Shown: positions 1 through 64,000 of the stretch, one piece after another | Position numbering within the stretch: the stretch's first letter is position 1 | Layout of the letters: every line of letters starts with the position of its first letter | Assembly (NCBI GenBank): GCA_019454045.1 | Contig: SKCR01015028.1 | Location: 1 to 64,000, forward strand | DNA length: 64,000 nucleotides | Direction: 5' to 3' | Source: Zanthoxylum bungeanum | Lineage: Eukaryota; Streptophyta; Magnoliopsida; Sapindales; Rutaceae | Made by a program: the position numbers and the translations under genes | Notes under the pieces: generated by a model | Databases searched by the model: none | What the model was told of the DNA's origin: nothing | What the model saw: the letters and a program-made list of their open reading frames with translations, nothing else

Positions 1-125
1 ACGAATTGTAAATGTGAATAGGACAAGCAGAATCTAAAATCCAGTTCGATGTAACAGCTTCACAAGCCAAAGATATATCAATAACTGGAAAAATAAATGT
101 ACCTGATGTAGATGCTCCTCTCCCT
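1..125 (-). pseudogene. copia aspartic protease, N-terminal fragment
   Basis: The minus-strand frame whose last complete codon is at 4-2 continues the polyprotein after the gag zinc knuckle and contains ILDSA, with the Asp codon at 34-32. This fits the copia protease active site, where D-S/T-G is usual, so Gly has become Ala here. A shift of frame around 120-130 separates it from the gag frame. Only about 40 codons are in the window. Confidence 0.55.
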
Positions 126-952
126 CCTCAGCTGGGCGATGTAGTCAGGACAGTTCCTTTTCCAGTGCCCGAATTTGCTGCAGTGATGACACTTGTCTTC
201 AGAAGCCCTTTTGGGCTTAGCTATCATTGCCTGCGGTTGAGGACCAAAACCCTTCTTCTTCTTCCCTTTCTTCTTCTTTCCCTTTGGCCAGGCCTGGGAA
301 GAAGCGGAAAGAGAAGTGGGTCTAGGAGGGCGAGTCGGTACTCCCTTCTTAAGGTCCTCCTCCGCCGTGAGCAACATCCTATGTAGCTCATGGTAGGTAC
401 AGATAGTCTCATTCATGTTGAAATACATCACGAACTGGCGATATGAAGCTGGGAGAGAACCAAGAATGACACTCCTACCAAGAATGTCATTTAGAATGAG
501 ATTATGTTGCCTCAATTGATTGATCAAATCGATCATTTGAAGAACATGCGCGCTAATAGCTTGCCCCTCATCCAACCGCGCATGGAACAGTTCCATTGCG
601 ACTTTGTGAACAATCACTTGTTCTTGGTTCTCAAATGACTGTCTCAATCGAGTCATCATTGTATAGGCACCTGACATGCCATAATACTGTTTCTTGAGTC
701 CTGGAGACAGTGAACTAAGGATGAATGATTTAACTCTTAATCATCATTCTTCCAAGTTTCAAAAACTTGGTGTTCCTCCTCCGTAGCATCCGCACCAACA
801 GCAAGGGGCAACGGACCCTCAAGAACATATCCCAATTTCTCAGAATCGAGGACAATCCTCAAATCAAAGTCCCAGTCAGCGAAGTTTTCAGCGCCTTTGA
901 GTTTGTTCGCATCAAGAATACGCGCAAACTGATTTGTGGATGGTGCCGCCAT
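78..952 (-). pseudogene. copia gag (capsid/nucleocapsid), one frameshift
   Basis: Gag forms the virus-like particle and binds element RNA. The N-terminal piece (952-737) begins MAAPSTNQFARIL and contains the usual copia start region. The C-terminal piece (677-78 from its first Met, open further upstream) carries the gag-polypeptide domain of copia type, a Lys-rich linker and one zinc knuckle, CHHCSKFGHWKRNC (CX2CX4HX4C). The pieces join through a one-base shift near 740, where a T appears to be missing from a T run and a TAA is created. The start at 952 lies about 740 bp downstream of the primer site. Homology to the copia gag family is clear; the lineage within copia was not resolved. Confidence 0.85.
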
Positions 953-1695
953 CGCAAATCTATCATATAGATCACGAAAAACGGTTAGTAGAAATTAAGC
1001 AGTTTCATATAATATCAAAAGCATAAACTAGATCATGGATTTTTAATCTAAAAATGCCCCTCCCACTAAATCATGCAATACTGTAATCCCCAAACAGAAT
1101 ACAAAGATTAATAATTAAATTAAATACAAATAGTGAAAAGTGGATCCGCGAATATATTTCAGCTCACAGCAGAGGCACGGTCTCGCCTACGTATATTCAT
1201 CAGGTAGACAACTCTTTTGTCAATCATTCACTAATGACTCATGGGTCCCGGTCTTGGTCGTTTCTCGTTGTCGCTGCGAAGGCAGGCCCACAAGGAGACG
1301 TACCAAGGTTAAACTCATCAATGATAAACTCAAGTCACTTACGTAATCTGATAGCTAGGGCACGTTCAGAATTCCGCTTTCGCTTGAATTTATCTAGTAT
1401 CTTATATATATCCGGTATAAATAAATCTCTATCGGACACCCTCACAGCAGAGGCCAACGGTCTCGGATGTAGTCACAGAGAAATATTCATAAACCGTATT
1501 GAAAAGACGGACCACATAATATGCATCAAATACATAACTATATTAAAACCTTATTAATTAAGGATTTTCCGCTATGTGTCATACACCCTAAATCTAACCA
1601 AATTAGATTATAATAAGCATGTAAAAGTCAAGAAAACATGATTAAACATTGATTTAATAAAGGCTAATCATTATAGGGGGCCTAGAATCAGACTC
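953..1695 (-). other. copia 5' leader, no gene
   Basis: This is untranslated leader between primer site and gag start. A motif of about 30 bp (cacagcagaggc..acggtctcg) occurs twice, near 1159 and 1443, so part of the leader is a diverged local duplication. Short plus-strand ORFs here have no recognisable domain and are treated as chance. Confidence 0.6.
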
Positions 1696-1707
1696 GCTCT
1701 GATACCA
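1696..1707 (-). other. primer-binding site (initiator tRNA-Met)
   Basis: The minus strand reads TGGTATCAGAGC, the classic complement of the plant initiator tRNA-Met 3' end used by copia elements. It is 3 bp from the LTR edge, which fixes the element orientation. Confidence 0.9.
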
Positions 1708-1710
1708 TTT

Positions 1711-4114
1711 TGTAGGGGTTTTAGAGGCTAAATCCGGTAACGCAGCGAAAGCGGTGGAAAATCAAATTTTCCGATTTCAAAATTTTTTCTCGGATTAATT
1801 AAATAAGCATATTTATTTAATTATCCAATAATCAAATTATGAAATAAAAATTAATAAGTCATATTTAAGTGAATTTACCGAATTGCCCTTACACTTAGTA
1901 TTTTAAACATTTTAGTCCGAAATTGTTCAAATCAATTTTGGATGATTCTAAATCATTTCTAAGATGAACTTAGCATGTTCAAAACATCAAAACACCAAGG
2001 GCAACATAAAATCCCAAAAATCCAAGTTTGGCCGAGAGCCTCACTAAAGGGTGGGTTTGTGCATTTTGTGATTTCATGCTTCAAAACACATCAAGATATA
2101 ATCCAATCAATATGAAACTTTATATGCATCATATACAAATCCTTATACACAACATAAATGAAAAGCCCCAAATTTGGACAAGGTCTTAAACCCTAATGTT
2201 TCAAATTCTTCAAATTGAACAAATTAGACCAAATTTGTTAAATCAATTACTTCAATCATGTTTCTTTCAACCAACCAAAGTCTCAACACAATGAAACAAC
2301 TAAAGATCAAATCTAGGTCATTTAAGAGCGGGTAAACAACTCTATATTAGCAACAAAGTTTCCAAAACCATAAAAGAATACTTATAACTACACTAGTCAC
2401 AAGCTTCCTCCATTATACATGCTACACTTTCACCAAACATATATCATCAAAACACAAGGAATAAAGAATAGAAAAACTCAAGAACATCACAAGATGTTGC
2501 CCACAACAAGAGGAACAAATTACTCTCTAATGGAAGGTTGGAAATACTTACTATTTTCAAATTTTTCCTTGATTTTCTTTTCTTTTCTCTCTACCTTTCT
2601 TTGTCTTCTTTAATGGAGTTTAGGTTAGAAAGTGTATTAGGTTAGAAAACAAATGAAATGAAAAAAATATATACTTGTTACACAAAGGCCTTGGCCAAAT
2701 TTGGCTAAGGCAAATACAAGAATATTAATTTCATCTTCATTTGATTTTCATTTCATCAACTTGATTTAAATATCTAATAACACTTTATAGATATTTTAAT
2801 TAAGTCAACAAAGGCAACTAAATCATTTAATCCAAATATCCAAATGTTAAGATATTTATATTTTAATTTATTTAATCATTTAACAATTAAATAATTAATT
2901 AATTAATTAAATACAAATATATTAAATATATGTATTCTATTTACATTAAATATCAAATACATATATTCATTTACGATATTAGTCAAATATCTCAATTTGA
3001 CTATTAATTAATGTGTATTTAAATTAATCAAGTATTAAATGTAAATACACAATAATTAAGCAAATGACTATCGGGTCCCTTTAGCATGTATTTTGCGTTT
3101 AACCTTTAAACGACTTTATAAATAATCAATATTATTCATAAATGTTACTCTAGTGCTCTACGAGTATATTTCATTATTGAGACTCTCTAGATTCATGTAT
3201 ATCCGTCACGAAATCCAATTTCGTGTCCATAATTTTATCCACCCGTAAATTATGACGATCACGGATAAACTCGCTGAATCATACAGGTCGAGGTCATGGA
3301 AAATATATAATTCCTCCGTCACAGGTATCCGGATATATCCCAGAGATATAGATGTTAACGTCAAATCTCTATGGGGATTATCCAGTCGACTATTCTATTA
3401 GTAATCTCTAAAAGAATGTTTCTAACTAGCTTCTAAACTTTACCACGGGTCCATGGTTTTATCTGATTGCTAATCGTATGGACTACCTATGCTCTGGTAC
3501 ACAGAACTGACGGATCCTATCTTGATACACATAGGACATCCTGAGGATATATCTACACCCAACGAACCGGCGGAGGTCTGATCTAAATAGATCGGTGACG
3601 TGACTACCATCTAAGTGTAGAAGATGTCTCATGTGCTCACAATGGCATCTCAAGTCTAAGAATCACAAGTGCTAATCAACCCGAGAAGATTCTTTTTGAC
3701 GTTGGTGTACCATCCATTAAGAATCTTCGGTGAGTCGTTCAGTGTTATCCGCTATAAACACCCACACGTCTATACTAGTCTCCAAGACTAATGGTTCATT
3801 GAGAAACCATTGGAATCATATATTCCAGTATACGACATGTACCGGTCTCAACGGGTTTACTTTACTGACCAAGTAGTGTAAACCTTGACCAGGAACTGTC
3901 TGAGAATGGCAACGTCATGATACTACTCAATGTCAGTTGCGACGCTTTTGCAACAGTACCATGACTAATCATTATAAGGTCATTACGTCTTTACCATATA
4001 AAAAGATACATTATATTATAGAAACTGCATATATTATTCATAATAATAATGTTTTACAGAAGTATTCAAAAGAAATACAACCGGGAATTGGCGCTCTGAG
4101 CACCAACCCCAACA
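1711..4114 (-). repeat. copia 5' LTR (about 2.4 kb)
   Basis: The plus strand begins TGTAGGGGTT and ends AACCCCAACA, near-perfect inverted ends (9 of 10) with the TG..CA form. The left edge is 3 bp from the primer site. The LTR is AT-rich, especially 2820-3060, and holds no ORF of interest. Its partner LTR is outside the window. Confidence 0.8.
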
Positions 4115-4398
4115 TTCTGATCACGAGTATTTTTGAAAAATACCGAGCAAGTTTTTCTTATTCAAATACACAACAAGCTTATATAGGTGTGAGTAATGTA
4201 TTTAGAAATGGGAAAACACTCATTATATTCCAGGAATTTACCGCTCATCTTACTACTTTTTGAGGGTCATTCTAAGAGAGGCTCTTTTGAAAAATATCTC
4301 TACGACATCTATGCATTCCAGGGCTTATTAAGCCGAGTGCCATCCAGCTGCTCTAGGTAATAGGTACTCGACCTGATGACCTCTGCTATCGTAGCTGC
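4115..4398 (-). pseudogene. gypsy gag 3' fragment, cut off by element insertion
   Basis: On the minus strand the part nearest 4398 stays open and continues the gag remnant found beyond the inserted element at 8420-9065, ending in a stop near 4300. The stretch 4115-4260 is not recognisable. The fragment is bounded by the copia LTR on the left and by the Athila-type insertion on the right. Confidence 0.4.
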
Positions 4399-5715
4399 TG
4401 TTGCGATATTTTATATCGTACCGCAAGTGTACGGTGTCAAGTTTTAGTAAAAATATGTGAAAGAGTGTCAAACCCACATGAAATGTGTTCAATTCACACT
4501 AAGAACAATAATTAATAATCCTAACTTTATTTAGAAAATAATTAATTAAGATTAAACTAAATAAATAAGATATGAAAATATTTTATGTAGGAGAAACCAA
4601 TACGAGAGAGATTCTAGAGTCTAATTTCACCTAGCTATCTCATATGTATTTGTCATGCCAATCAATCCTTATTCAATTGCATTGTTTATAAGTCAAGAAT
4701 CCTACGTATTCCACTCCCTCTCCCGAGCAATAGTGAAAATATTATCAAATACACACTTCGATATCCCTATAAAAATCTAGTAATCAATAATTCATTACGT
4801 TTTGTGATTCTATGTTAACGACTTCAAAGGAACTATAGATTCTCCCGAACTCTATAAAACTTCTAGGGTATATTCTCTAGATCCTATTCAAAATCCCTCT
4901 CTCCCGAACGATAGATTCTAAACATTCATCATCTCAATTTGTGGCCAACAAACAAAAAGCATTAAACGCATGATAATACAAATAAACTGAATCAAAACTT
5001 TATATAAATCAAATTAGCAAACAACATATAGGTTCAAGTATTAGTTATATCATCATCTAGAATAATGGAGTTAGTTAATGACTAAAGATTAAAACAATGA
5101 AAATAGGGTCATGAACATAATGTATTTTATTAGATTTTAAAGAAGAAAACTTGATGATAAAACCCGAATTGAATCCATTCCTCTTCGGACGTCATCACCT
5201 TCGTATCCTCTTGTCGCTCTTCAATCTTCCTCCATGGATCTCTCGAAAATTTTTGTTTTGTGTCTTTGTGTTGTGTATTAGCCTCCTCTCTAGGGTTTTG
5301 GCGAGCTTATGTAATTATAAGAAAGTCTTGGAGTCATTGTGCATGTAAAATCCTAAAATTGGTGTTTCTGGGGGTCTGCGCAGCACCGCGGCACCGGAAA
5401 GTGGCACCGCGGCGCTGAAACTGCGGGAAATTACTATAAGTGATCCTGAAGAGGCGCCGAGATGCCCATAAGTGGGGCCGCGACGCTAGTCAATTTTTCT
5501 GGCGTGCTGATTTTATGTTTTCTGCTCTTCCCGTGTGCTTTCGATACGTCCGTAAGGTCCCAAAATAATTCAATTTGTCCCAAGATCCATGTCCTAATAC
5601 TTCCTACAAATAAAAAAATAAAAATAAAAAACTAAAAAAACATTAAATGACACGGAATCTAACAAAATAGTAAGCTAAGAATGTATGAATAAGTGGGTAT
5701 AAACCGCACTTATCA
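4399..5715 (-). repeat. 3' LTR of non-coding Athila-type element
   Basis: Starts TGTTGCGATATTTTATATCG and ends CACTTATCA. It aligns along its length with 7137-8419 with scattered substitutions and small indels, so insertion was not very recent. Confidence 0.9.
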
Positions 5716-5793
5716 AACACCCACAAACTTAAGATTTTGCTAGTCCCGAGCAAAAGACTAAATAAAAACTAAATAAATGAACAAAATTAACTA

Positions 5794-5910
5794 GGCCACT
5801 TTCGTAAGGATCACGATTGCATTTAGCATATGCAACAAGTCTTTAAACCCCTAGGCGACCCTAGTGGACGAGTTATTGTCTCGTGAGGGCTTACAGCGAC
5901 GATACCCACA
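5794..5910 (-). other. conserved Athila-type 3' non-coding block
   Basis: About 115 nt that match, with few changes, blocks at 15255-15369 (minus), 32532-32648, 51238-51353 and 56327-56437 (plus), although surrounding sequence has diverged. It includes CTCACGAGAC, TCGTCCACTAGG and GATCC.TACGAAAGTGGC. It lies upstream of the 3' polypurine tract in every element. Confidence 0.75.
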
Positions 5911-7112
5911 AACTTTATTCACAAACATGCAATCATGCAAAAATATAAAAATAATAATAGCAAAGAAAATAGTCCTGATAGTTATACATAATGTTGTCCT
6001 TAAAGAATGCCTATAAATGAAATCAGAGAACCTTCAACAGTAATCAATGCAACTTAAGTCTAAGTTCTTGAATAAACCATCTAAGCCAGACTCACAGTGT
6101 GTGTGGTGTGTGTAAAGGTTCATTCACAGCTCGACTCTTAAGTAAGCCAACTCAATGATTTCGTCTCAAAAATTGGGATCCGATGGGTCAAACCAACCAA
6201 GATATCTCAAAAGTATCTGTATTTGCCTTTTATGTGCTCTGTATGGTACAATTTTATTTTCTTTTATTTTTTATTTTTTTCAACACACCTACCCTTTAAG
6301 GTAGCATTTCTCCTTATGGTGGTCATAACGCTGGCCCATATGTAGCTTCACGCTTATCGGTTATAGGTGGTTTAACTTCTTTTTTTTTTCAATTTTTTTT
6401 TCTTTTATTTTTGAACCATACCATATATCATAACACTAGCAAATCGAGATAGACATCTAAGTAAACGATCATTCATCAGCAAGTAATTTCTTCAACTAGT
6501 CACTTTGCCAACTACCTAGGTTCTTACTGCTAAAAACCTATTATTAAGTGCTTACGAGTCTAACCTAGATCACCTACTCAAGGCATCAGATAAAAGTCAA
6601 TTAGGAACTTATCGTTTCTAAAATTTCATTATAAGCAAACAAAACTTATCATTAGACTTATGATTCACTATCTAAGATGAAAAACAAAGATTTGTAATTT
6701 TATTTTTATTTTTTTAAAACTAAAAATAACAAGAATTATCATTATATGCACACACCCCCAAACTTAAAACTTGCATTGTCCTCAATGTAAGATAAATATA
6801 AAGAAACAAGGGTGAGGAACAACACTACCGGACATGGAGTTGATCAGGCTCATGCTGGTAAGACTTTGGTTGCGTGGGCTGTGTGGGTTGCACTAACACC
6901 TGCATAAATACTCATGCAAATAAGAAACAAGCAATTAGCACACAATAAAATAAAACTAAACTAAAAAAAAATTAAAAAAATACAAGGGTTGCCTCCCCGC
7001 TAGCGCTAAGTTTAATATCTTCAGGTAGACGCAAAAAGTAAGAATAAAAATAAAAATCTAAATTAAAGTCAAGGTTACTTGGTAATAGTATTAATGTGAA
7101 TTAAATTAACAA

Positions 7113-7130
7113 TCTCTGGCAACGGCGCCA
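7113..7130 (-). other. primer-binding site (tRNA-Asp type)
   Basis: The minus strand reads TGGCGCCGTTGCC followed by AGAGA, differing at two bases from the perfect 18-mer in the element at 13028-21303. It is 6 bp from the LTR edge. Confidence 0.85.
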
Positions 7131-7136
7131 AAAATA

Positions 7137-8419
7137 TGTTGCGATATTTTATATCGTACCACAAGTGTACGGTGTCAAGTTTTAGTAAAGATGAGTGAAA
7201 GAGTGTCGAACCCACATGGATTGTGTTCAATTCACACTAAGTACTATAATTAATAATCATGACTTTATTTAGAAAATAATTAATTAAGATTAAACTAAAT
7301 AAATAAGATATGAAAATATTTTATGTAGGAGAAACCAATACGAGAGAGATTCTAGAGTCTGATTTCACCTAACTATCCCCTATGAATTTGTCATGCCAAT
7401 CAATCCTTATTCAATTGCATTGTTTATAAGTCAAGAATCCTAAGTATTCCACTCCATCTCCCGAGCAATAGTGAAAATATTATCAAATACACACTTCAAT
7501 ATCTCTATAAAAATCTAGTAATCAACAATTCATTACCTTTTGTGATTCTGTGTTAACGACTTCAAAGGAACTATAGATTCTCTCGAACTCTATAAAACTC
7601 CTAGGTTATATTCTCTAGATCCTATTCAAAATCCCTCTCTCCCGAGCGATAGATTCTAAACATTCATCATCTCAATTTATGGCCAACAAACAAAAAGCAT
7701 TAAACGCAAGAGAATACAAATAAACTAAATCAAAACTTTATATAAATCAAATTAGCAAACAACACATAGGTTCGAGCATTAGTTACATCATCCTCTAGAA
7801 TAATGGAGTTAGTTCATGACTAAAGATAAAAACAATGAAAATATGGTCATGAACATAATGGACATCATTAGAGTTTAAAGAAGAAAACTATATGATAAAA
7901 CCCGAATTGAATCTCTTCTTCTTCAGACGTCACCGCCTTCATCTCCTCTTTTCACTCTTCAATCCTCCTCCATGGATCTCTCTAAAATATGTTTTGTGTC
8001 TTTGTGTTGTGTATTAGCCTCCTCTCTAGGGATTTGGACGAGCTTATGTATTTATAAGAAAGTTTTGGAGTCATTGTGCATGTAAAACCCTAAAAACTGA
8101 TGTTTCTAGGGGTCTGCGCAACGTCGGAAAATGGCGCTATGGTGCTGAAGCTGCGGGAAATTACTATGAGTGATCCTGAAGAGGCACCGCGACACCAGTC
8201 AATTTTTCTAGCGTGCTGATTTTTTGTTTTCCGCTCTTCCCATGTGCTTCCGATGCGTCCGTAAGGTCCCAAAACAAGTCAATTTGTCCCAAGATCCATG
8301 TCTTAATGCTTCCGACAAATAAAACATAAAACAAACTACAAATACATTAAATGACACTGAATCTAACAAAATAGTAAGCTAAGAATGCAGGAATAAGTAG
8401 CTATAAACCGCATTTATCA
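7137..8419 (-). repeat. 5' LTR of non-coding Athila-type element
   Basis: Direct copy of 4399-5715, starting TGTTGCGATATTTTATATCG and ending GCATTTATCA, followed by GCTGT. Confidence 0.9.
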
Positions 8420-9137
8420 GCTGTCTCGCCCTTATTGCATCATAGTCAGCGCATTCATTCAGGTAGCCATTCCTTATCAGGTCCACAACTTGCTTCTGCA
8501 GGTGTCTGTAGCTCTCGGTGTCATGTCAATGGTATTGTGATGCGAGCAATAAGCTCTAGCACTTCTCTTGTCCATTGGGAACCTCCTCGGGTCGGGCTCC
8601 GTCAGCAGCCGCTTATCATGTAACTCACGAGGTATCTGAGCCAAATGTCTTTTTAGGGTTGTATACGCAGCATCCCCCACTACATGAGCAATTCTGATAG
8701 GGGGCTTCAGTCTTGGAGCCAGTTTCCTCGGGTTTTTAGGCTTGAACTCTTGTCTGTTCGATCCTAATCTCTTCCATCTACCGACTCCGTCGTGTCGAGT
8801 ATTTGGGCTTGGCTCTTTCCTTTCCGATTTCCTGTCCTCACTTTTCTGGTTTTCTTTTCCTAGCCATTTGCTCTCTTTTTATAGCAACCAGCCTCTTACC
8901 ACTGGCGATATCTTCCTTCCTTCGACTAGGCCCCACACGTGTCAGTTCTTCTGTCGTTTTCTCTTCCAACTTTTCAATTCTCTCCATCAAGGCCTTTAGG
9001 AAGGTTTGAGTTGCCTCTCTTTCTATCCGCAAGTTCTCCTCCATTTTCTCTATCCACCCCGCCATTAAGGCTTCAACAGCTCTATGATTTTCATCTTATG
9101 CCATCGTCTGAGTGTGTTTGCTATTTTTTGTACTATC
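8420..9137 (-). pseudogene. Ty3/gypsy gag remnant (5' part)
   Basis: Minus-strand pieces at 9065-8838 (charged, coiled-coil-like: MAGWIEKMEENLRIEREATQ) and 8680-8477 (with DKRSARAYCSHHNTI) correspond to the N-terminal and C-terminal parts of a plant gypsy gag. The latter normally reads (Y/F)C.(F)H...GHDT. One or more frameshifts near 8525 restore an open frame running to the insertion point at 8420. The segment is too short for a full gag, so the central capsid part is deleted. It lies directly downstream of the gypsy LTR and its degenerate primer site. Confidence 0.6.
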
Positions 9138-9154
9138 CTCATATACGACGCCAA
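9138..9154 (-). other. degenerate gypsy primer-binding site
   Basis: The minus strand reads TTGGCGTCGTATATGAG beside the LTR edge, resembling the TTGGCGCCGT...-type primer site of plant gypsy elements with several changes. Confidence 0.4.
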
Positions 9155-9155
9155 C

Positions 9156-10300
9156 TGTTGACAACTATTTTTCGTTCCAAGGGTAATTTGGAAAATCAAC
9201 CCCTCAAACATACCTCCCCTAACCGTGAAATTGTTTAGTTAGTAGGGAACCAAAGCAAACTTAGCAAGCAGACTGATAATCACAGAGACAAGGATTTACA
9301 TGGTTCGGTGGAGAGTGGCTTCAACCTACGTCCATTGGAGTAAGGGGTATTTTATTACGGCTCGGGGTCAAGACCGACCCGAGCTACAAGTGGGGTTGTG
9401 AGCTTACAAAGAGTGTATAACACCTCGGGTCTTACACTAGCCCATTACAATTCACTCACTTGGTCAAGTAATCGACTAGCTTTTCTCTCTTTATCACTAG
9501 TTTATGAGCTCTTAACTATTTTACAAGTCGTGAGATGATAAAATTGTTGTCCTTTAAATCTGAATCTTCAACCCTTTTATATAGGCTTTCGAATTCACTA
9601 TTCCATTGCCCATGACGTCAACTCATGTCACTGCCATCATTGTAGTAACAACTCACCTCAACTATCCGCAATTCGACCATTCAGAATAGCCCATTTTACT
9701 GTCACTACACCGGCCTATGGCGACTCTGCTCTTCCACTTCCTTGTCACTGCACCGCCGTATCGCAGCTGGCAAGGGCTGCTTTCAATGAGAACCGTTATT
9801 TTTCCCATAATCATCATTAGCCTTCCAAAAGCTAATCTTTTCAACTAGGGCATACGTCACCTACGCCTAAGCGTAAAATAACCTGTGGTCCTAGCTCCGT
9901 TCCTCGAGTCTGCATACCGAGGTGAATGATATTTGGTCAAACTTCCTGACTTCTCAAACAAGGTCGGGTTCACAAACAATGACCATATCGGGGTTGGCTT
10001 CCACAAGCACTCAAATGCTGTCAAAGCTAACACTCCTTTTCTGGATTGAGCCGGTATCCCATCTTGGTTCATCATCAGTAGGTTCTGCCCTCAGGAGAAC
10101 TCTTCTGTATAGTGGGGTCGGGCCCCTCTGTCTGACTTTAACCTCTCTAAGCTTTTGGACTTTCATCATCCTCTTTTGGCCGAGTACAAACCCCATTCTA
10201 CACCTTCTCGGTATTTGAACTTTCTCGGGGAGAAAAACCACCATAAAAAAGTATCAATACCAAACCCACCGGAATGATCCCGATTCATACGAAACCCAAT
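9156..10300 (-). repeat. Ty3/gypsy 5' LTR (right edge approximate)
   Basis: The plus strand begins TGTTGACAACTATTTTTCG next to the degenerate primer site. The sequence is related over several hundred bases to 22562-23356 (shared GTTTAGTTAGT..GGAA.CCAAAGCAAACTT, GAGAGTGGCT.CAACCTACGTCCAT). The right boundary is uncertain because the related copy is cut by a later insertion. It probably falls between 10270 and 10310. Confidence 0.6.
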
Positions 10301-11125
10301 GTTAAGTGGCTTTCTACCCAATCATGAAAAATGATAGATGTACAAAAAAAATGAGAAAAGTTAATAATAAAGACATTGATTATGTGTTAAAATTACTTTT
10401 TAACAACATAATACATGATTAGATTTGATCACCATATATCTTTATTCCCCAGCAATTGGACCCAGTACATGCCTTGGTCCGGTAGCAAACTTGTACTCTG
10501 TAAGTCACTAACTCATACAATAATTACTCAAGGCAGGCTTAATTGGAGATTTTATTATCCTGCTAAGGTCAGGCTTCATTGGTGCTTCATTGTACCTGCA
10601 GAAGTTATGGAGCTGATCAGGTAATGAGCCCGCGTAACAGATAGTTCAACAAGTCTTTGTTGTCTTTCTTCAAGATTAAAATTCTTTCCGGAAACACTCT
10701 GGGTCAATTGGGATGAACCTTACAACAAAACCATTGGTGAAAAATTAAATCCTTCTTTCTGCAATGGCTATTAATGATCCAGGTCCAAGCATTGTTAGTG
10801 ATTATGGCATTTTGATTAATCCAAATTATAAAACAAAGTGCAGTGCCTAGATTTATCCAGCCATGAGATTTTGATCAGCAATTTACATACATACATATAG
10901 TATCCTTCAATTTATTGTAGAATGGTTCATAAGGTAGCTTATTTTACTACTGATATCAAAGACACAAACAAGCCACTATTACAACTCACCTATTAGCATC
11001 AGAAAGCAATAAGAAGACTAACAACAAGGATAAGAGTAAAAAAGGGTCATTACCCAAGAAACACTAAATAGATTCACAAGCCAAGCCATATCTTAATATT
11101 ATTATTTCATGCATAATTGTTTCTG
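10301..11125. other. host intergenic region, 3' of the single gene
   Basis: No repeat shared with the rest of the window and no convincing coding region. A 69-codon plus-strand ORF at 10415-10624 lacks any recognisable domain. The last roughly 60 bp should contain the 3' UTR of the minus-strand gene (minus-strand AATAAT near 11100). Confidence 0.5.
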
Positions 11126-11833
11126 TCACACCATTGTGCCCTTGTACTTTCTCGCAGCCTCCCTACTGTCAATAGTCCCTGTGTACATCTCTTTGGGCAC
11201 AGATGAGGAATTTAAGTTGCCATACCGCCTTGCAGCCTCCCTGCTGTCAAGAGTTTGACTATAGTCATGATCTCGTTTAGGCCCTGATGTGATTGGCACA
11301 TTCATCCGGGAATGTGGAGAAGAGGTGACTGAAGTAGGCCTAGCAGATTCCTTCAAGTACTCCTCAGCTGTGCCAATATCATTTTTTGGTCTAGAGTGCG
11401 CGGCATCTGGTGGTGTAGCCCATGCTGCACGATTTGGCCTCGCCCATCCACCAGTAGTGATCATAGCTGGTTCCATCCTGTCAAGCTTGTTGTGCTTGTA
11501 GTTATCATAATCCCCGTTCTGAATGGTATGACCACTCGGCTTGTAATCACCATAACCAGTATTTCCATGTCCATACTCATGCCCTTGATGGCCTGTAGAA
11601 TTAGGGGTACGGTGCCAAACTGAAGGACTCAGAAGACCAAACCTCTTCGGTTTACTAGCTTCAGTTTGCACCTTAGTGAGAAACTCATCAACCTTATGAC
11701 GAAGGCCATGGCCATGATCTGGACTTGAAGACCTATGCCATTGATCCTTAACTTCTCCATAATCTTTCTCTGCCTTTGGTGCTAAATCACTATAAGTAGA
11801 GTGGCCTCTATACGCATAGCCATAGCCAGCCAT
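11126..11833 (-). CDS. plant hydrophilic His/Gly/Tyr-rich protein, uncharacterised
   Basis: A single uninterrupted 235-codon ORF starting MAGYGYAYRGHSTYSDL and ending KYKGTMV. The protein is hydrophilic, rich in Gly, His, Tyr, Ser and Arg, with no signal peptide or membrane segment visible. A central tract (about residues 85-118) is dense in His, Gly, Tyr and Asp. The C-terminal third contains two copies of a short motif, LDSREAARRYGN and IDSREAARKYKG, about 28 residues apart. I do not recognise a named family. Regular codon structure, a TATA-like box about 90 bp upstream and lack of similarity to surrounding repeats argue for a real host gene. An upstream intron or longer 5' exon cannot be excluded. 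Function is unknown; residue content alone would fit a disordered or stress-related protein, but that is only a guess. Confidence 0.75.
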   Translation of the reverse strand: MAGYGYAYRGHSTYSDLAPKAEKDYGEVKDQWHRSSSPDHGHGLRHKVDEFLTKVQTEASKPKRFGLLSPSVWHRTPNSTGHQGHEYGHGNTGYGDYKPSGHTIQNGDYDNYKHNKLDRMEPAMITTGGWARPNRAAWATPPDAAHSRPKNDIGTAEEYLKESARPTSVTSSPHSRMNVPITSGPKRDHDYSQTLDSREAARRYGNLNSSSVPKEMYTGTIDSREAARKYKGTMV

Positions 11834-12407
11834 TGTTCAGCCTAGAGTTGAAAATTGTTTTTCTTCTATATAAACAACTCTTAAAGACTTGTTCCTCTCC
11901 TTTCAGAGATGTCAACACGCCACCTTATATAGAACAAATATTAGGTACTTTTTTGCTCAACAGAAATGATGTTAGATTCAAAGGGCATTCAATTATGAGT
12001 CATATTCTACTTTTTCCTAATGCACTTAGAGATTCCTTTTCATTTCTGGAAAATTAAAAGAATGAATCATATTCTGATTCGACCATGGATCATGACTTCC
12101 ATTTACTTTAGGCCTATGATTTTGTCTTTCATTATTAGGATAGCAAACTGGCATCAATATAGTTATGATACCATATAGAATTCCATGAGTCTAACACATA
12201 CTCAAAAACTAACTCATAAGTAAAAGTTTGTCTCAAACTTATCTTTTTAGTCCATTATCTATTATGTGCCGACTTAGGATTATTCCCATGAAAATCTGTG
12301 TGGCCACATAAAAAGCTAATCTAGCTATTCTCCACTCATATCATTGTTAAACAGCCAACACTACGTGGTTACAAATCCACTACATAGATTCCTTTTCAAT
12401 TTTATTG
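11834..12407. other. host upstream/intergenic region
   Basis: Contains the presumed promoter of the minus-strand gene at its left end. The rest is AT-rich with no ORF or repeat recognised. Confidence 0.5.
11923..11932 (-). promoter_or_regulatory. TATA-like box for the 11126-11833 gene
   Basis: The minus strand reads CTATATAAGG, 90-99 bp upstream of the ATG, giving a predicted short 5' UTR of about 60 nt. A second, weaker TTTATATAG (near 11873) lies only about 35 bp from the ATG. Confidence 0.45.
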
Positions 12408-13027
12408 GTGCCAGGATTTTGATGATGCAAATAAAGTAAAAAGGCTCATAGATAAAAAGCTCAAAAACTTGAAAATTTTGATTAGCGACTTGATTTCGAT
12501 AGTGTCAAAACGTCTAAATATTAGCGAATCAAATTCGATAAAGCCAAAGAAGCAAAAAGATAATGATAAAGCTAAAATGTTGATGAAGAGGCAAAATGAG
12601 CTATAAGATAATCAAGATAGCAAAGATGATAAAGAGCCAAAAAGATGATGAAAAAGTCAAAGTAAGAGTCAAGCAAGATGAAGATCAAAGATGATGATTA
12701 AGAGCTAAAACTAATTGTAAGTGAGTTTATTCAAAAATTTTAAGCTCTTAGGAATCATACATTTTGCATCACTTGTATTTAAACCAGTTTAAAATACTTA
12801 AGAAATCATTTGCACACATTTGCATTAAAATGAATTTCAACGTATCAAATGCATATGCAAATAGCATAGGAAATTTAGCAAATGGATAAATTAAATTTCA
12901 AATGATTTACCGCTAGATAGATATATGTCTCTAGGTTGTTACAAATCAAACGGAACACAATTGTTATATCTAGAACTTATGTTAGAGCCATATTACTACA
13001 ACATATTTAGGATGAGCGTTTTGTCCA

Positions 13028-15187
13028 TGACCGACGTAAACACACGCGTATAACGCAAGCGCACGTATCGTTCAAGTAGTATAAAAAAATCGATCCCACG
13101 AGGACTTAATTCCTACTATTGTTATTAATTATTGATTCTATTTATTTACAAATATCTAATTGAGGGTGAAGAGAATGATTGTTTGATTGGTTGAAAGTGG
13201 TTTTACAAAATAAATAAATAAACAAAAAGACAAAAGAAAATACTAAGGAAAATAACAAAAGACACAAAGATCTAGGGTTGTGAATCCTTCTAATATCTTT
13301 TAAAAGATGAAGTGATTATTTTATGTTTGTGTAATAAATCAGTTTACTAACCTGGAACACTAAATTATGCAAAAGCCTCTGTCGATGGTCTGACGCAAAT
13401 ACCCAGTTTAACCCAATTGAACCATATGTCTATGTCAACCAAATTATCTGGATTCATTAAGTTTAAGTTCCAATTATGGCTACCCCCGCCCGACAGGTAT
13501 ATTCCTATCCTGTAAGGAAATCTATTAAAGGGTTATCTATCCTCAAGGGTGATCGTGAGCTATTAAGTCTAAGGCTGAAACCTAAAATCCCTATGTCTAG
13601 TTCATTTTAGATTTACCACATCAATCTTATTGGTGATCAGACAACAAGAATTATTAAGCTTAAGACTAATAAGTAAACCTTTAAATTACCCAAACTATAA
13701 AATGACCCCTTATAAACCGGTGATATTAGAATTCATCACAACCCCTAGATAACTAACACATAACTAGGGCTAGTAAGAACTTAAAAGTAAAAGACATAAA
13801 GTAAAAATACTGAAAAGTAAAAGACATAAAGTAAAACTGAAAAGTAAAATAAAATAAAATGCTAAGGTAAAAGGAATTACTTTTACTACTACTAATTTAG
13901 ATATCTCCCATAAAATAATATATAAACTTGTGATTCTTTTTCCAACCAGCCATATAGGCGGTATCCTGATTAAGTCAAATTAAGTCCAACCAGCCATAAA
14001 GGCGGAATCAAAATTAAATTACCAACCGACCAATCTGGCCGTATCCTTGATTAGTCAGGTTTAAACCAGATTAAAATGAATTACCAACCGACAAATATGG
14101 CGGTATCCTTTTTAAGTCAATATTTTAAATAGTGAATATATTATTTTTAAGGGAGATTAATCTAAATAGTAACAGTAAAAGAATTATCTTTCACCCTAGC
14201 TGGGGAAGTTACCTCCTCATGGTAAATAGTAAAAACTGTAAAAAGTAAAAAAGTAAATTACTATATTAACAAAACGTAATTAAAATTATTTACAAAACTA
14301 AAAACTAAAAACTAAAAGAAACTAGAGAGAGAAACTCTCTCTTTACAGAGAATAGAAGAGAGAGAGTGGTACACTGAATTCTGAAATCTCGAGCTCAATT
14401 TATAGGCCTCGGTAGGCTTCCAGCGTCGCGACGCCAGGGCCCTCAGCGTCGCTACGCCAGCTTTTGTCGACGTGGCACGCTCTGGTTCGCCGATTTGAAG
14501 ATTCTGGATAAGCTGATAAGGTGACACATGGCAGAGTGGTTGAGCTTCAATTATTGTGACACGTGGCGGCTTCTGATTGGTCGATGAGATTCTTATCCGC
14601 CACGTGTCAGATAAGGATTAGATACTCAATGATTGATGCTGACGTGGCGGTGACGTGGCGACACGTGGGAAAGAGACTGTCGGCACCGTAGGATCGCGAC
14701 ACGTGGCACTTCCTGATTGGCTGATGATGATGTGGCACGACACGTGGCAATGTTGACTTGTTGACTTGTTGACGTGGCTGATGACATGGAGACACGTAGG
14801 ATGCCACGTGGCACACGTGGCGATGATGACTGTCGGCACCGTAGGATGCTGACACGTCGCACGGTGCATGTTAGCAGATCGGCTGTGATGGTGACACGTG
14901 TCACGGTATATTTTAGCAAAGTCAAACTTTTCTCAGATTCTGATTTGTGGACCCGGCGCACGTTAGCACTGTTCGGCGCATGTTATGCGTCGCGACGCGC
15001 GAATTTACCAAAATGTCATTTTTGTCCAATTTTCACTGTTTTGGCCCAAATCACCTCCAGAATGTCCTGAAACTTTATTTATCTACAAAATAACACAAAA
15101 CACATCAAAATATTCACAAAACTCAAGAAACTATAAAAAATATTAGGTTAAATGAGTGGGAAATAGTTATAGATTTACCACTCATCA
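13028..15187 (-). repeat. 3' LTR of element C
   Basis: The plus strand begins TGACCGACGTAAAC and ends CTCATCA. It matches 19092-21303 closely; the main differences are short indels within the CACGTG-rich part (about 14650) and loss of one palindrome copy near 15000. Confidence 0.93.
14565..14905 (-). promoter_or_regulatory. G-box/ABRE-like cluster in LTR upstream region
   Basis: At least eight CACGTG cores in about 340 bp, mostly as GACACGTGGC or GCCACGTGTC. These are consensus binding sites for plant bZIP and bHLH factors. The cluster is upstream of the LTR TATA-like box (minus CTATAAATTGAG at about 14405-14394). Confidence 0.65.
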
Positions 15188-15200
15188 CACCCTCAAACCT
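15188..15200 (-). other. 3' polypurine tract of element C
   Basis: The minus strand reads AGGTTTGAGGGTG immediately before LTR start TGATGAG. The same tract precedes the array LTRs at 32734, 51437 and 56519. Confidence 0.85.
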
Positions 15201-16516
15201 AACATTTTTGTAGTCCTCGAGCAAAACATAAAATAACATAAATAAATTAACTAAGCCACTTTCGTAGGGATCACGGTTGCATTTAGCGTATGCAACAAGC
15301 CTTTAAACCCCTATGTGTCCCTAGTGGACGAGTTGTAGTCTCGTGAGGGTTTACAGCAATGATACCCACAAACATTTTACAAAAGTAAACAGGTAATAAA
15401 ACTAATGCACACAAAAGCAAAAAGACAAGCGAAAAGAGACTAAAGATGTTAGTGACTAATCAGGTGAAACTTCTACTCTAAGTTACTAGTTGTTTTGTTT
15501 CATTCTAAATTACTGAATAAGTAAATTCTCCGATTATTTTTACCATTCTTCATATACACAGCCAACAAAATATTAATCAACTCATTTTTGCCCACAACAG
15601 TCATAAGTGCAGTTGATAAGAGAGTAATATTTTTGTCCTAAAGTTCTATCAGATTTCACATCTTTTTGCAGCAATGGAATAATTTTTCAGATTTTCTTAT
15701 TTTTTCCTTGATTTTTTTCTATTTTTCTCTATTTTTTTATTTATATACAATATCTTCCATCTATGTAGCGAGTGTTGGGTCGGTGGCTCCCAAACCAGTT
15801 GGCTTTAGGGCGCCAGGTGTTAAGACACCCCTACAGACTTAATTACTCAGACTTCAGATATATATATTTTTGCAGCATCTTCGATCCATGTAACGAGCTT
15901 TGGGCCAGTGACTCCCAAACCAGTTGGTTTTAGGGCACTAGGTGTTAAAACACCCTTACAGACTTAATAACTCGGATCCCAGACGTTTTTTTTTTTTTTT
16001 TTTTTTTACTCCATTGCTTTTTGAAATGTTTCCTCCAATTAAACTAGAGCACTGAATATTACAAACTTTTCAATTTTAGCTCATGTCCGAATGTTACTAT
16101 ATATGTTGATAATATCTGTCAACTGAGCATATGAAGATCCATTTTAGTCCGTTTTAAAGAGAATTCACAAATTAAATAATTCAAAATGAAATAAACAAAA
16201 ATTAACTTGTTTCGAAATAGGTTTGAGATACTTCTCAGGAGTGGAAACTCCTTACTCAACTATCTCTTACCAATTTCACATTTTTAGTCAAAATAAAAAC
16301 ACAAAATATTTTTGGAATTTTTGAAAACTTTTCAATTTTTTTTGTATTTTTCGAAAAATTTTGGGCTAAAAATAAAAATAACACACAAACTAACAACAAG
16401 GTACTAATCAACTAATTTCCTCCCCCAAACCTAAATGAGACATTGTCCTCAATATCTTAAACAGTAAAAGGAGAGTTAAGAAGGCCGTACCTGGTTAGAT
16501 GAAAATCTACAGGAAA
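15201..16516 (-). other. 3' non-coding region of element C
   Basis: No gene. It contains the conserved block 15255-15369, a module present twice (about 15764-15860 and 15880-15980: CTACATGGAT..AAAGCTCG..GGTTTGGGAG..CACC), a 23-nt T run near 15986, and a box near 16424-16455 reading GAGGACAATG then GGTTTGGGGGAGG on the minus strand. Confidence 0.7.
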
Positions 16517-17170
16517 TTAAAGGTTAAGATCCAGATTAATCCGACGCCTCTTACCACGATCGTCCTCGGACCAATTTATCTTTGAAAGGATAGGGTCAAC
16601 TTGTGGTTCATAGGCTAAGAGTTGGTCAATTAGATCCGGAGCAGTTCTGGCAGTAAAGAGGAGTTCTTTCACAGGTTTTGACACGAACCCATTTCTCCGA
16701 GCATCATCAAGAAACACACAAAGAAAATCATAAAATCCATCAACGTTAAACAGTCCAAGCGGTTTCTGATGTATGTTCAGGTTCGCCCAAGATAGTACTA
16801 TAAAAATTTCCTCCAATGTACCCAAGCCACCTGGAAAAGCGATAAAAGCATCAGCACGGTTAATCATTTCTACCAAACGTTCAGACATACCTGGCACGAT
16901 CAGTTCTTCTCCGTTTGATGGTTCAATAAGATTTGCCTCTGCCAAGGGTTTTGGGATGATTCCCAAAACATGACTGCCTCCTTCCTGTACAGCCTTTAAA
17001 ACGATCCCCATAAGTCTGAGATTGGCTCCGCCATATATTAAGTGCATATTCCTTGCAGCTAAGACTCGACCCAATTCATGTGCTGCTTCTATGTATTGTG
17101 GTTTAGTACCAACACTAGTACCGCAAAACACACAGATGTTTTCAACTCGTCTTCTTGAAGTGGCTTCCAT
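16517..17170 (-). CDS. LOG-like: LOG-family cytokinin riboside 5'-monophosphate phosphoribohydrolase, element-borne
   Basis: LOG enzymes release active cytokinin bases from cytokinin nucleotides in one step. The 217-codon ORF covers the whole family length: N-terminal ICVFCGTSVGTKP (residues 12-24), glycine-rich YGGANLRLMG (46-55), VLGIIPKPL (68-76), MSERLVEM with the family Arg at 98, PGGLGTLEE (113-121) with the catalytic-motif Glu, then KPLGLFNVDGFYD (136-148). The glycine-rich motif has two changes (Ala49, Arg52) and MxxRKxxM has Leu for Lys, so activity is uncertain. After the fold comes a tail GKRRRINLDLNL, a basic patch plus an LxLxL motif. Plant LOG genes have several introns; this ORF has none. 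It lies inside element C, after a CCCTTTTCAG acceptor-like sequence, and is shared with three array copies. The start at MEATS matches the array copies. Confidence 0.9.
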   Translation of the reverse strand: MEATSRRRVENICVFCGTSVGTKPQYIEAAHELGRVLAARNMHLIYGGANLRLMGIVLKAVQEGGSHVLGIIPKPLAEANLIEPSNGEELIVPGMSERLVEMINRADAFIAFPGGLGTLEEIFIVLSWANLNIHQKPLGLFNVDGFYDFLCVFLDDARRNGFVSKPVKELLFTARTAPDLIDQLLAYEPQVDPILSKINWSEDDRGKRRRINLDLNL

Positions 17171-17688
17171 TTTTTATGTATTTCTTTCTCAACTCTGGAT
17201 GCCTTCAAAAGTGCAATGACGGGCTGAATTTATAGTACCTGAAAAGGGTGAGTAATAATAGCACTAATATCTTCCAGAGGACGATTGTTAGCTAACCAAC
17301 AAAAGAAATCGTGAAAGGTCAAAAAGTCTGGATCCTGTCTACGAAAATAAAGATAATTACAACAGAAAAGTGAATCAAAGCAATAATTAAGGCAACAGAA
17401 TTGTGTACGCAATACGCCACTCGCTTAGTATAAATTCATTAGGATGCATTTCAAGATTTCATTCCTTACTCAGCCATCGCTAATGAATTGTTTCTCATCT
17501 TTGATTGCCAAACACAATTCCTTCTGTCTTAAAATGCTTCGTTTGTGCCTTTCCCTACAAAAAAAATTACACACAAAATTAAAAAGTTCACACAAAATAT
17601 GAAAACAAATTACAACAAATTGCATGGGTTGCCTCCCTGCTAGCGCTAAATTTTACGTCTTCAGCCAGACGTGACTGAAATTCATCTG
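17171..17688 (-). pseudogene. shrunken remnant of accessory ORF upstream of LOG
   Basis: Minus-strand sequence between the GCGCTAGCAGGGAGGCAACCC region (17620-17646) and LOG aligns in patches with the 182-codon accessory ORF region of the array units. Examples are a GATGGCTGAGTAAGG piece near 17470 and the DPDF..LEDISAIITHPF-encoding stretch at 17340-17235, which also occurs at 30580-30675. Most of the ORF, including the Cys cluster, is deleted. Acceptor-like CTTTTCAG lies at 17240-17247. Confidence 0.55.
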
Positions 17689-18194
17689 TTAAGGAGGTTT
17701 CAATGTCGTTTTGGATGTCCGATTAAAGACAATCACGTGAGCGTTGCTTTTGAAGGGTCTCTTCCAACGGTAAAGTGGCAAAAATAATTTTGTTCTATTC
17801 AGTGCTCGTGCCACCTTTTTGCTCCTTGTTGTTCCAGTGATTCCTGCAAAGAAAGAAATAAAATCAGGAGGTCTCATATGGTGTTTGACTTGGAATGGAA
17901 GTTCCATTCTATCAAGCTTTCGGTGATATCTTTGATTTGTACTCCCCAAAACAGCGATGTTTCTCCTGAATGCTCTGGATCTTTATTAAGGTCAAACATT
18001 TGCTCCTCCATTTGCTCTGCTTCTTGTACCATATTTTCTTCACAGATGTATTGTAAAATTTTTGTATTCAGCTCTTTATCTGTCATCTGTGAAATACATG
18101 CTTCAAAATTGTCAACCTGAGGATGCAAAGATGTTTCTAACATTAGGTTTTCATCCTCTGATACGACTGGAATGGATGGTTCAGATAGATCTTC
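17689..18194 (-). pseudogene. coding-like stretch, unrecognised
   Basis: Two overlapping minus-strand ORFs, 18143-17874 (acidic, with a Glu-rich segment) and 17949-17689 (basic, ending SKTTLKPP), follow gag in element C. They occupy the place of polyprotein sequence in complete elements but show no protease, RT or integrase motif I can identify. Could be a rearranged polyprotein piece. Confidence 0.3.
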
Positions 18195-18959
18195 TTAAAA
18201 CATCATGGTAAAGCATGCTCCAAGATCTTCATTTTGAGGATTGAAAGTTTGATCCTCCGTTGTTGGTGCAGTTGGTACAAATAGATCAGCTTCATCCTCG
18301 TCAGAATCTGAATAATAAAAGTCAAATTGAGACTTTGTCGGTTCGGGCTCCTGAACTGATACCTCTGGTTGTTGATATTGCTCAGCCTCCTCCTCTGTTG
18401 AAGTATCATTGTGAAATGATTGGTACTCGAAGGCTTCATCAGAGTCATCCGAAACTGGTTCTTGAGGTATGTATTTCTGGTTTTCTGTGAATTGTCTCAT
18501 TTGATCTGTTATCCTCTGAATGGATTCTGATTGTCTCTGAATACTTTCGAGTTGATTCTGGAATGTTTCAAGCATTGTATCCATCTTTTCTTCTCGTTTC
18601 TTGAACACATCTTTGAGCATGTCAATCATCTGATCTTTTTTGATTGTTGATGAAGATCATTGTGTGGGTGGTGGATAAGATGGAAAATGTGATGGTTTTT
18701 CGTACCATGAAGGATTTTGATAGCTCTGCCACCCTGGATGGTAGTTGTATTCACAATAATCTCTAGGGTGGTTACCATTACATATGTCACATCTCCCCAT
18801 TGCGTTCTGTTGAGCAAATATGGTATTGCTTGGTTCTGGCATCCATTGATAATTGTTGGGCTGGACAACAGGCCTCAGAAAACCAGACTGTTGTTCCCAG
18901 ATGTGGGGTGTATCTTCTTGTAAAGCTTATAATCTTTCAATCTCCCAGTAGTGTTCCAT
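18195..18959 (-). pseudogene. Athila-type gag fragment with zinc knuckle
   Basis: One minus-strand frame from ATG at 18959 to the stop near 18195, broken by in-frame TAA (18929-18927) and TGA (18659-18657). It contains a zinc knuckle CDICNGNHPRDYC (CX2CX3HX4C) followed by the Tyr/Pro/Asn-rich YHPGWQSYQNPSWYEKPS segment typical of Athila-type gag, then a Gln/Glu-rich coiled-coil-like segment and an acidic tail. The capsid-forming N-terminal part expected upstream of the knuckle is absent, so this is a deletion derivative. Confidence 0.75.
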
Positions 18960-19067
18960 TTTTCAATCACCTGAAAAAGAGAGAAATAAAAATTACAGAT
19001 AAAAATAAAGAAAATTAGATACAAGTAAATTAGATAGCTTCAAAATTAATAACTCAAGAAATATAAG

Positions 19068-19085
19068 TCCCCGGCAACGGCGCCA
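19068..19085 (-). other. primer-binding site (tRNA-Asp)
   Basis: The minus strand reads TGGCGCCGTTGCCGGGGA, the complement of the 3' end of plant tRNA-Asp with CCA, as used by Athila/Tat gypsy elements. It is 6 bp from the LTR edge. Confidence 0.93.
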
Positions 19086-19091
19086 AAAACT

Positions 19092-21303
19092 TGACCGGCG
19101 TAAACACACGCGTATAACGCAAGCGCACGTATCGTTCAAGTAGTATAAAAATTTCTATCCCACGAGGACTTAATTCCTACTATTGTTATAAATTATTGAA
19201 TCTATTTATTTACAAATATCTAATTGAGGGTGAAGAGAATGATTGTTTGACTGGTTGAAAGTGGTTTTACAAAATAAATAAATAAACAAAAAGACAAAAG
19301 AAAATACTAAGGAAAATAACAAAAGACACAAAGATCTAGGGTTGTGAATCCTTCTAATATCTTTTAAAAGATGAAGTGATTATTTTATTTTTGTGTAATA
19401 AATCAGTTTACTAACCTGGAACACTAAATTATGCAAAAGCCTCTGTCGATGGTCAAACGCAAATACCCAGTTTAACCCAATTGAACCATATGTCTATGTC
19501 AACCAAATTATCTGGATTCATTAAGTTTAAGTTCCAATTATGGCTACCCCCGCCCGACAGGTATATTCCTATCCTGTAAGGAAATCTATTAAAGGGTTAT
19601 CTATCCTCAATGAAGATCGTGAGCAATTAAGTCTAAGGCTGAAACCTAAAATCCCTATGTCTAGTTCATTTTAGATTTACCACATCAATCTTATTGGTGA
19701 TCAGACAACAAGAATTATTAAGCTTAAGACTTAATAAGTAAACCTTTAAATTACCCAAACTATAAAATGACCCCTTATAAACCGGTGATATTAGAATTCA
19801 TCGCAACCCCTAGATAACTAACACATAACTAGGGCTAGTAAGAACTTAAAAGTAAAAGACATAAAGTAAAAATACTGAAAAGTAAAAGACATAAAGTAAA
19901 ACTGAAAAGTAAAATAAAATAAAATGCTAAGGTAAAAGGAATTACTTTTACTACTACTAATTTAGATATCTCCCATAAAATAATATATAAACTTGTGATT
20001 CTTTTTCCAACCAGCCATATAGGCGGTATCCTGATTAAGTCAAATTATGTCCAACCAGCCATAAAGGCAGAATCAAAATTAAATTACCAACCGACCAATC
20101 TGGCGGTATCCTTGATTAGTCAGGTTTAAACCATATTAAAATGAATTACCAACCGACAAATATGGCGGTATCCTTTTTAAGTCAATATTTTAAATAGTGA
20201 ATATATTATTTTTAAGGGAGATTAATCTAAATAGTAACAGTAAAAGAATTATCTTTCACCCTAGCTGGGGAAGTTACCTCCTCATGGTAAATAGTAAAAA
20301 CTGTAAAAAGTAAAAAAGTAAATTACTATATTAACAAAACGTAATTAAAATTATTTACAAAACTAAAAACTAAAAACTAAAAACTAAAAGAAACTAGAGA
20401 GAGAAACTCTCTCTTTACAGAGAATAAAAGAGAGAGAGTGGTACAATGAATTCTGAAATCTCGAGCTCAATTTATAGGCCTCGGTAGGCTTCCAGCGTCG
20501 CGACGCCAGGGCCCTCAGCATCGCTACGCCAGCTTTTGTCGACGTGGCACGCTCTGGTTCGCCGGTTTGAAGATTCTGGATAAGCTGATAAGGTGACACA
20601 TGGCAGAGTGGTTGAGCTTCAATTATTGTGACACGTGGCGGCTTCTGATTGGTCGATGAGATTCTTATCCGCCACGTGTCAGATAAGGATTAGATACTCA
20701 ATGATTGATGCTGACGTGGCGGTGACGTGGCAATGACGTGGTGGTGACGTGGCGACACGTGGAAAGAGACTGTCGGCACCGTAGGATTGCGACACGTGGC
20801 ACTTCCTGATTGGCTGATGATGATGTGGCACGACACGTGGCAATGTTGACTTGTTGACTTGTTGACGTGGCTGATGACATGGAGACACGTAGGATACCAC
20901 GTGGCACACGTGGCGATGATGACTGTCGGCACCGTAGGATGCTTACACGTGGCACGGCACATGTTAGCAGATCGGCTGTGATGGTGACACGTGTCACGGC
21001 GCATTTTAGCAAAGTCAAACTTTTCTCAGATTCTGATTTGTGGACCCGGCGCACGTTAGCATTGTTCGGCGCATGTTAGGCGTCGCGACGCTGAAGTTCT
21101 TGGCGTCGCGACGCGTGAATTTACCAAAATGTCATTTTTGTCCAATTTTCACTGTTTTGGCCCAAATCAACTCCAGAATGTCCTGAAACTTTATTTATCT
21201 ACAAAATAACACAAAACACATCAAAATATTCACAAAACTCAAGAAACTATACAAAATATTAGGTTAAATGAGTGGGAAATAGTGATAGATTTACCACTCA
21301 TCA
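19092..21303 (-). repeat. 5' LTR of element C
   Basis: Direct copy of 13028-15187. It contains the putative promoter: a CACGTG cluster 20631-20997, TATA-like CTATAAATTGAG at 20477-20466 (minus), and the 12-bp palindrome GCGTCGCGACGC at 20495-20506, 21080-21091 and 21103-21114. Confidence 0.93.
20631..20997 (-). promoter_or_regulatory. G-box/ABRE-like cluster in 5' LTR of element C
   Basis: About nine CACGTG cores within 370 bp, e.g. GACACGTGGC, GCCACGTGTC and GACACGTGTC, together with many CACGTCA/TGACGTGG half-related sites. Being in the 5' LTR upstream of its TATA-like box, it is placed to drive element transcription, including the downstream LOG ORF. Confidence 0.65.
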
Positions 21304-22510
21304 GTCCATACCTGTCACTTTAGAAAATTTTGTAACATTCATCTTACGATTTTTGAAGTTGAATATTTTAAAAATGATAGTTCTATATGTCTAGTTTATG
21401 TATAAATTTACGGAGCTTGATTTGGAGTTTTCTAGAGTACGTTATGGTCAAAATAATGAGCATTGTCAGGATTGCTATGGTTATTGAAACTGACATATCG
21501 GTCTCTGAAATCGGCATACCAATACCAGGCCCGTGGGACTTGAAGTTTTGCACACATTGTGGAGCTAGAACATTTCATATCGGTTTCCATACCTATCAGT
21601 ATTTTGTTTGAATGCACAACTGAAAAAATTTTAGGAGCCGTTGGAAATGTCAGACCAACATACCGATACTGAAGACCGGCATACCTGTCTCATAATAGAA
21701 AAACGGCTATATTACGTTTTAAGCCTATAAATTGAAGGTTGGTTTCATTTTTGCATGGGGAATTTATTTTCAGAGAAAAACAACATCTTCATACATTTTT
21801 ACACACTCTTGAAAAACTTCAAACACATAAAAGAGAGTTTTTATAAATCTTCAATATCTTACACTCTCTAGATCAAAAAATTCATACTTTATCTTCATAT
21901 TCATATTAGTGAGCTTTGATATATTTGGGTTGTGATACTCATATTTCAATCTTCTTTGTAATATTTTGTGAGTACCCAAATTATTGTTGTTAAAATTTCA
22001 TTTATCGAACACTTGTGTGGAAATCCCTTGTGTGAGTGTTGATTGCTCTCAGTGGTGGATTTGTGTAAAGCTTAGAGAGGAGCATTGGTTCAAAGTCCTC
22101 GTAGTTGTAAAATTTTATTGAAACTTAGTAGAAAGTTTCAAGCATGGCTTGAAGTAGTTAACGTAGGCAAGGAGTTGGCCGAACCACTATAAATCCAGTG
22201 TCAATTTTTCTATCCCTATCTCATTTATTTATTGCAAGTTTCATATTATTCTTCCATATAATATATAACTTGCCATTGTTAAAATTAATATTGTTAATCA
22301 CTTTTGGACAATTAAAGTAAAATCGATATTTTATTTATTATTCATTATTGAATATATTAATTGTGCAAATAGAATTCTAAGCATAATTAGTAAATATACT
22401 GACTAAGTAACTTAATATTGAAAAAAAAATAATTCCGTATTATATTTCAAGTACCCAATTCACCCCCTCCCCTTCTTGGATATAGTATTGTTTAAGAGCT
22501 TGTAGGTAAT

Positions 22511-22515
22511 TTCAT

Positions 22516-22561
<46 letters not shown>
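22511..22561. repeat. (TA)n microsatellite
   Basis: Roughly 45 bp of alternating TA with one phase break, at the junction between the solo LTR flank and the gypsy LTR fragment. Confidence 0.9.
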
Positions 22562-23356
22562 TGACGATTGTTTTTCATTCCAAGGTTGTTATGGGAATTC
22601 AGCCCCTCGAACAAACCTCTCATAATCAGTGAATTTGTTTAGTTAGTTGGAAACCAAAGCAAACTTGGAAAGTAAATAGAAAATCACAGAAAAATCAAGA
22701 GGTTAACGTGGTTCAGCGGAGAGTGGCTCCAACCTACGTCCATGAGAACAAAGAGGAAATTTTTTTATTACTTGTTTGGGTCAAAACCGACCATCTTTCT
22801 CTCTCTCACTAAGTTTTTCGGGCTCTCTTTACAAGTAGTGAAATGTAAAAATTGCTAACCCTTGAATCTAAGTCTTCAACTCCTTTTTATAGGTTTCTAA
22901 ACCTATTGTTTCACCAACTCGTGACGCCCAAGCTCCTTTTCCTCAACCACTCTGCAAACTGCAGCTCTGGTCTTCTGACTAAACCACTCTGCCAGCAGAA
23001 AGTCATCATTATCACCTTTTGTCCTCTGCTACACGTTTTGCCCACATGAAAACCTGTAACTCAAACACTCCAACATTATTTCGTGTGTCAGAGGAAAAGT
23101 CTCTGACCTACCCCCGTCCCATCAGCCATTTGGAGGCTCAAACCTTTATGTAGGGTTTATGTCAATCATACATAAGCACAAGATACTACAAACCCAACAT
23201 CGATCCTCGGACAGCACGCTGAGGCGAATGGTGCTTGATCCTCTTCCTTGCTTATTTACAAGGTCGGTTCAGGAGTCACAGAATACCTCGAATCGGCCTC
23301 CAAAGACGCTTAAATGCTGCCGAATCTGATATCTTTTCATTAGGTCGGGTCGGTAG
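22562..23356 (-). repeat. gypsy LTR fragment, cut by copia LTR
   Basis: Begins TTGACGATTGTTTTTCATTCCAAGG and follows the order of the LTR at 9156-10300 with moderate divergence. The distal part is missing where the copia LTR begins at 23357. No ORF of interest. Confidence 0.65.
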
Positions 23357-25333
23357 TGTTGGTTTCTATTAAGGTCCCAAGATCAATAATAAGCATGAAA
23401 ATATGTGTGAATAACAATCGAGAAGTTGTGGAATACTCATATCGATCGGTTGAGTGACGCGGAGGCAACAAAAAACTTTTCTTTCTGCCCTTCACTGCAT
23501 TCGGCAGTGAGTAGTTTCTGCTCACTAGTTTGGCTTCGTGGATCAACTTCGTCAAGGTCCAAGCTTCGTGAAATGATTCCCGGCTCATGGGTGGACTTCC
23601 CCATCACATTCGCATGTCTCCTAAGTGTGCTAGCACTCAAGAAATTTACCACAAATTTCCAACTCTTGCTTCCCAAACTCACGGCAGTGAGCTGTGTGCA
23701 GAGGAGAGAAAAATAGCCCTTTGGGCATGTTTTAGAGAAGAAAGAAGAATGATGAGAGAGTTGTGTGTGTTGTAATTGTTATTGTGTATCTAATACACCA
23801 ACCAATATTAAAATCAATTACCAAAATCAAATAAGGTAAATAGATTTTAATTAATCCAACAACTCACATCAACCATCACATTTGAGTGTCAAACACTCAA
23901 ACATCAACTTACATCAATCAAGTTGTCAAGTCACATCACTCAAATGCGAATACGCTCGCAAATAATCTCGGGCTCGGGTTCGCTAATTCCAAATTAACGA
24001 ATTTTCTGTTGCGTCGTAATTAAATGATTACGCCTAGAGAAGTCACTATTCACATCGCTAACGAATTAATTCTAAATTAATTCATTCGCCTAAATTAAAA
24101 TCTAATTTTAATTCCGCGTCGAAATATAATGTCGTTAAATATATCAAATATATTAATTAAACCGATTAATTCCAAATTAATCGTTATCTCTCTTTAATGG
24201 ATATTTTATCCTAGATAAAATATCTCCGCAATTAATCCTAGATTAATTTTCTCTCTCACTAATTAATCCCAAATTAATTTAGAGTGCGAGTCATACGTCA
24301 TCTGGGAATCTTTGGGAAGCGACCCATGAGATCCCCGGATATGTTGGTAGTAAATTTGGTCGTCGGACTATCCGAACACGTAAGTACCTCGTACTACGTT
24401 TATACCGATTTACAAGATAAGGTTGGCCTCTAGCAAAGCGTCATGCCTACCCAATTCTCCGGAAATATCCTTATAGGAATAAAGGATCTATATCAGGCGT
24501 AGTATATGTAGTATTGCGTATTTCTGTCTAGTATCAGATGATCATGTGCTAGGCCTGGGGCTGGAATTGTGTCTGCCCCGTACGAAGCACATGTCGGATG
24601 TCTGGTGACTAGTCTCTATAATCGGATAAACATGACCTTGTCATTTTATCCCGATAGCTGCAGCATTTAAGAGAACCAGTCCCGTATCCTACGTGACCAT
24701 CATCTCCACTATGACTGGAGTGATACTTCCGCTTAACATCACCACCCAACACACTACGATTCTCAATATACCCAGTATTGGCGTACACAGAACCTGTTAA
24801 AGTCCTGGACGACCGCAACCAAAGTATATTGATTGTCGCAAGTATTAGCGGTGCAAGTCTCAGGTTAAGACCAAATACACCTACCCTGATTTCGGACTTC
24901 CATAGACACATAGTCATACTACCAATGGAATTCCGAGGGGGTCTATCCAGAGCGAAGCTGTTTCCCGTACCATCGGTAAAACACAACCTCATATTACACT
25001 TGCATGAGTATCCTATACCCAAATATATGAGAACTATGTCGTTATACCCTCACAACGCGCACAAGTGTAATACTAGTCTTTTACGTATTTATCGATGTCC
25101 AATCTCGATAATACTCTGACTAGGGATATTTAATGATTTATCCTTCGTGGACTGATACTGTCTCATATCATTCTCCGTCCAGGAACAATTCATATGGACC
25201 TCCTATCATTTATATATCTAGCTGATCTAATCACAAATGATAAGAGTACAATCTCCTTTGTCACATAGTTAATTTATACAACAACACTATGATCTGTACA
25301 AATAGTGACGCTATGGGTCATAATTGTCCAACA
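23357..25333 (-). repeat. copia 3' LTR, older copy
   Basis: Starts TGTTGGTTTCTATTAAGGTCC and ends GTCCAACA. Related along its length to 36967-39069 and 45015-47122 but clearly more diverged than those two are from each other. Confidence 0.85.
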
Positions 25334-25346
25334 ATCTCCCACTTGG
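25334..25346 (-). other. copia polypurine tract
   Basis: The minus strand reads CCAAGTGGGAGAT immediately before LTR start TGTTGG, the usual copia tract. The same sequence follows the LTR at 39069. Confidence 0.85.
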
Positions 25347-28290
25347 CCTACAGCCAGTCACTCGACAAATTGCTGAGAAATGCTTTCGTCAGCGGATTTG
25401 CATGATTATCGTCTGATGCGATTTATACGATCATCACATCGCCACGATGTATGATCCGAACGAATCAGATGAATAACGAAGTATATATCTGGATCGTTAA
25501 TGAGACCATTAATTCTTTAGCCTGTGCTCAAGCCTAGCTCAGCTGCTAACAGAATTATATCTAATCTAATTAGATTTGTTTATCGACCCAGAAGGCTTCT
25601 ATTGCTGCCTCAGCTGCTGCAATTCACCCGTATTTGTTGTTTATTCGGTAACAGTATCTTGCTTGGAAGATTTCCAGCTCACTGTTCCGTTATTCAAACT
25701 GTATAGTACCGTTTGCGAATTTTAGTCATCTTATCGGTTTAGGAAACTTGCTACAGTGATCCCGGTCACCTCAAGTTCTCCTTCTCCATAGATTAAGACA
25801 ACATCCTTAGTTCTCTAAGATACTAATGGATGTTCTTAACATCAATCCAGTGACTATCACTTGGATTGGCCTGTTTATGAATCCATATGCTCAAAGCGTA
25901 TGAGACACCAGGTCGCGTACATTTTTCAATGTACGGGTTCTCGGAGAGTTTTCGAAAGCCAAGCTTTCACCGATTATTTTTATGGGAATATCATTTCCAA
26001 GAAATGACATATTATCATTATTTATTGGACAGCCACTGTCAGTGCGCTCCCACTAACCCTCTTATATACACAAGAATCATTTCGTTTTGAATTAAATCAT
26101 AAACCATTATGATTACATCAAAATGATAATTCCAAGAACATATGCCTGCTTCAATCCAAACATGGATCGAATAACCCGCAAACCTTGTTTGCTAGTTATG
26201 GTACGACAAAACCGACATGATGTTTTAAACATCCTCCGAAAGGTTTCCTTTTCAGGAAAGCTATTTTCCCGTTAAGCTGTCATATTTCATACATGAAACA
26301 TGCAGCTTCAGCAAGCATTATCCAAATGGATTTACCGTGGCAACATTTAAAAGGTTGAATCGTAATCAACACAATGTTGATAACGATACATTTCTGCTAA
26401 AAGCCTAACTTCGTACGTTGGTATGTTGCCTTCCATGTATGTCTTCCTTGAAGACTTATATAGTACCAATAGGCACAATGCCTTGCGGTACATCAACTAG
26501 TATCCAAACATAGTTGGTATACATGGAATCCATTTCGGATTCATGACACTTTGTCATAATAGGGAGTCGATACCATGTATCACTTCCTCATACGTAGTCA
26601 GTTGGTATACCTCAATAAGATTGACATCTTTATGAGGTGAGATCAGAAACCCATACCCTAGGTTGTTTTCTGACTCTCTCAGACATACGCGGTTCTTGTG
26701 TATTCGAAGATTATGGTATAGTTTCATCATTGATGAACTATTATGTTCCATTAAGATTCGGTGCCTGAAACAGTATTACTCCGATTTTCATCGAGTTTTA
26801 CTATCCTCCCACTTACCACTGCATATAGGTATTCCTCTTAGGAAAAACGCATGGTGAGCAACAATTACATTGTTCTCATGTGAGTTGTACAAGTACAATA
26901 CTTATGGTATCCCTAGGATAACCTACAATTGGCACTTATCCAATTTGGGTTCTGGTTTGGTATCATCCAAACATATGCCTAGCATACCCAAATATTCAGG
27001 AATGAGAAACCTGGTTTCTTCCTGTTCATATCTAATATGAAATCTGTCAAACAGATTATTATGGAACCTTATTCTAAATAAGTTATGCACTATCTAATGC
27101 TTATCCGTTGAAGGAAATAGTAGCTCAGAGCGACTCATGATTAACCTTATCATGTCTAACACAATTCGGTTAATCCGTTCGGACACACTGTCAAACTGAC
27201 GTGTTCTGGGAGGAGTCCTCATTTGAAAGAATACTTTACTCTTTCAAGTATATTAGAAACTTATTGCTTAAGTATTTTCCATTACGGTCTAACCGTGATG
27301 GTTTAATACTTTAGCCGATCTATTTGTCTATTTCGTGTCGAAACTTTTAAAATTTTCTGATTTGTTTTCTTCAAAAAAAAATACATAACCATAACGCGAT
27401 GCCACATCCGTAAAGGTCACGAAATATTCATCCACATCTAGCCTAGCTAGACATGGGCCCACTTGCTTCACTATGAACTAGGGCTAACAGATAGGTGGCT
27501 TTTACACTTTTACCAAGTAAAGGTGTTTTAGGCACTTTGCCTAATAAACTAGATTTGTAGACTTTATTTGAATGGAATCAAATCAGTCCGAGTATCCACT
27601 CTTCAAAAGTGCGGATATATGAGTCTTGTTTAATTGTGTCCCAGACAACAATGCCACAATTAGTTTCTTCTGATCAAATCAATTCGAGCTATTTGTTTGT
27701 CATGTTATATATTTGAAATTTATTTATATTCAAAATATAAATTATGTTATTCACATCTAATGTGTTTATCTCAATATCATCTTTATATAATAAAACACTT
27801 TAGTGTTCTAGAATATAAAGGTTCACCCGCAGCCGGTTAAACACTGATATAGAGATAATGTTTCTAGTCAAACTAGTTACATTATAACAATTTCCAAATT
27901 TAAGTACACACCCGAAGGTAGTTCCTAAACTTAGGTTTCTGCGGTTAAAACAGCGACTTTCGTCCCGTTTCCAAATTGCAGATTAATCTCAATTGAGGTC
28001 AGTATCCTGCTCATAGCAGATTCTGAACATCAATGTATTTATGAACCACACTAAGTTTTTAAAATCTAATTTTAATACTAGTAGTGAACATAATATGACA
28101 AACATATTTGAAGTCAGAGCCTTGCTTGTCTTCAATTCCTTCATGTCTGCTTTGTCCAAACGGCAGTTACGCTTCCGCGATCCCGTTTGCCATATTTAAG
28201 CAGACATTTTGGGATATGTCTTTTATCTTCCTAGAAGATTATAATGATTTTGCCTTTGCCAGTTTCAACACTCCAGATCTTTTGGCCAAG
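25347..28290 (-). pseudogene. decayed copia pol (RNase H, RT) and upstream remnant
   Basis: On the minus strand, stretches near 25630-25560 encode an EYIAAAEAAIEAFW-like piece of copia RNase H. About 26640-26420 encodes GYGFLISPHKDV, then DSMYTN..W.LVDVPQGIVPIG, typical of the start of the copia RT. Stops and shifts are frequent throughout, so no product is possible. The portion nearest 28290 was not identified. The same order appears at 39083-41880. Confidence 0.65.
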
Positions 28291-29430
28291 CCTTGAAAAA
28301 GATAGAAGCAAAACACGACTCTCAAGCAGCTAGGTATGATGCTTTGTTTCAAACCCAAACAGCATTAATTCAAAGTCAATCTGCTTCTATTAAAGCACTG
28401 GCGAATCAAATTAGACAACTGGCCAATGATCAGAGTTACAGACCACCAGGTAACCTTCCTAGCAACATTGAACCAAATCTGAGGAACATGGGGAAGGTGC
28501 AATGTCATGCCATCATATTAAAAAGCGGTACTGAAATTAACAAAAATATTGGAGTCAAGGCAACTGTTGAGGAAGTTCCAAAAGAAATCAGCGAAGAAGT
28601 TCCATAGATGGAGGAAAAAGAAGCAAAGGAAAAATATCGAGAAAGAATCACTATACCTCCAACTTTTTCCATAACGTCTCCAGAAGAATAAACTAGACAA
28701 GTAGTTTTCCCGATTCTTGGAGATCTTCAAAAAGTTGCATATCAACATTCCATTTGCAGAAACGTTGGAACAAATGCCCAACTATGTCAAATTCATGAAA
28801 GACATTCTTTCACGAAAATGGAGATTGGGAGATTACAAGACAATAGCATTATCAGAAGAATGCAGTGCCATCATTCAGAGGAAGCTTCCCCCAAAGTTGA
28901 AAGATCCTGGCAGTTTCACTGTCCCATGCACCATTGGAGAATATGATTTCGGTAAGGCTTTGTGTGATCTAGGTGCAAGTGTTAACTTGATGTCTTTTTC
29001 TATTTTCAAGAAATTACATATTGGAGAAACAATGCCCACATCAGTCTCTCTACAACTTGCTGATATAACGCTCGTATTTCCTAGAGGTGTAGTTGAAGAT
29101 GTGCTGGTCAAAGTTGACAATTTATTTTCCCATCAGATTTTATTGTCCTTAATATGAAGGAATACGAAGACGTGCCGATCATCCTCGGGAGACCATTCTT
29201 GGCTACAGGTCGAACCATTATTGATGTACAAAAATGAGAACTAACCATGAGGGTACATGACCAAGAAGTAACATTCAATATTTTCAAAGCCATGAATTTC
29301 CCAGATGACGAAAAGAAAGAGGAATATTTCAGACTTGATGTGATATATAGTACCATCAAGAACTCCAATGAAATGCAAAGTTCTACTGAAAAACTGTCTG
29401 TGAAGCCTGAAGATAAGGCGTATTGCGCAC
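28291..29430 (+). pseudogene. unit 1: Athila-type gag C-terminus and aspartic protease
   Basis: The first piece (28293-28607) holds a coiled segment and QLANDQSYRPPGNLPSN..P..MGK.QCHAIILKSG, the hallmark of the Athila gag-protease junction. The second (28717-29157) contains KDPGSFTVPCTIG and the active-site LCDLGASVNLM (Asp codon at 28966-28968). After a shift near 29120 the frame resumes with [16 protein letters not shown]. Stops at 28605 and 29156 and at 29236-29238 break the frame. The protease would cleave the polyprotein; this copy cannot make it intact. Confidence 0.85.
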
Positions 29431-29850
29431 TAAAAAAAGCCTATTCTTGCACTACAAGCAACAGAAGAAAACCATTTCCACCAGCTCAATGAATTGGAGG
29501 AATTTCACATTCATCCTTTTGAGAATGCCAAATTGTACAAAAAAAGGCCAAGAAGAAACATGATGAGAAGTTAGTGCGCATACAACTAGAACCAGGGCAG
29601 AGGGTACTGTTAAAAAAATCAAGGTTGAAACTCTTTCCATGGAAGTCAAAATCACGGTGGTAAGGTCCATTCTTAATCACCAAAGTTTTACCAGATAAAG
29701 CCGTTGAGTTACATGATCCCAACTCCAACAAATATTCAAGGTTAAAAACAAGCGTGTCAAGCACTACTGGGAAGAATCATTTGAGCAACAAAAAGAAAGT
29801 GTCACACTTTCAGATCCAGCCTAACGTTCGAGAAGTCATGTCTAGCTGAT
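29431..29850 (+). pseudogene. unit 1: integrase C-terminal remnant
   Basis: Pieces encoding QLNELEEFHIHPFENAK, LEPGQRVLLKKSRLKLFPWK, SKSRW.GPF and ITKVLPDKAVEL match the C-terminal region of Athila integrase (KLFPGKLKSRWxGPF-like). RT, RNase H and the catalytic core, normally about 3 kb between protease and this segment, are absent. Units 2 and 3 show the same junction. Frameshifts and a stop (TGG to TAA at 29660-29662) inactivate it. Confidence 0.75.
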
Positions 29851-29910
29851 GACTTTAAACTTAGCGCTAGCTGGGATGCAACCCATGCAATTTGTGTATA
29901 TATTGAGATT

Positions 29911-29931
29911 TGGTGTGTTTAATTTTTGCAG
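29911..29931 (+). promoter_or_regulatory. splice-acceptor-like site before accessory ORF
   Basis: A T-rich tract (TGTTTAATTTTTGCAG) ending in CAG at 29931, 16 bp upstream of the accessory ATG. The same arrangement occurs before the accessory ORFs at 48701 and 54200. It would suit expression from a spliced mRNA; no RNA evidence is available. Confidence 0.45.
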
Positions 29932-29947
29932 GTAAATTCATTTCAGA

Positions 29948-30496
29948 ATGGAAGAAGTTCTCGCAAATCTTCACAAGCAATTTCCTTCTCTCCCTCAAAA
30001 CTCTCTTATGAAAGTCTACAAAGCTCGCTTGGAACGGAGAAGACTACTGATGATCAAAGGTATTCCTAATGACATTCATTGGATTATTGAAGCACGGGTC
30101 CGATTGGCAGGTGAGTCTTCTGAATCTTTTGTTTCACATCTGCCTGGTTTAGGAAGAAGCACATTTGCTAAAAAGAGAAGAGCTAAAAGAATGGGTGTTT
30201 GCTATAAATGTGCTCGTATGACATGTAATACTCATTGTCGTTCTTTAGGAATGATGTCTGATAACCGCGAAGATAAGATTAATTTCATTAGGGATGGCTT
30301 GAGTAAGGAGTCTTTGGATGACATATCTAAGACTCTTGAGATGCATCCCAGTGGATATATATATCATGAAATTCGTATGTTATATGCACAATTTCGAAAA
30401 GAAAGACAACAGTACAGTCTCGGGAATCTCACTCAAAAAGACCCTATTTACCAATTTATAAGAAAATTGGATGGGAAGCTTGTCCCTGACGCATAG
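29948..30496 (+). CDS. accessory ORF: basic Cys-cluster protein, nucleic-acid-binding-like
   Basis: An intact 182-codon ORF between the integrase remnant and LOG. Residues 1-65 are mixed charged helical-looking sequence. Residues 68-81 (GLGRSTFAKKRRAK and R) form a Gly-Arg-Ser plus basic patch, directly followed by a compact Cys cluster C85-X2-C88-X4-C93-X3-C97 with His96. The C-terminal half is polar with no membrane segment, arguing against an env protein. The arrangement GRS.(Y/F)A.(K/R)RRAK..G.CY.C is reminiscent of the cysteine-rich nucleic-acid-binding proteins of carlaviruses. I judge this a plausible but unproven relationship, since the Cys spacing is shorter. Related copies at 48701 and 54200 are broken. 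Start chosen at the ATG shared by all three copies. Confidence 0.7.
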   Translation: MEEVLANLHKQFPSLPQNSLMKVYKARLERRRLLMIKGIPNDIHWIIEARVRLAGESSESFVSHLPGLGRSTFAKKRRAKRMGVCYKCARMTCNTHCRSLGMMSDNREDKINFIRDGLSKESLDDISKTLEMHPSGYIYHEIRMLYAQFRKERQQYSLGNLTQKDPIYQFIRKLDGKLVPDA

Positions 30497-30742
30497 ACGT
30501 CAATCAAGCTGTTACTTTCTTGTAAATATTATTTTCTTTGTCTTTTAATTTTGACTTGTTTTGTTATTTTCTCCGACAAGATCCAGACCTTTTTGACATT
30601 TCACGATTTATTTTACTGTTTGCTACTAATAGTCATTTGGAAGATACTAGTGCTATTATTACTCACCCTTTTCAGGATCTATAAATTAAACTCATCATTG
30701 CACTTTTGAAGGCATCCAGTGTTGAGAAAGAAATACATAAAA
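30497..30742 (+). other. spacer between accessory ORF and LOG
   Basis: T-rich spacer with two acceptor-like CAG/AAG sites (near 30578 and at 30671-30675, CCCTTTTCAG). The stretch 30580-30680 has an open frame encoding LEDTSAIITHPF that is also present before LOG in element C, so it may be a leftover exon-like piece. Confidence 0.45.
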
Positions 30743-31396
30743 ATGGAAGCCACTTCAAGAACACGGGTTGTAAATATCTGTGTCTTTTGTGGTACTAGTG
30801 TTGGTACTAAGCCACAATACGTAGCGGCAGCACAGGAATTGGGTCGAGTCTTAGCTGAAAGGAATATGCACCTAGTATATGGCGGTGGCAATCTTGGACT
30901 AATGGGGGTCGTTGCAAAGGCCGTACATGATAGAGGTAGTCAAGTCTTGGGAATCATCCCAAAACCTTTGGCGGAAGCGAATCTAATAGGATCATCAAAC
31001 GGAGAGGAACTAATTATGCCAGGTATGTCTGAACGACTGGTAGAAATGATTAACCGTGTTGATGCTTTTATTGCTTTGCCATGTGGCTTGGGCATGATGG
31101 AGGAAATCTTTACAGTACTATCTTGGGAAAACTTGAACATACACCAGAAACCGCTTGGACTGTTTAATGCAGATGGAATTTATGATTTTCTTTATGTGTT
31201 TCTTGATTATGCTCGGAGAAATGGGTTCGTGTCAAAACTTATAAAAGAACTCCTCTTCACTGCCAGAACTACCCAGGATTTAATTGACCGAATCTTTTCT
31301 TTTGAACCACAAATTGACCCTATCATTTCTCAGATAAACTTGTCTGATAATGATCGTGGTAAAAAGCGTCGGATAAATCTGGATCTTAACCTTTAG
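30743..31396 (+). CDS. LOG-like: LOG-family protein, unit 1, active-site motif altered
   Basis: A 217-codon ORF from MEATSRTRV to RRINLDLNL, same length as the copy at 16517-17170. The glycine-rich motif is intact (YGGGNLGLMG) and the substrate Arg is kept (MSERLVEM), but the signature PGGxGTxxE has become PCGLGMMEE, so catalysis is doubtful. An ATG eight codons upstream (30719) is in frame; the 30743 start is preferred because it matches the element C start. The C-terminal GKKRRINLDLNL tail (basic patch and LxLxL) is conserved. Located after the accessory ORF and before the 3' non-coding blocks, inside the Athila-type unit. LOG converts cytokinin nucleotides to free bases. Confidence 0.85.
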   Translation: MEATSRTRVVNICVFCGTSVGTKPQYVAAAQELGRVLAERNMHLVYGGGNLGLMGVVAKAVHDRGSQVLGIIPKPLAEANLIGSSNGEELIMPGMSERLVEMINRVDAFIALPCGLGMMEEIFTVLSWENLNIHQKPLGLFNADGIYDFLYVFLDYARRNGFVSKLIKELLFTARTTQDLIDRIFSFEPQIDPIISQINLSDNDRGKKRRINLDLNL

Positions 31397-32026
31397 TTTT
31401 CATTTTAATTTCAGCTACTCAGGTACTATCTTCTAAAACTCATCTTCTACTTTTTAAGACATTGGGGACAATGTCTCATTTAGGTTTGGGGGAGGGGAAT
31501 AGTTGTAGTATTTTGTTTTAAGGTTGTTTTATTTTTAGTCCAAAAGTTTCGAAAAAAAAATTGAAAAATTTTACAAAAATCAAAAAAATATTTTGTGTTT
31601 TTGTGTTTTTAATTTGATTAATCAGGTGAAATTGGTGTAAGAGATAGCCGAGTAAGGAATTTCCACTCCTGAGACGTATCTCAACCTATTTCGGAACAAG
31701 TAAATTTTTGTTTATTTCATTTTGAAATATTTAATTTGTGAATTCTCCATAAAACTGATTAAAATGGATCTTCATATGCTCAATTGACAAGTATTATCAA
31801 CATACATAGTAACATACAGACATGAGTAGTAATTGACAAGTTTGTAATATTCATTGCTCTTGTTTAATTGGAGGAAGCATCTAAAAAACGATGGGATATA
31901 AAAAAAACAACGTCATAGATCCGAGTTATTAAGTACTTATGGGTGTTTTTTAACACCTAGTGCCCTAAAGCCAACTAGTTTAGGAGTCACTGGCCCAAAG
32001 CTCGCTACATGGATCAAAGATAGAAA

Positions 32027-32075
<49 letters not shown>

Positions 32076-32733
32076 CTGAAGTCTGAGTAATTAAGTCTGC
32101 AGGGGTGTCTTAACACCTAGTGCCCTAAAACCAACTAGTTTGGGAGTTATTGGCCTAAAGCTCGCTACATGGATGGAATATATTGTATATAATAAAAAAA
32201 TTAAAAAAAAATCAAAAAAATATTCCATTACTTAAAAATGTGTGAATTCTGATATAACTTTAGGACAAAAATATTGCTTTCTTTTCAACTACACTTGTGA
32301 CTATTGTGGGGAAAAATGAGTTGATTAATATTTTGTTGGCTGTGTGTATGGAGAATGGTAAAAATAATCGGAAAATTTACTTATTCGGTAATTTAAAAAG
32401 AAAGAAAACAACTTTTAACTTGGATAAGAAGTTTCACATGTTTAGCCACTAACTTTTTTATTCTATTTTCTCTTGTCTTTTTGTTTTTGTGTGTATTAGT
32501 TTTACTATCTTCTTACTCTTATCAAACGTTTGTGGGTATCGTTGCTGTAAGCCCTCACGAGACTTCAACTCGTCCACTAGGGACACCTAGGGGTTTAAAG
32601 GCTTGTTTCATACGCTAAATGCAATCGTGATCCCTACGAAAGTGGCTTAGCTTAATCTTTATTTTAAAGATGTTTATGTTATTTTATTTTGTTGTTTTGC
32701 TCGAGGACTAGCAAAATGTTAGGTTTGAGGGTG
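31397..32733 (+). other. unit 1: 3' non-coding region and polypurine tract
   Basis: No gene. It contains GGGGACAATG..GGTTTGGGGGAGG (about 31462-31496), a module present twice (about 31918-32020 and 32083-32172) separated by a (TA)n run (32029-32074), the conserved block 32532-32648 and the final tract AGGTTTGAGGGTG ending at 32733. Confidence 0.75.
32532..32648 (+). other. conserved Athila-type 3' non-coding block, unit 1
   Basis: Same block as 5794-5910 in reverse complement, starting TTTGTGGGTATCGTTGCTGT and ending CTACGAAAGTGGCTT. Present in all elements of this group in the window. Confidence 0.75.
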
Positions 32734-33903
32734 TGATGAGTGGTAAATATATCACTATTTCCCACTCATTTGACCTAATATTTTATATAGTTTCTTGAGT
32801 TTTATGAATATTTTGATGTATTTTGTGTTATTTTGTAGATAAATAAAGTTTCAGGACTCTCTTGAGGTGATTCGGGGCCAAAACAGTGAAAAAGGACAAA
32901 AAATGGCAAAATGGTCATTTTGCGCGTCGCGACACGAACGGCGCATCGTGATCGTTAACATGCACCGTGTGCCTGATAAAATACGCCGAGAAATGTGTCA
33001 AAATCTGAGAAGTTTGATCTTGCTAACGTGCGCCTGCCATGTGTCAACATCACATCAAATCTGCTAACGTTCGCCGTACCACGTGTCACCATCACATGTT
33101 ACCGACAATCATCATCAGCCATGTGTCATCCACGTGTCTGCCACGTGTCATCCACGTCAGTGGCATACCGAGTCATTCTTCCACTTGTCGTCCACGTCAT
33201 CATCAACAAATCACATTGCGCCATGTGTCACCATCACATGCTGCCGACAATCCACATCGCCACGTCATCATAATTATTGAGTTAATCATCCAAATCTGCC
33301 ACATGTCAGCATTCTATTAGGCCGATAGATTCCTCATCGTAACGTCAACGGATAAGAGATCAAAGCATCCAATCAGCACATGCCACGTCAGCGCGTCGCG
33401 ACGTGCAATGGTGACGCGTCGCGACACGCTCGACCAAAAAAAGTCTATAAATTGAGGCCGAATTTTCAGATCTGATTTCATACTTCCTTCTATGTAATTC
33501 CTTAAGAATACTAAGAAGATTGTATCTTGTTTCTTTATTTACAGCTTTCAGTAATTAATTTTCGCATTTCACTTTCTTTTCTTTACTTTTCAGTCTTTAC
33601 TTTCTGCAATTTACTTTTATGCAATAGTACTTTCCTTTCTTTACTCTTCAGTTTTTACTTTTCAGTAATGATGAGGTAACTCTCTCTTGTTGGGGTTAAA
33701 GGTAAAGCTTTTATTACTAATATTTAGATTAATCTCCCTTAATTATAATTTATATCGGTTGGTAATTATTTAAATTGTTTTTAACCTGACTTAATGAGGA
33801 TACTGCCTTGTTGGTCGGTTGGTAATTAATTATTAATTTGACTTAATCAGCATACCGCCTATATGGCTGGTTGGTAATATCACGCAAAGTCAATATATTA
33901 TAT
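32734..33903 (+). repeat. unit 1 LTR, truncated and fused to unit 2 gag
   Basis: Starts TGATGAGTGGTAAAT. It includes a CACGTG-type cluster (33050-33270), GCGTCGCGAC motifs (33391-33430) and a TATA-like CTATAAATTGAGG (33445-33457). It stops after ATATATTATAT, about 0.9 kb short of the full LTR, and runs straight into gag coding sequence. The same break is seen at 52588. Confidence 0.85.
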
Positions 33904-34389
33904 CAGCTAATAAAATATGATGCTATGTTTCAAACTCAATCTGCTTCCATTAAAGCACTGGAGAATCAAATTGGACAACTGGCCAATGCTCAGAGTTACA
34001 GACCGCCAGGAAATCTTCCCAGCAACACATATTCAAATCCAAGGAACATGGGGAAGGAGCAGTGTCATGCCATCATTTTAAAAAGCGGTACTAAAATCAA
34101 CAAAGATGTTGGAATCAGGGCATCCATTGAGGAAGTTCCAAAAGAAGCAGTTCCACAGATGGAGGAAAAAGACGCAAAGGAAAAAGAACTAGAAAGAATC
34201 ACTCTACCTCCACCTTTTCCACAGCGTCTCTAGAAAAACAAATTGGACAAGCAGTTTGCTCGATTCTTGGAGGTGTTCAAAAAACTGCATATCAACATTC
34301 CATTTGCAGAAGCTTTGGAACAAATGCCCAGCTATGTCAAATTCATGAAAGACATTCTTTCACGAAAATGGAGATTGGGAGATTACGAG
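33904..34389 (+). pseudogene. unit 2: gag C-terminus, first part
   Basis: Open frame 33871-34233 (its start lies in LTR sequence) encodes ASIKALENQIGQLANAQSYRPPGNLPSN and AIILKSG. After a stop it resumes with FKKLHINIPFAEALEQMP and runs to the insertion site of the solo LTR at 34389. It continues at 47601. Confidence 0.8.
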
Positions 34390-35985
34390 TGTAGGCACTG
34401 CATTTTTGCATATAAGTCCCTATGATGAGTCTCATTTGGAGACACTACCTTTTAAGTCGCGGAAATTGCGGGAAACGGACGTCGGAAGGGAAAAGTCAGA
34501 AATTGAGATTTTTGTTGGATTTAGTTCGCTTGTTTAGCTTCGGGCTCGCTTGTTGGACCTCTGTTTTAAAACACCTTTAGCCTAAAACCCCGCAAATAAT
34601 TTAACCTTGGCCCAAAACCCTTGAAAAACACATCAAACCACACGCCCAAGCCAAGCCCACACACGCCCAAGCCCATAAAAACATATCCAAGATACTGAAA
34701 TACATATTTAACACATGGGAAAAAAAATAAAACAAATAAAATCTAAATAATTGCATGCCTAATTAAGATAAATCAAATATATTAACTCCCTAATTAAAAC
34801 AAATCTTGTCTCCAATCAACTAATAGGTTTTCCTTGTATGATACTAATTGGTCTCCTTCCTATTCAAGCACATGGAAACCCTAGCCTTTGTCTATAAAAG
34901 AAACCCAAAACCAACACTTCATTGGCTTCTCTCATTCACACCACACGGCAATAACACACACAAAACAATAAACCCTATCTATCTACTCTCGGCAATTCTC
35001 TCTCGGCCACAAAGACAACACTCACGCCTTTTACCCTCACTGACACGCACATACTCACTCACTAGCCATAAACACCACCACGCCGACAGCCCCTTAACAA
35101 ATCATATGCACGCCACTCCCTCAAAGACACACAACACACACGCAAAAGCCAAAAAACGCACAGCCCACTAACTACAAAATACACAACACGTAAACAACAC
35201 ACCCACTGACTGACAAAAGCCACAAAAACCCTAAAGTCCCCACGCAAACAGCCTCCTGAAACCTCTTATATTACCGTGAAAATAGCCTGAAACAGTCCCT
35301 CAATAACCGACCAAAATAGTAACAAAAAAGCACCCAAAACAGTCATTGAAACTGCCTAAAACTACACCCAAAAAAGTCCCTGAAACTGCCCAAAACTGCA
35401 CCCGAAACAGCAGCCAAAAACCCATAAAAATAGCAGCCAAAAACCCATAAAAATAGCAGCCCTCTTAACCGCAAAATAGTAGCTTTATGCAGCAAAAACA
35501 GTGACTAAAAAACAGCAGCAAAATAGCAGCAAACGGAGTGAAAACAATAGCTTGAGCAGCGAAACAGCAAGGAAAGACGTGGACCAGTGAACCAGAAAAG
35601 TTGCGGAGTATTAGCCATTCCAACGGCCTTGTAACGCGTTTCCGAGAGTCGACAGAAAAAGGTTAGACCTGAGGGCACTTTTTACATCTATTTTCATTCG
35701 TATTTTTATTGTTTATTATTTGCATGAGTATTGTGGAATGATGTGCATTATGGCCCTTGAATATAATAGAAAATGTGTCACCTCTTGTGGTATATAGGAT
35801 GGAAACCCAGACGTAAACTCCGTAGCCAAATCTGAATGGACGGTAGTGCGGTATGTACTTGAGATACAACTCCACGTACCACTCGAGCAAACAGCACATA
35901 TTTCGATTTATTTTGTCTTGTTTGTTTATTATCCGTTATTTAATTTCTGTATGTTATTTGTTTGTGTAATGATGAGATAAATCGC

Positions 35986-36509
35986 ATGGGCTTAGTAAGT
36001 TGGATTAAAGGTCCTCCATTTCGAGGGGTTAAAATCCTTTACCACAATGTTTTCCGCGCCGGATGATGTATATTCGGTTGAATGCAAGATGTGTTCAATC
36101 GGGTATACAAAGTCCGATATTGTTGTCTTTATTTTTTATATGCATTATGTTGTTAGCGTATGGGCTTAGTAAGTTGGATTAAAGGTCCTCCATGTCGAGG
36201 GGTTAAAATCCTTTACCACGATGCTTTACCACGCCAGATGATGTATATTCGGTCGAATGTAAGATGTGTTCAATCGGGTATACGAAGTCTGATATTGTTG
36301 TCTTTATTTTTATATACATTATGTTATTAGCGCATGGGCTTAGTAAGTTGGATTAAAGTTCCTCCATGTCGAGGGGTTAAAAGCCTTTACCACGATGCTT
36401 TGCCGCGCCGGATAATGTATATTCGGTTGAATGTAAGACGTGTCCAGTCGGGGATACGAAGTCCAATATTGTTGTCTTTACTTTTATATGCATTATGATG
36501 TGATGCGCA
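35986..36509 (+). repeat. 174-bp tandem repeat in solo LTR
   Basis: Three units (starting 35986, 36160 and 36334; periods 174, 174 and 175) each contain ATGGGCTTAGTAAGTTGGATT and end before GCGYATGGG. The copia structure begins at the start of the fourth unit. Confidence 0.85.
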
Positions 36510-36952
36510 TGGGAAATTTGTTCCAAACATAATTTCTTCAAATTGATCCAATCAATCATAAATTAAACATACTTTAAGCATTCTCATTCATCCAATTTCA
36601 CAAAATATGCTCAAAATCAAGTTTACCCAAATTTGTCACTTTATGCCAACATAAAAAATTGGGGAAATTTGTTCCAAACATAATTTCTTCAAATTGATCC
36701 AATCAATCATTAATTCAACAACATTTAAGCATACTTAATCAATCAATTTAATCAATCATGCTTCAATTGATTTTACCCAATTTGTCATGCCCAAAATTTA
36801 GGGAAAATTGAATCCAATCCAATTTCATGAAATTTATCATACACAACTTCAATTCAACCTCATTCAAGCATACTTCATCAAACAATTCAACCAAATCATA
36901 CCTAAATCGAGTTTACCCAATTTTAACCCTAACTTTTTCATGCTTGATAATA

Positions 36953-36965
36953 GCTCAAGATACCA
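36953..36965 (-). other. copia primer-binding site, left copy
   Basis: The minus strand reads TGGTATCTTGAGC, matching the tRNA-Met type site except for an altered central base and one extra base. The same sequence precedes the LTR at 45015. Confidence 0.7.
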
Positions 36966-36966
36966 T

Positions 36967-39069
36967 TGTTGAGTTCTAATATAGGTCCCAAGAATCATGA
37001 AATCAAGCACAAAAAACGCATGAACACATCAAAGGAGTAAGGCGGAAACATAACTCACATTGAACGGTTTGAGATGCGAAGAACAAAACCCATTTTCCTC
37101 CTTGTTGAAGCTCGGTTTTGTGCTCCTTGAGCTGCTGGACTGCACGTTTTTGTTCTGTTTTGGCTCCTCCAAAATCGGCCATTGAAGACCTCCATTGAAG
37201 CTCCAAGCTTCAAGCTCCAAAAATGATTCCAAGCTCATAAATTCGTTTCCCTATCACCATAGTATAACCCATGTGTGTGCTAGCACTCTTTCTTATTCTT
37301 TATCTTTGATCAAACCAAAAGAATGAAGAAGATTTTGGCTCAAAGCCGTGAGAGAAGAAGAAGAAAATGAAGGGAACCCATTTTCAACAAAAACCGTGAA
37401 TAGTAGGTCATGGAAGAGAGAGAATAAAAAGCTTTATATATGTTTTATTATTAAATTATTACCAAGTAAATAAATAAATAAACATATATTATACTTTAAA
37501 TCAAAAGTCAAAAGTACAAGTCCAATCAACTTTCAAGCCATCACATTTCACTATTCACATCAAGTCACTTTAATAAAGTGACAATATGTCATATCACATC
37601 ACTCAAAGTGACAAGTGATTTGACAATTGATGTGACTAGTGATTTGACGCTTGATGTGACTTGCGTGCCGCGTTCGAATTCGAAATGCGAATGCGCTCGC
37701 AATCACACTCGGGCTCGAGTTCGCTAATTCCAAATTAACGAATTTTCCGTTGCGTCGTAATTAAATAATTACACCTAGCGAATTCACTATTCACGTCGCT
37801 AACGAATTGATTCTAAATTAATTCGTTCGCCCGAATTAAAATCTAATTTTAATTCCGCGTCGAAATCTAATTTCTTATAATATATCGAATATATTATTTT
37901 ATCGATTAATTCCAAATTAATCGTTATCTCTCTTTAATTAATATTTTATCCCAGATAAAATATCTCCGCAATTAATCCCAGATTAATTTTCTCTCTCTTC
38001 TAATTAATCCCAGATTAATTAAAGTGCGAGTTATACATCATCGGTGAATCTTCGGGAATTCCCATGAGATCTCCGGATATGTTGGCAGTAAATACGGTTA
38101 TCGGACTATCCGAACACGTAAGTACCTCGTACTACGTTTATACCGATTTACATGACAAGGTTGGCTTCTAGCAAAGCGCCATGCCTACCCAATTCTCCAG
38201 AAATATTCTTACAGGAATATATAGATCTGTATCAAGTAGTAGTATACCGTATATTGTGTATCGGCCCAGTATCGGATAGTCACATACTAGGGCTGGGGAT
38301 GGATAAGTGTCTGCCCCGTCCGAAGCACATGTCGGATGTCTGGTAACTAGTCTCTATAATCAGATATTCATGACCTGGTCATAATATCATGATTGGATGC
38401 GCATCACTCAAGAGCACTAGTACCGTATTCTGCGTGACATCATCTCCACTATGACTGAAGTGATACTTCCATCTTGACATCACACCCAATACACTACGAC
38501 TCTCTGATAAACCCAGAAGTGGTGTACGCAGAACCGGTTAAAGCCCTGTACCACCAAGACCAAAGTCTACCGATTATCGTAAGTATTAGCGGTGCAAGTC
38601 TCAGGTTAAGACCAAATACACCTACCCTGATGTCGGACTCCCATAGACACATAGTCATAATACCAATGGGATTCCGAGGGGTCTATCCAGAGCGAAGCTG
38701 TTTCCCGTACCATCGGTGAAACACAACCTCCTATCGCACTTGCATAAGTATCCAATACTTAAATATATGAGAACTATGCCGTTGTGCCCTCACAACGCGC
38801 ACAAGTGCAATACTAGCCTATTCCGCATTATCGATGTCCTGTCTCGATAATACTACGACTAGGGATATTTAATGATTTATCCTACGTGGACTGATATTGT
38901 CTCATATCATTCTCCGTCCAGGAACAAATCATAGTGACCTCTCATCATTTATATATCTAAGGTGATCTAATCACAAATGATAAGAGTGCAATCTCCTTTG
39001 TCACATAGTTAATTTGTACAACAACACCATGATCTGTACAAATAGTGACGCTATGGGTATTATCCAACA
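36967..39069 (-). repeat. copia LTR, left copy
   Basis: Starts TGTTGAGTTCTAATATAGG and ends TATCCAACA, followed by polypurine tract ATCTCCCACTTGG (plus strand). Nearly identical to 45015-47122. Confidence 0.9.
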
Positions 39070-41880
39070 ATCTCCCACTTGGCACATAGCCAGTCACTCG
39101 AGTGTCTAACACCCGAACTTGTACGGTTGGCTCAAACTGCTGAGAAAAGGTTTTCGTCAGCGGATTTGCATGATTATCATCCGATGCGATTTACATGATC
39201 ATCACATCGCCACGATGTATGATCCGAACGAATCAGATGAATATAGAAGTATATATCTGGATCGTCGATGAGACCTTTAATTCCTTAGTCTGTGCTGACG
39301 CCTAGCTCAGCCACTAACAGAATTATATCTAATCTAATTAGATTTATTATCGACCCAAAAGCTTCTATTGCTGCCTCAGCTGCAGCAATAATCCGTATTT
39401 GTTGTTTATTCGGCAACAGAATCTTGCTCGGAAGATTTCCAGCTCATTTTACCGTTATTCAAACTATATAGTACCGTTTGCGACTTTTAGTCATCTTTAT
39501 CAGTTATAGGAAACTTGCTACAGTGATCCCAGTCACTTCAAGTTCTCCTTCTCCATAGACTAAGACAGCATCCTTAGTTCTCTAAGATACTAATGGATGT
39601 TTTAACATTAATCCAGTGACTATCACTCGGATTGCCCTGTTTGTGAATCCATATGCTCAAAGAGTATGATACACCAGGTGTTGTACATTTTCAATGTACG
39701 GTTTCTAGGAGAGTATTTCGAAAGCCAAGCTTTCGCCGATATTTATTTTATGGGAATATCATTTCCAAGAAATGATGTATTATCATTATTTTATAGGACA
39801 GCCACTGTCAGTGCGCTCCCACTAACCTTCTTATATATACACTAGAATTATTTTCATTTTGAATTAAATCATACATCATTATGATTATATCAAAACGATA
39901 ATTCCAAGAACCTAATGCTTGCTTCAATCCAATCATGGATCGAATAACAAGCATTATCCAAATGGATTTACGGTGGCAACAGGTAAAAGGTTGAATCGTA
40001 ATCAACACAATGTTGATAACGATACCTTTCCGTTAAAAGCCTAGCTTTATACGCTGGTATGTCGCCATCCATGTATGTCTTCCTAGAAGACTTTTAAGTA
40101 CCATTAGGCACAATGCTGTGGTACATCAACTAGTATCCAAACTGGTTGATATACATGGAATCCATTTCGGATTATATGGCACTTTGCCATAATTAGGGAG
40201 TTGATACCTTGTATCACTTCCTCATACGTAGTCAGTTAGTTGGTATTCCTCAATAAGATTCACATCTTTATAAGGTTAGATCAGAAACCCATACCCCAGG
40301 TTGTTTTCCGACTCTGTCCGACTTACGCGGTTTTTGTGTATTTGAAGATTAATGGTAATAGTCTCATCCTGGATGAACTATTCATGTTCCATTAAGATTC
40401 AGTGCCTTGAACAATATTACTCTGATTTCCATCGAGTTATACTATCCTCCCACTTACCACTGCATATCGGTATTCCTTTCAGGAAAACCGTATGGTGAGT
40501 AACAATCTAATTGTTCTCTTGTGAGATGTATAAGTACAATACTTATGGTATCCCTAGGATAACCTACATTTGGCACTTATCCTATTTGGGTTTTAGTTTG
40601 GTATCATCCAAACATATGCCCAGCATACCCAAATTATCAGGAATGAGAAACCCGGTTTCTTTCCCGTTCATATCTAATATGATATCTGTCAAACAGATTA
40701 TTATGGAACCTTATTCAAAATAAGTTCTTGCACTGTTTAGCATATCCGTCGAAGGAAATGGTAGCTCAGAGCGACTCGTGATTAACCTTATCATGTCTAA
40801 CAAAATTCGGTTAATCTGTTCGGACACACCATCAAACTGACGTGTTCCGGGAGGAGTCCTTATTTGAAAGAATATTATACTCTTTCAAATATACTAGAAA
40901 CTTATTGTTTAAGTATTATTCATTACGGTCTTACCGTGACGGTTTAATACTTTAGCCGATCTATTTGTCTATTTCGTGTCGAAACTCTAAAAGTTTCCGA
41001 TTTGTGTTTCAAAAGAAACACATAACCATACGTGATGCCACATCCGTACAGGTCACGAATATTCATATCCATATCTAGCCTAGCTAGACATGGCCCACTT
41101 GATTCACTATGAAGTAGGGCTAACAGATCGGTGGCATTTACACTTTTACCAAGTAAATAGTGTTTTAGGCACTTTGCCCAAATAGACTAGATTCGTAGAC
41201 TTTATTTGAATGGAATCAAATCAGTCCTAGTACCCGCTCTTCAAAAGTGCGGATATACGATTCTTGTTTTAGTTGTGTCCCTGACAACTATGCCACAATT
41301 AAGTTTCTTAACTGATCAAATCATTTGAGCTATTTATTTGTCATGTTATATAATTGAGATATCATTTATATTCAAAATATAAATTTTGTTATTCACATCT
41401 AATGTGTTTATCTCAATATCATCTTTATATAATGAAACACTTTAGTGTTCTAGAATATAAAGGTACACCCCGCGGGTTATACACGATATGAGAGATAATG
41501 TTTCTAGTCAAACTAGCTACATTATAACAGTTTCTAAATTTAAGTACTAACCCGAAGGTAGTTCCTAAATTCAGGTATCTACGGTTTAAAAACAGCGACT
41601 TTCGTCCTGTTTCCAATTCGCAGATAAATCTCTATTGAAGTCAGTATCCTGTTCAAAACAGATTCTGAACATCAATATATTTTATGTACCACACTAAGTA
41701 TTTAAAATCCAATTTCAATACTAGTTGTGAACATAATTATGACAATCATATTTGAAGTCAGAGCCTTGCTCGTCTTCTATTCCTTCTTAGGATATGTCAT
41801 TTATCTTCCCAGAAGATTATAATGATTTTGCCTTTGCCTTTCAACACTCCAGAAGCCTTTGGCAAGCCTCGTGTTTCTGG
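39070..41880 (-). pseudogene. decayed copia pol (RNase H, RT) remnant
   Basis: Parallel to 25334-28290: polypurine tract, then minus-strand RNase H pieces (39400-39300, EYIAAAEAA-like) and RT start region (40300-40100). Many stops. The part near 41760-41880 matches the break region at 28290. Confidence 0.65.
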
Positions 41881-44800
41881 AATATCGAATTAAGGTGCGC
41901 CTTGCGCTACAAGCTTAATATATTATTTTATCAAATAAATAACCTATTAATTTCCAGGACCATCCTGAAACTTTATTCCCAATTTGAAAATTAAAACCAT
42001 TTAAACACATTTTCCCCAGGATTATGTTTTAAATGTCAATCTTTCAATTATATCTTGATTCTAATAGTCCAACTATTTAATCAACGATTTGTGGTACTAT
42101 TTATTATAATGATTATAATAGTCCAACTATATAATCAAATATAATTTAAATTAATTAACCTCAATTACATTGATTACTATAATCCAATTATAAAATCAAC
42201 TGTAAATCGAAATTAATTAATTCAAATATATTGATTAATATAATCCAATTATATATAATCAAATATAATACAGTCCAACTGCTTATTAAAACAACAATTT
42301 AAATATTAGTCCAACTAATATTTAATCTAACGACGAAATAATTTGAATGAGCGCGTATGGCGAGTAATTGAACGAGTATTGCAAATTCAATTCTTGCCTC
42401 CCACTATTTTTCGGCGAGCCTCTAACCCTCTGTCGAGTACTCGGGAAACCGTGTTTCCTAGTGGGCTAGGATCCCGTTAAATATCACACAATCTTGACTT
42501 TGGCCAACAAATTGTATGATAATTAACTAGGTAGATCTCGAAGATCAATTGGATCTCATCCAATTCCTAGATCCAGTAGGCGGATATCCAAATCCTAAAC
42601 ATATATCTTATATATGCCAATACATCCAATGTATTACCTAACCATTTTTCCTCTGAATCAACTAGGCCTTGGCTTTGGCACAACAAACCTAGTGATCCCA
42701 GTCAAGCGTGGACCCATTGACCATGGAAGCTTCGTAATCAATGTCGATGGACAAGAAGTGGTCTTGACTTTGGCCAACAAACCACAACTTGGACATGACA
42801 CCAATATGGAACAAAGCCTCGTGATTCAAACACATCTTCGACGGACAAGGGCTTGACTTTGGCCAAAACCCATGCCAATCTCGGATCTTGAGTAAGAATC
42901 ACTCAATGGAAGGAAAAAACGCATGATATTTGATGAGGGTTTTTCGCGTGCAAATTGGCTACCAATTTAATTATCTTTGTTAAGGTCTCATCATCATACA
43001 CCCTTAAACATGCATTCTAAACACATAATAAAGCGAGTATGAAAATAAAATAATAATGATATGCGGATGGATACTTTACATTGATCCTAGATCAAATCTC
43101 TCATTTTCTCTCTCCAAAGCTAGCACATGTATTTACTTCTACCCGTTACACTACACTTCTAAGGAAACCTCATTTACATTGAGGGGAATAGGTGAGAAGA
43201 GAATACAAAGAGTATAGAGGTGATAAGGCTGGACAAGCAGGTCCAATTTAATAAATCAAATTTATTACACACAATTCCAAAATTGCCCCACCCGACTAAT
43301 ATCCATCCGATATACATTATTCATGCATCACAACCATGTATTCATACAAGCATGTTATCAATCAATCTAATCCAATTAATTAATCTGATAATTAGTGATC
43401 ATCCAATGTTCAAACAACGATTTGATTTTTGCTCGAGTCAAACTCGTTTTGCGAATAAGTACTGAAAGTATGAATTCTTGAATTAAATTAAACTACAACA
43501 TTAAATCCAATTTAACATGTATTTAATACTAATTCACTATTCAATTCCAAATTGAATATTACACTTTATTAATGAACCTTTACGACTTAAATTCCAAATT
43601 TAATCGCAATGGGTCTCAAAGCCCAATTAACATCTAATGTTTATTTAATTAAAGTCCAATGGGCTTTTAATTAATTTCTTAAGGCGTGGACTTTTGGTCA
43701 ACTCGGGTCAAACCGATAACCAAAATCCAATCCGGGAGTTACCCCATAAGCCTTTAAATTAATTTTGGCCCATTAGGCCCAATTAAATAATTAAGGTCCA
43801 TTAAGTCATAATTGGACTTTATGGATGCGGTTTTGGGCCAATTGGATCCAACCAAATTGGCCTAAACCTAACTTGGTACAACCAAGCCCAAAAGCCCAAT
43901 TACAACCTATAAGGCCCAATTTCCAAAATAAGCCCAAATTAATTAACTTATAAAATTCCAAATTCCATAATTAATTAACCTAAGTGTAATGCACAATTGA
44001 CCACCCAATTAATATTTCTAAAACATCAATTAGCATACTTAATCATGCACTTAATGACAAATAGTGTCCAACACAATTTATTAAAATCAAACCCATTTTA
44101 CATGCTTTGTTCTCGGCAATTAGGGGTTTTTCCAATCCGATTCGGTTTCAATCCAATTGAATCCACAATCATCATTTCCCAAATCAATTCAACTCATCCA
44201 ATGAATTAAAATCAAAAACACAATGAATTTCAAATTCAATTGAATTCGGCCAAGCCACTTCAATTTGGGAAAAATGTTCCAAATCAAAATTCAATCAAAT
44301 TGAACTTCAAAACACATTACCCAATTGTTTTAAGTCATCCAATGATCAAACAACAAAATCTCCAAGAAACTTAGGGTTCTTAATTTCGGCCAACATAAGC
44401 AATTTGGGGAAATTTGTTCCAAACACAATTTCAACAAATTGATCCAATCAATCTTAAATTAAACATACTTTAAGCATTCTCATTCATCCAATTTCACAAA
44501 ATATGCTCAAAATCAAGTTTACCCAAATTTGTCACTTTATGCCAACATAAAAAATTGGGGAAATTTGTTCCAAACATAATTTCTTCAAATTGATCCAATC
44601 AATCATAAATTAAACATACTTTAAGCATTCTCATTCATCCATTTTCACAAAATATGCTCAAAATCAAGTTTACCCAAATTTGTCACTTTATGCCAACATA
44701 AAAAATTGGGGAAATTTGTTCCAAACATAATTTCTTCAAATTGATCCAATCAATCATTAATTCAACAACATTTAAGCATACTTAATCAATCAATTTAATC

Positions 44801-45014
44801 AAATCATGCTTCAATTGATTTTACCCAATTTGTCATGCCCAAAATTTAGGGAAAATTGAATCCAATCCAATTTCATGAAATTGATCATACACAACTTCAA
44901 TTCAACCTCATTCAAGCATACTTCATCAAACAATTCAACCAAATCATGCCTAAATCGAGTTTACCCAATTTTAACCCTAACTTTTTCTTGCTTGATAATA
45001 GCTCAAGATACCAT
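41881..45014 (-). other. copia internal/leader region, no gene recognised
   Basis: AT-rich non-coding sequence. Recognisable parts are repeated TCCAACTAT-type stretches (42060-42320), three copies of CTTGACTTTGGCC (about 42493, 42760 and 42851), a dense set of AAGCCCAAT/GGCCCAAT motifs (43640-43930), a 151-bp tandem repeat (44406-44860) and a primer site (about 45001-45013). The segment may include fragments of other elements; I could not assign them. Confidence 0.5.
44406..44860 (-). repeat. 151-bp tandem repeat in copia leader
   Basis: Units begin at GGGGAAATTTGTTCC at 44406, 44557 and 44708 (period 151). The first two are very similar, the third diverges in its second half. The duplicate leader at 36510-36810 has two units. 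Confidence 0.85.
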
Positions 45015-47122
45015 TGTTGAGTTCTAATATAGGTCCCAAGAATCATGAAATCAAGCACAAAAAACGCATGAACACATCAAAGGAGTAAGGCGGAAACATA
45101 ACTCACATTGAACGGTTTGAGATGCGAAGAACAAAACCCATTTTCCTCCTTGTTGAAGCTCGGTTTTGTGCTCCTTGAGCTGCTGGACTGCACGTTTTTG
45201 TTCTGTTTTGGCTCCTCCAAAATCGGCCATGGAAGACCTCCATTGAAGCTCCAAGCTTCAGGTCCAAAAATGATTCAAGCTCAAAATTCGTTTCCCTATC
45301 ACCATAGTATAACCCATGTGTGTGCTAGCACTCTTTCTTATTCTTTATCTTTGATCAAACCAAAAGAATGAAGAAGATTTGGCTCAAAGCCGTGAGAGAA
45401 GAAGAAGAAAATGGAGGGAACCCATTTTTCACAAAAACCGTGAATGGGAGGTCATGGAAGAGAGAGAATAAAAAGCTTTATATATGTTTTATTATTAAAT
45501 TATTTACCAAGTAAATAAATAAATAAACATATATTATACTTTAAATCAAAAGTCAAAAGGTACAAGTCCAATCAACTTTCAAGCCATCACATTTCACTAT
45601 TCACATCAAGTCACTTTAATAAAGTGACAACATGTCATATCACATCACTCAAAGTGACAAGTGATTTGACAATTGACGCGACTAGTGATTTGACGCTTGA
45701 TGTGACTTGCGTGCCGCGTTCGAATTCGAAATGCGAATGCGCTCGCAATCACACTCGGGCTCGGGTTCGCTAATTCCAAATTAACGAATTTTCCGTTGCG
45801 TCGTAATTAAATGATTACGCCTAGCGAATTCACTATTCATGTCGCTAACGAATTGATTCTAAATTAATTCGTTCGCCCGAATTAAAATCGAATTTTAACT
45901 CCGCGTCGAAATCTAATTTCTTATATAATATCGAATATATTATTTTATCGATTAATTCCAAATTAATCGTTCTCTCTCTTTAATTAATATTTTATCCCAG
46001 ATAAAATCTCTCCGCAATTAATCCCAGATTAATTTTCTCTCTTCTTCTAATTAATCCCAGATTAATTAAAGTGCGAGTTATACATCATCGGTGAATCTTC
46101 GGAAGCGACCCATGAGATCTCCGGATATGTTGGCAGTAAATACGGTTATCGGACTATCCGAACACGTAAGTACCTCGTACTACGTTTATACCGATTTACA
46201 AGACAAGGTTGGCTTCTAGCAAAGCGCCATGCCTACCCAATTCTCCAGAAATATTCTTACAGGAATATATAGATCTGTATCAAGCGTAGTATACCGTAGT
46301 ATTGTGTATATCGGCCCAGTATCGGATAGTCACGTACTAGGGCTGGGGCTGGATAAGTGTCTGCCCCGTCCGAAGCACATGTCGGATGTCTGGTAACTAG
46401 TCTCTATAATCAGATATTCATGACCTGGTCATAATATCATGATTGGATGCGCATCACTCAAGAGCACTAGTACCGTATCCTGCGTGACATCATCTCCACT
46501 ATGACTGAAGTGATACTTCCGTCTTGACATCACACCCAATACACTACGACTCTCTGATAAACCCAGAAGTGGTGTACGCAGAACCGGTTAAAGCCCTGTA
46601 CCACCAAGAACAAAGTCTACCGATTATCGTAAGTATTAGCGGTGCAAGTCTCAGGTTAAGACCAAATACACCTACCCTGATGTCGGACTCCCATAGACAC
46701 ATAGTCATAATACCAATGGGATTCCGAGGGGTCTATCCAGAGCGAAGCTGTTTCCCGTACCATCGGTGAAACACAACCTCCTATCGCACTTGCATAAGTA
46801 TCCAATACTTAAATATATGAGAACTATGCCGTTGGGCCCTCACAACGCGCACAAGTGCAATACTAGCCTATTCTGCATTATCGATGTCCTGTCTCGATAA
46901 TACTACGACTAGGGATATTTAATGATTTATCCTACGTGGACTAATACTGTCTCATATCATTCTCCGTCCAAGAACAAATCATAGGGACCTCTCATCATTT
47001 ATATATCTAAGGTGATCTAATCACAAATGATAAGAGTGCAATCTCCTTTGTCACATAGTTAATTTGTACAACAACACCATGATCTGTACAAATAGTGACG
47101 CTATGGGTCATATTATCCAACA
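45015..47122 (-). repeat. copia LTR, right copy
   Basis: Direct near-identical copy of 36967-39069, ending TATCCAACA, followed directly by the 38-bp tandem repeat of the solo LTR. Confidence 0.9.
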
Positions 47123-47272
47123 ATAGATTGTAGACAAATATGTTGTATGCAAATTTGGACATAGATTGTATGCAAATAGGTTGTATGCAAATTTGGACAT
47201 AGATTGTATGCAAATAGGTTGTATGCAAATTTGGACATAGATTATAACCAAATAGGTTGTATACAAATATGA
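47123..47272 (+). repeat. 38-bp tandem repeat in solo LTR
   Basis: Four units (47123, 47161, 47199, 47237) of ATAGATTGTATGCAAATAGG.. form; the last is diverged. Units of related sequence with a shorter period occur in the inverted LTR at about 60900-60970. Confidence 0.9.
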
Positions 47273-47600
47273 AAATGTGTTACATGTGAACTTAGATGAA
47301 CTTTTGATTTATGCGTGCGAACTTAGAAATAGAATACCCTTAGGAATATATGTTGCTAGACTCGATTAAATTATTGCACAAATCATTTTATTACAAGTGG
47401 CATAAGTAAGGGACCATTCCGAACCCAACGGTTTGAGGTCTTCCCTTGCGAGGGGTGAGTGCGGCCTTAAATCATTTTCCTGGTTCACACAGGGTGGCGA
47501 CTCCTTTATTCTCCGGTTTAGTCCCCCGCGGGCTACTCCGCACTCCCAACCAAGCCACGAGCCCGGAACAGCATGTGTCGCCCAGTTTCTGTGTCCCACA

Positions 47601-48165
47601 ATGAGACAGTAGCATTGACGGAAGATTTCAGCGCCATCAATCAGATAAAGCTTCCCCTAGAGTTGAAAGATCCTGGCAGTTTCACCATTCTTTGCATCAT
47701 AGGAGAACATAACTTCAGTAGGGCTTTGTGTGATCTAGGTGCGAGTGTTAACTTGATGTCTTTTTCTATTTTCCGGAAATTATAGATTTGAGAAACAATG
47801 CCCACATCAGTCTCTCTGCAACTTGCTGATAGAACGCTCGTATTTCCGAGAGATGTAATTGAAGATGTGCTGGTCAAAGTTAAAAAATTTATTTTCCCAG
47901 CAGATTTTATTGTCCTTGATATGGAGGAAGACGAAGACGTGTCGATCATACTCGGGAGACCATTCTTGGCTACAGGTCGAACTATTATTGATGTACAAAC
48001 ATGAGAACTAACCATGAGGGTACAAGACCAAAAGTAAAATTCAATGTTTTCAAAGCCATGGAATTCCCCGATGAAGAAAAGAATGATAAATGTTTCAGAC
48101 TTGATGTGATACATAGTACCATTCAGAACTCCAATGTAATGTAAATTTCTACTGACAAACTGTCT
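47601..48165 (+). pseudogene. unit 2: protease, after the solo LTR
   Basis: Encodes LKDPGSFTILCIIGEHNF, the active-site LCDLGASVNLM and, in the next open piece (47798-48004), [16 protein letters not shown] and [20 protein letters not shown] and TGA stops around 47783-47793 and TGA at 48002 break it. Confidence 0.8.
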
Positions 48166-48590
48166 GTGGAGCCTAAAGATAAATCGTTCTGCGTACTGAA
48201 GAAGCCTATTCTAGCACTACAAGCAACAGAAGAGAAACAGTTCCACCAGCTCAACGAATTAGATGAATTTCACATTCGGCCTTTTGAGAATGCCAAATTA
48301 TAGAAAGAAAATGCCAGAAAGAAACATGATGAAAAGTTAGTGCGCATACAACGGGAACCAGGGCAGAAGGTACTGTTAAACAAATCAAGGTTGAAACTCT
48401 TCCCATGGAAGCCAAAATCACGGTGGTCAGGTCCATTCCTAATCACCAAGGTTTTACCAGATAGAGCCGTTGAGATACATGATCCCAACTCCAAGTCAAG
48501 CACAACTGGGGAGAATCATTTGAGCGACAAAAAGAAAGTGTCACAATTTCAGATCCAACCTAACGTTCGGTTAGCCATATCTAGCTGACG
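48166..48590 (+). pseudogene. unit 2: integrase C-terminal remnant
   Basis: Encodes FHQLNELDEFHIRPFENAK, then (48340-48588) REPGQKVLLNKSRLKLFPWK, PKSRWSGPF and LITKVLPDRAVEIHDPN. A TAG at 48301-48303 and loss of the last segment break it. Joined to protease by the same deletion as in units 1 and 3. Confidence 0.75.
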
Positions 48591-48700
48591 ACTTTAAACT
48601 TAGCGCTAGCAGGGAGTAACCCATGCAATTTGTGTATATATTGTGATCTGGTGTGTTTTATTTTTTTGTGTTTAATTTTTGCAGGTAAAGTCATTTCACG

Positions 48701-49249
48701 ATGGAAGAAGCTCGCGCAAATCTTCACAAGCAATTTCCTTCTCTCCATCAAAAATCTCTGATGAAAGTCTATAAAGTTCGCTTCGAACGGATGAGACTAC
48801 TAATGATCAAGGGTATTCCCACTGATATTCATTGGATTATTGAAGCATGGGTCCGATTGGCAGATGAGTCCTCTGATTCTTTTATTTCACATCTTCCTGG
48901 TTTAGGAAGAAGCACATATGCTAAAAAGAGAAGAGCTAAAAGAATGGGTGTATGCTATAAATGTGCTCGTATGTTTTGTGATACTCGTTGTCATGCTTTA
49001 GGAATGGTGTCTGATAACTGTGAAGATAAGATAAATTTCATTATGGATGGCTTGAGTAATGAGTCTTTAGATGACATATCTAAAACTCTTGAGACGCATC
49101 CCAATGGATATGTGTATCACGAAATTCACGTGTTATATACACAATTCCGAAAAGAAAGACAATAGTATAGTCTTGAGAATCTGACTCTAAAAGACCCTGT
49201 CTGCCAATTTATAAGAAAATTGGATGGGAAGCTTGTCCCTAACGCATAG
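48701..49249 (+). pseudogene. unit 2: accessory ORF with one nonsense codon
   Basis: Same 182-codon length as 29948-30496, interrupted only by TAG at codon 155 (49163-49165). Keeps GLGRSTYAKKRRAKR and the cluster CYKCARMFCDTRC, with Arg in place of the unit 1 His. A 154-residue product including the basic and Cys parts would still be possible. A T-rich CAG acceptor-like site precedes it (about 48670-48685). Confidence 0.7.
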
Positions 49250-49510
49250 ACGTCAATCAAGCCGTAAATTATTGTAAATATTATATCTCTTTGTCTTTTC
49301 CTAATAATTGTGATTTGTTTTGTTATTTTCTTTTATTTTCTCCGACATGATCCAGACTTTTTGACCTTTCACGATTTTTTTTTGTTTCGCTAACAATCGT
49401 AATTTGGAAGATACTAGTGTTATTATTGCTCACCTTTTTTCAGGTATTATAAATTCAACTCATCATTGTACTTTTGAAGGCATCCAAATTTGATAAAGAA
49501 ACACATAAAA

Positions 49511-50126
49511 ATGGAAACCACTTCAAGAAGACGAATTGAAAACATCTGTGTGTTTTGCGGTACTAGTGTTGGTACTAAGCCACAATACGTAGAAGCAGCA
49601 CATGAATTGGGTCGAGTCATAGTTGAGAAGAATATGCACTTAGTATATGATGGTGGCAATCTTAGACTAATGCGGATCGTTTCAAAGGCTGTACAGGAAA
49701 GAGGTAGTCCAGTTCTGGGAATCATCCCAAAACCCTTAGCGGAAGCGAATCTGATTGGACTATCAAACGGAGAAGAACTGATTGTGCCAGGTATGTCTGA
49801 ACGACTGGTGGAAATGATTAACTGTGTTGATTCTTTTATTGCTTTTCCAGGAGGGTTGGGCAAACTTGAACATACACCAGAAACTGATTGGAATATTTAA
49901 TGTTGATGGAATTTATGATTTTCTTTGTGTATTTCTTGATGATTCCCGGAGAAATGGGTTCGTGTCAAAACCTTTAAAAGAACTCCTCTTCACTGCCAGA
50001 TCTGCCCCAGATTTAATTGACCAAATCTTAGCCTTTGAACCACTAATCGACCCTATCTTTTCCAAGATTAACTGGTCTGATACTGATCGTAAAAAGCATC
50101 GGATAAATCTGGATCTTAACCTTTAA
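49511..50126 (+). pseudogene. unit 2: LOG-like, 35-bp deletion in signature motif
   Basis: The N-terminal half is open (ICVFCGTSVGTKP, MSERLVEM, FPGGLG). Then 35 bp are missing between two TTGGG direct repeats near 49858, removing TLEE and shifting the frame. The downstream half is open in another frame to HRINLDLNL at 50126. YDGGN replaces YGGGN. The enzyme cannot be made intact. Confidence 0.85.
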
Positions 50127-51436
50127 TTTCCTTTCTAGATGTAGAATTGCAGCTAACCAGGTACTATCTTCTCAACTCATCTTCTACTTTTTAAGACATT
50201 GAGGACAATGTCTCATTTAGGTTTGGGGGAAGGGAATAGTTGAATAATATCTTGTTTTTATTGTGTTATTTTCGGTTTTTAATCTAATTTTTTCGGAAAA
50301 AATAAAAAAAAATTGAAATTTTTACAAAAATCAAAAAAATATTTTGTGTTTTTATGTTTTTAATTTGATTAATCGGGTGAAATTGGTGTGAGATAGTTGT
50401 GTAAGGAGTTTCCACTTCTGAGACGTATCTCAACCTATTTTGGAACAAGTTAATTTTTGTTTATTTCATTTCTAATTATTTAATTGATGAATTCTCCAGA
50501 AAACTGATTAAAATGAATCTTTATATGCTCAGTTGACAGATATTATCAACATACATGGTAACATACGAACATGAGTAGTAATTGACGAGTTTGTAATTTT
50601 CAGTGCTCTAGTTTAATTAGAGGAAGCATCTAAAAAAAGTGATGGGATAAAAACAAATGTCTGAGATCCGAGTTATTAAGTCCGTATGAGTGTTTTAACA
50701 CCTAGTGCTCTAAAAGCAACTGGTTTGGGAGCCACTGGCCCAAAACTTGCTACATGGATCAAAGATGTTATAAAAAAATATTTGAAGTCTGAGTAATTAA
50801 GTCTGTAGGGGTGTCTTAACACATGGTGCCCTAAATCCAACTGGTTTGGGAGTCTCTGTCCTAAAGCTCGCTACATGGATGGAAGATATTGTATATAAAA
50901 AAAAATATATATATCAGAAAAATATCCCATTGCTTAAAAATATGTGTGAATTTTGATATAACTTTAGGACAAAGATATTACTCTCTTTTCAACTACACTT
51001 GTGACTATTGTGGGGTAAAATGAGTTTATTAATATTTTATTGGCTGTGTATATAGAGAATGGTAAAAATAATCTGAGAATTTACTTATTCGGTAATTTAG
51101 AAAGAAAGAAAACGACTCTAAACTTGGATAAGAAGTTTCACATGTTTAGTCATTAACTTCTTTATTCTCTTTTCTCTTGTCTTTTTGCTTTTGTGTGCAT
51201 AAGTTTTACTATCTTTTTACTTTTGTAAAACGTTTTTGGGTATCGTTGCTGTAAACCCTCACGAGAGTACAACTCGTTCACTAGGGACACCTAAGGGTTT
51301 AAAGGCTTGTTGCATACTCTAAATACAATCGTGATCCCTACGAAAGTGGCCTAGTTTAATTTTATTTTAATGATGTTTATGTTATTTTATTTGGTTGTTT
51401 TGCTCGAGGACTAACAAAATGTTAGGTTTGGGGGTG
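50127..51436 (+). other. unit 2: 3' non-coding region and polypurine tract
   Basis: No gene. GAGGACAATG..GGTTTGGGGGAAGGG at about 50201-50236, the duplicated module (50660-50760 and 50795-50885), the conserved block 51238-51353 and the tract AGGTTTGGGGGTG ending at 51436. Confidence 0.75.
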
Positions 51437-52588
51437 TGATGAGTGGTAAATGTATCACTATTTCTCACTCATTTGACCTAATATTTTATATAGTTTCTTG
51501 CGTTTTGTGAATATTTTGATGTATTTTGTGTTATTTTGTAGATAAATAAAGTTTCAGGACTCTCTGGAGGTGATTCGTGGCCAAAACAGTGAAAAAGGAC
51601 AAAAAATGGCAAAATGGTCATTTCGCGCATCGCGACCGTTAACGTGCACTGGGTGCCTGTAAAAATATGCCGGGAAACATGTCAAAATCTGAGAAGTTTG
51701 ATCTTGCTAACGTGCGCCTGCCATGTGTCAACATCACATCAAATCTGCTAACATGCGCAATACCACGTGTCACCATCACATGTTACTGACAATCATCATC
51801 AGCCATATGTCATCCACGTGTCTGCCACGTGTCATCCACGTCAATGGCATACTGAGTCATTCTGCTACGTGTATGCCACGTCATCATCAACAAATCACAT
51901 TGCGCCACGTGTCACCATCACATGCTGCCGACAATCCATATCACCACGCCATCACAATTATTGAGTTAATCATCCAAATCTCCCATGTGTCAGCATTCTA
52001 TTAGGCCGATAGATTCCTCATCGCAACTTCAGCGGATAAGAGATCAAAGCATCCAATCAGCGCATGCCACGTCAGCGCGTCGCGACGCGTAATGGTGACG
52101 CGTCGCGACACGCTCGACCAAAAAAAGTCTATAAATTGAGGCCGAATTTTCATATCTGATTTCATACTTCCTTCTATGTAATTCCTTAAGAATACTAAGA
52201 AGATTGTATCTTGTTTCTTTATTTACAGCTTTCAGTAATTAATTTTCGCATTTGCACTTTCTTTTCTTTACTTTTCAGTCCTTACTTTCTGTAATTTACT
52301 TTTATGCAATAGTACTTTCCTTTATTTACTCTTCAGTTTTTACTTTTCAGTAATGAGGAGGTACCTATCTCTTGTTAGGGTTAAAGGTAAAGCTTTTATT
52401 ACTAATATTTAGATTAATCTCCCTTAATTATAATTTATATCGGTTGGTAATTATTAAATTGGTTTTAACCTGACTTAATGAGGATACTGCCTTGTTGGTC
52501 GGTTGGTAATTAATTATTAATTTGACTTAATCAGGATACCGCCTATATGGCTGGTTGGTAATATCACGCAAAGTTAATATATTATATC
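51437..52588 (+). repeat. unit 2 LTR, truncated and fused to unit 3 gag
   Basis: Same extent and same break as 32734-33903. Contains the CACGTG-type cluster (51720-51950) and TATA-like CTATAAATTGAGG near 52129. Confidence 0.85.
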
Positions 52589-53640
52589 AACTAAAAAAAT
52601 TTGATGCTATGTTTCAAAGTCAATCTGCTTCCATTAAAGCACTGGAGAATCAAATTGGACAACTGGCCAATGCTCAGAGTTACAGACCACCAGGAAATCT
52701 TCCCAGCAACACAGATTCAAATCCAAGGAACATGGGGAAAGAGCAGTGTCATGCCATCATTTTAAAAAGCGGTACTGAAATCAACAAAGATGCTGGAATC
52801 AGGGCATCCATTGAGGAAGTTCCAAAAGAAGCAGTTTCACAGATGGAGGAAAAAGACGCAAAGGAAAAAGAACTAGAAAGAATCACTCTACCTCCACCTT
52901 TTCCAGAGCGTCTCTAGAAAAAAAAAATTGGACAGCAGTTTGCTCGATTCTTTGAGGTGTTCAAAAAGCTACATATCAACATTCCATTTGCAGAAGCTTT
53001 GGAACAAATGCCCAGCTATGTCAAATTCATGAAAGACATTCTTTCACGAAAAAGAAGATTGGGAGATTACGAGACAATAGCATTGACGGAAGAATTCAGC
53101 GCCATCATTCAGAGAAAGCTTCCCCTAAAGTTAAAAGATCCTGGCAGTTTCACCATTCCTTGCATCATAGGAGAACATAACTTCGGTAGGGCTTTGTGTG
53201 ATGTAGGTGCGAATGTTAACTTGATGCCTTTTTCTATTTTCAGGAAATTACAGATTTGAGAAACAATGCCCACATCAGTCTCTCTGCAACTTGCTGATTG
53301 AACGCTCGTATTTCCGAGAGGTGTAATTGAAGATGTGCTGGTCAAAGTTGACAAATTTATTTTCCCAGGAGATTTTATTGTCCTTGATATGGAGGAAAAC
53401 GAAGACGTGTCGATCATACTCGGGGAGACCATTCTTGGCTACAGGTCGAACCATTATTGATGTAAAAAAATGAGAACTAACCATGAGGGTACAGGACCAA
53501 GAAGTAAAATTCAATGTTTTCAAAGCCATGGAATTCCCCCGATGACGAAAAGAATGAGGAATGTTTCAGACTTGATGTGATACATAATACCATTCAGAAC
53601 TCCAATATAATGCAAATTTCTACTGACAAACTATCTGTGG
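52589..53640 (+). pseudogene. unit 3: gag C-terminus and protease
   Basis: Open pieces 52555-52917 (IGQLANAQSYRPPGNLPSN, AIILKSG) and 52957-53259 (LKDPGSFTIPCIIGEHNFG, then CDVGANVNLM, in which the D-L-G-A-S active-site context is changed to D-V-G-A-N). Further shifts follow near 53300 and 53425. Clearly defective. Confidence 0.8.
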
Positions 53641-54060
53641 AGCCTGAAGATAAAACGTTCTGCGTACTGAAGAAGCCTATTATAGCACTACAAGCAACAA
53701 AAGAGAAACAGTTCCACTATCTCAACGAATTGGATGATATTCACATTCAGCCTTTTGAGAATGCCAAATTATAGAAAGAAAATTCCAGAAAGAAACATGA
53801 TGAAAAGTTAGTGCGCATACAACTGGAACCAGGGCAGAAGGTAATGTTAAACAAATCAAGGTTGAAACTCTTCCCATGGAAGCCAAAATCACGGTGGTCA
53901 GGTCCATTCCTAATCACCAAGGTTTTACCAGATAGATCTGTTGAGATACATGATCCCAACTCCAACAAAACATTCAAGGTTAAAAAGAAGCGTGTCTAGC
54001 ACTACTGGAGAGAATCATTTGAGCGACAAAAAGAAAGTGTCACAATTTCAGATCCAACCT
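53641..54060 (+). pseudogene. unit 3: integrase C-terminal remnant
   Basis: 53514-53774 and 53811-53999 encode LNELDDIHIQPFENAK and LEPGQKVMLNKSRLKLFPWK, PKSRWSGPF and FKVKKKRV. The junction with protease is the same as in units 1 and 2. The conserved GCGCTAGCAGGGAG box follows at about 54101-54118. Confidence 0.75.
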
Positions 54061-54199
54061 AACGTTCAGTTAGCCATATCTAGCTGACGACTTTAAACTT
54101 AGCGCTAGCAGGGAGTAACCCATGCAATTTGTGTATATATTGTGATATGGTGTGTTTTATTTTTATATGTTTAATTTTTGCAGGTAAAGTCATTTCACG

Positions 54200-54746
54200 A
54201 TGGAAGAAGCTCTCGCAAATCTTCACAAGCAATTTCCTTCTCTCCATTAAAAATCTCTGATGAAAGTCTATAAAGCTCGCTTGGAACGGATGAGACTACT
54301 AATGATCAAGGGTATTCCTACTGATATTCATTGGATTATTGAAGCACGGGTCCGATTGGCAGGTGAGTCCTCTGATTCTTTTATTTCACATCTGTCTGGT
54401 TTAGGAAGAAGCACCTATGCTAAAAAGAGAAGAGCTAAAAGAATGGGTGTATGCAATAAATATGCTCGTATGTTTTGTGATACTCGTTTTCGTTCTTTAG
54501 GAATGGTGTCTGATAACCGTGAAGATAAGATAAATTTCATTAGCGATGGCTTGAGTAAGGAGTCTTTAGATGACATACTAAAACTCTTGAGATGCATCCC
54601 AGTGGATATGTTATCACGAAATTTGCGTGTTATATATATTATTCCGAAAAGAAAGACAATAATATAGTCTCGAGAATTTGACTCTAAAGGACCCTGTTTT
54701 CCAATTTATAAGAAAATTGGATGGGAAGCTTGTCCCTAACGCATAG
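54200..54746 (+). pseudogene. unit 3: accessory ORF, broken
   Basis: Homolog of 29948-30496 with a TAA at 54248-54250, loss of key Cys residues (CNKYARMFCDTRF) and frameshifts near 54580 and later. Keeps GLGRSTYAKKRRAKRM. Confidence 0.75.
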
Positions 54747-55010
54747 ACGTCAATCAAGCCGTAAATTATTGTAAATATTATATCTCTTTGTCTTTTCCTA
54801 ATAATTGTGATTGTGTTTGTTATTTATTTTATTTTCTCCGACAGGATCCATACTTTTTGACCTCCTTTTTACGATTTTTTTTTTGTTTAGCTAACAATCG
54901 TAATTTGGAAGATACTAGTGTTATATTGCTCACCTTTTTTCAGGTATTATAAATTCAACTCATCATTGTACTTTTGAAGGCATCCAAATTTGATAAAGAA
55001 ACACATAAAA

Positions 55011-55492
55011 ACGGAAGCCACTTCAAGAAGACGAGTTGAAAACATCTGTGTGTTTTGCGGTACTAGTGTTGGTACTAAGCCACAATACGTAGAAGCAGCA
55101 CAGGAATTGGGTCGAGTCATAGTTGAGAAGAATATGCACTTAGTATATGGCGGTGGCAATCTTAGACTAATGGGGATCATTTCAAAGGCCGTACAGGAAT
55201 GAGGTAGTCCAATTCTGGGAATCATCCCAAAACCCTTGGCAGAAGCGAATCTGATTGGACCCACATCAAACGGAGAAGAACTGATCGTGCCAGGTATGTT
55301 TGAACGACTGGTGGAAATGATTAACCGTTCTGATGCTTTTATTGCTTTGCCAGGAGGGTTGGGCAAACTTGAACATACACCAGAAATTGATTGGACTATT
55401 TAATGTTAAAGGATTTTATGATTTTCTTTGTGTATTTCTTGATGATTCCCGGAGAAAATGTGTTCGTGTCAAAACCTTTAAAAGAACTCATC
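55011..55492 (+). pseudogene. unit 3: LOG-like, truncated
   Basis: The start ATG is ACG here. It shows an in-frame TGA at 55200-55202, a small insertion near 55260, the same 35-bp deletion after PGGLG as unit 2 (about 55365), and loss of the C-terminal third by a deletion that joins LOG directly to 3' non-coding sequence at about 55492. Confidence 0.85.
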
Positions 55493-56518
55493 TTATTTTC
55501 CACTCCTGAGACGTATCTCAACCTATTTTGGAACAAGTTAATTTTTTTTTATTTCATTTCTAATTATTTAATTTATGAATTCTCCAGAAAACTGATTAAA
55601 ATGAATCTTTATATACTCAGTTGACAGATATTATCAACATACATGGTAACATACGAACATGAGTAGTAATTGACGAGAGTTTGTAATATTCAGTGCTCTA
55701 GTTTAATTAGAGGAAGCATCTAAAAAAAACGATGGGATAAAAACAAATGTCTGAGTTCCGAGTTATTAAGTCCGTAGGGGTGTTTTAACACATAGTGTCC
55801 TAAAATCAACTGGTTTGGGAGCCACTGGCCCAAAGCTTGCTACATGGATCAAAGATGTTACAAAAAAAAAATATCTGAAGTCTGAGTAATTAAGTCTGTA
55901 GGGATGTCTTAACACCTGGTGCCTTAAAGCCAACTAGTTTGGGAGTCTCTGGCCTAAAGCTCGCTACATGGATGGAAGATATTGTATATAAATAAAAAAT
56001 ATATATCAGAAAAATATCCCATTGCTTAAAAAATTGTTTGAATTCTGATATAACTTTAGGACAAAAATATTACTCTCTTTTCAACTACACTTGTGACTAT
56101 TTTTGGGTAAAATGAGTTGATTAATATTTTGTTGGCTGTGTATATAGAGAATGGTAAAAATAATCGGAGAATTTACTTATTCGGTAATTTAGAAAGAAAG
56201 AAAACAACTCTAAACTTGGATAAGAAGTTTCACCTGTTTAGTCATTAACTTCTTTATTCTCTTTTCTCTTGTCTTTTTGCTTTTGTGTGCATTAGTTATA
56301 CTATCTTTTTACTTTTGTAAAACGTTTTTGGGTATCGTTGCTGTAAACCCTCACGAGATTACAATTCGTCCACTAGGGACACCTAGGGGTTTAAAGGCTT
56401 GTTGCATACTATAAATGCAACCGTGATCCCTACGGATGAGAGATTTATTTTAAAGATGTTTATGTTATTTTATTTGTTGTTTTGCTCGAGGACTAGCAAA
56501 ATGTTAGGTTTGGGGGTG
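55493..56518 (+). other. unit 3: 3' non-coding region and polypurine tract
   Basis: No gene. Lacks the GAGGACAATG box through deletion. Contains the duplicated module (55755-55855 and 55880-55975), the conserved block 56327-56437 (right end lost) and the tract AGGTTTGGGGGTG ending at 56518. Confidence 0.75.
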
Positions 56519-58545
56519 TGATGAGTGGTAAATGTATCACTATTTCTCACTCATTTGACCTAATATTTTGTATAGTTTCTTGAGTTTTGTTAATATTGTG
56601 ATGTGTTTTGTGTTATTTTGTAGATAAATAAATATTCAGGACTCTTTGGAGGTGATTTGGGGCCAAAACAATGAAAAACAGACAAAAGGGCAAAATCACC
56701 TTTTTGCGTGTCGCGACGCGCATCCTATATCGCGACCGCTAACGTGCACCGGACCTCTGCTAAAATGCATCAGGACACGTGGACCAATCAGAGGGGTTCT
56801 GCTAAAATGTGTCAGATGCTAACGTGCGCCGAATCCGCTAACGTGCGTCTGCCACGTGTCAACATCAGAGCAGGTCCGCTAATGTGCGCCGTGCCACGTG
56901 TCACCATCACATGCTGCCGACAATCGCCATCGCCACGTGTCCTCCACGTGTCTGCCATGTGGCATCCATATCAGTCACATGCCAAGTCAGCTTGCCATGT
57001 GTCAGCCACGTCATTATCAGCCAATCATCTTGTGCCATATGTCATCATCATATGGTGCTGACAATCCACATCACCACATCATCGCCATGTCAGCATAATC
57101 ATTCAGCTGCTGAGCCGCCTTTCCACGTGTCAACAGCGCCGTGTTTGGCGCCGAAAATCACGGCGCGTCGCAACACGCAAAAGTTGTCGCGTCGCGACGC
57201 GCCCCGCTTACTCAGGCCTATAATTCAGCCGAATTTTCTGGTTTTAGATATACCTTCCTCTCTGTAATTCCTTGAGAATTCTAAGGAGTTTGTATCTAGT
57301 TTGTTTAATTTCAGTTTTGTAATTAATTTTATTTACTTTTTGTAATAGTAATTTACTTTCTTTACTTTTTCAGTTTTTACTATTCAGCAATGAGGAGGTA
57401 ACTTCCCCCTGCTAGGGTGAAAGGTAAAGCTTTTATTATTGCTATTTAGATTAATCTCCCTTAATTATAATATAATAACTATTTAAAATTTGACTTAATG
57501 AGGATACCGCTATATTGGCCGGTTGGTAATTGATATTAAATTGGTTTTAACTTGATTAAGCAATGATACCGTCTGGTTGGTCGGTTGGTAATTAATTATT
57601 AATTTGACTTAATCAGGTTACCACCTATATGGCTGGTTGGTAATATCACACAAGATAATATATTATATTAAGGGAGATATCTAAAATAGTAGTAATAAAA
57701 ATGGATCATTTACCCTAGCATTTTCTTTTATTGTACTTTTTCCTTTTTAATTTCTAGCATTTACTTTTCAGCATTTTACATTATGTCTTTTATTTTTAAG
57801 TTTTTACTAGTTGTAAATATGTGTCGCAGCTAAGCCCGTTATTTGGGGTTGTGATGAAATCCAATATCACCGGTTTATAAAGGGTTATTTTATAGTTTGG
57901 ATAATATAAAGGTTTACTTATTAAGTCTTAAGCTTAATGCTTCTTGTTAACTAGCAACTAATAAGATTGATCGGGTAAACTTAAAATAAACTTGACGAAA
58001 GAATTTTAGGTTTCAGCGTTAGACTTAATAGCCCACGATCTTCCTTGAGGATAAATAACCCTTTAATATATTTCCTTACAGGATAGACATTATACCTGTC
58101 GGGCGGGGTAACCACAATTGGAACTTAGTCTTAATGAATCCAGGTAATTTGATTGACATAGACATATGATTTAATTGGGTTACACTGGGTATTTGCATCC
58201 GACCATCGACATAGGCTTTTGCAGAATTTCGTGTTCCAGGTTAGTAAACCAATATATACACCAACTTGAAATAACCATTTCATCTTTAAAAAGATATTGG
58301 AAGAAATCACAACCCTATATAGTTTTATAAATTTGAATCTTCCTCAACCTACTTTCATGTCATTTATTTACTTGTTTTAATTTTAAAGTCGACACCCAAT
58401 CAAACAATCAATTCATTAGATACTTGTAAACATTTAACTTCAAAAATTGATAATAAAAGGTTTTAAGTCCTTGTGGGATCGATACTTTTTATACTACTTG
58501 AACGATACGAGCGCTTGCGTTATACGCCTGTGACAACACCGGTCA
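56519..58545 (+). repeat. unit 3 LTR, full length
   Basis: Starts TGATGAGTGGTAAATG and ends ACACCGGTCA, matching the ends of the LTRs at 13028-15187 and 19092-21303 in reverse. Includes the CACGTG-type cluster (56755-57140), GTCGCGACGCG motifs (56708, 57188) and repeated GG.TGGTAATT/GATACCG motifs (57490-57650). No primer site follows, so it is a 3' LTR. Confidence 0.85.
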
Positions 58546-59240
58546 GCCACCCATGTGTCAGAATGTACACACCTCAGGATCTGAAAGTCCTGACGACTAC
58601 GACACCACCTCGACCATCTCTGGAGAGGAATATCAGTCTTACCAAAGAAGGGTGCCCCAACCTGAGCCAAATCACCATCATCTCGACTTCATGAACCTGG
58701 ACATGGATCGGTTTCATCAATAATCGATGCCGACTTAGAACAATTGAGGGAAAGATTCAACATCTCTGAGGCCATCACACTAAGTGTCCCAAGGGAATGG
58801 GATCAGGCGAGCCTTCCCTGTGAGGATCAAGTGGCACTCTGCACAGTATTTTTTTGACTTGGGGTTGCGCTTGCCCATGCAGAAGTGTTTTGAGAAGATA
58901 CTGGCCGTAATGAATCTAGCCACATACTATTTGAATCAGAATGGAAGAAGGGTGTTGGCTGGCTTGTGCGTGATCTGGAGCCGAGCCGGACTGGGAGACC
59001 CATCTTTCTCTGAGCTGAAGAGGTTATATCAAATGAATGCCAACCAAAAAGAATACAAGGAATGGTATTACCTTTCAACCCACGCCAGGGTCCCTCACAT
59101 TATCGTAAATCTCTCGGCCACCAACAAAAACATTAAGACAAATGGTCCTAGGCCGGGGGAAATGGGAAAGGCATGAGCAAGGCAACGGCGAGCACATCAC
59201 GGTTCCCCATATCTTCTGCGTTTGAGGTAATAACCTTTCC
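58546..59240 (+). pseudogene. plant gypsy-type transposon protein remnant (PF04195-like)
   Basis: Coding sequence begins right at the LTR edge (frame with GSESPDDYDTTSTISGEEY) and, after a stop and a shift at a T run near 58850, continues in the frame of 58784-59176. That frame contains DLGLRLPMQKCFEKILAVMN, YLNQNGRRVLAGLCVIW, PSFSELKRLYQMN and WYYLS. This pattern fits the family annotated as putative plant gypsy-type transposon protein. The Athila array interrupts its 5' side. It could be one part of the Tat-type element whose pol lies at 62280. Confidence 0.5.
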
Positions 59241-59657
59241 TCTAAACTCTCTCTGACCAGTTCAACATTATATTAACTTCTGAGCTTTTTACAACTTGTT
59301 GGGGCGATCTCCCAAAAGTCCACCACGAGACCCGGACCAGCGTAAAGAAGACGTTTGAATTCGGGGTCCACTGTAGGGACCTCGTCAACCCTTCTGCTCT
59401 TTCTGACTCGGGCCTTACCCCGAGCACTCCACCACCATAGTCCATGAATACTGGTAATTTCTAACTGACCCACTGACTTTGTGCTTGATGTCTTCTTATT
59501 ATCTCACGTTTGTTCAAGTTGCCTTATATTTTTCTTCTACATGCTCTAAATATTTCCACTTTTTTCATAGGTATGTATGGATTCAAAAGCCCAATACAGA
59601 TTACTTCGGAGGCTATGCGGGCTTCTCGAAGCAGGTTTAGTAGCGCCCATCTATTAG
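59241..59657. other. unassigned sequence
   Basis: No domain recognised. A GAGGTAATAA donor-like sequence at 59224 suggests the preceding ORF may have had an intron, with possible further coding sequence here. Confidence 0.3.
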
Positions 59658-60646
59658 TGTCCTACACATGCCACAAGATCTCTAAGTAATGATTTGTGTG
59701 TGAATATAACAAGTAAGTTGAGGAAATACTTACATTGATCCGTTGAGAATTTTCAAAAAATTCTTTGAAAATTTGAAGCTCCAAGCTTTAAGATGAGTTC
59801 CAAACTCTTGAGTGAGTTTCCCTATCACCTTAATAGACTCCCAAAGTGCTAGCTTTAACAAATTATGAAGAAAAAATTTTCTCCAAGAAGAAAGAGGCTC
59901 ACAGTTTTTGGAGAGAAAAATAGAGAAGATGAATAGTGTTTGTGTTTTCCAAAAACTTGATACAAAAGTTGGTGGTTGTGTTGGTTAAATGCAACATTTA
60001 ATTTTGCCAACTACTTACATCAATGAGTGACATGTGATGTAAGTTAATGGGTCCCACCCAATTTAAATTCCAATTTAAGTTTACTTACACAACACGACTT
60101 TGGGCCTGGGTTCGTTTAATCCGATTAAACTAATTTTCCATCGCTAAATAATTAAATCCAATTTAATTAAATAATTATGTCTCGCAAAATTATTATGATA
60201 GTCGCTTACGAATTATTCCAAATTAATTCGTTCGCTTGAATTAAAATCCAATTTTAATTCCGTATTGAAATCCAATTTCAAATAATATATCCAATATATT
60301 ATTTTAGCCCAAATAAATAAATTAAATAGAAAAATCCAATTTAACTATTAAATTTATTTTATCGATTAATTCCAAATTAATCACGTTCTCTCTTCTAGAC
60401 GAATTTAATCCCAGATAAATTCTTGCCGCAATTAATCCCAAATTAATTTTCTCTCTCATAATTAATCCTAGATTAATTATGTTCGAGTCAAATGTCATTG
60501 GTGAATCTTTGGGAAGCGACCCAAGAGATTCCTGGATATGTTGGCAGTAAATACAATCATCAGACAACCGAACACGTGCTTACCCCGTACCACATTCTCA
60601 CCGATTTACAAGACATGGTTGGCTTCTAGCAAAGCACCGTGCTTAC
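59658..60646 (-). repeat. copia LTR fragment, third family member
   Basis: Begins TGTCCTACACATGCC and parallels the first half of the LTRs at 23357 and 36967 (CCCTATCACC, AATTCCAAATTAATC, GGCAGTAAATAC, ACAAGACA.GGTTGGCTTCTAGC) with strong divergence. Cut at 60646 by the inverted gypsy-type LTR. Confidence 0.65.
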
Positions 60647-62250
60647 TATAGGACACAGAAATCAGCGACGCTGTTCCAGAGTCGCGGCCTGGTTGGGAGT
60701 ACGGAGTAGCCCACGGGGGAACTAAATCGGAGAAATAAAATGGAGTCGCCACCCAGTGTGAACTGGGAAAAATGATTTAAGGCCGCACTCACCCCTCGCA
60801 AGGGAAGACCACAAACCGTTGGGTTCAGAATGGTCACTTACTTATGCCACTTGTAATGAATGGATTTGTGCAATAATCTAACCAAGTCTACGCAACAATA
60901 ACATACATCTAAGTTTGCATACAACATATATCTAAGTTTGCAAATAACCTATATCTAAGTTTGCATGCATAAAAGTAAGTCGAAATAATGGCAAGCACAC
61001 AATCTCATGAACGCATAAAATTGATAAACATGACAATATCAATGAATAATAATCTAAACATAAACATAGAAGAGATATAATTAAGTTCCTAATGCGAAAG
61101 AAATAACTAAATCATACTTGGAGATAATATGCTAAACAACTAAATCATGCATAAAAATAACATACTAAACAACTAAACAATAAATAAACACATGATTGGA
61201 TGAAACGAAATATGTGCATGTCTCAAGCGGTACGTGGCGTTGTATCCCAAGTACAGACCGCACTACCGTCCATTCAGATTCAGCTACGGAATTTACGTCT
61301 GGGTTTCCATCCGATATACCACAAGAGATAACACATATTCCATTCATCCAATAGCCATAGCATACATTAACCAACAATACTCATGCGAAGAAATAATAAT
61401 AAATAACAAAAAAAAAGAACGAGAGTAAATAAAAGGGTGCCCTCAGGTCTAACCTCTTAAGTCGTCTCTTGGAAGTGCGTTACGCGGTTGTCGGAAGGAT
61501 TGATACTCCGCAACTTTTTCGATTTACTGGTTCGTTGTTTTCCTTCGTTGCCTCGCTGTTTGGGCTGTTATTTTGCTCTGTTTTATGCGGTGGACGAGTA
61601 ATTTTTTGGACTGGTTTATGGGTTTAAAAGTGCAGTTTTTTCAGGGACTGTTTTCGATGAATTGAGAGGTTTCAGGGGTGTAGTTTTTGCGGTGGTTTGG
61701 GGGATTTTAAGGCTGCGGTTTGCGTGAGTATAGGGCTATTTGGGCTGCTATTTTTGGGTTGTGGAGTGCAGTTTTTGGGGACTGTTTCAGTGGCTATTTT
61801 TGGGTGCAGGTCATAGCTATAGGCTATTCTTTTGCTGTGATTTTGTGGACTGTATGGCATGAGATCTCTTGGTTGATGAGGGTTTATAGGCGGCTGGTCT
61901 TCACGTGTATGTTGAACGTGAAGACTATAGACTTGTTGGTTGCATGAGTCTTGTTATGGTGATCGGTGTGGGGGGCTTAGTTGGCTGCTGGTCTTCACAT
62001 GTGTGTTGAACGTGAAGATCATGGACGTGTAGGCTACATGAGTCTTGTTATGGTTGGTGAAGGCAAGGCTTTATCGGTTAGAGTGAGGACAACATGTGGT
62101 TTTAGTTTGAATGGTGCCGTGAATATGGTTTATTGCTTGCTTGAGAGGCGTGAGTAGTTAGGGCTTGTGGGTGATTGCCGAGTGTAATGAGAGGAGAGAG
62201 GTGAGAGAATAGGGTTTAGCTTGTTGTGTTTTTGTGTCTTCACGTGGCTT
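60647..62250 (-). repeat. inverted relative of the solo gypsy-type LTR
   Basis: Plus-strand sequence is the reverse complement of the 47280-47600 end and of the 35700-35890 part of the solo LTR (GGACACAGAAA, GGAGTCGCCACCC, AAGGCCGCACTCACCCCTCGC; GTATCCCAAGTACAGACCGC). The 174-bp repeat is absent. The far end is missing; it fades out near 62250 before the Tat pol. Short ORFs within it are not supported. Confidence 0.7.
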
Positions 62251-62279
62251 GGTTGCTTGAGTCTCTTCGTTTCAATTTG

Positions 62280-64000
62280 CACGACTTAAGTATATTTGAT
62301 ATCAGCTCCACCAAAACAAATGCATTTAACCTTGGTACACCTGAGAGCCCCAAAGAAATTCTAATTGCAAGTGAGGTCACCTCTGAGGAGCGGGAGAAAT
62401 TAGAAGAAATATTAGTCAAATATGCCAAAGTATTTGCTTGGTCCTATGAGGACATGCCTGGAGTAGACAGAAGCATCGCCCAGCAAACAATACCAACTCA
62501 TCCAAATATGAAGCCAGTGAAACAGAAACTTCGACGGATGAGACATGAGGGGCCGAGAAGGTCAGAGAGGAAGTCAAGAAATAGATAGATGTGGGGTTCT
62601 TGGAAGTAGTGAAATATCATGAGTGGTTGGCAAATATTGTGCCAGTACCGAAGAAATATGGGAAGGTCAGAATGTGTGTGGATTATAGAGATCTTAACAA
62701 GGCTTGCCCGAAAGATGATTTTCCTCTACCTCATATAGACGTACTAGTTGATAGTGCGGCTTTATCTGTCATATATTCATTTACAGACGGGATTTCAGGA
62801 TACAATCAGGTTCTCATGGCTGAAGAAGACAAGCACATGACTGCCTTTGTCACCGAGTGGGGCACATATTGTTACAAGGTAATGCCGTTTGGGCTCAATA
62901 ATGCAGGAGCTACTTATCAGCGGATGGCCACTACATTATTCCATGATTTGATGTACAAAGAGATTGAAGTATATGTGGATGACATGATGGTGAAATCAGA
63001 GACAAGAATCGGGCATATAGAAGTGCTGGAGAAGTTCATTCAGAGAGTTGACAAATACAACTTGCGGCTTAATCCCAAGAAATGTGTGTTTGGGGTAACA
63101 TCAGGAAAATTGCTGGGGCATACAGTAGGAATGGGAGGGATAGAAGTAGACTCTGATAAGATCAAAGCAATCACCAAAATGCCCGCACCAAAGACTGAGA
63201 AAAAGTTAGAGCATTCCTCAGGAAAATTCAGTATATCAGTCGGTTCATCGCCAAGTTGACGTCAGTATGTGAGCCTATCTTCAAACTACTGAGAAAAGAC
63301 CAACCAGTGAAATGGAATGAGCAATGTCAAGCAGCATTCAACAAGATCAGAGAATACTTGGTAAAGCCTCCTGTATTGAAACCTCCAAGATCGGGCAAAC
63401 CCTTAGTACTGTATTTGGCCATAGAATCAGAAGCACTGAGGGAAATGATGGTACAGGCAGATGAGACGGGTGTAGAGCATGCGGTCTACTATCTCAGTAA
63501 GAAGATAATTCAGTATGAAGCCCTCTATCAAGAAGTATAGAAGATCTGTTTGGCAGTGGTATGGGCGTCCAGAAAATTACGTCATTACTTCCAATCTTAC
63601 AAGATCCATGTGGTAGCAAAGGAGAATCCCTTGAAGTTTCTACATTCAGTACCTTCGCTAGTGGGGAAGTTGGGCAGATGGTTAGTGTTGCTGACAGAGT
63701 TTGACATTGAGTACCTCACTTCCAAAGTAATCAAAGGGCGAGCCGTAGCAGAGTTCCTGGCATTGCAACCTATTGAAGGGGATCAGTACAAGTTTGAATT
63801 CCCAGATGAAGAGATCCAAGCAATAACAGTTCAAGGATGGAAGATGTATTTCAACGGAGTAGTGAATTACAAAGGAGCCGAAATTGGGATCGTGATACTG
63901 ACCCCCGAGGGAGAAACCTTGCCTATGGCCAAGAGGTTGACGTTCGGAGTAACTAACAACATGGCCGAGTACGAAGCATGTGCTTTTGGATTAACTGCAC
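62280..64000 (+). pseudogene. Tat/Retand-type gypsy pol: RT, RNase H and second RNase H
   Basis: 62330-62550 encodes the RT entry region (VFAWSYEDMPG, KQKLRRMR). 62591-63205 is the RT core with WLANIVPVPKK, MCVDYRDLNKACPKDDFPLP, SFTDGISGYNQ, MPFGLNNAGATYQR and YVDDMMVKS (YVDD at 62972-62983). 63210-63700 is the RT-linked RNase H (LSKKIIQYE, FDIEYL). After a linker, 63835-64000 begins the additional archaeal-like RNase H of the Tat lineage (TNNMAEYEAC). Breaks are a frameshift near 62550, TAG at 62582-62584, a frameshift near 63208 and TAG at 63538-63540. The second RNase H has Asn (63853-63855) where the catalytic Asp is expected. It runs off the right edge. Confidence 0.88.

What the first reader, a model, noticed from the sequence alone, without database searches (positions are those of the whole stretch)
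16517..17170. LTR retrotransposon carrying an uninterrupted cytokinin-activating LOG gene
The element at 13028-21303 is delimited by LTRs, primer site and a perfect GTCCA duplication, and has a 217-codon LOG-family ORF inside it in the same orientation. The ORF includes PGGLGTLEE and covers full family length. Gene fragments inside plant LTR elements are known, but a full-length hormone-activation enzyme kept open in an Athila-type element is striking. I know of no description of it, which I cannot verify.
Basis: partly seen in the sequence, partly recalled or inferred. Interest (0 to 1): 0.93.

Follow-up and report, generated by a model that had tools for sequence, protein, structure and literature searches.

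The report
Retrotransposon carrying a cytokinin-activating LOG gene
A jumping element with thousands of copies in this large plant genome carries a full-length gene for a plant hormone-activating enzyme, kept by natural selection as the element multiplied and often found beside a gene resembling a plant-virus protein.

Summary
A 217-codon type-I LOG ORF (16517-17170, minus) lies inside an LTR element (13028-21303) with a GTCCA duplication and LTRs at K2P 0.018. A LOG-specific motif occurs 17,703 times in the 3.96-Gb genome (reversed control 0), and LTR sequence follows LOG at 1.2-1.4 kb in 21 of 22 fetched loci. One copy read with gag, RT and integrase carries LOG between pol and the 3' LTR; the window's copy is a pol-less form. 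In 40 contig-order copies plus the window's, internal branches show omega 0.35 and 1 stop where 36 are expected; shifted frames show no constraint. So LOG was kept as protein while the family spread, though only 6 of the 40 are complete. Further features: a basic-plus-LxLxL tail absent from 113 ordinary LOG proteins, and an upstream ORF matching Pfam Viral_NABP above cut-off. The novelty claim fails in part: a LOG (YgdH) domain in Gypsy elements of Citrus and Populus is in print (PMC9289625). Newly seen here are the scale, the selection test, the tail and the virus-like companion. Activity and benefit to the element are inferred; the window's copy has two odd glycine-loop changes and may be weak.

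The parts
13023..13027 (.). target-site duplication GTCCA
13028..15187 (-). 3' LTR of the element
   Evidence: direct repeat; K2P 0.0178 to the other LTR over 2159 aligned sites, 54 gap columns left out
16517..17170 (-). LOG ORF, 217 aa: PF03641/TIGR00730, PGGLGTLEE intact, C-terminal tail GKRRRINLDLNL; deviates at G49A and G52R
18195..18629 (-). ORF without Pfam match above cut-off, part of the 5' region typical of pol-less copies (in L010 a single 419-codon frame and in L024 a 130-codon frame hold a CX2CX3HX4C motif)
19068..19085 (-). primer binding site TGGCGCCGTTGCCGGGGA (assignment to tRNA-Asp recalled)
19092..21303 (-). 5' LTR of the element
21304..21308 (.). target-site duplication GTCCA
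29948..30496 (+). Viral_NABP/Carla_C4-like ORF, 182 aa, upstream of the second LOG copy
30743..31396 (+). second LOG copy, open frame, 79% aa identity to the first; its PGGLGT motif is altered
48701..49264 (+). Viral_NABP/Carla_C4-like sequence (open over 48701-49165)
49511..50123 (+). third LOG copy, frame broken
54200..54761 (+). Viral_NABP/Carla_C4-like sequence by tblastn, frame broken
55014..55482 (+). fourth LOG copy, broken

Best explanation
SHOWN: this is a pol-less copy of a very abundant Ty3/gypsy (Athila-like) family that carries an intron-less LOG gene. In the one gag-pol copy read, LOG lies between pol and the 3' LTR, where Athila relatives can carry an env-like ORF (recalled). 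The LOG reading frame evolved under purifying selection while the family multiplied. INFERRED: the ORF is made as an active cytokinin riboside 5'-monophosphate phosphoribohydrolase from a 3'-proximal message, and raises active cytokinin in the cell where the element is expressed. That would keep cells dividing and favour meristem and germ-line transmission of new insertions. The conserved basic and LxLxL tail suggests action in the nucleus or contact with a corepressor. The virus-like NABP ORF upstream, where present, may dampen silencing. Pol-less copies are mobilised in trans by gag-pol copies.
Against: No expression, enzyme or localisation data. Only 6 of 40 contig-order copies are complete. 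The window's copy carries A49 and R52 where 45 and 44 of 47 aligned rows have glycine. Terminal-branch omega is 0.55, not 1, so either some filtering remains in the sample or much of those branches predates insertion. The six pol-less copies compared do not form a clade in the LOG tree, so selection within a pol-less lineage is not shown. The tail signal in own-genome copies rests on few changes (12 N, 13 S internal). The use of cytokinin to the element is untested.
Confidence: 0.6

Rival explanations
1. Passenger: a captured LOG sequence that hitch-hikes with a successful element and has no role for it.
For: 34 of 40 sampled copies are not complete, one of them cut by a contig end. Gene capture by plant LTR elements without function is common (recalled).
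Against: Internal-branch omega 0.35 and 1 stop against 36 expected; frames shifted by 1 or 2 show no constraint. Relatives at about 50% identity in Populus, Paulownia and Reevesia records keep length 217 and the same kind of tail.
Confidence: 0.12
2. The protein serves the element by another route: a nuclear nucleotide-binding LOG-fold protein whose tail recruits a corepressor or the integration complex, cytokinin being irrelevant.
For: A tail of basic residues plus LxLxL is absent from 113 ordinary LOG of matching length and disordered in the model (residues 204-217), as expected for a short binding motif (EAR reading recalled).
Against: The catalytic motif is near-invariant: 46 or 47 of 47 rows at seven checked positions in 113-121, R98 in 43 of 47.
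Confidence: 0.2
3. Selection is for the host: some LOG copies were kept as host cytokinin genes.
For: Complete frames exist (6 of 40).
Against: Copies are dispersed, LTR-linked and mostly decayed; the constraint sits on internal branches shared by several insertions.
Confidence: 0.05
4. Ordinary host LOG gene into which LTRs inserted separately.
For: None found.
Against: LTR at the same distance in 21 of 22 loci, perfect duplication around the whole unit, no introns.
Confidence: 0.01

Closest known systems
YgdH/LOG domain in Gypsy elements of Citrus and Populus (PMC9289625, section 12 and passages read; Steinbauerova et al. 2011, not read)
   Same: A LOG-family domain as an extra domain of plant Ty3/gypsy elements.
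   Different: Reported as a domain in consensuses of a few species. Section 12 says nothing on copy number, selection, tail, or an NABP-like neighbour of this domain.
Athila/Calypso lineage with env-like ORF (PMC7264820 and PMC6317226: passages, and section 13 of the latter)
   Same: OTA-type gypsy, long LTRs, extra ORF between pol and 3' LTR, no second RNase H between RNase H and integrase in the copy read.
   Different: The extra ORFs are an NABP-like protein and LOG; no PF03078 match in the ORFs scanned.
Phalaenopsis gypsy elements with an AlkB m6A demethylase (PMC9289625, abstract)
   Same: A host-like enzyme domain fixed in a gypsy lineage with a proposed role against host control.
   Different: Other enzyme, Ogre-like element; there the activity was assayed.
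Carlavirus-type cysteine-rich nucleic-acid-binding proteins (PF05515/PF01623)
   Same: Basic stretch followed by a Cys cluster; Pfam match at E<=0.001 in 35 and 30 of 41 aligned members.
   Different: Encoded by a retroelement; in the window's copy only residues 35-120 of 182 match, and only part of the profile; function untested.

Membership tests
type-I LOG (cytokinin riboside 5'-monophosphate phosphoribohydrolase) | family profile over full length | tested here: met
   PF03641 131/131, TIGR00730 161 bits over cut-off 96; the NCBI equivalog model NF058542 scores 108, under its cut-off 300
type-I LOG (cytokinin riboside 5'-monophosphate phosphoribohydrolase) | PGGxGTxxE motif and conserved Arg | tested here: met
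   R98 and PGGLGTLEE at 113-121 in the window copy; the role of these residues is recalled
type-I LOG (cytokinin riboside 5'-monophosphate phosphoribohydrolase) | glycine-rich GGGxxGLMG loop | tested here: not met
   window copy has GGANLRLMG (A49, R52); glycine in 45 and 44 of 47 rows. This speaks against activity of this copy rather than against the descent of the protein; its standing as a defining feature is my reading of the alignment
type-I LOG (cytokinin riboside 5'-monophosphate phosphoribohydrolase) | fold | tested here: met
type-I LOG (cytokinin riboside 5'-monophosphate phosphoribohydrolase) | phosphoribohydrolase activity | not testable with these tools
   needs assay
LTR retrotransposon | LTR pair, target-site duplication, primer site | tested here: met
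Athila lineage (OTA superclade) | no additional RNase H between RNase H and integrase, where Ogre and Retand carry one | tested here: met
   gag-pol copy L014: one RNase H-like stretch read by eye, then integrase (Pfam RVT_1, Integrase_H2C2, rve); criterion from PMC6317226. Positions before RT and after integrase were not checked
Athila lineage (OTA superclade) | position in RT/RH/INT tree | not tested
   no reference set at hand
Athila lineage (OTA superclade) | PF03078 ORF (in 16% of Athila elements, PMC6317226) | tested here: inconclusive
   no match in the 13 ORF pieces scanned; not required for membership
Viral_NABP / Carla_C4 cysteine-rich proteins | Pfam profile above cut-off | tested here: met
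   34.9 and 27.0 bits against 23 and 20.9 for window:29948-30493; 150 of 150 scored genome places over the PF05515 cut-off, of 19,137 first-look candidates (its 14 control genomes, none with a match, are prokaryotes)
Viral_NABP / Carla_C4 cysteine-rich proteins | silencing suppression | not testable with these tools
   reported for some viral members (PMC12172455, passages)

The most novel reading that the evidence does not exclude
A plant retrotransposon lineage carries a two-gene host-manipulation cassette in the env position: a virus-like zinc-finger protein that blunts RNA silencing, and a nuclear, tail-bearing LOG that locally activates cytokinin. It thereby couples its own spread to meristem cell division, and has kept this strategy across rosids and asterids.
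Probability: 0.22. Interest if true: 0.92.

Novelty: new variant of a known kind. Interest (0 to 1): 0.68.

Why it matters
If the enzyme is active, a selfish element makes a plant growth-hormone step its own. That offers a direct test of whether transposons steer host development to reach the germ line. More than 17,000 motif-bearing copies in one genome also mean that LOG gene counts and hormone-pathway annotations can be inflated by transposons; several relatives carry LOG-type names. The companion ORF links a plant retroelement family with a virus protein family that includes silencing suppressors; I found no report of that link in three literature listings.

Tried and rejected
Separate LTR insertion around a host gene: rejected. 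Chance ORF: rejected. Sampling artefact in the selection test: the first set (omega 0.195 internal, 0.465 terminal) was picked by top Pfam score, so I repeated it on contig-order copies with the motif codons masked, which raised the internal value to 0.35 but kept the signal. In one search, 41 of the 52 matches were used; 11 were dropped for gaps or under 190 aligned residues, and six duplicate loci had been left out before. In one search (NABP-like ORF, 18 copies), 7 fragments were dropped. Selection inside the pol-less form alone: not shown, because the six copies are scattered in the LOG tree.

Led nowhere: relatives in viral contigs (55 and 70 pattern matches, none confirmed); solved relatives of the NABP-like protein (best E 0.28); its model has pLDDT 57 and was not used; ordinary host LOG exons could not be seen, because the 150 scored of 57,892 candidates were long single-exon matches of the element type (47-50% identity); papers on LOG motif residues (none). 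Host species not identified. Context of LOG relatives in other plants could not be read; their element origin rests on PMC9289625, multiplicity and tail. The ordinary LOG set comes from the 120 best hits to At2g37210, so the tails of more distant ordinary LOG were not sampled; 1ydh (At5g11950) has 10 residues left after the aligned part.

Full report

The family. The genome (3.96 Gb, unnamed; a plant by inference) holds 17,703 exact matches to a degenerate 29-mer for PGGLGTLEEI, 0 for the reversed pattern. The pattern excludes the Tyr and Leu of At2g37210-type LOG (PGGYGTLEEL), so it should count mostly the element type. A protein search lists the 150 scored of 70,563 first-look candidates, at 92% identity or more. 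LTR starts (29-mer, up to 3 mismatches) occur 42,059 times, control 0. In 22 loci of 10 kb taken from the Pfam list, LTR sequence (over 100 bp) follows LOG in 21, at 1.2-1.4 kb, though only 184 bp of it in one; it lies on both sides in 12, and one locus has none (the stretches are too short for the upstream LTR of long copies). As a check that does not depend on Pfam score, 5 of 32 exact LTR starts on contigs C3-C155 lie 1635-1653 bp beyond a LOG motif on the same strand, with 0.02 expected and 0 on the opposite strand; four pairs of LTR starts are 5.8-7.7 kb apart and one 13.6 kb. Three layouts were seen: copies like the window's (L009, L010, L021, L024, L030) without pol and without the NABP-like ORF; copies with gag and the end of integrase but no RT in the internal part (L011, L013); and one gag-pol copy on contig C21229 with LTRs (K2P 0.0278), duplication GATAT/GATAT, Retrotrans_gag, RVT_1, an RNase H-like stretch (by eye), Integrase_H2C2 and rve, NABP-like sequence, then LOG and the 3' LTR. 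Several of its frames are broken. LOG there sits between pol and the 3' LTR in sense orientation.

Selection. In 40 copies taken in contig order, six have a complete frame (one of the 34 others was cut by a contig end). With the motif codons masked, internal branches show 184 nonsynonymous, 209 synonymous and 1 stop change, omega 0.348 (codon bootstrap 0.262-0.450), 36 stops expected; terminal branches 0.550 with 41 stops, 59 expected. Reading the same alignment one or two bases out of frame gives internal values of 1.39 and 2.78. A set chosen by top Pfam score gives 0.195, both sets together 0.269, and the 35 rows over 88% identical to the window's copy 0.242. Pairwise dN/dS among six pol-less copies is 0.234 and among twelve others 0.233, but the six are no clade in the LOG tree, so this adds nothing on the pol-less form itself; it may mean that such copies arose or recombined repeatedly, or that the tree is poorly resolved. 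Ancestral states are by parsimony on a FastTree tree. The reading is that the protein was needed in the lineages that multiplied, and copies decay after insertion: selection at the level of the element.

The tail. Element-type LOG proteins end in a run of basic residues followed by LxLxL, here GKRRRINLDLNL. Of the 99 relatives of 205-260 aa among the 120 listed (of 695 found), 89 have the pattern; of the other ten, four are near misses and six end early. Of 113 ordinary LOG of that length, none has it. A tree of 43 proteins separates 29 element-type from 13 ordinary LOG with support 100/100, with Xanthoceras P0022 on the element side (group labels were mine, and the genomic context of rows from other species was not seen). 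LxLxL is the core of the EAR repression motif and the basic run resembles a nuclear signal (both recalled); neither is tested.

The companion ORF. Upstream of LOG in 17 of 22 fetched 10-kb loci, partial in several, and at 29948, 48701 and 54200 in this window, lies sequence for a protein of about 182-192 aa with a KKRRAKR-like run followed by a Cys cluster. It matches PF05515 Viral_NABP (34.9 bits, cut-off 23) and PF01623 Carla_C4 (27.0, cut-off 20.9); 35 and 30 of 41 aligned members match at E 0.001. In the genome the 150 scored of 19,137 first-look places exceed the cut-off. Relatives occur in records named Populus, Xanthoceras, Acer, Rhamnella and Orobanche. Internal-branch omega is 0.40 (69 N, 56 S, 3 stops; 18 copies), a small sample and weaker than for LOG. 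Some viral members of this class are silencing suppressors with a nuclear signal and zinc finger (PMC12172455, passages). The window's own element lacks this ORF. Whether virus or element had it first cannot be told here.

Limits. The window's LOG has A49 and R52 in the glycine loop where 45 and 44 of 47 rows have Gly, so this copy may be inactive or weak; the catalytic motif is intact. Expression, activity and benefit are not shown. The NCBIfam equivalog model is not reached (108 of 300 bits).

What was known. PMC9289625 (section 12 read) found the YgdH domain in Gypsy consensuses of two Citrus species and, without its filter, Populus trichocarpa, and points to Steinbauerova et al. 2011 (not held). 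Searches for LONELY GUY with LTR retrotransposon (2 papers; the second, PMC8087826, seen only as a listing), YgdH with retrotransposon (1), Athila with cytokinin and others (3) and a broader one (106 papers, 15 listed) gave no further description in the listings. For the NABP domain in retrotransposons, searches list none by title, and PMC9289625 does not mention it. The library lacks most subscription journals, so absence there is weak.

Verdict. A genuine and striking member of a known but thinly described kind. The scale, the selection evidence, the tail and the virus-like partner go beyond what I found in print.

Noticed in passing
window 29948-30517, 48701-49264, 54200-54761: Sequences matching carlavirus nucleic-acid-binding proteins upstream of further LOG copies; Pfam PF05515/PF01623 for the first two, tblastn for the third. 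Relatives in records of several eudicots.
   Followed up: partly
G000:C23952:418412-429796: Seven Viral_NABP matches on one strand at about 1.86-kb spacing, as if a piece of the element had become a tandem array (coordinates).
   Followed up: no
L011:4784-5698 and other copies with open frames of 303-312 aa: In some copies the LOG frame is open upstream for about 85 codons, including a hydrophobic stretch; in L011 without an upstream ATG.
   Followed up: no
window 22000-64000: Dense nest of related repeats; long direct repeats such as 36511-39071/44558-47124 at 97.8% and another reverse transcriptase ORF at 62591-63259.
   Followed up: no
window 11126-11833 (-): 235-aa open frame without Pfam match outside the element; a possible host gene.
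   Followed up: no
one search list: Many jgi and ena contigs carry full-length element-type LOG, some labelled as cytokinin enzyme or TIGR00730 protein; perhaps plant DNA in environmental samples.
   Followed up: no
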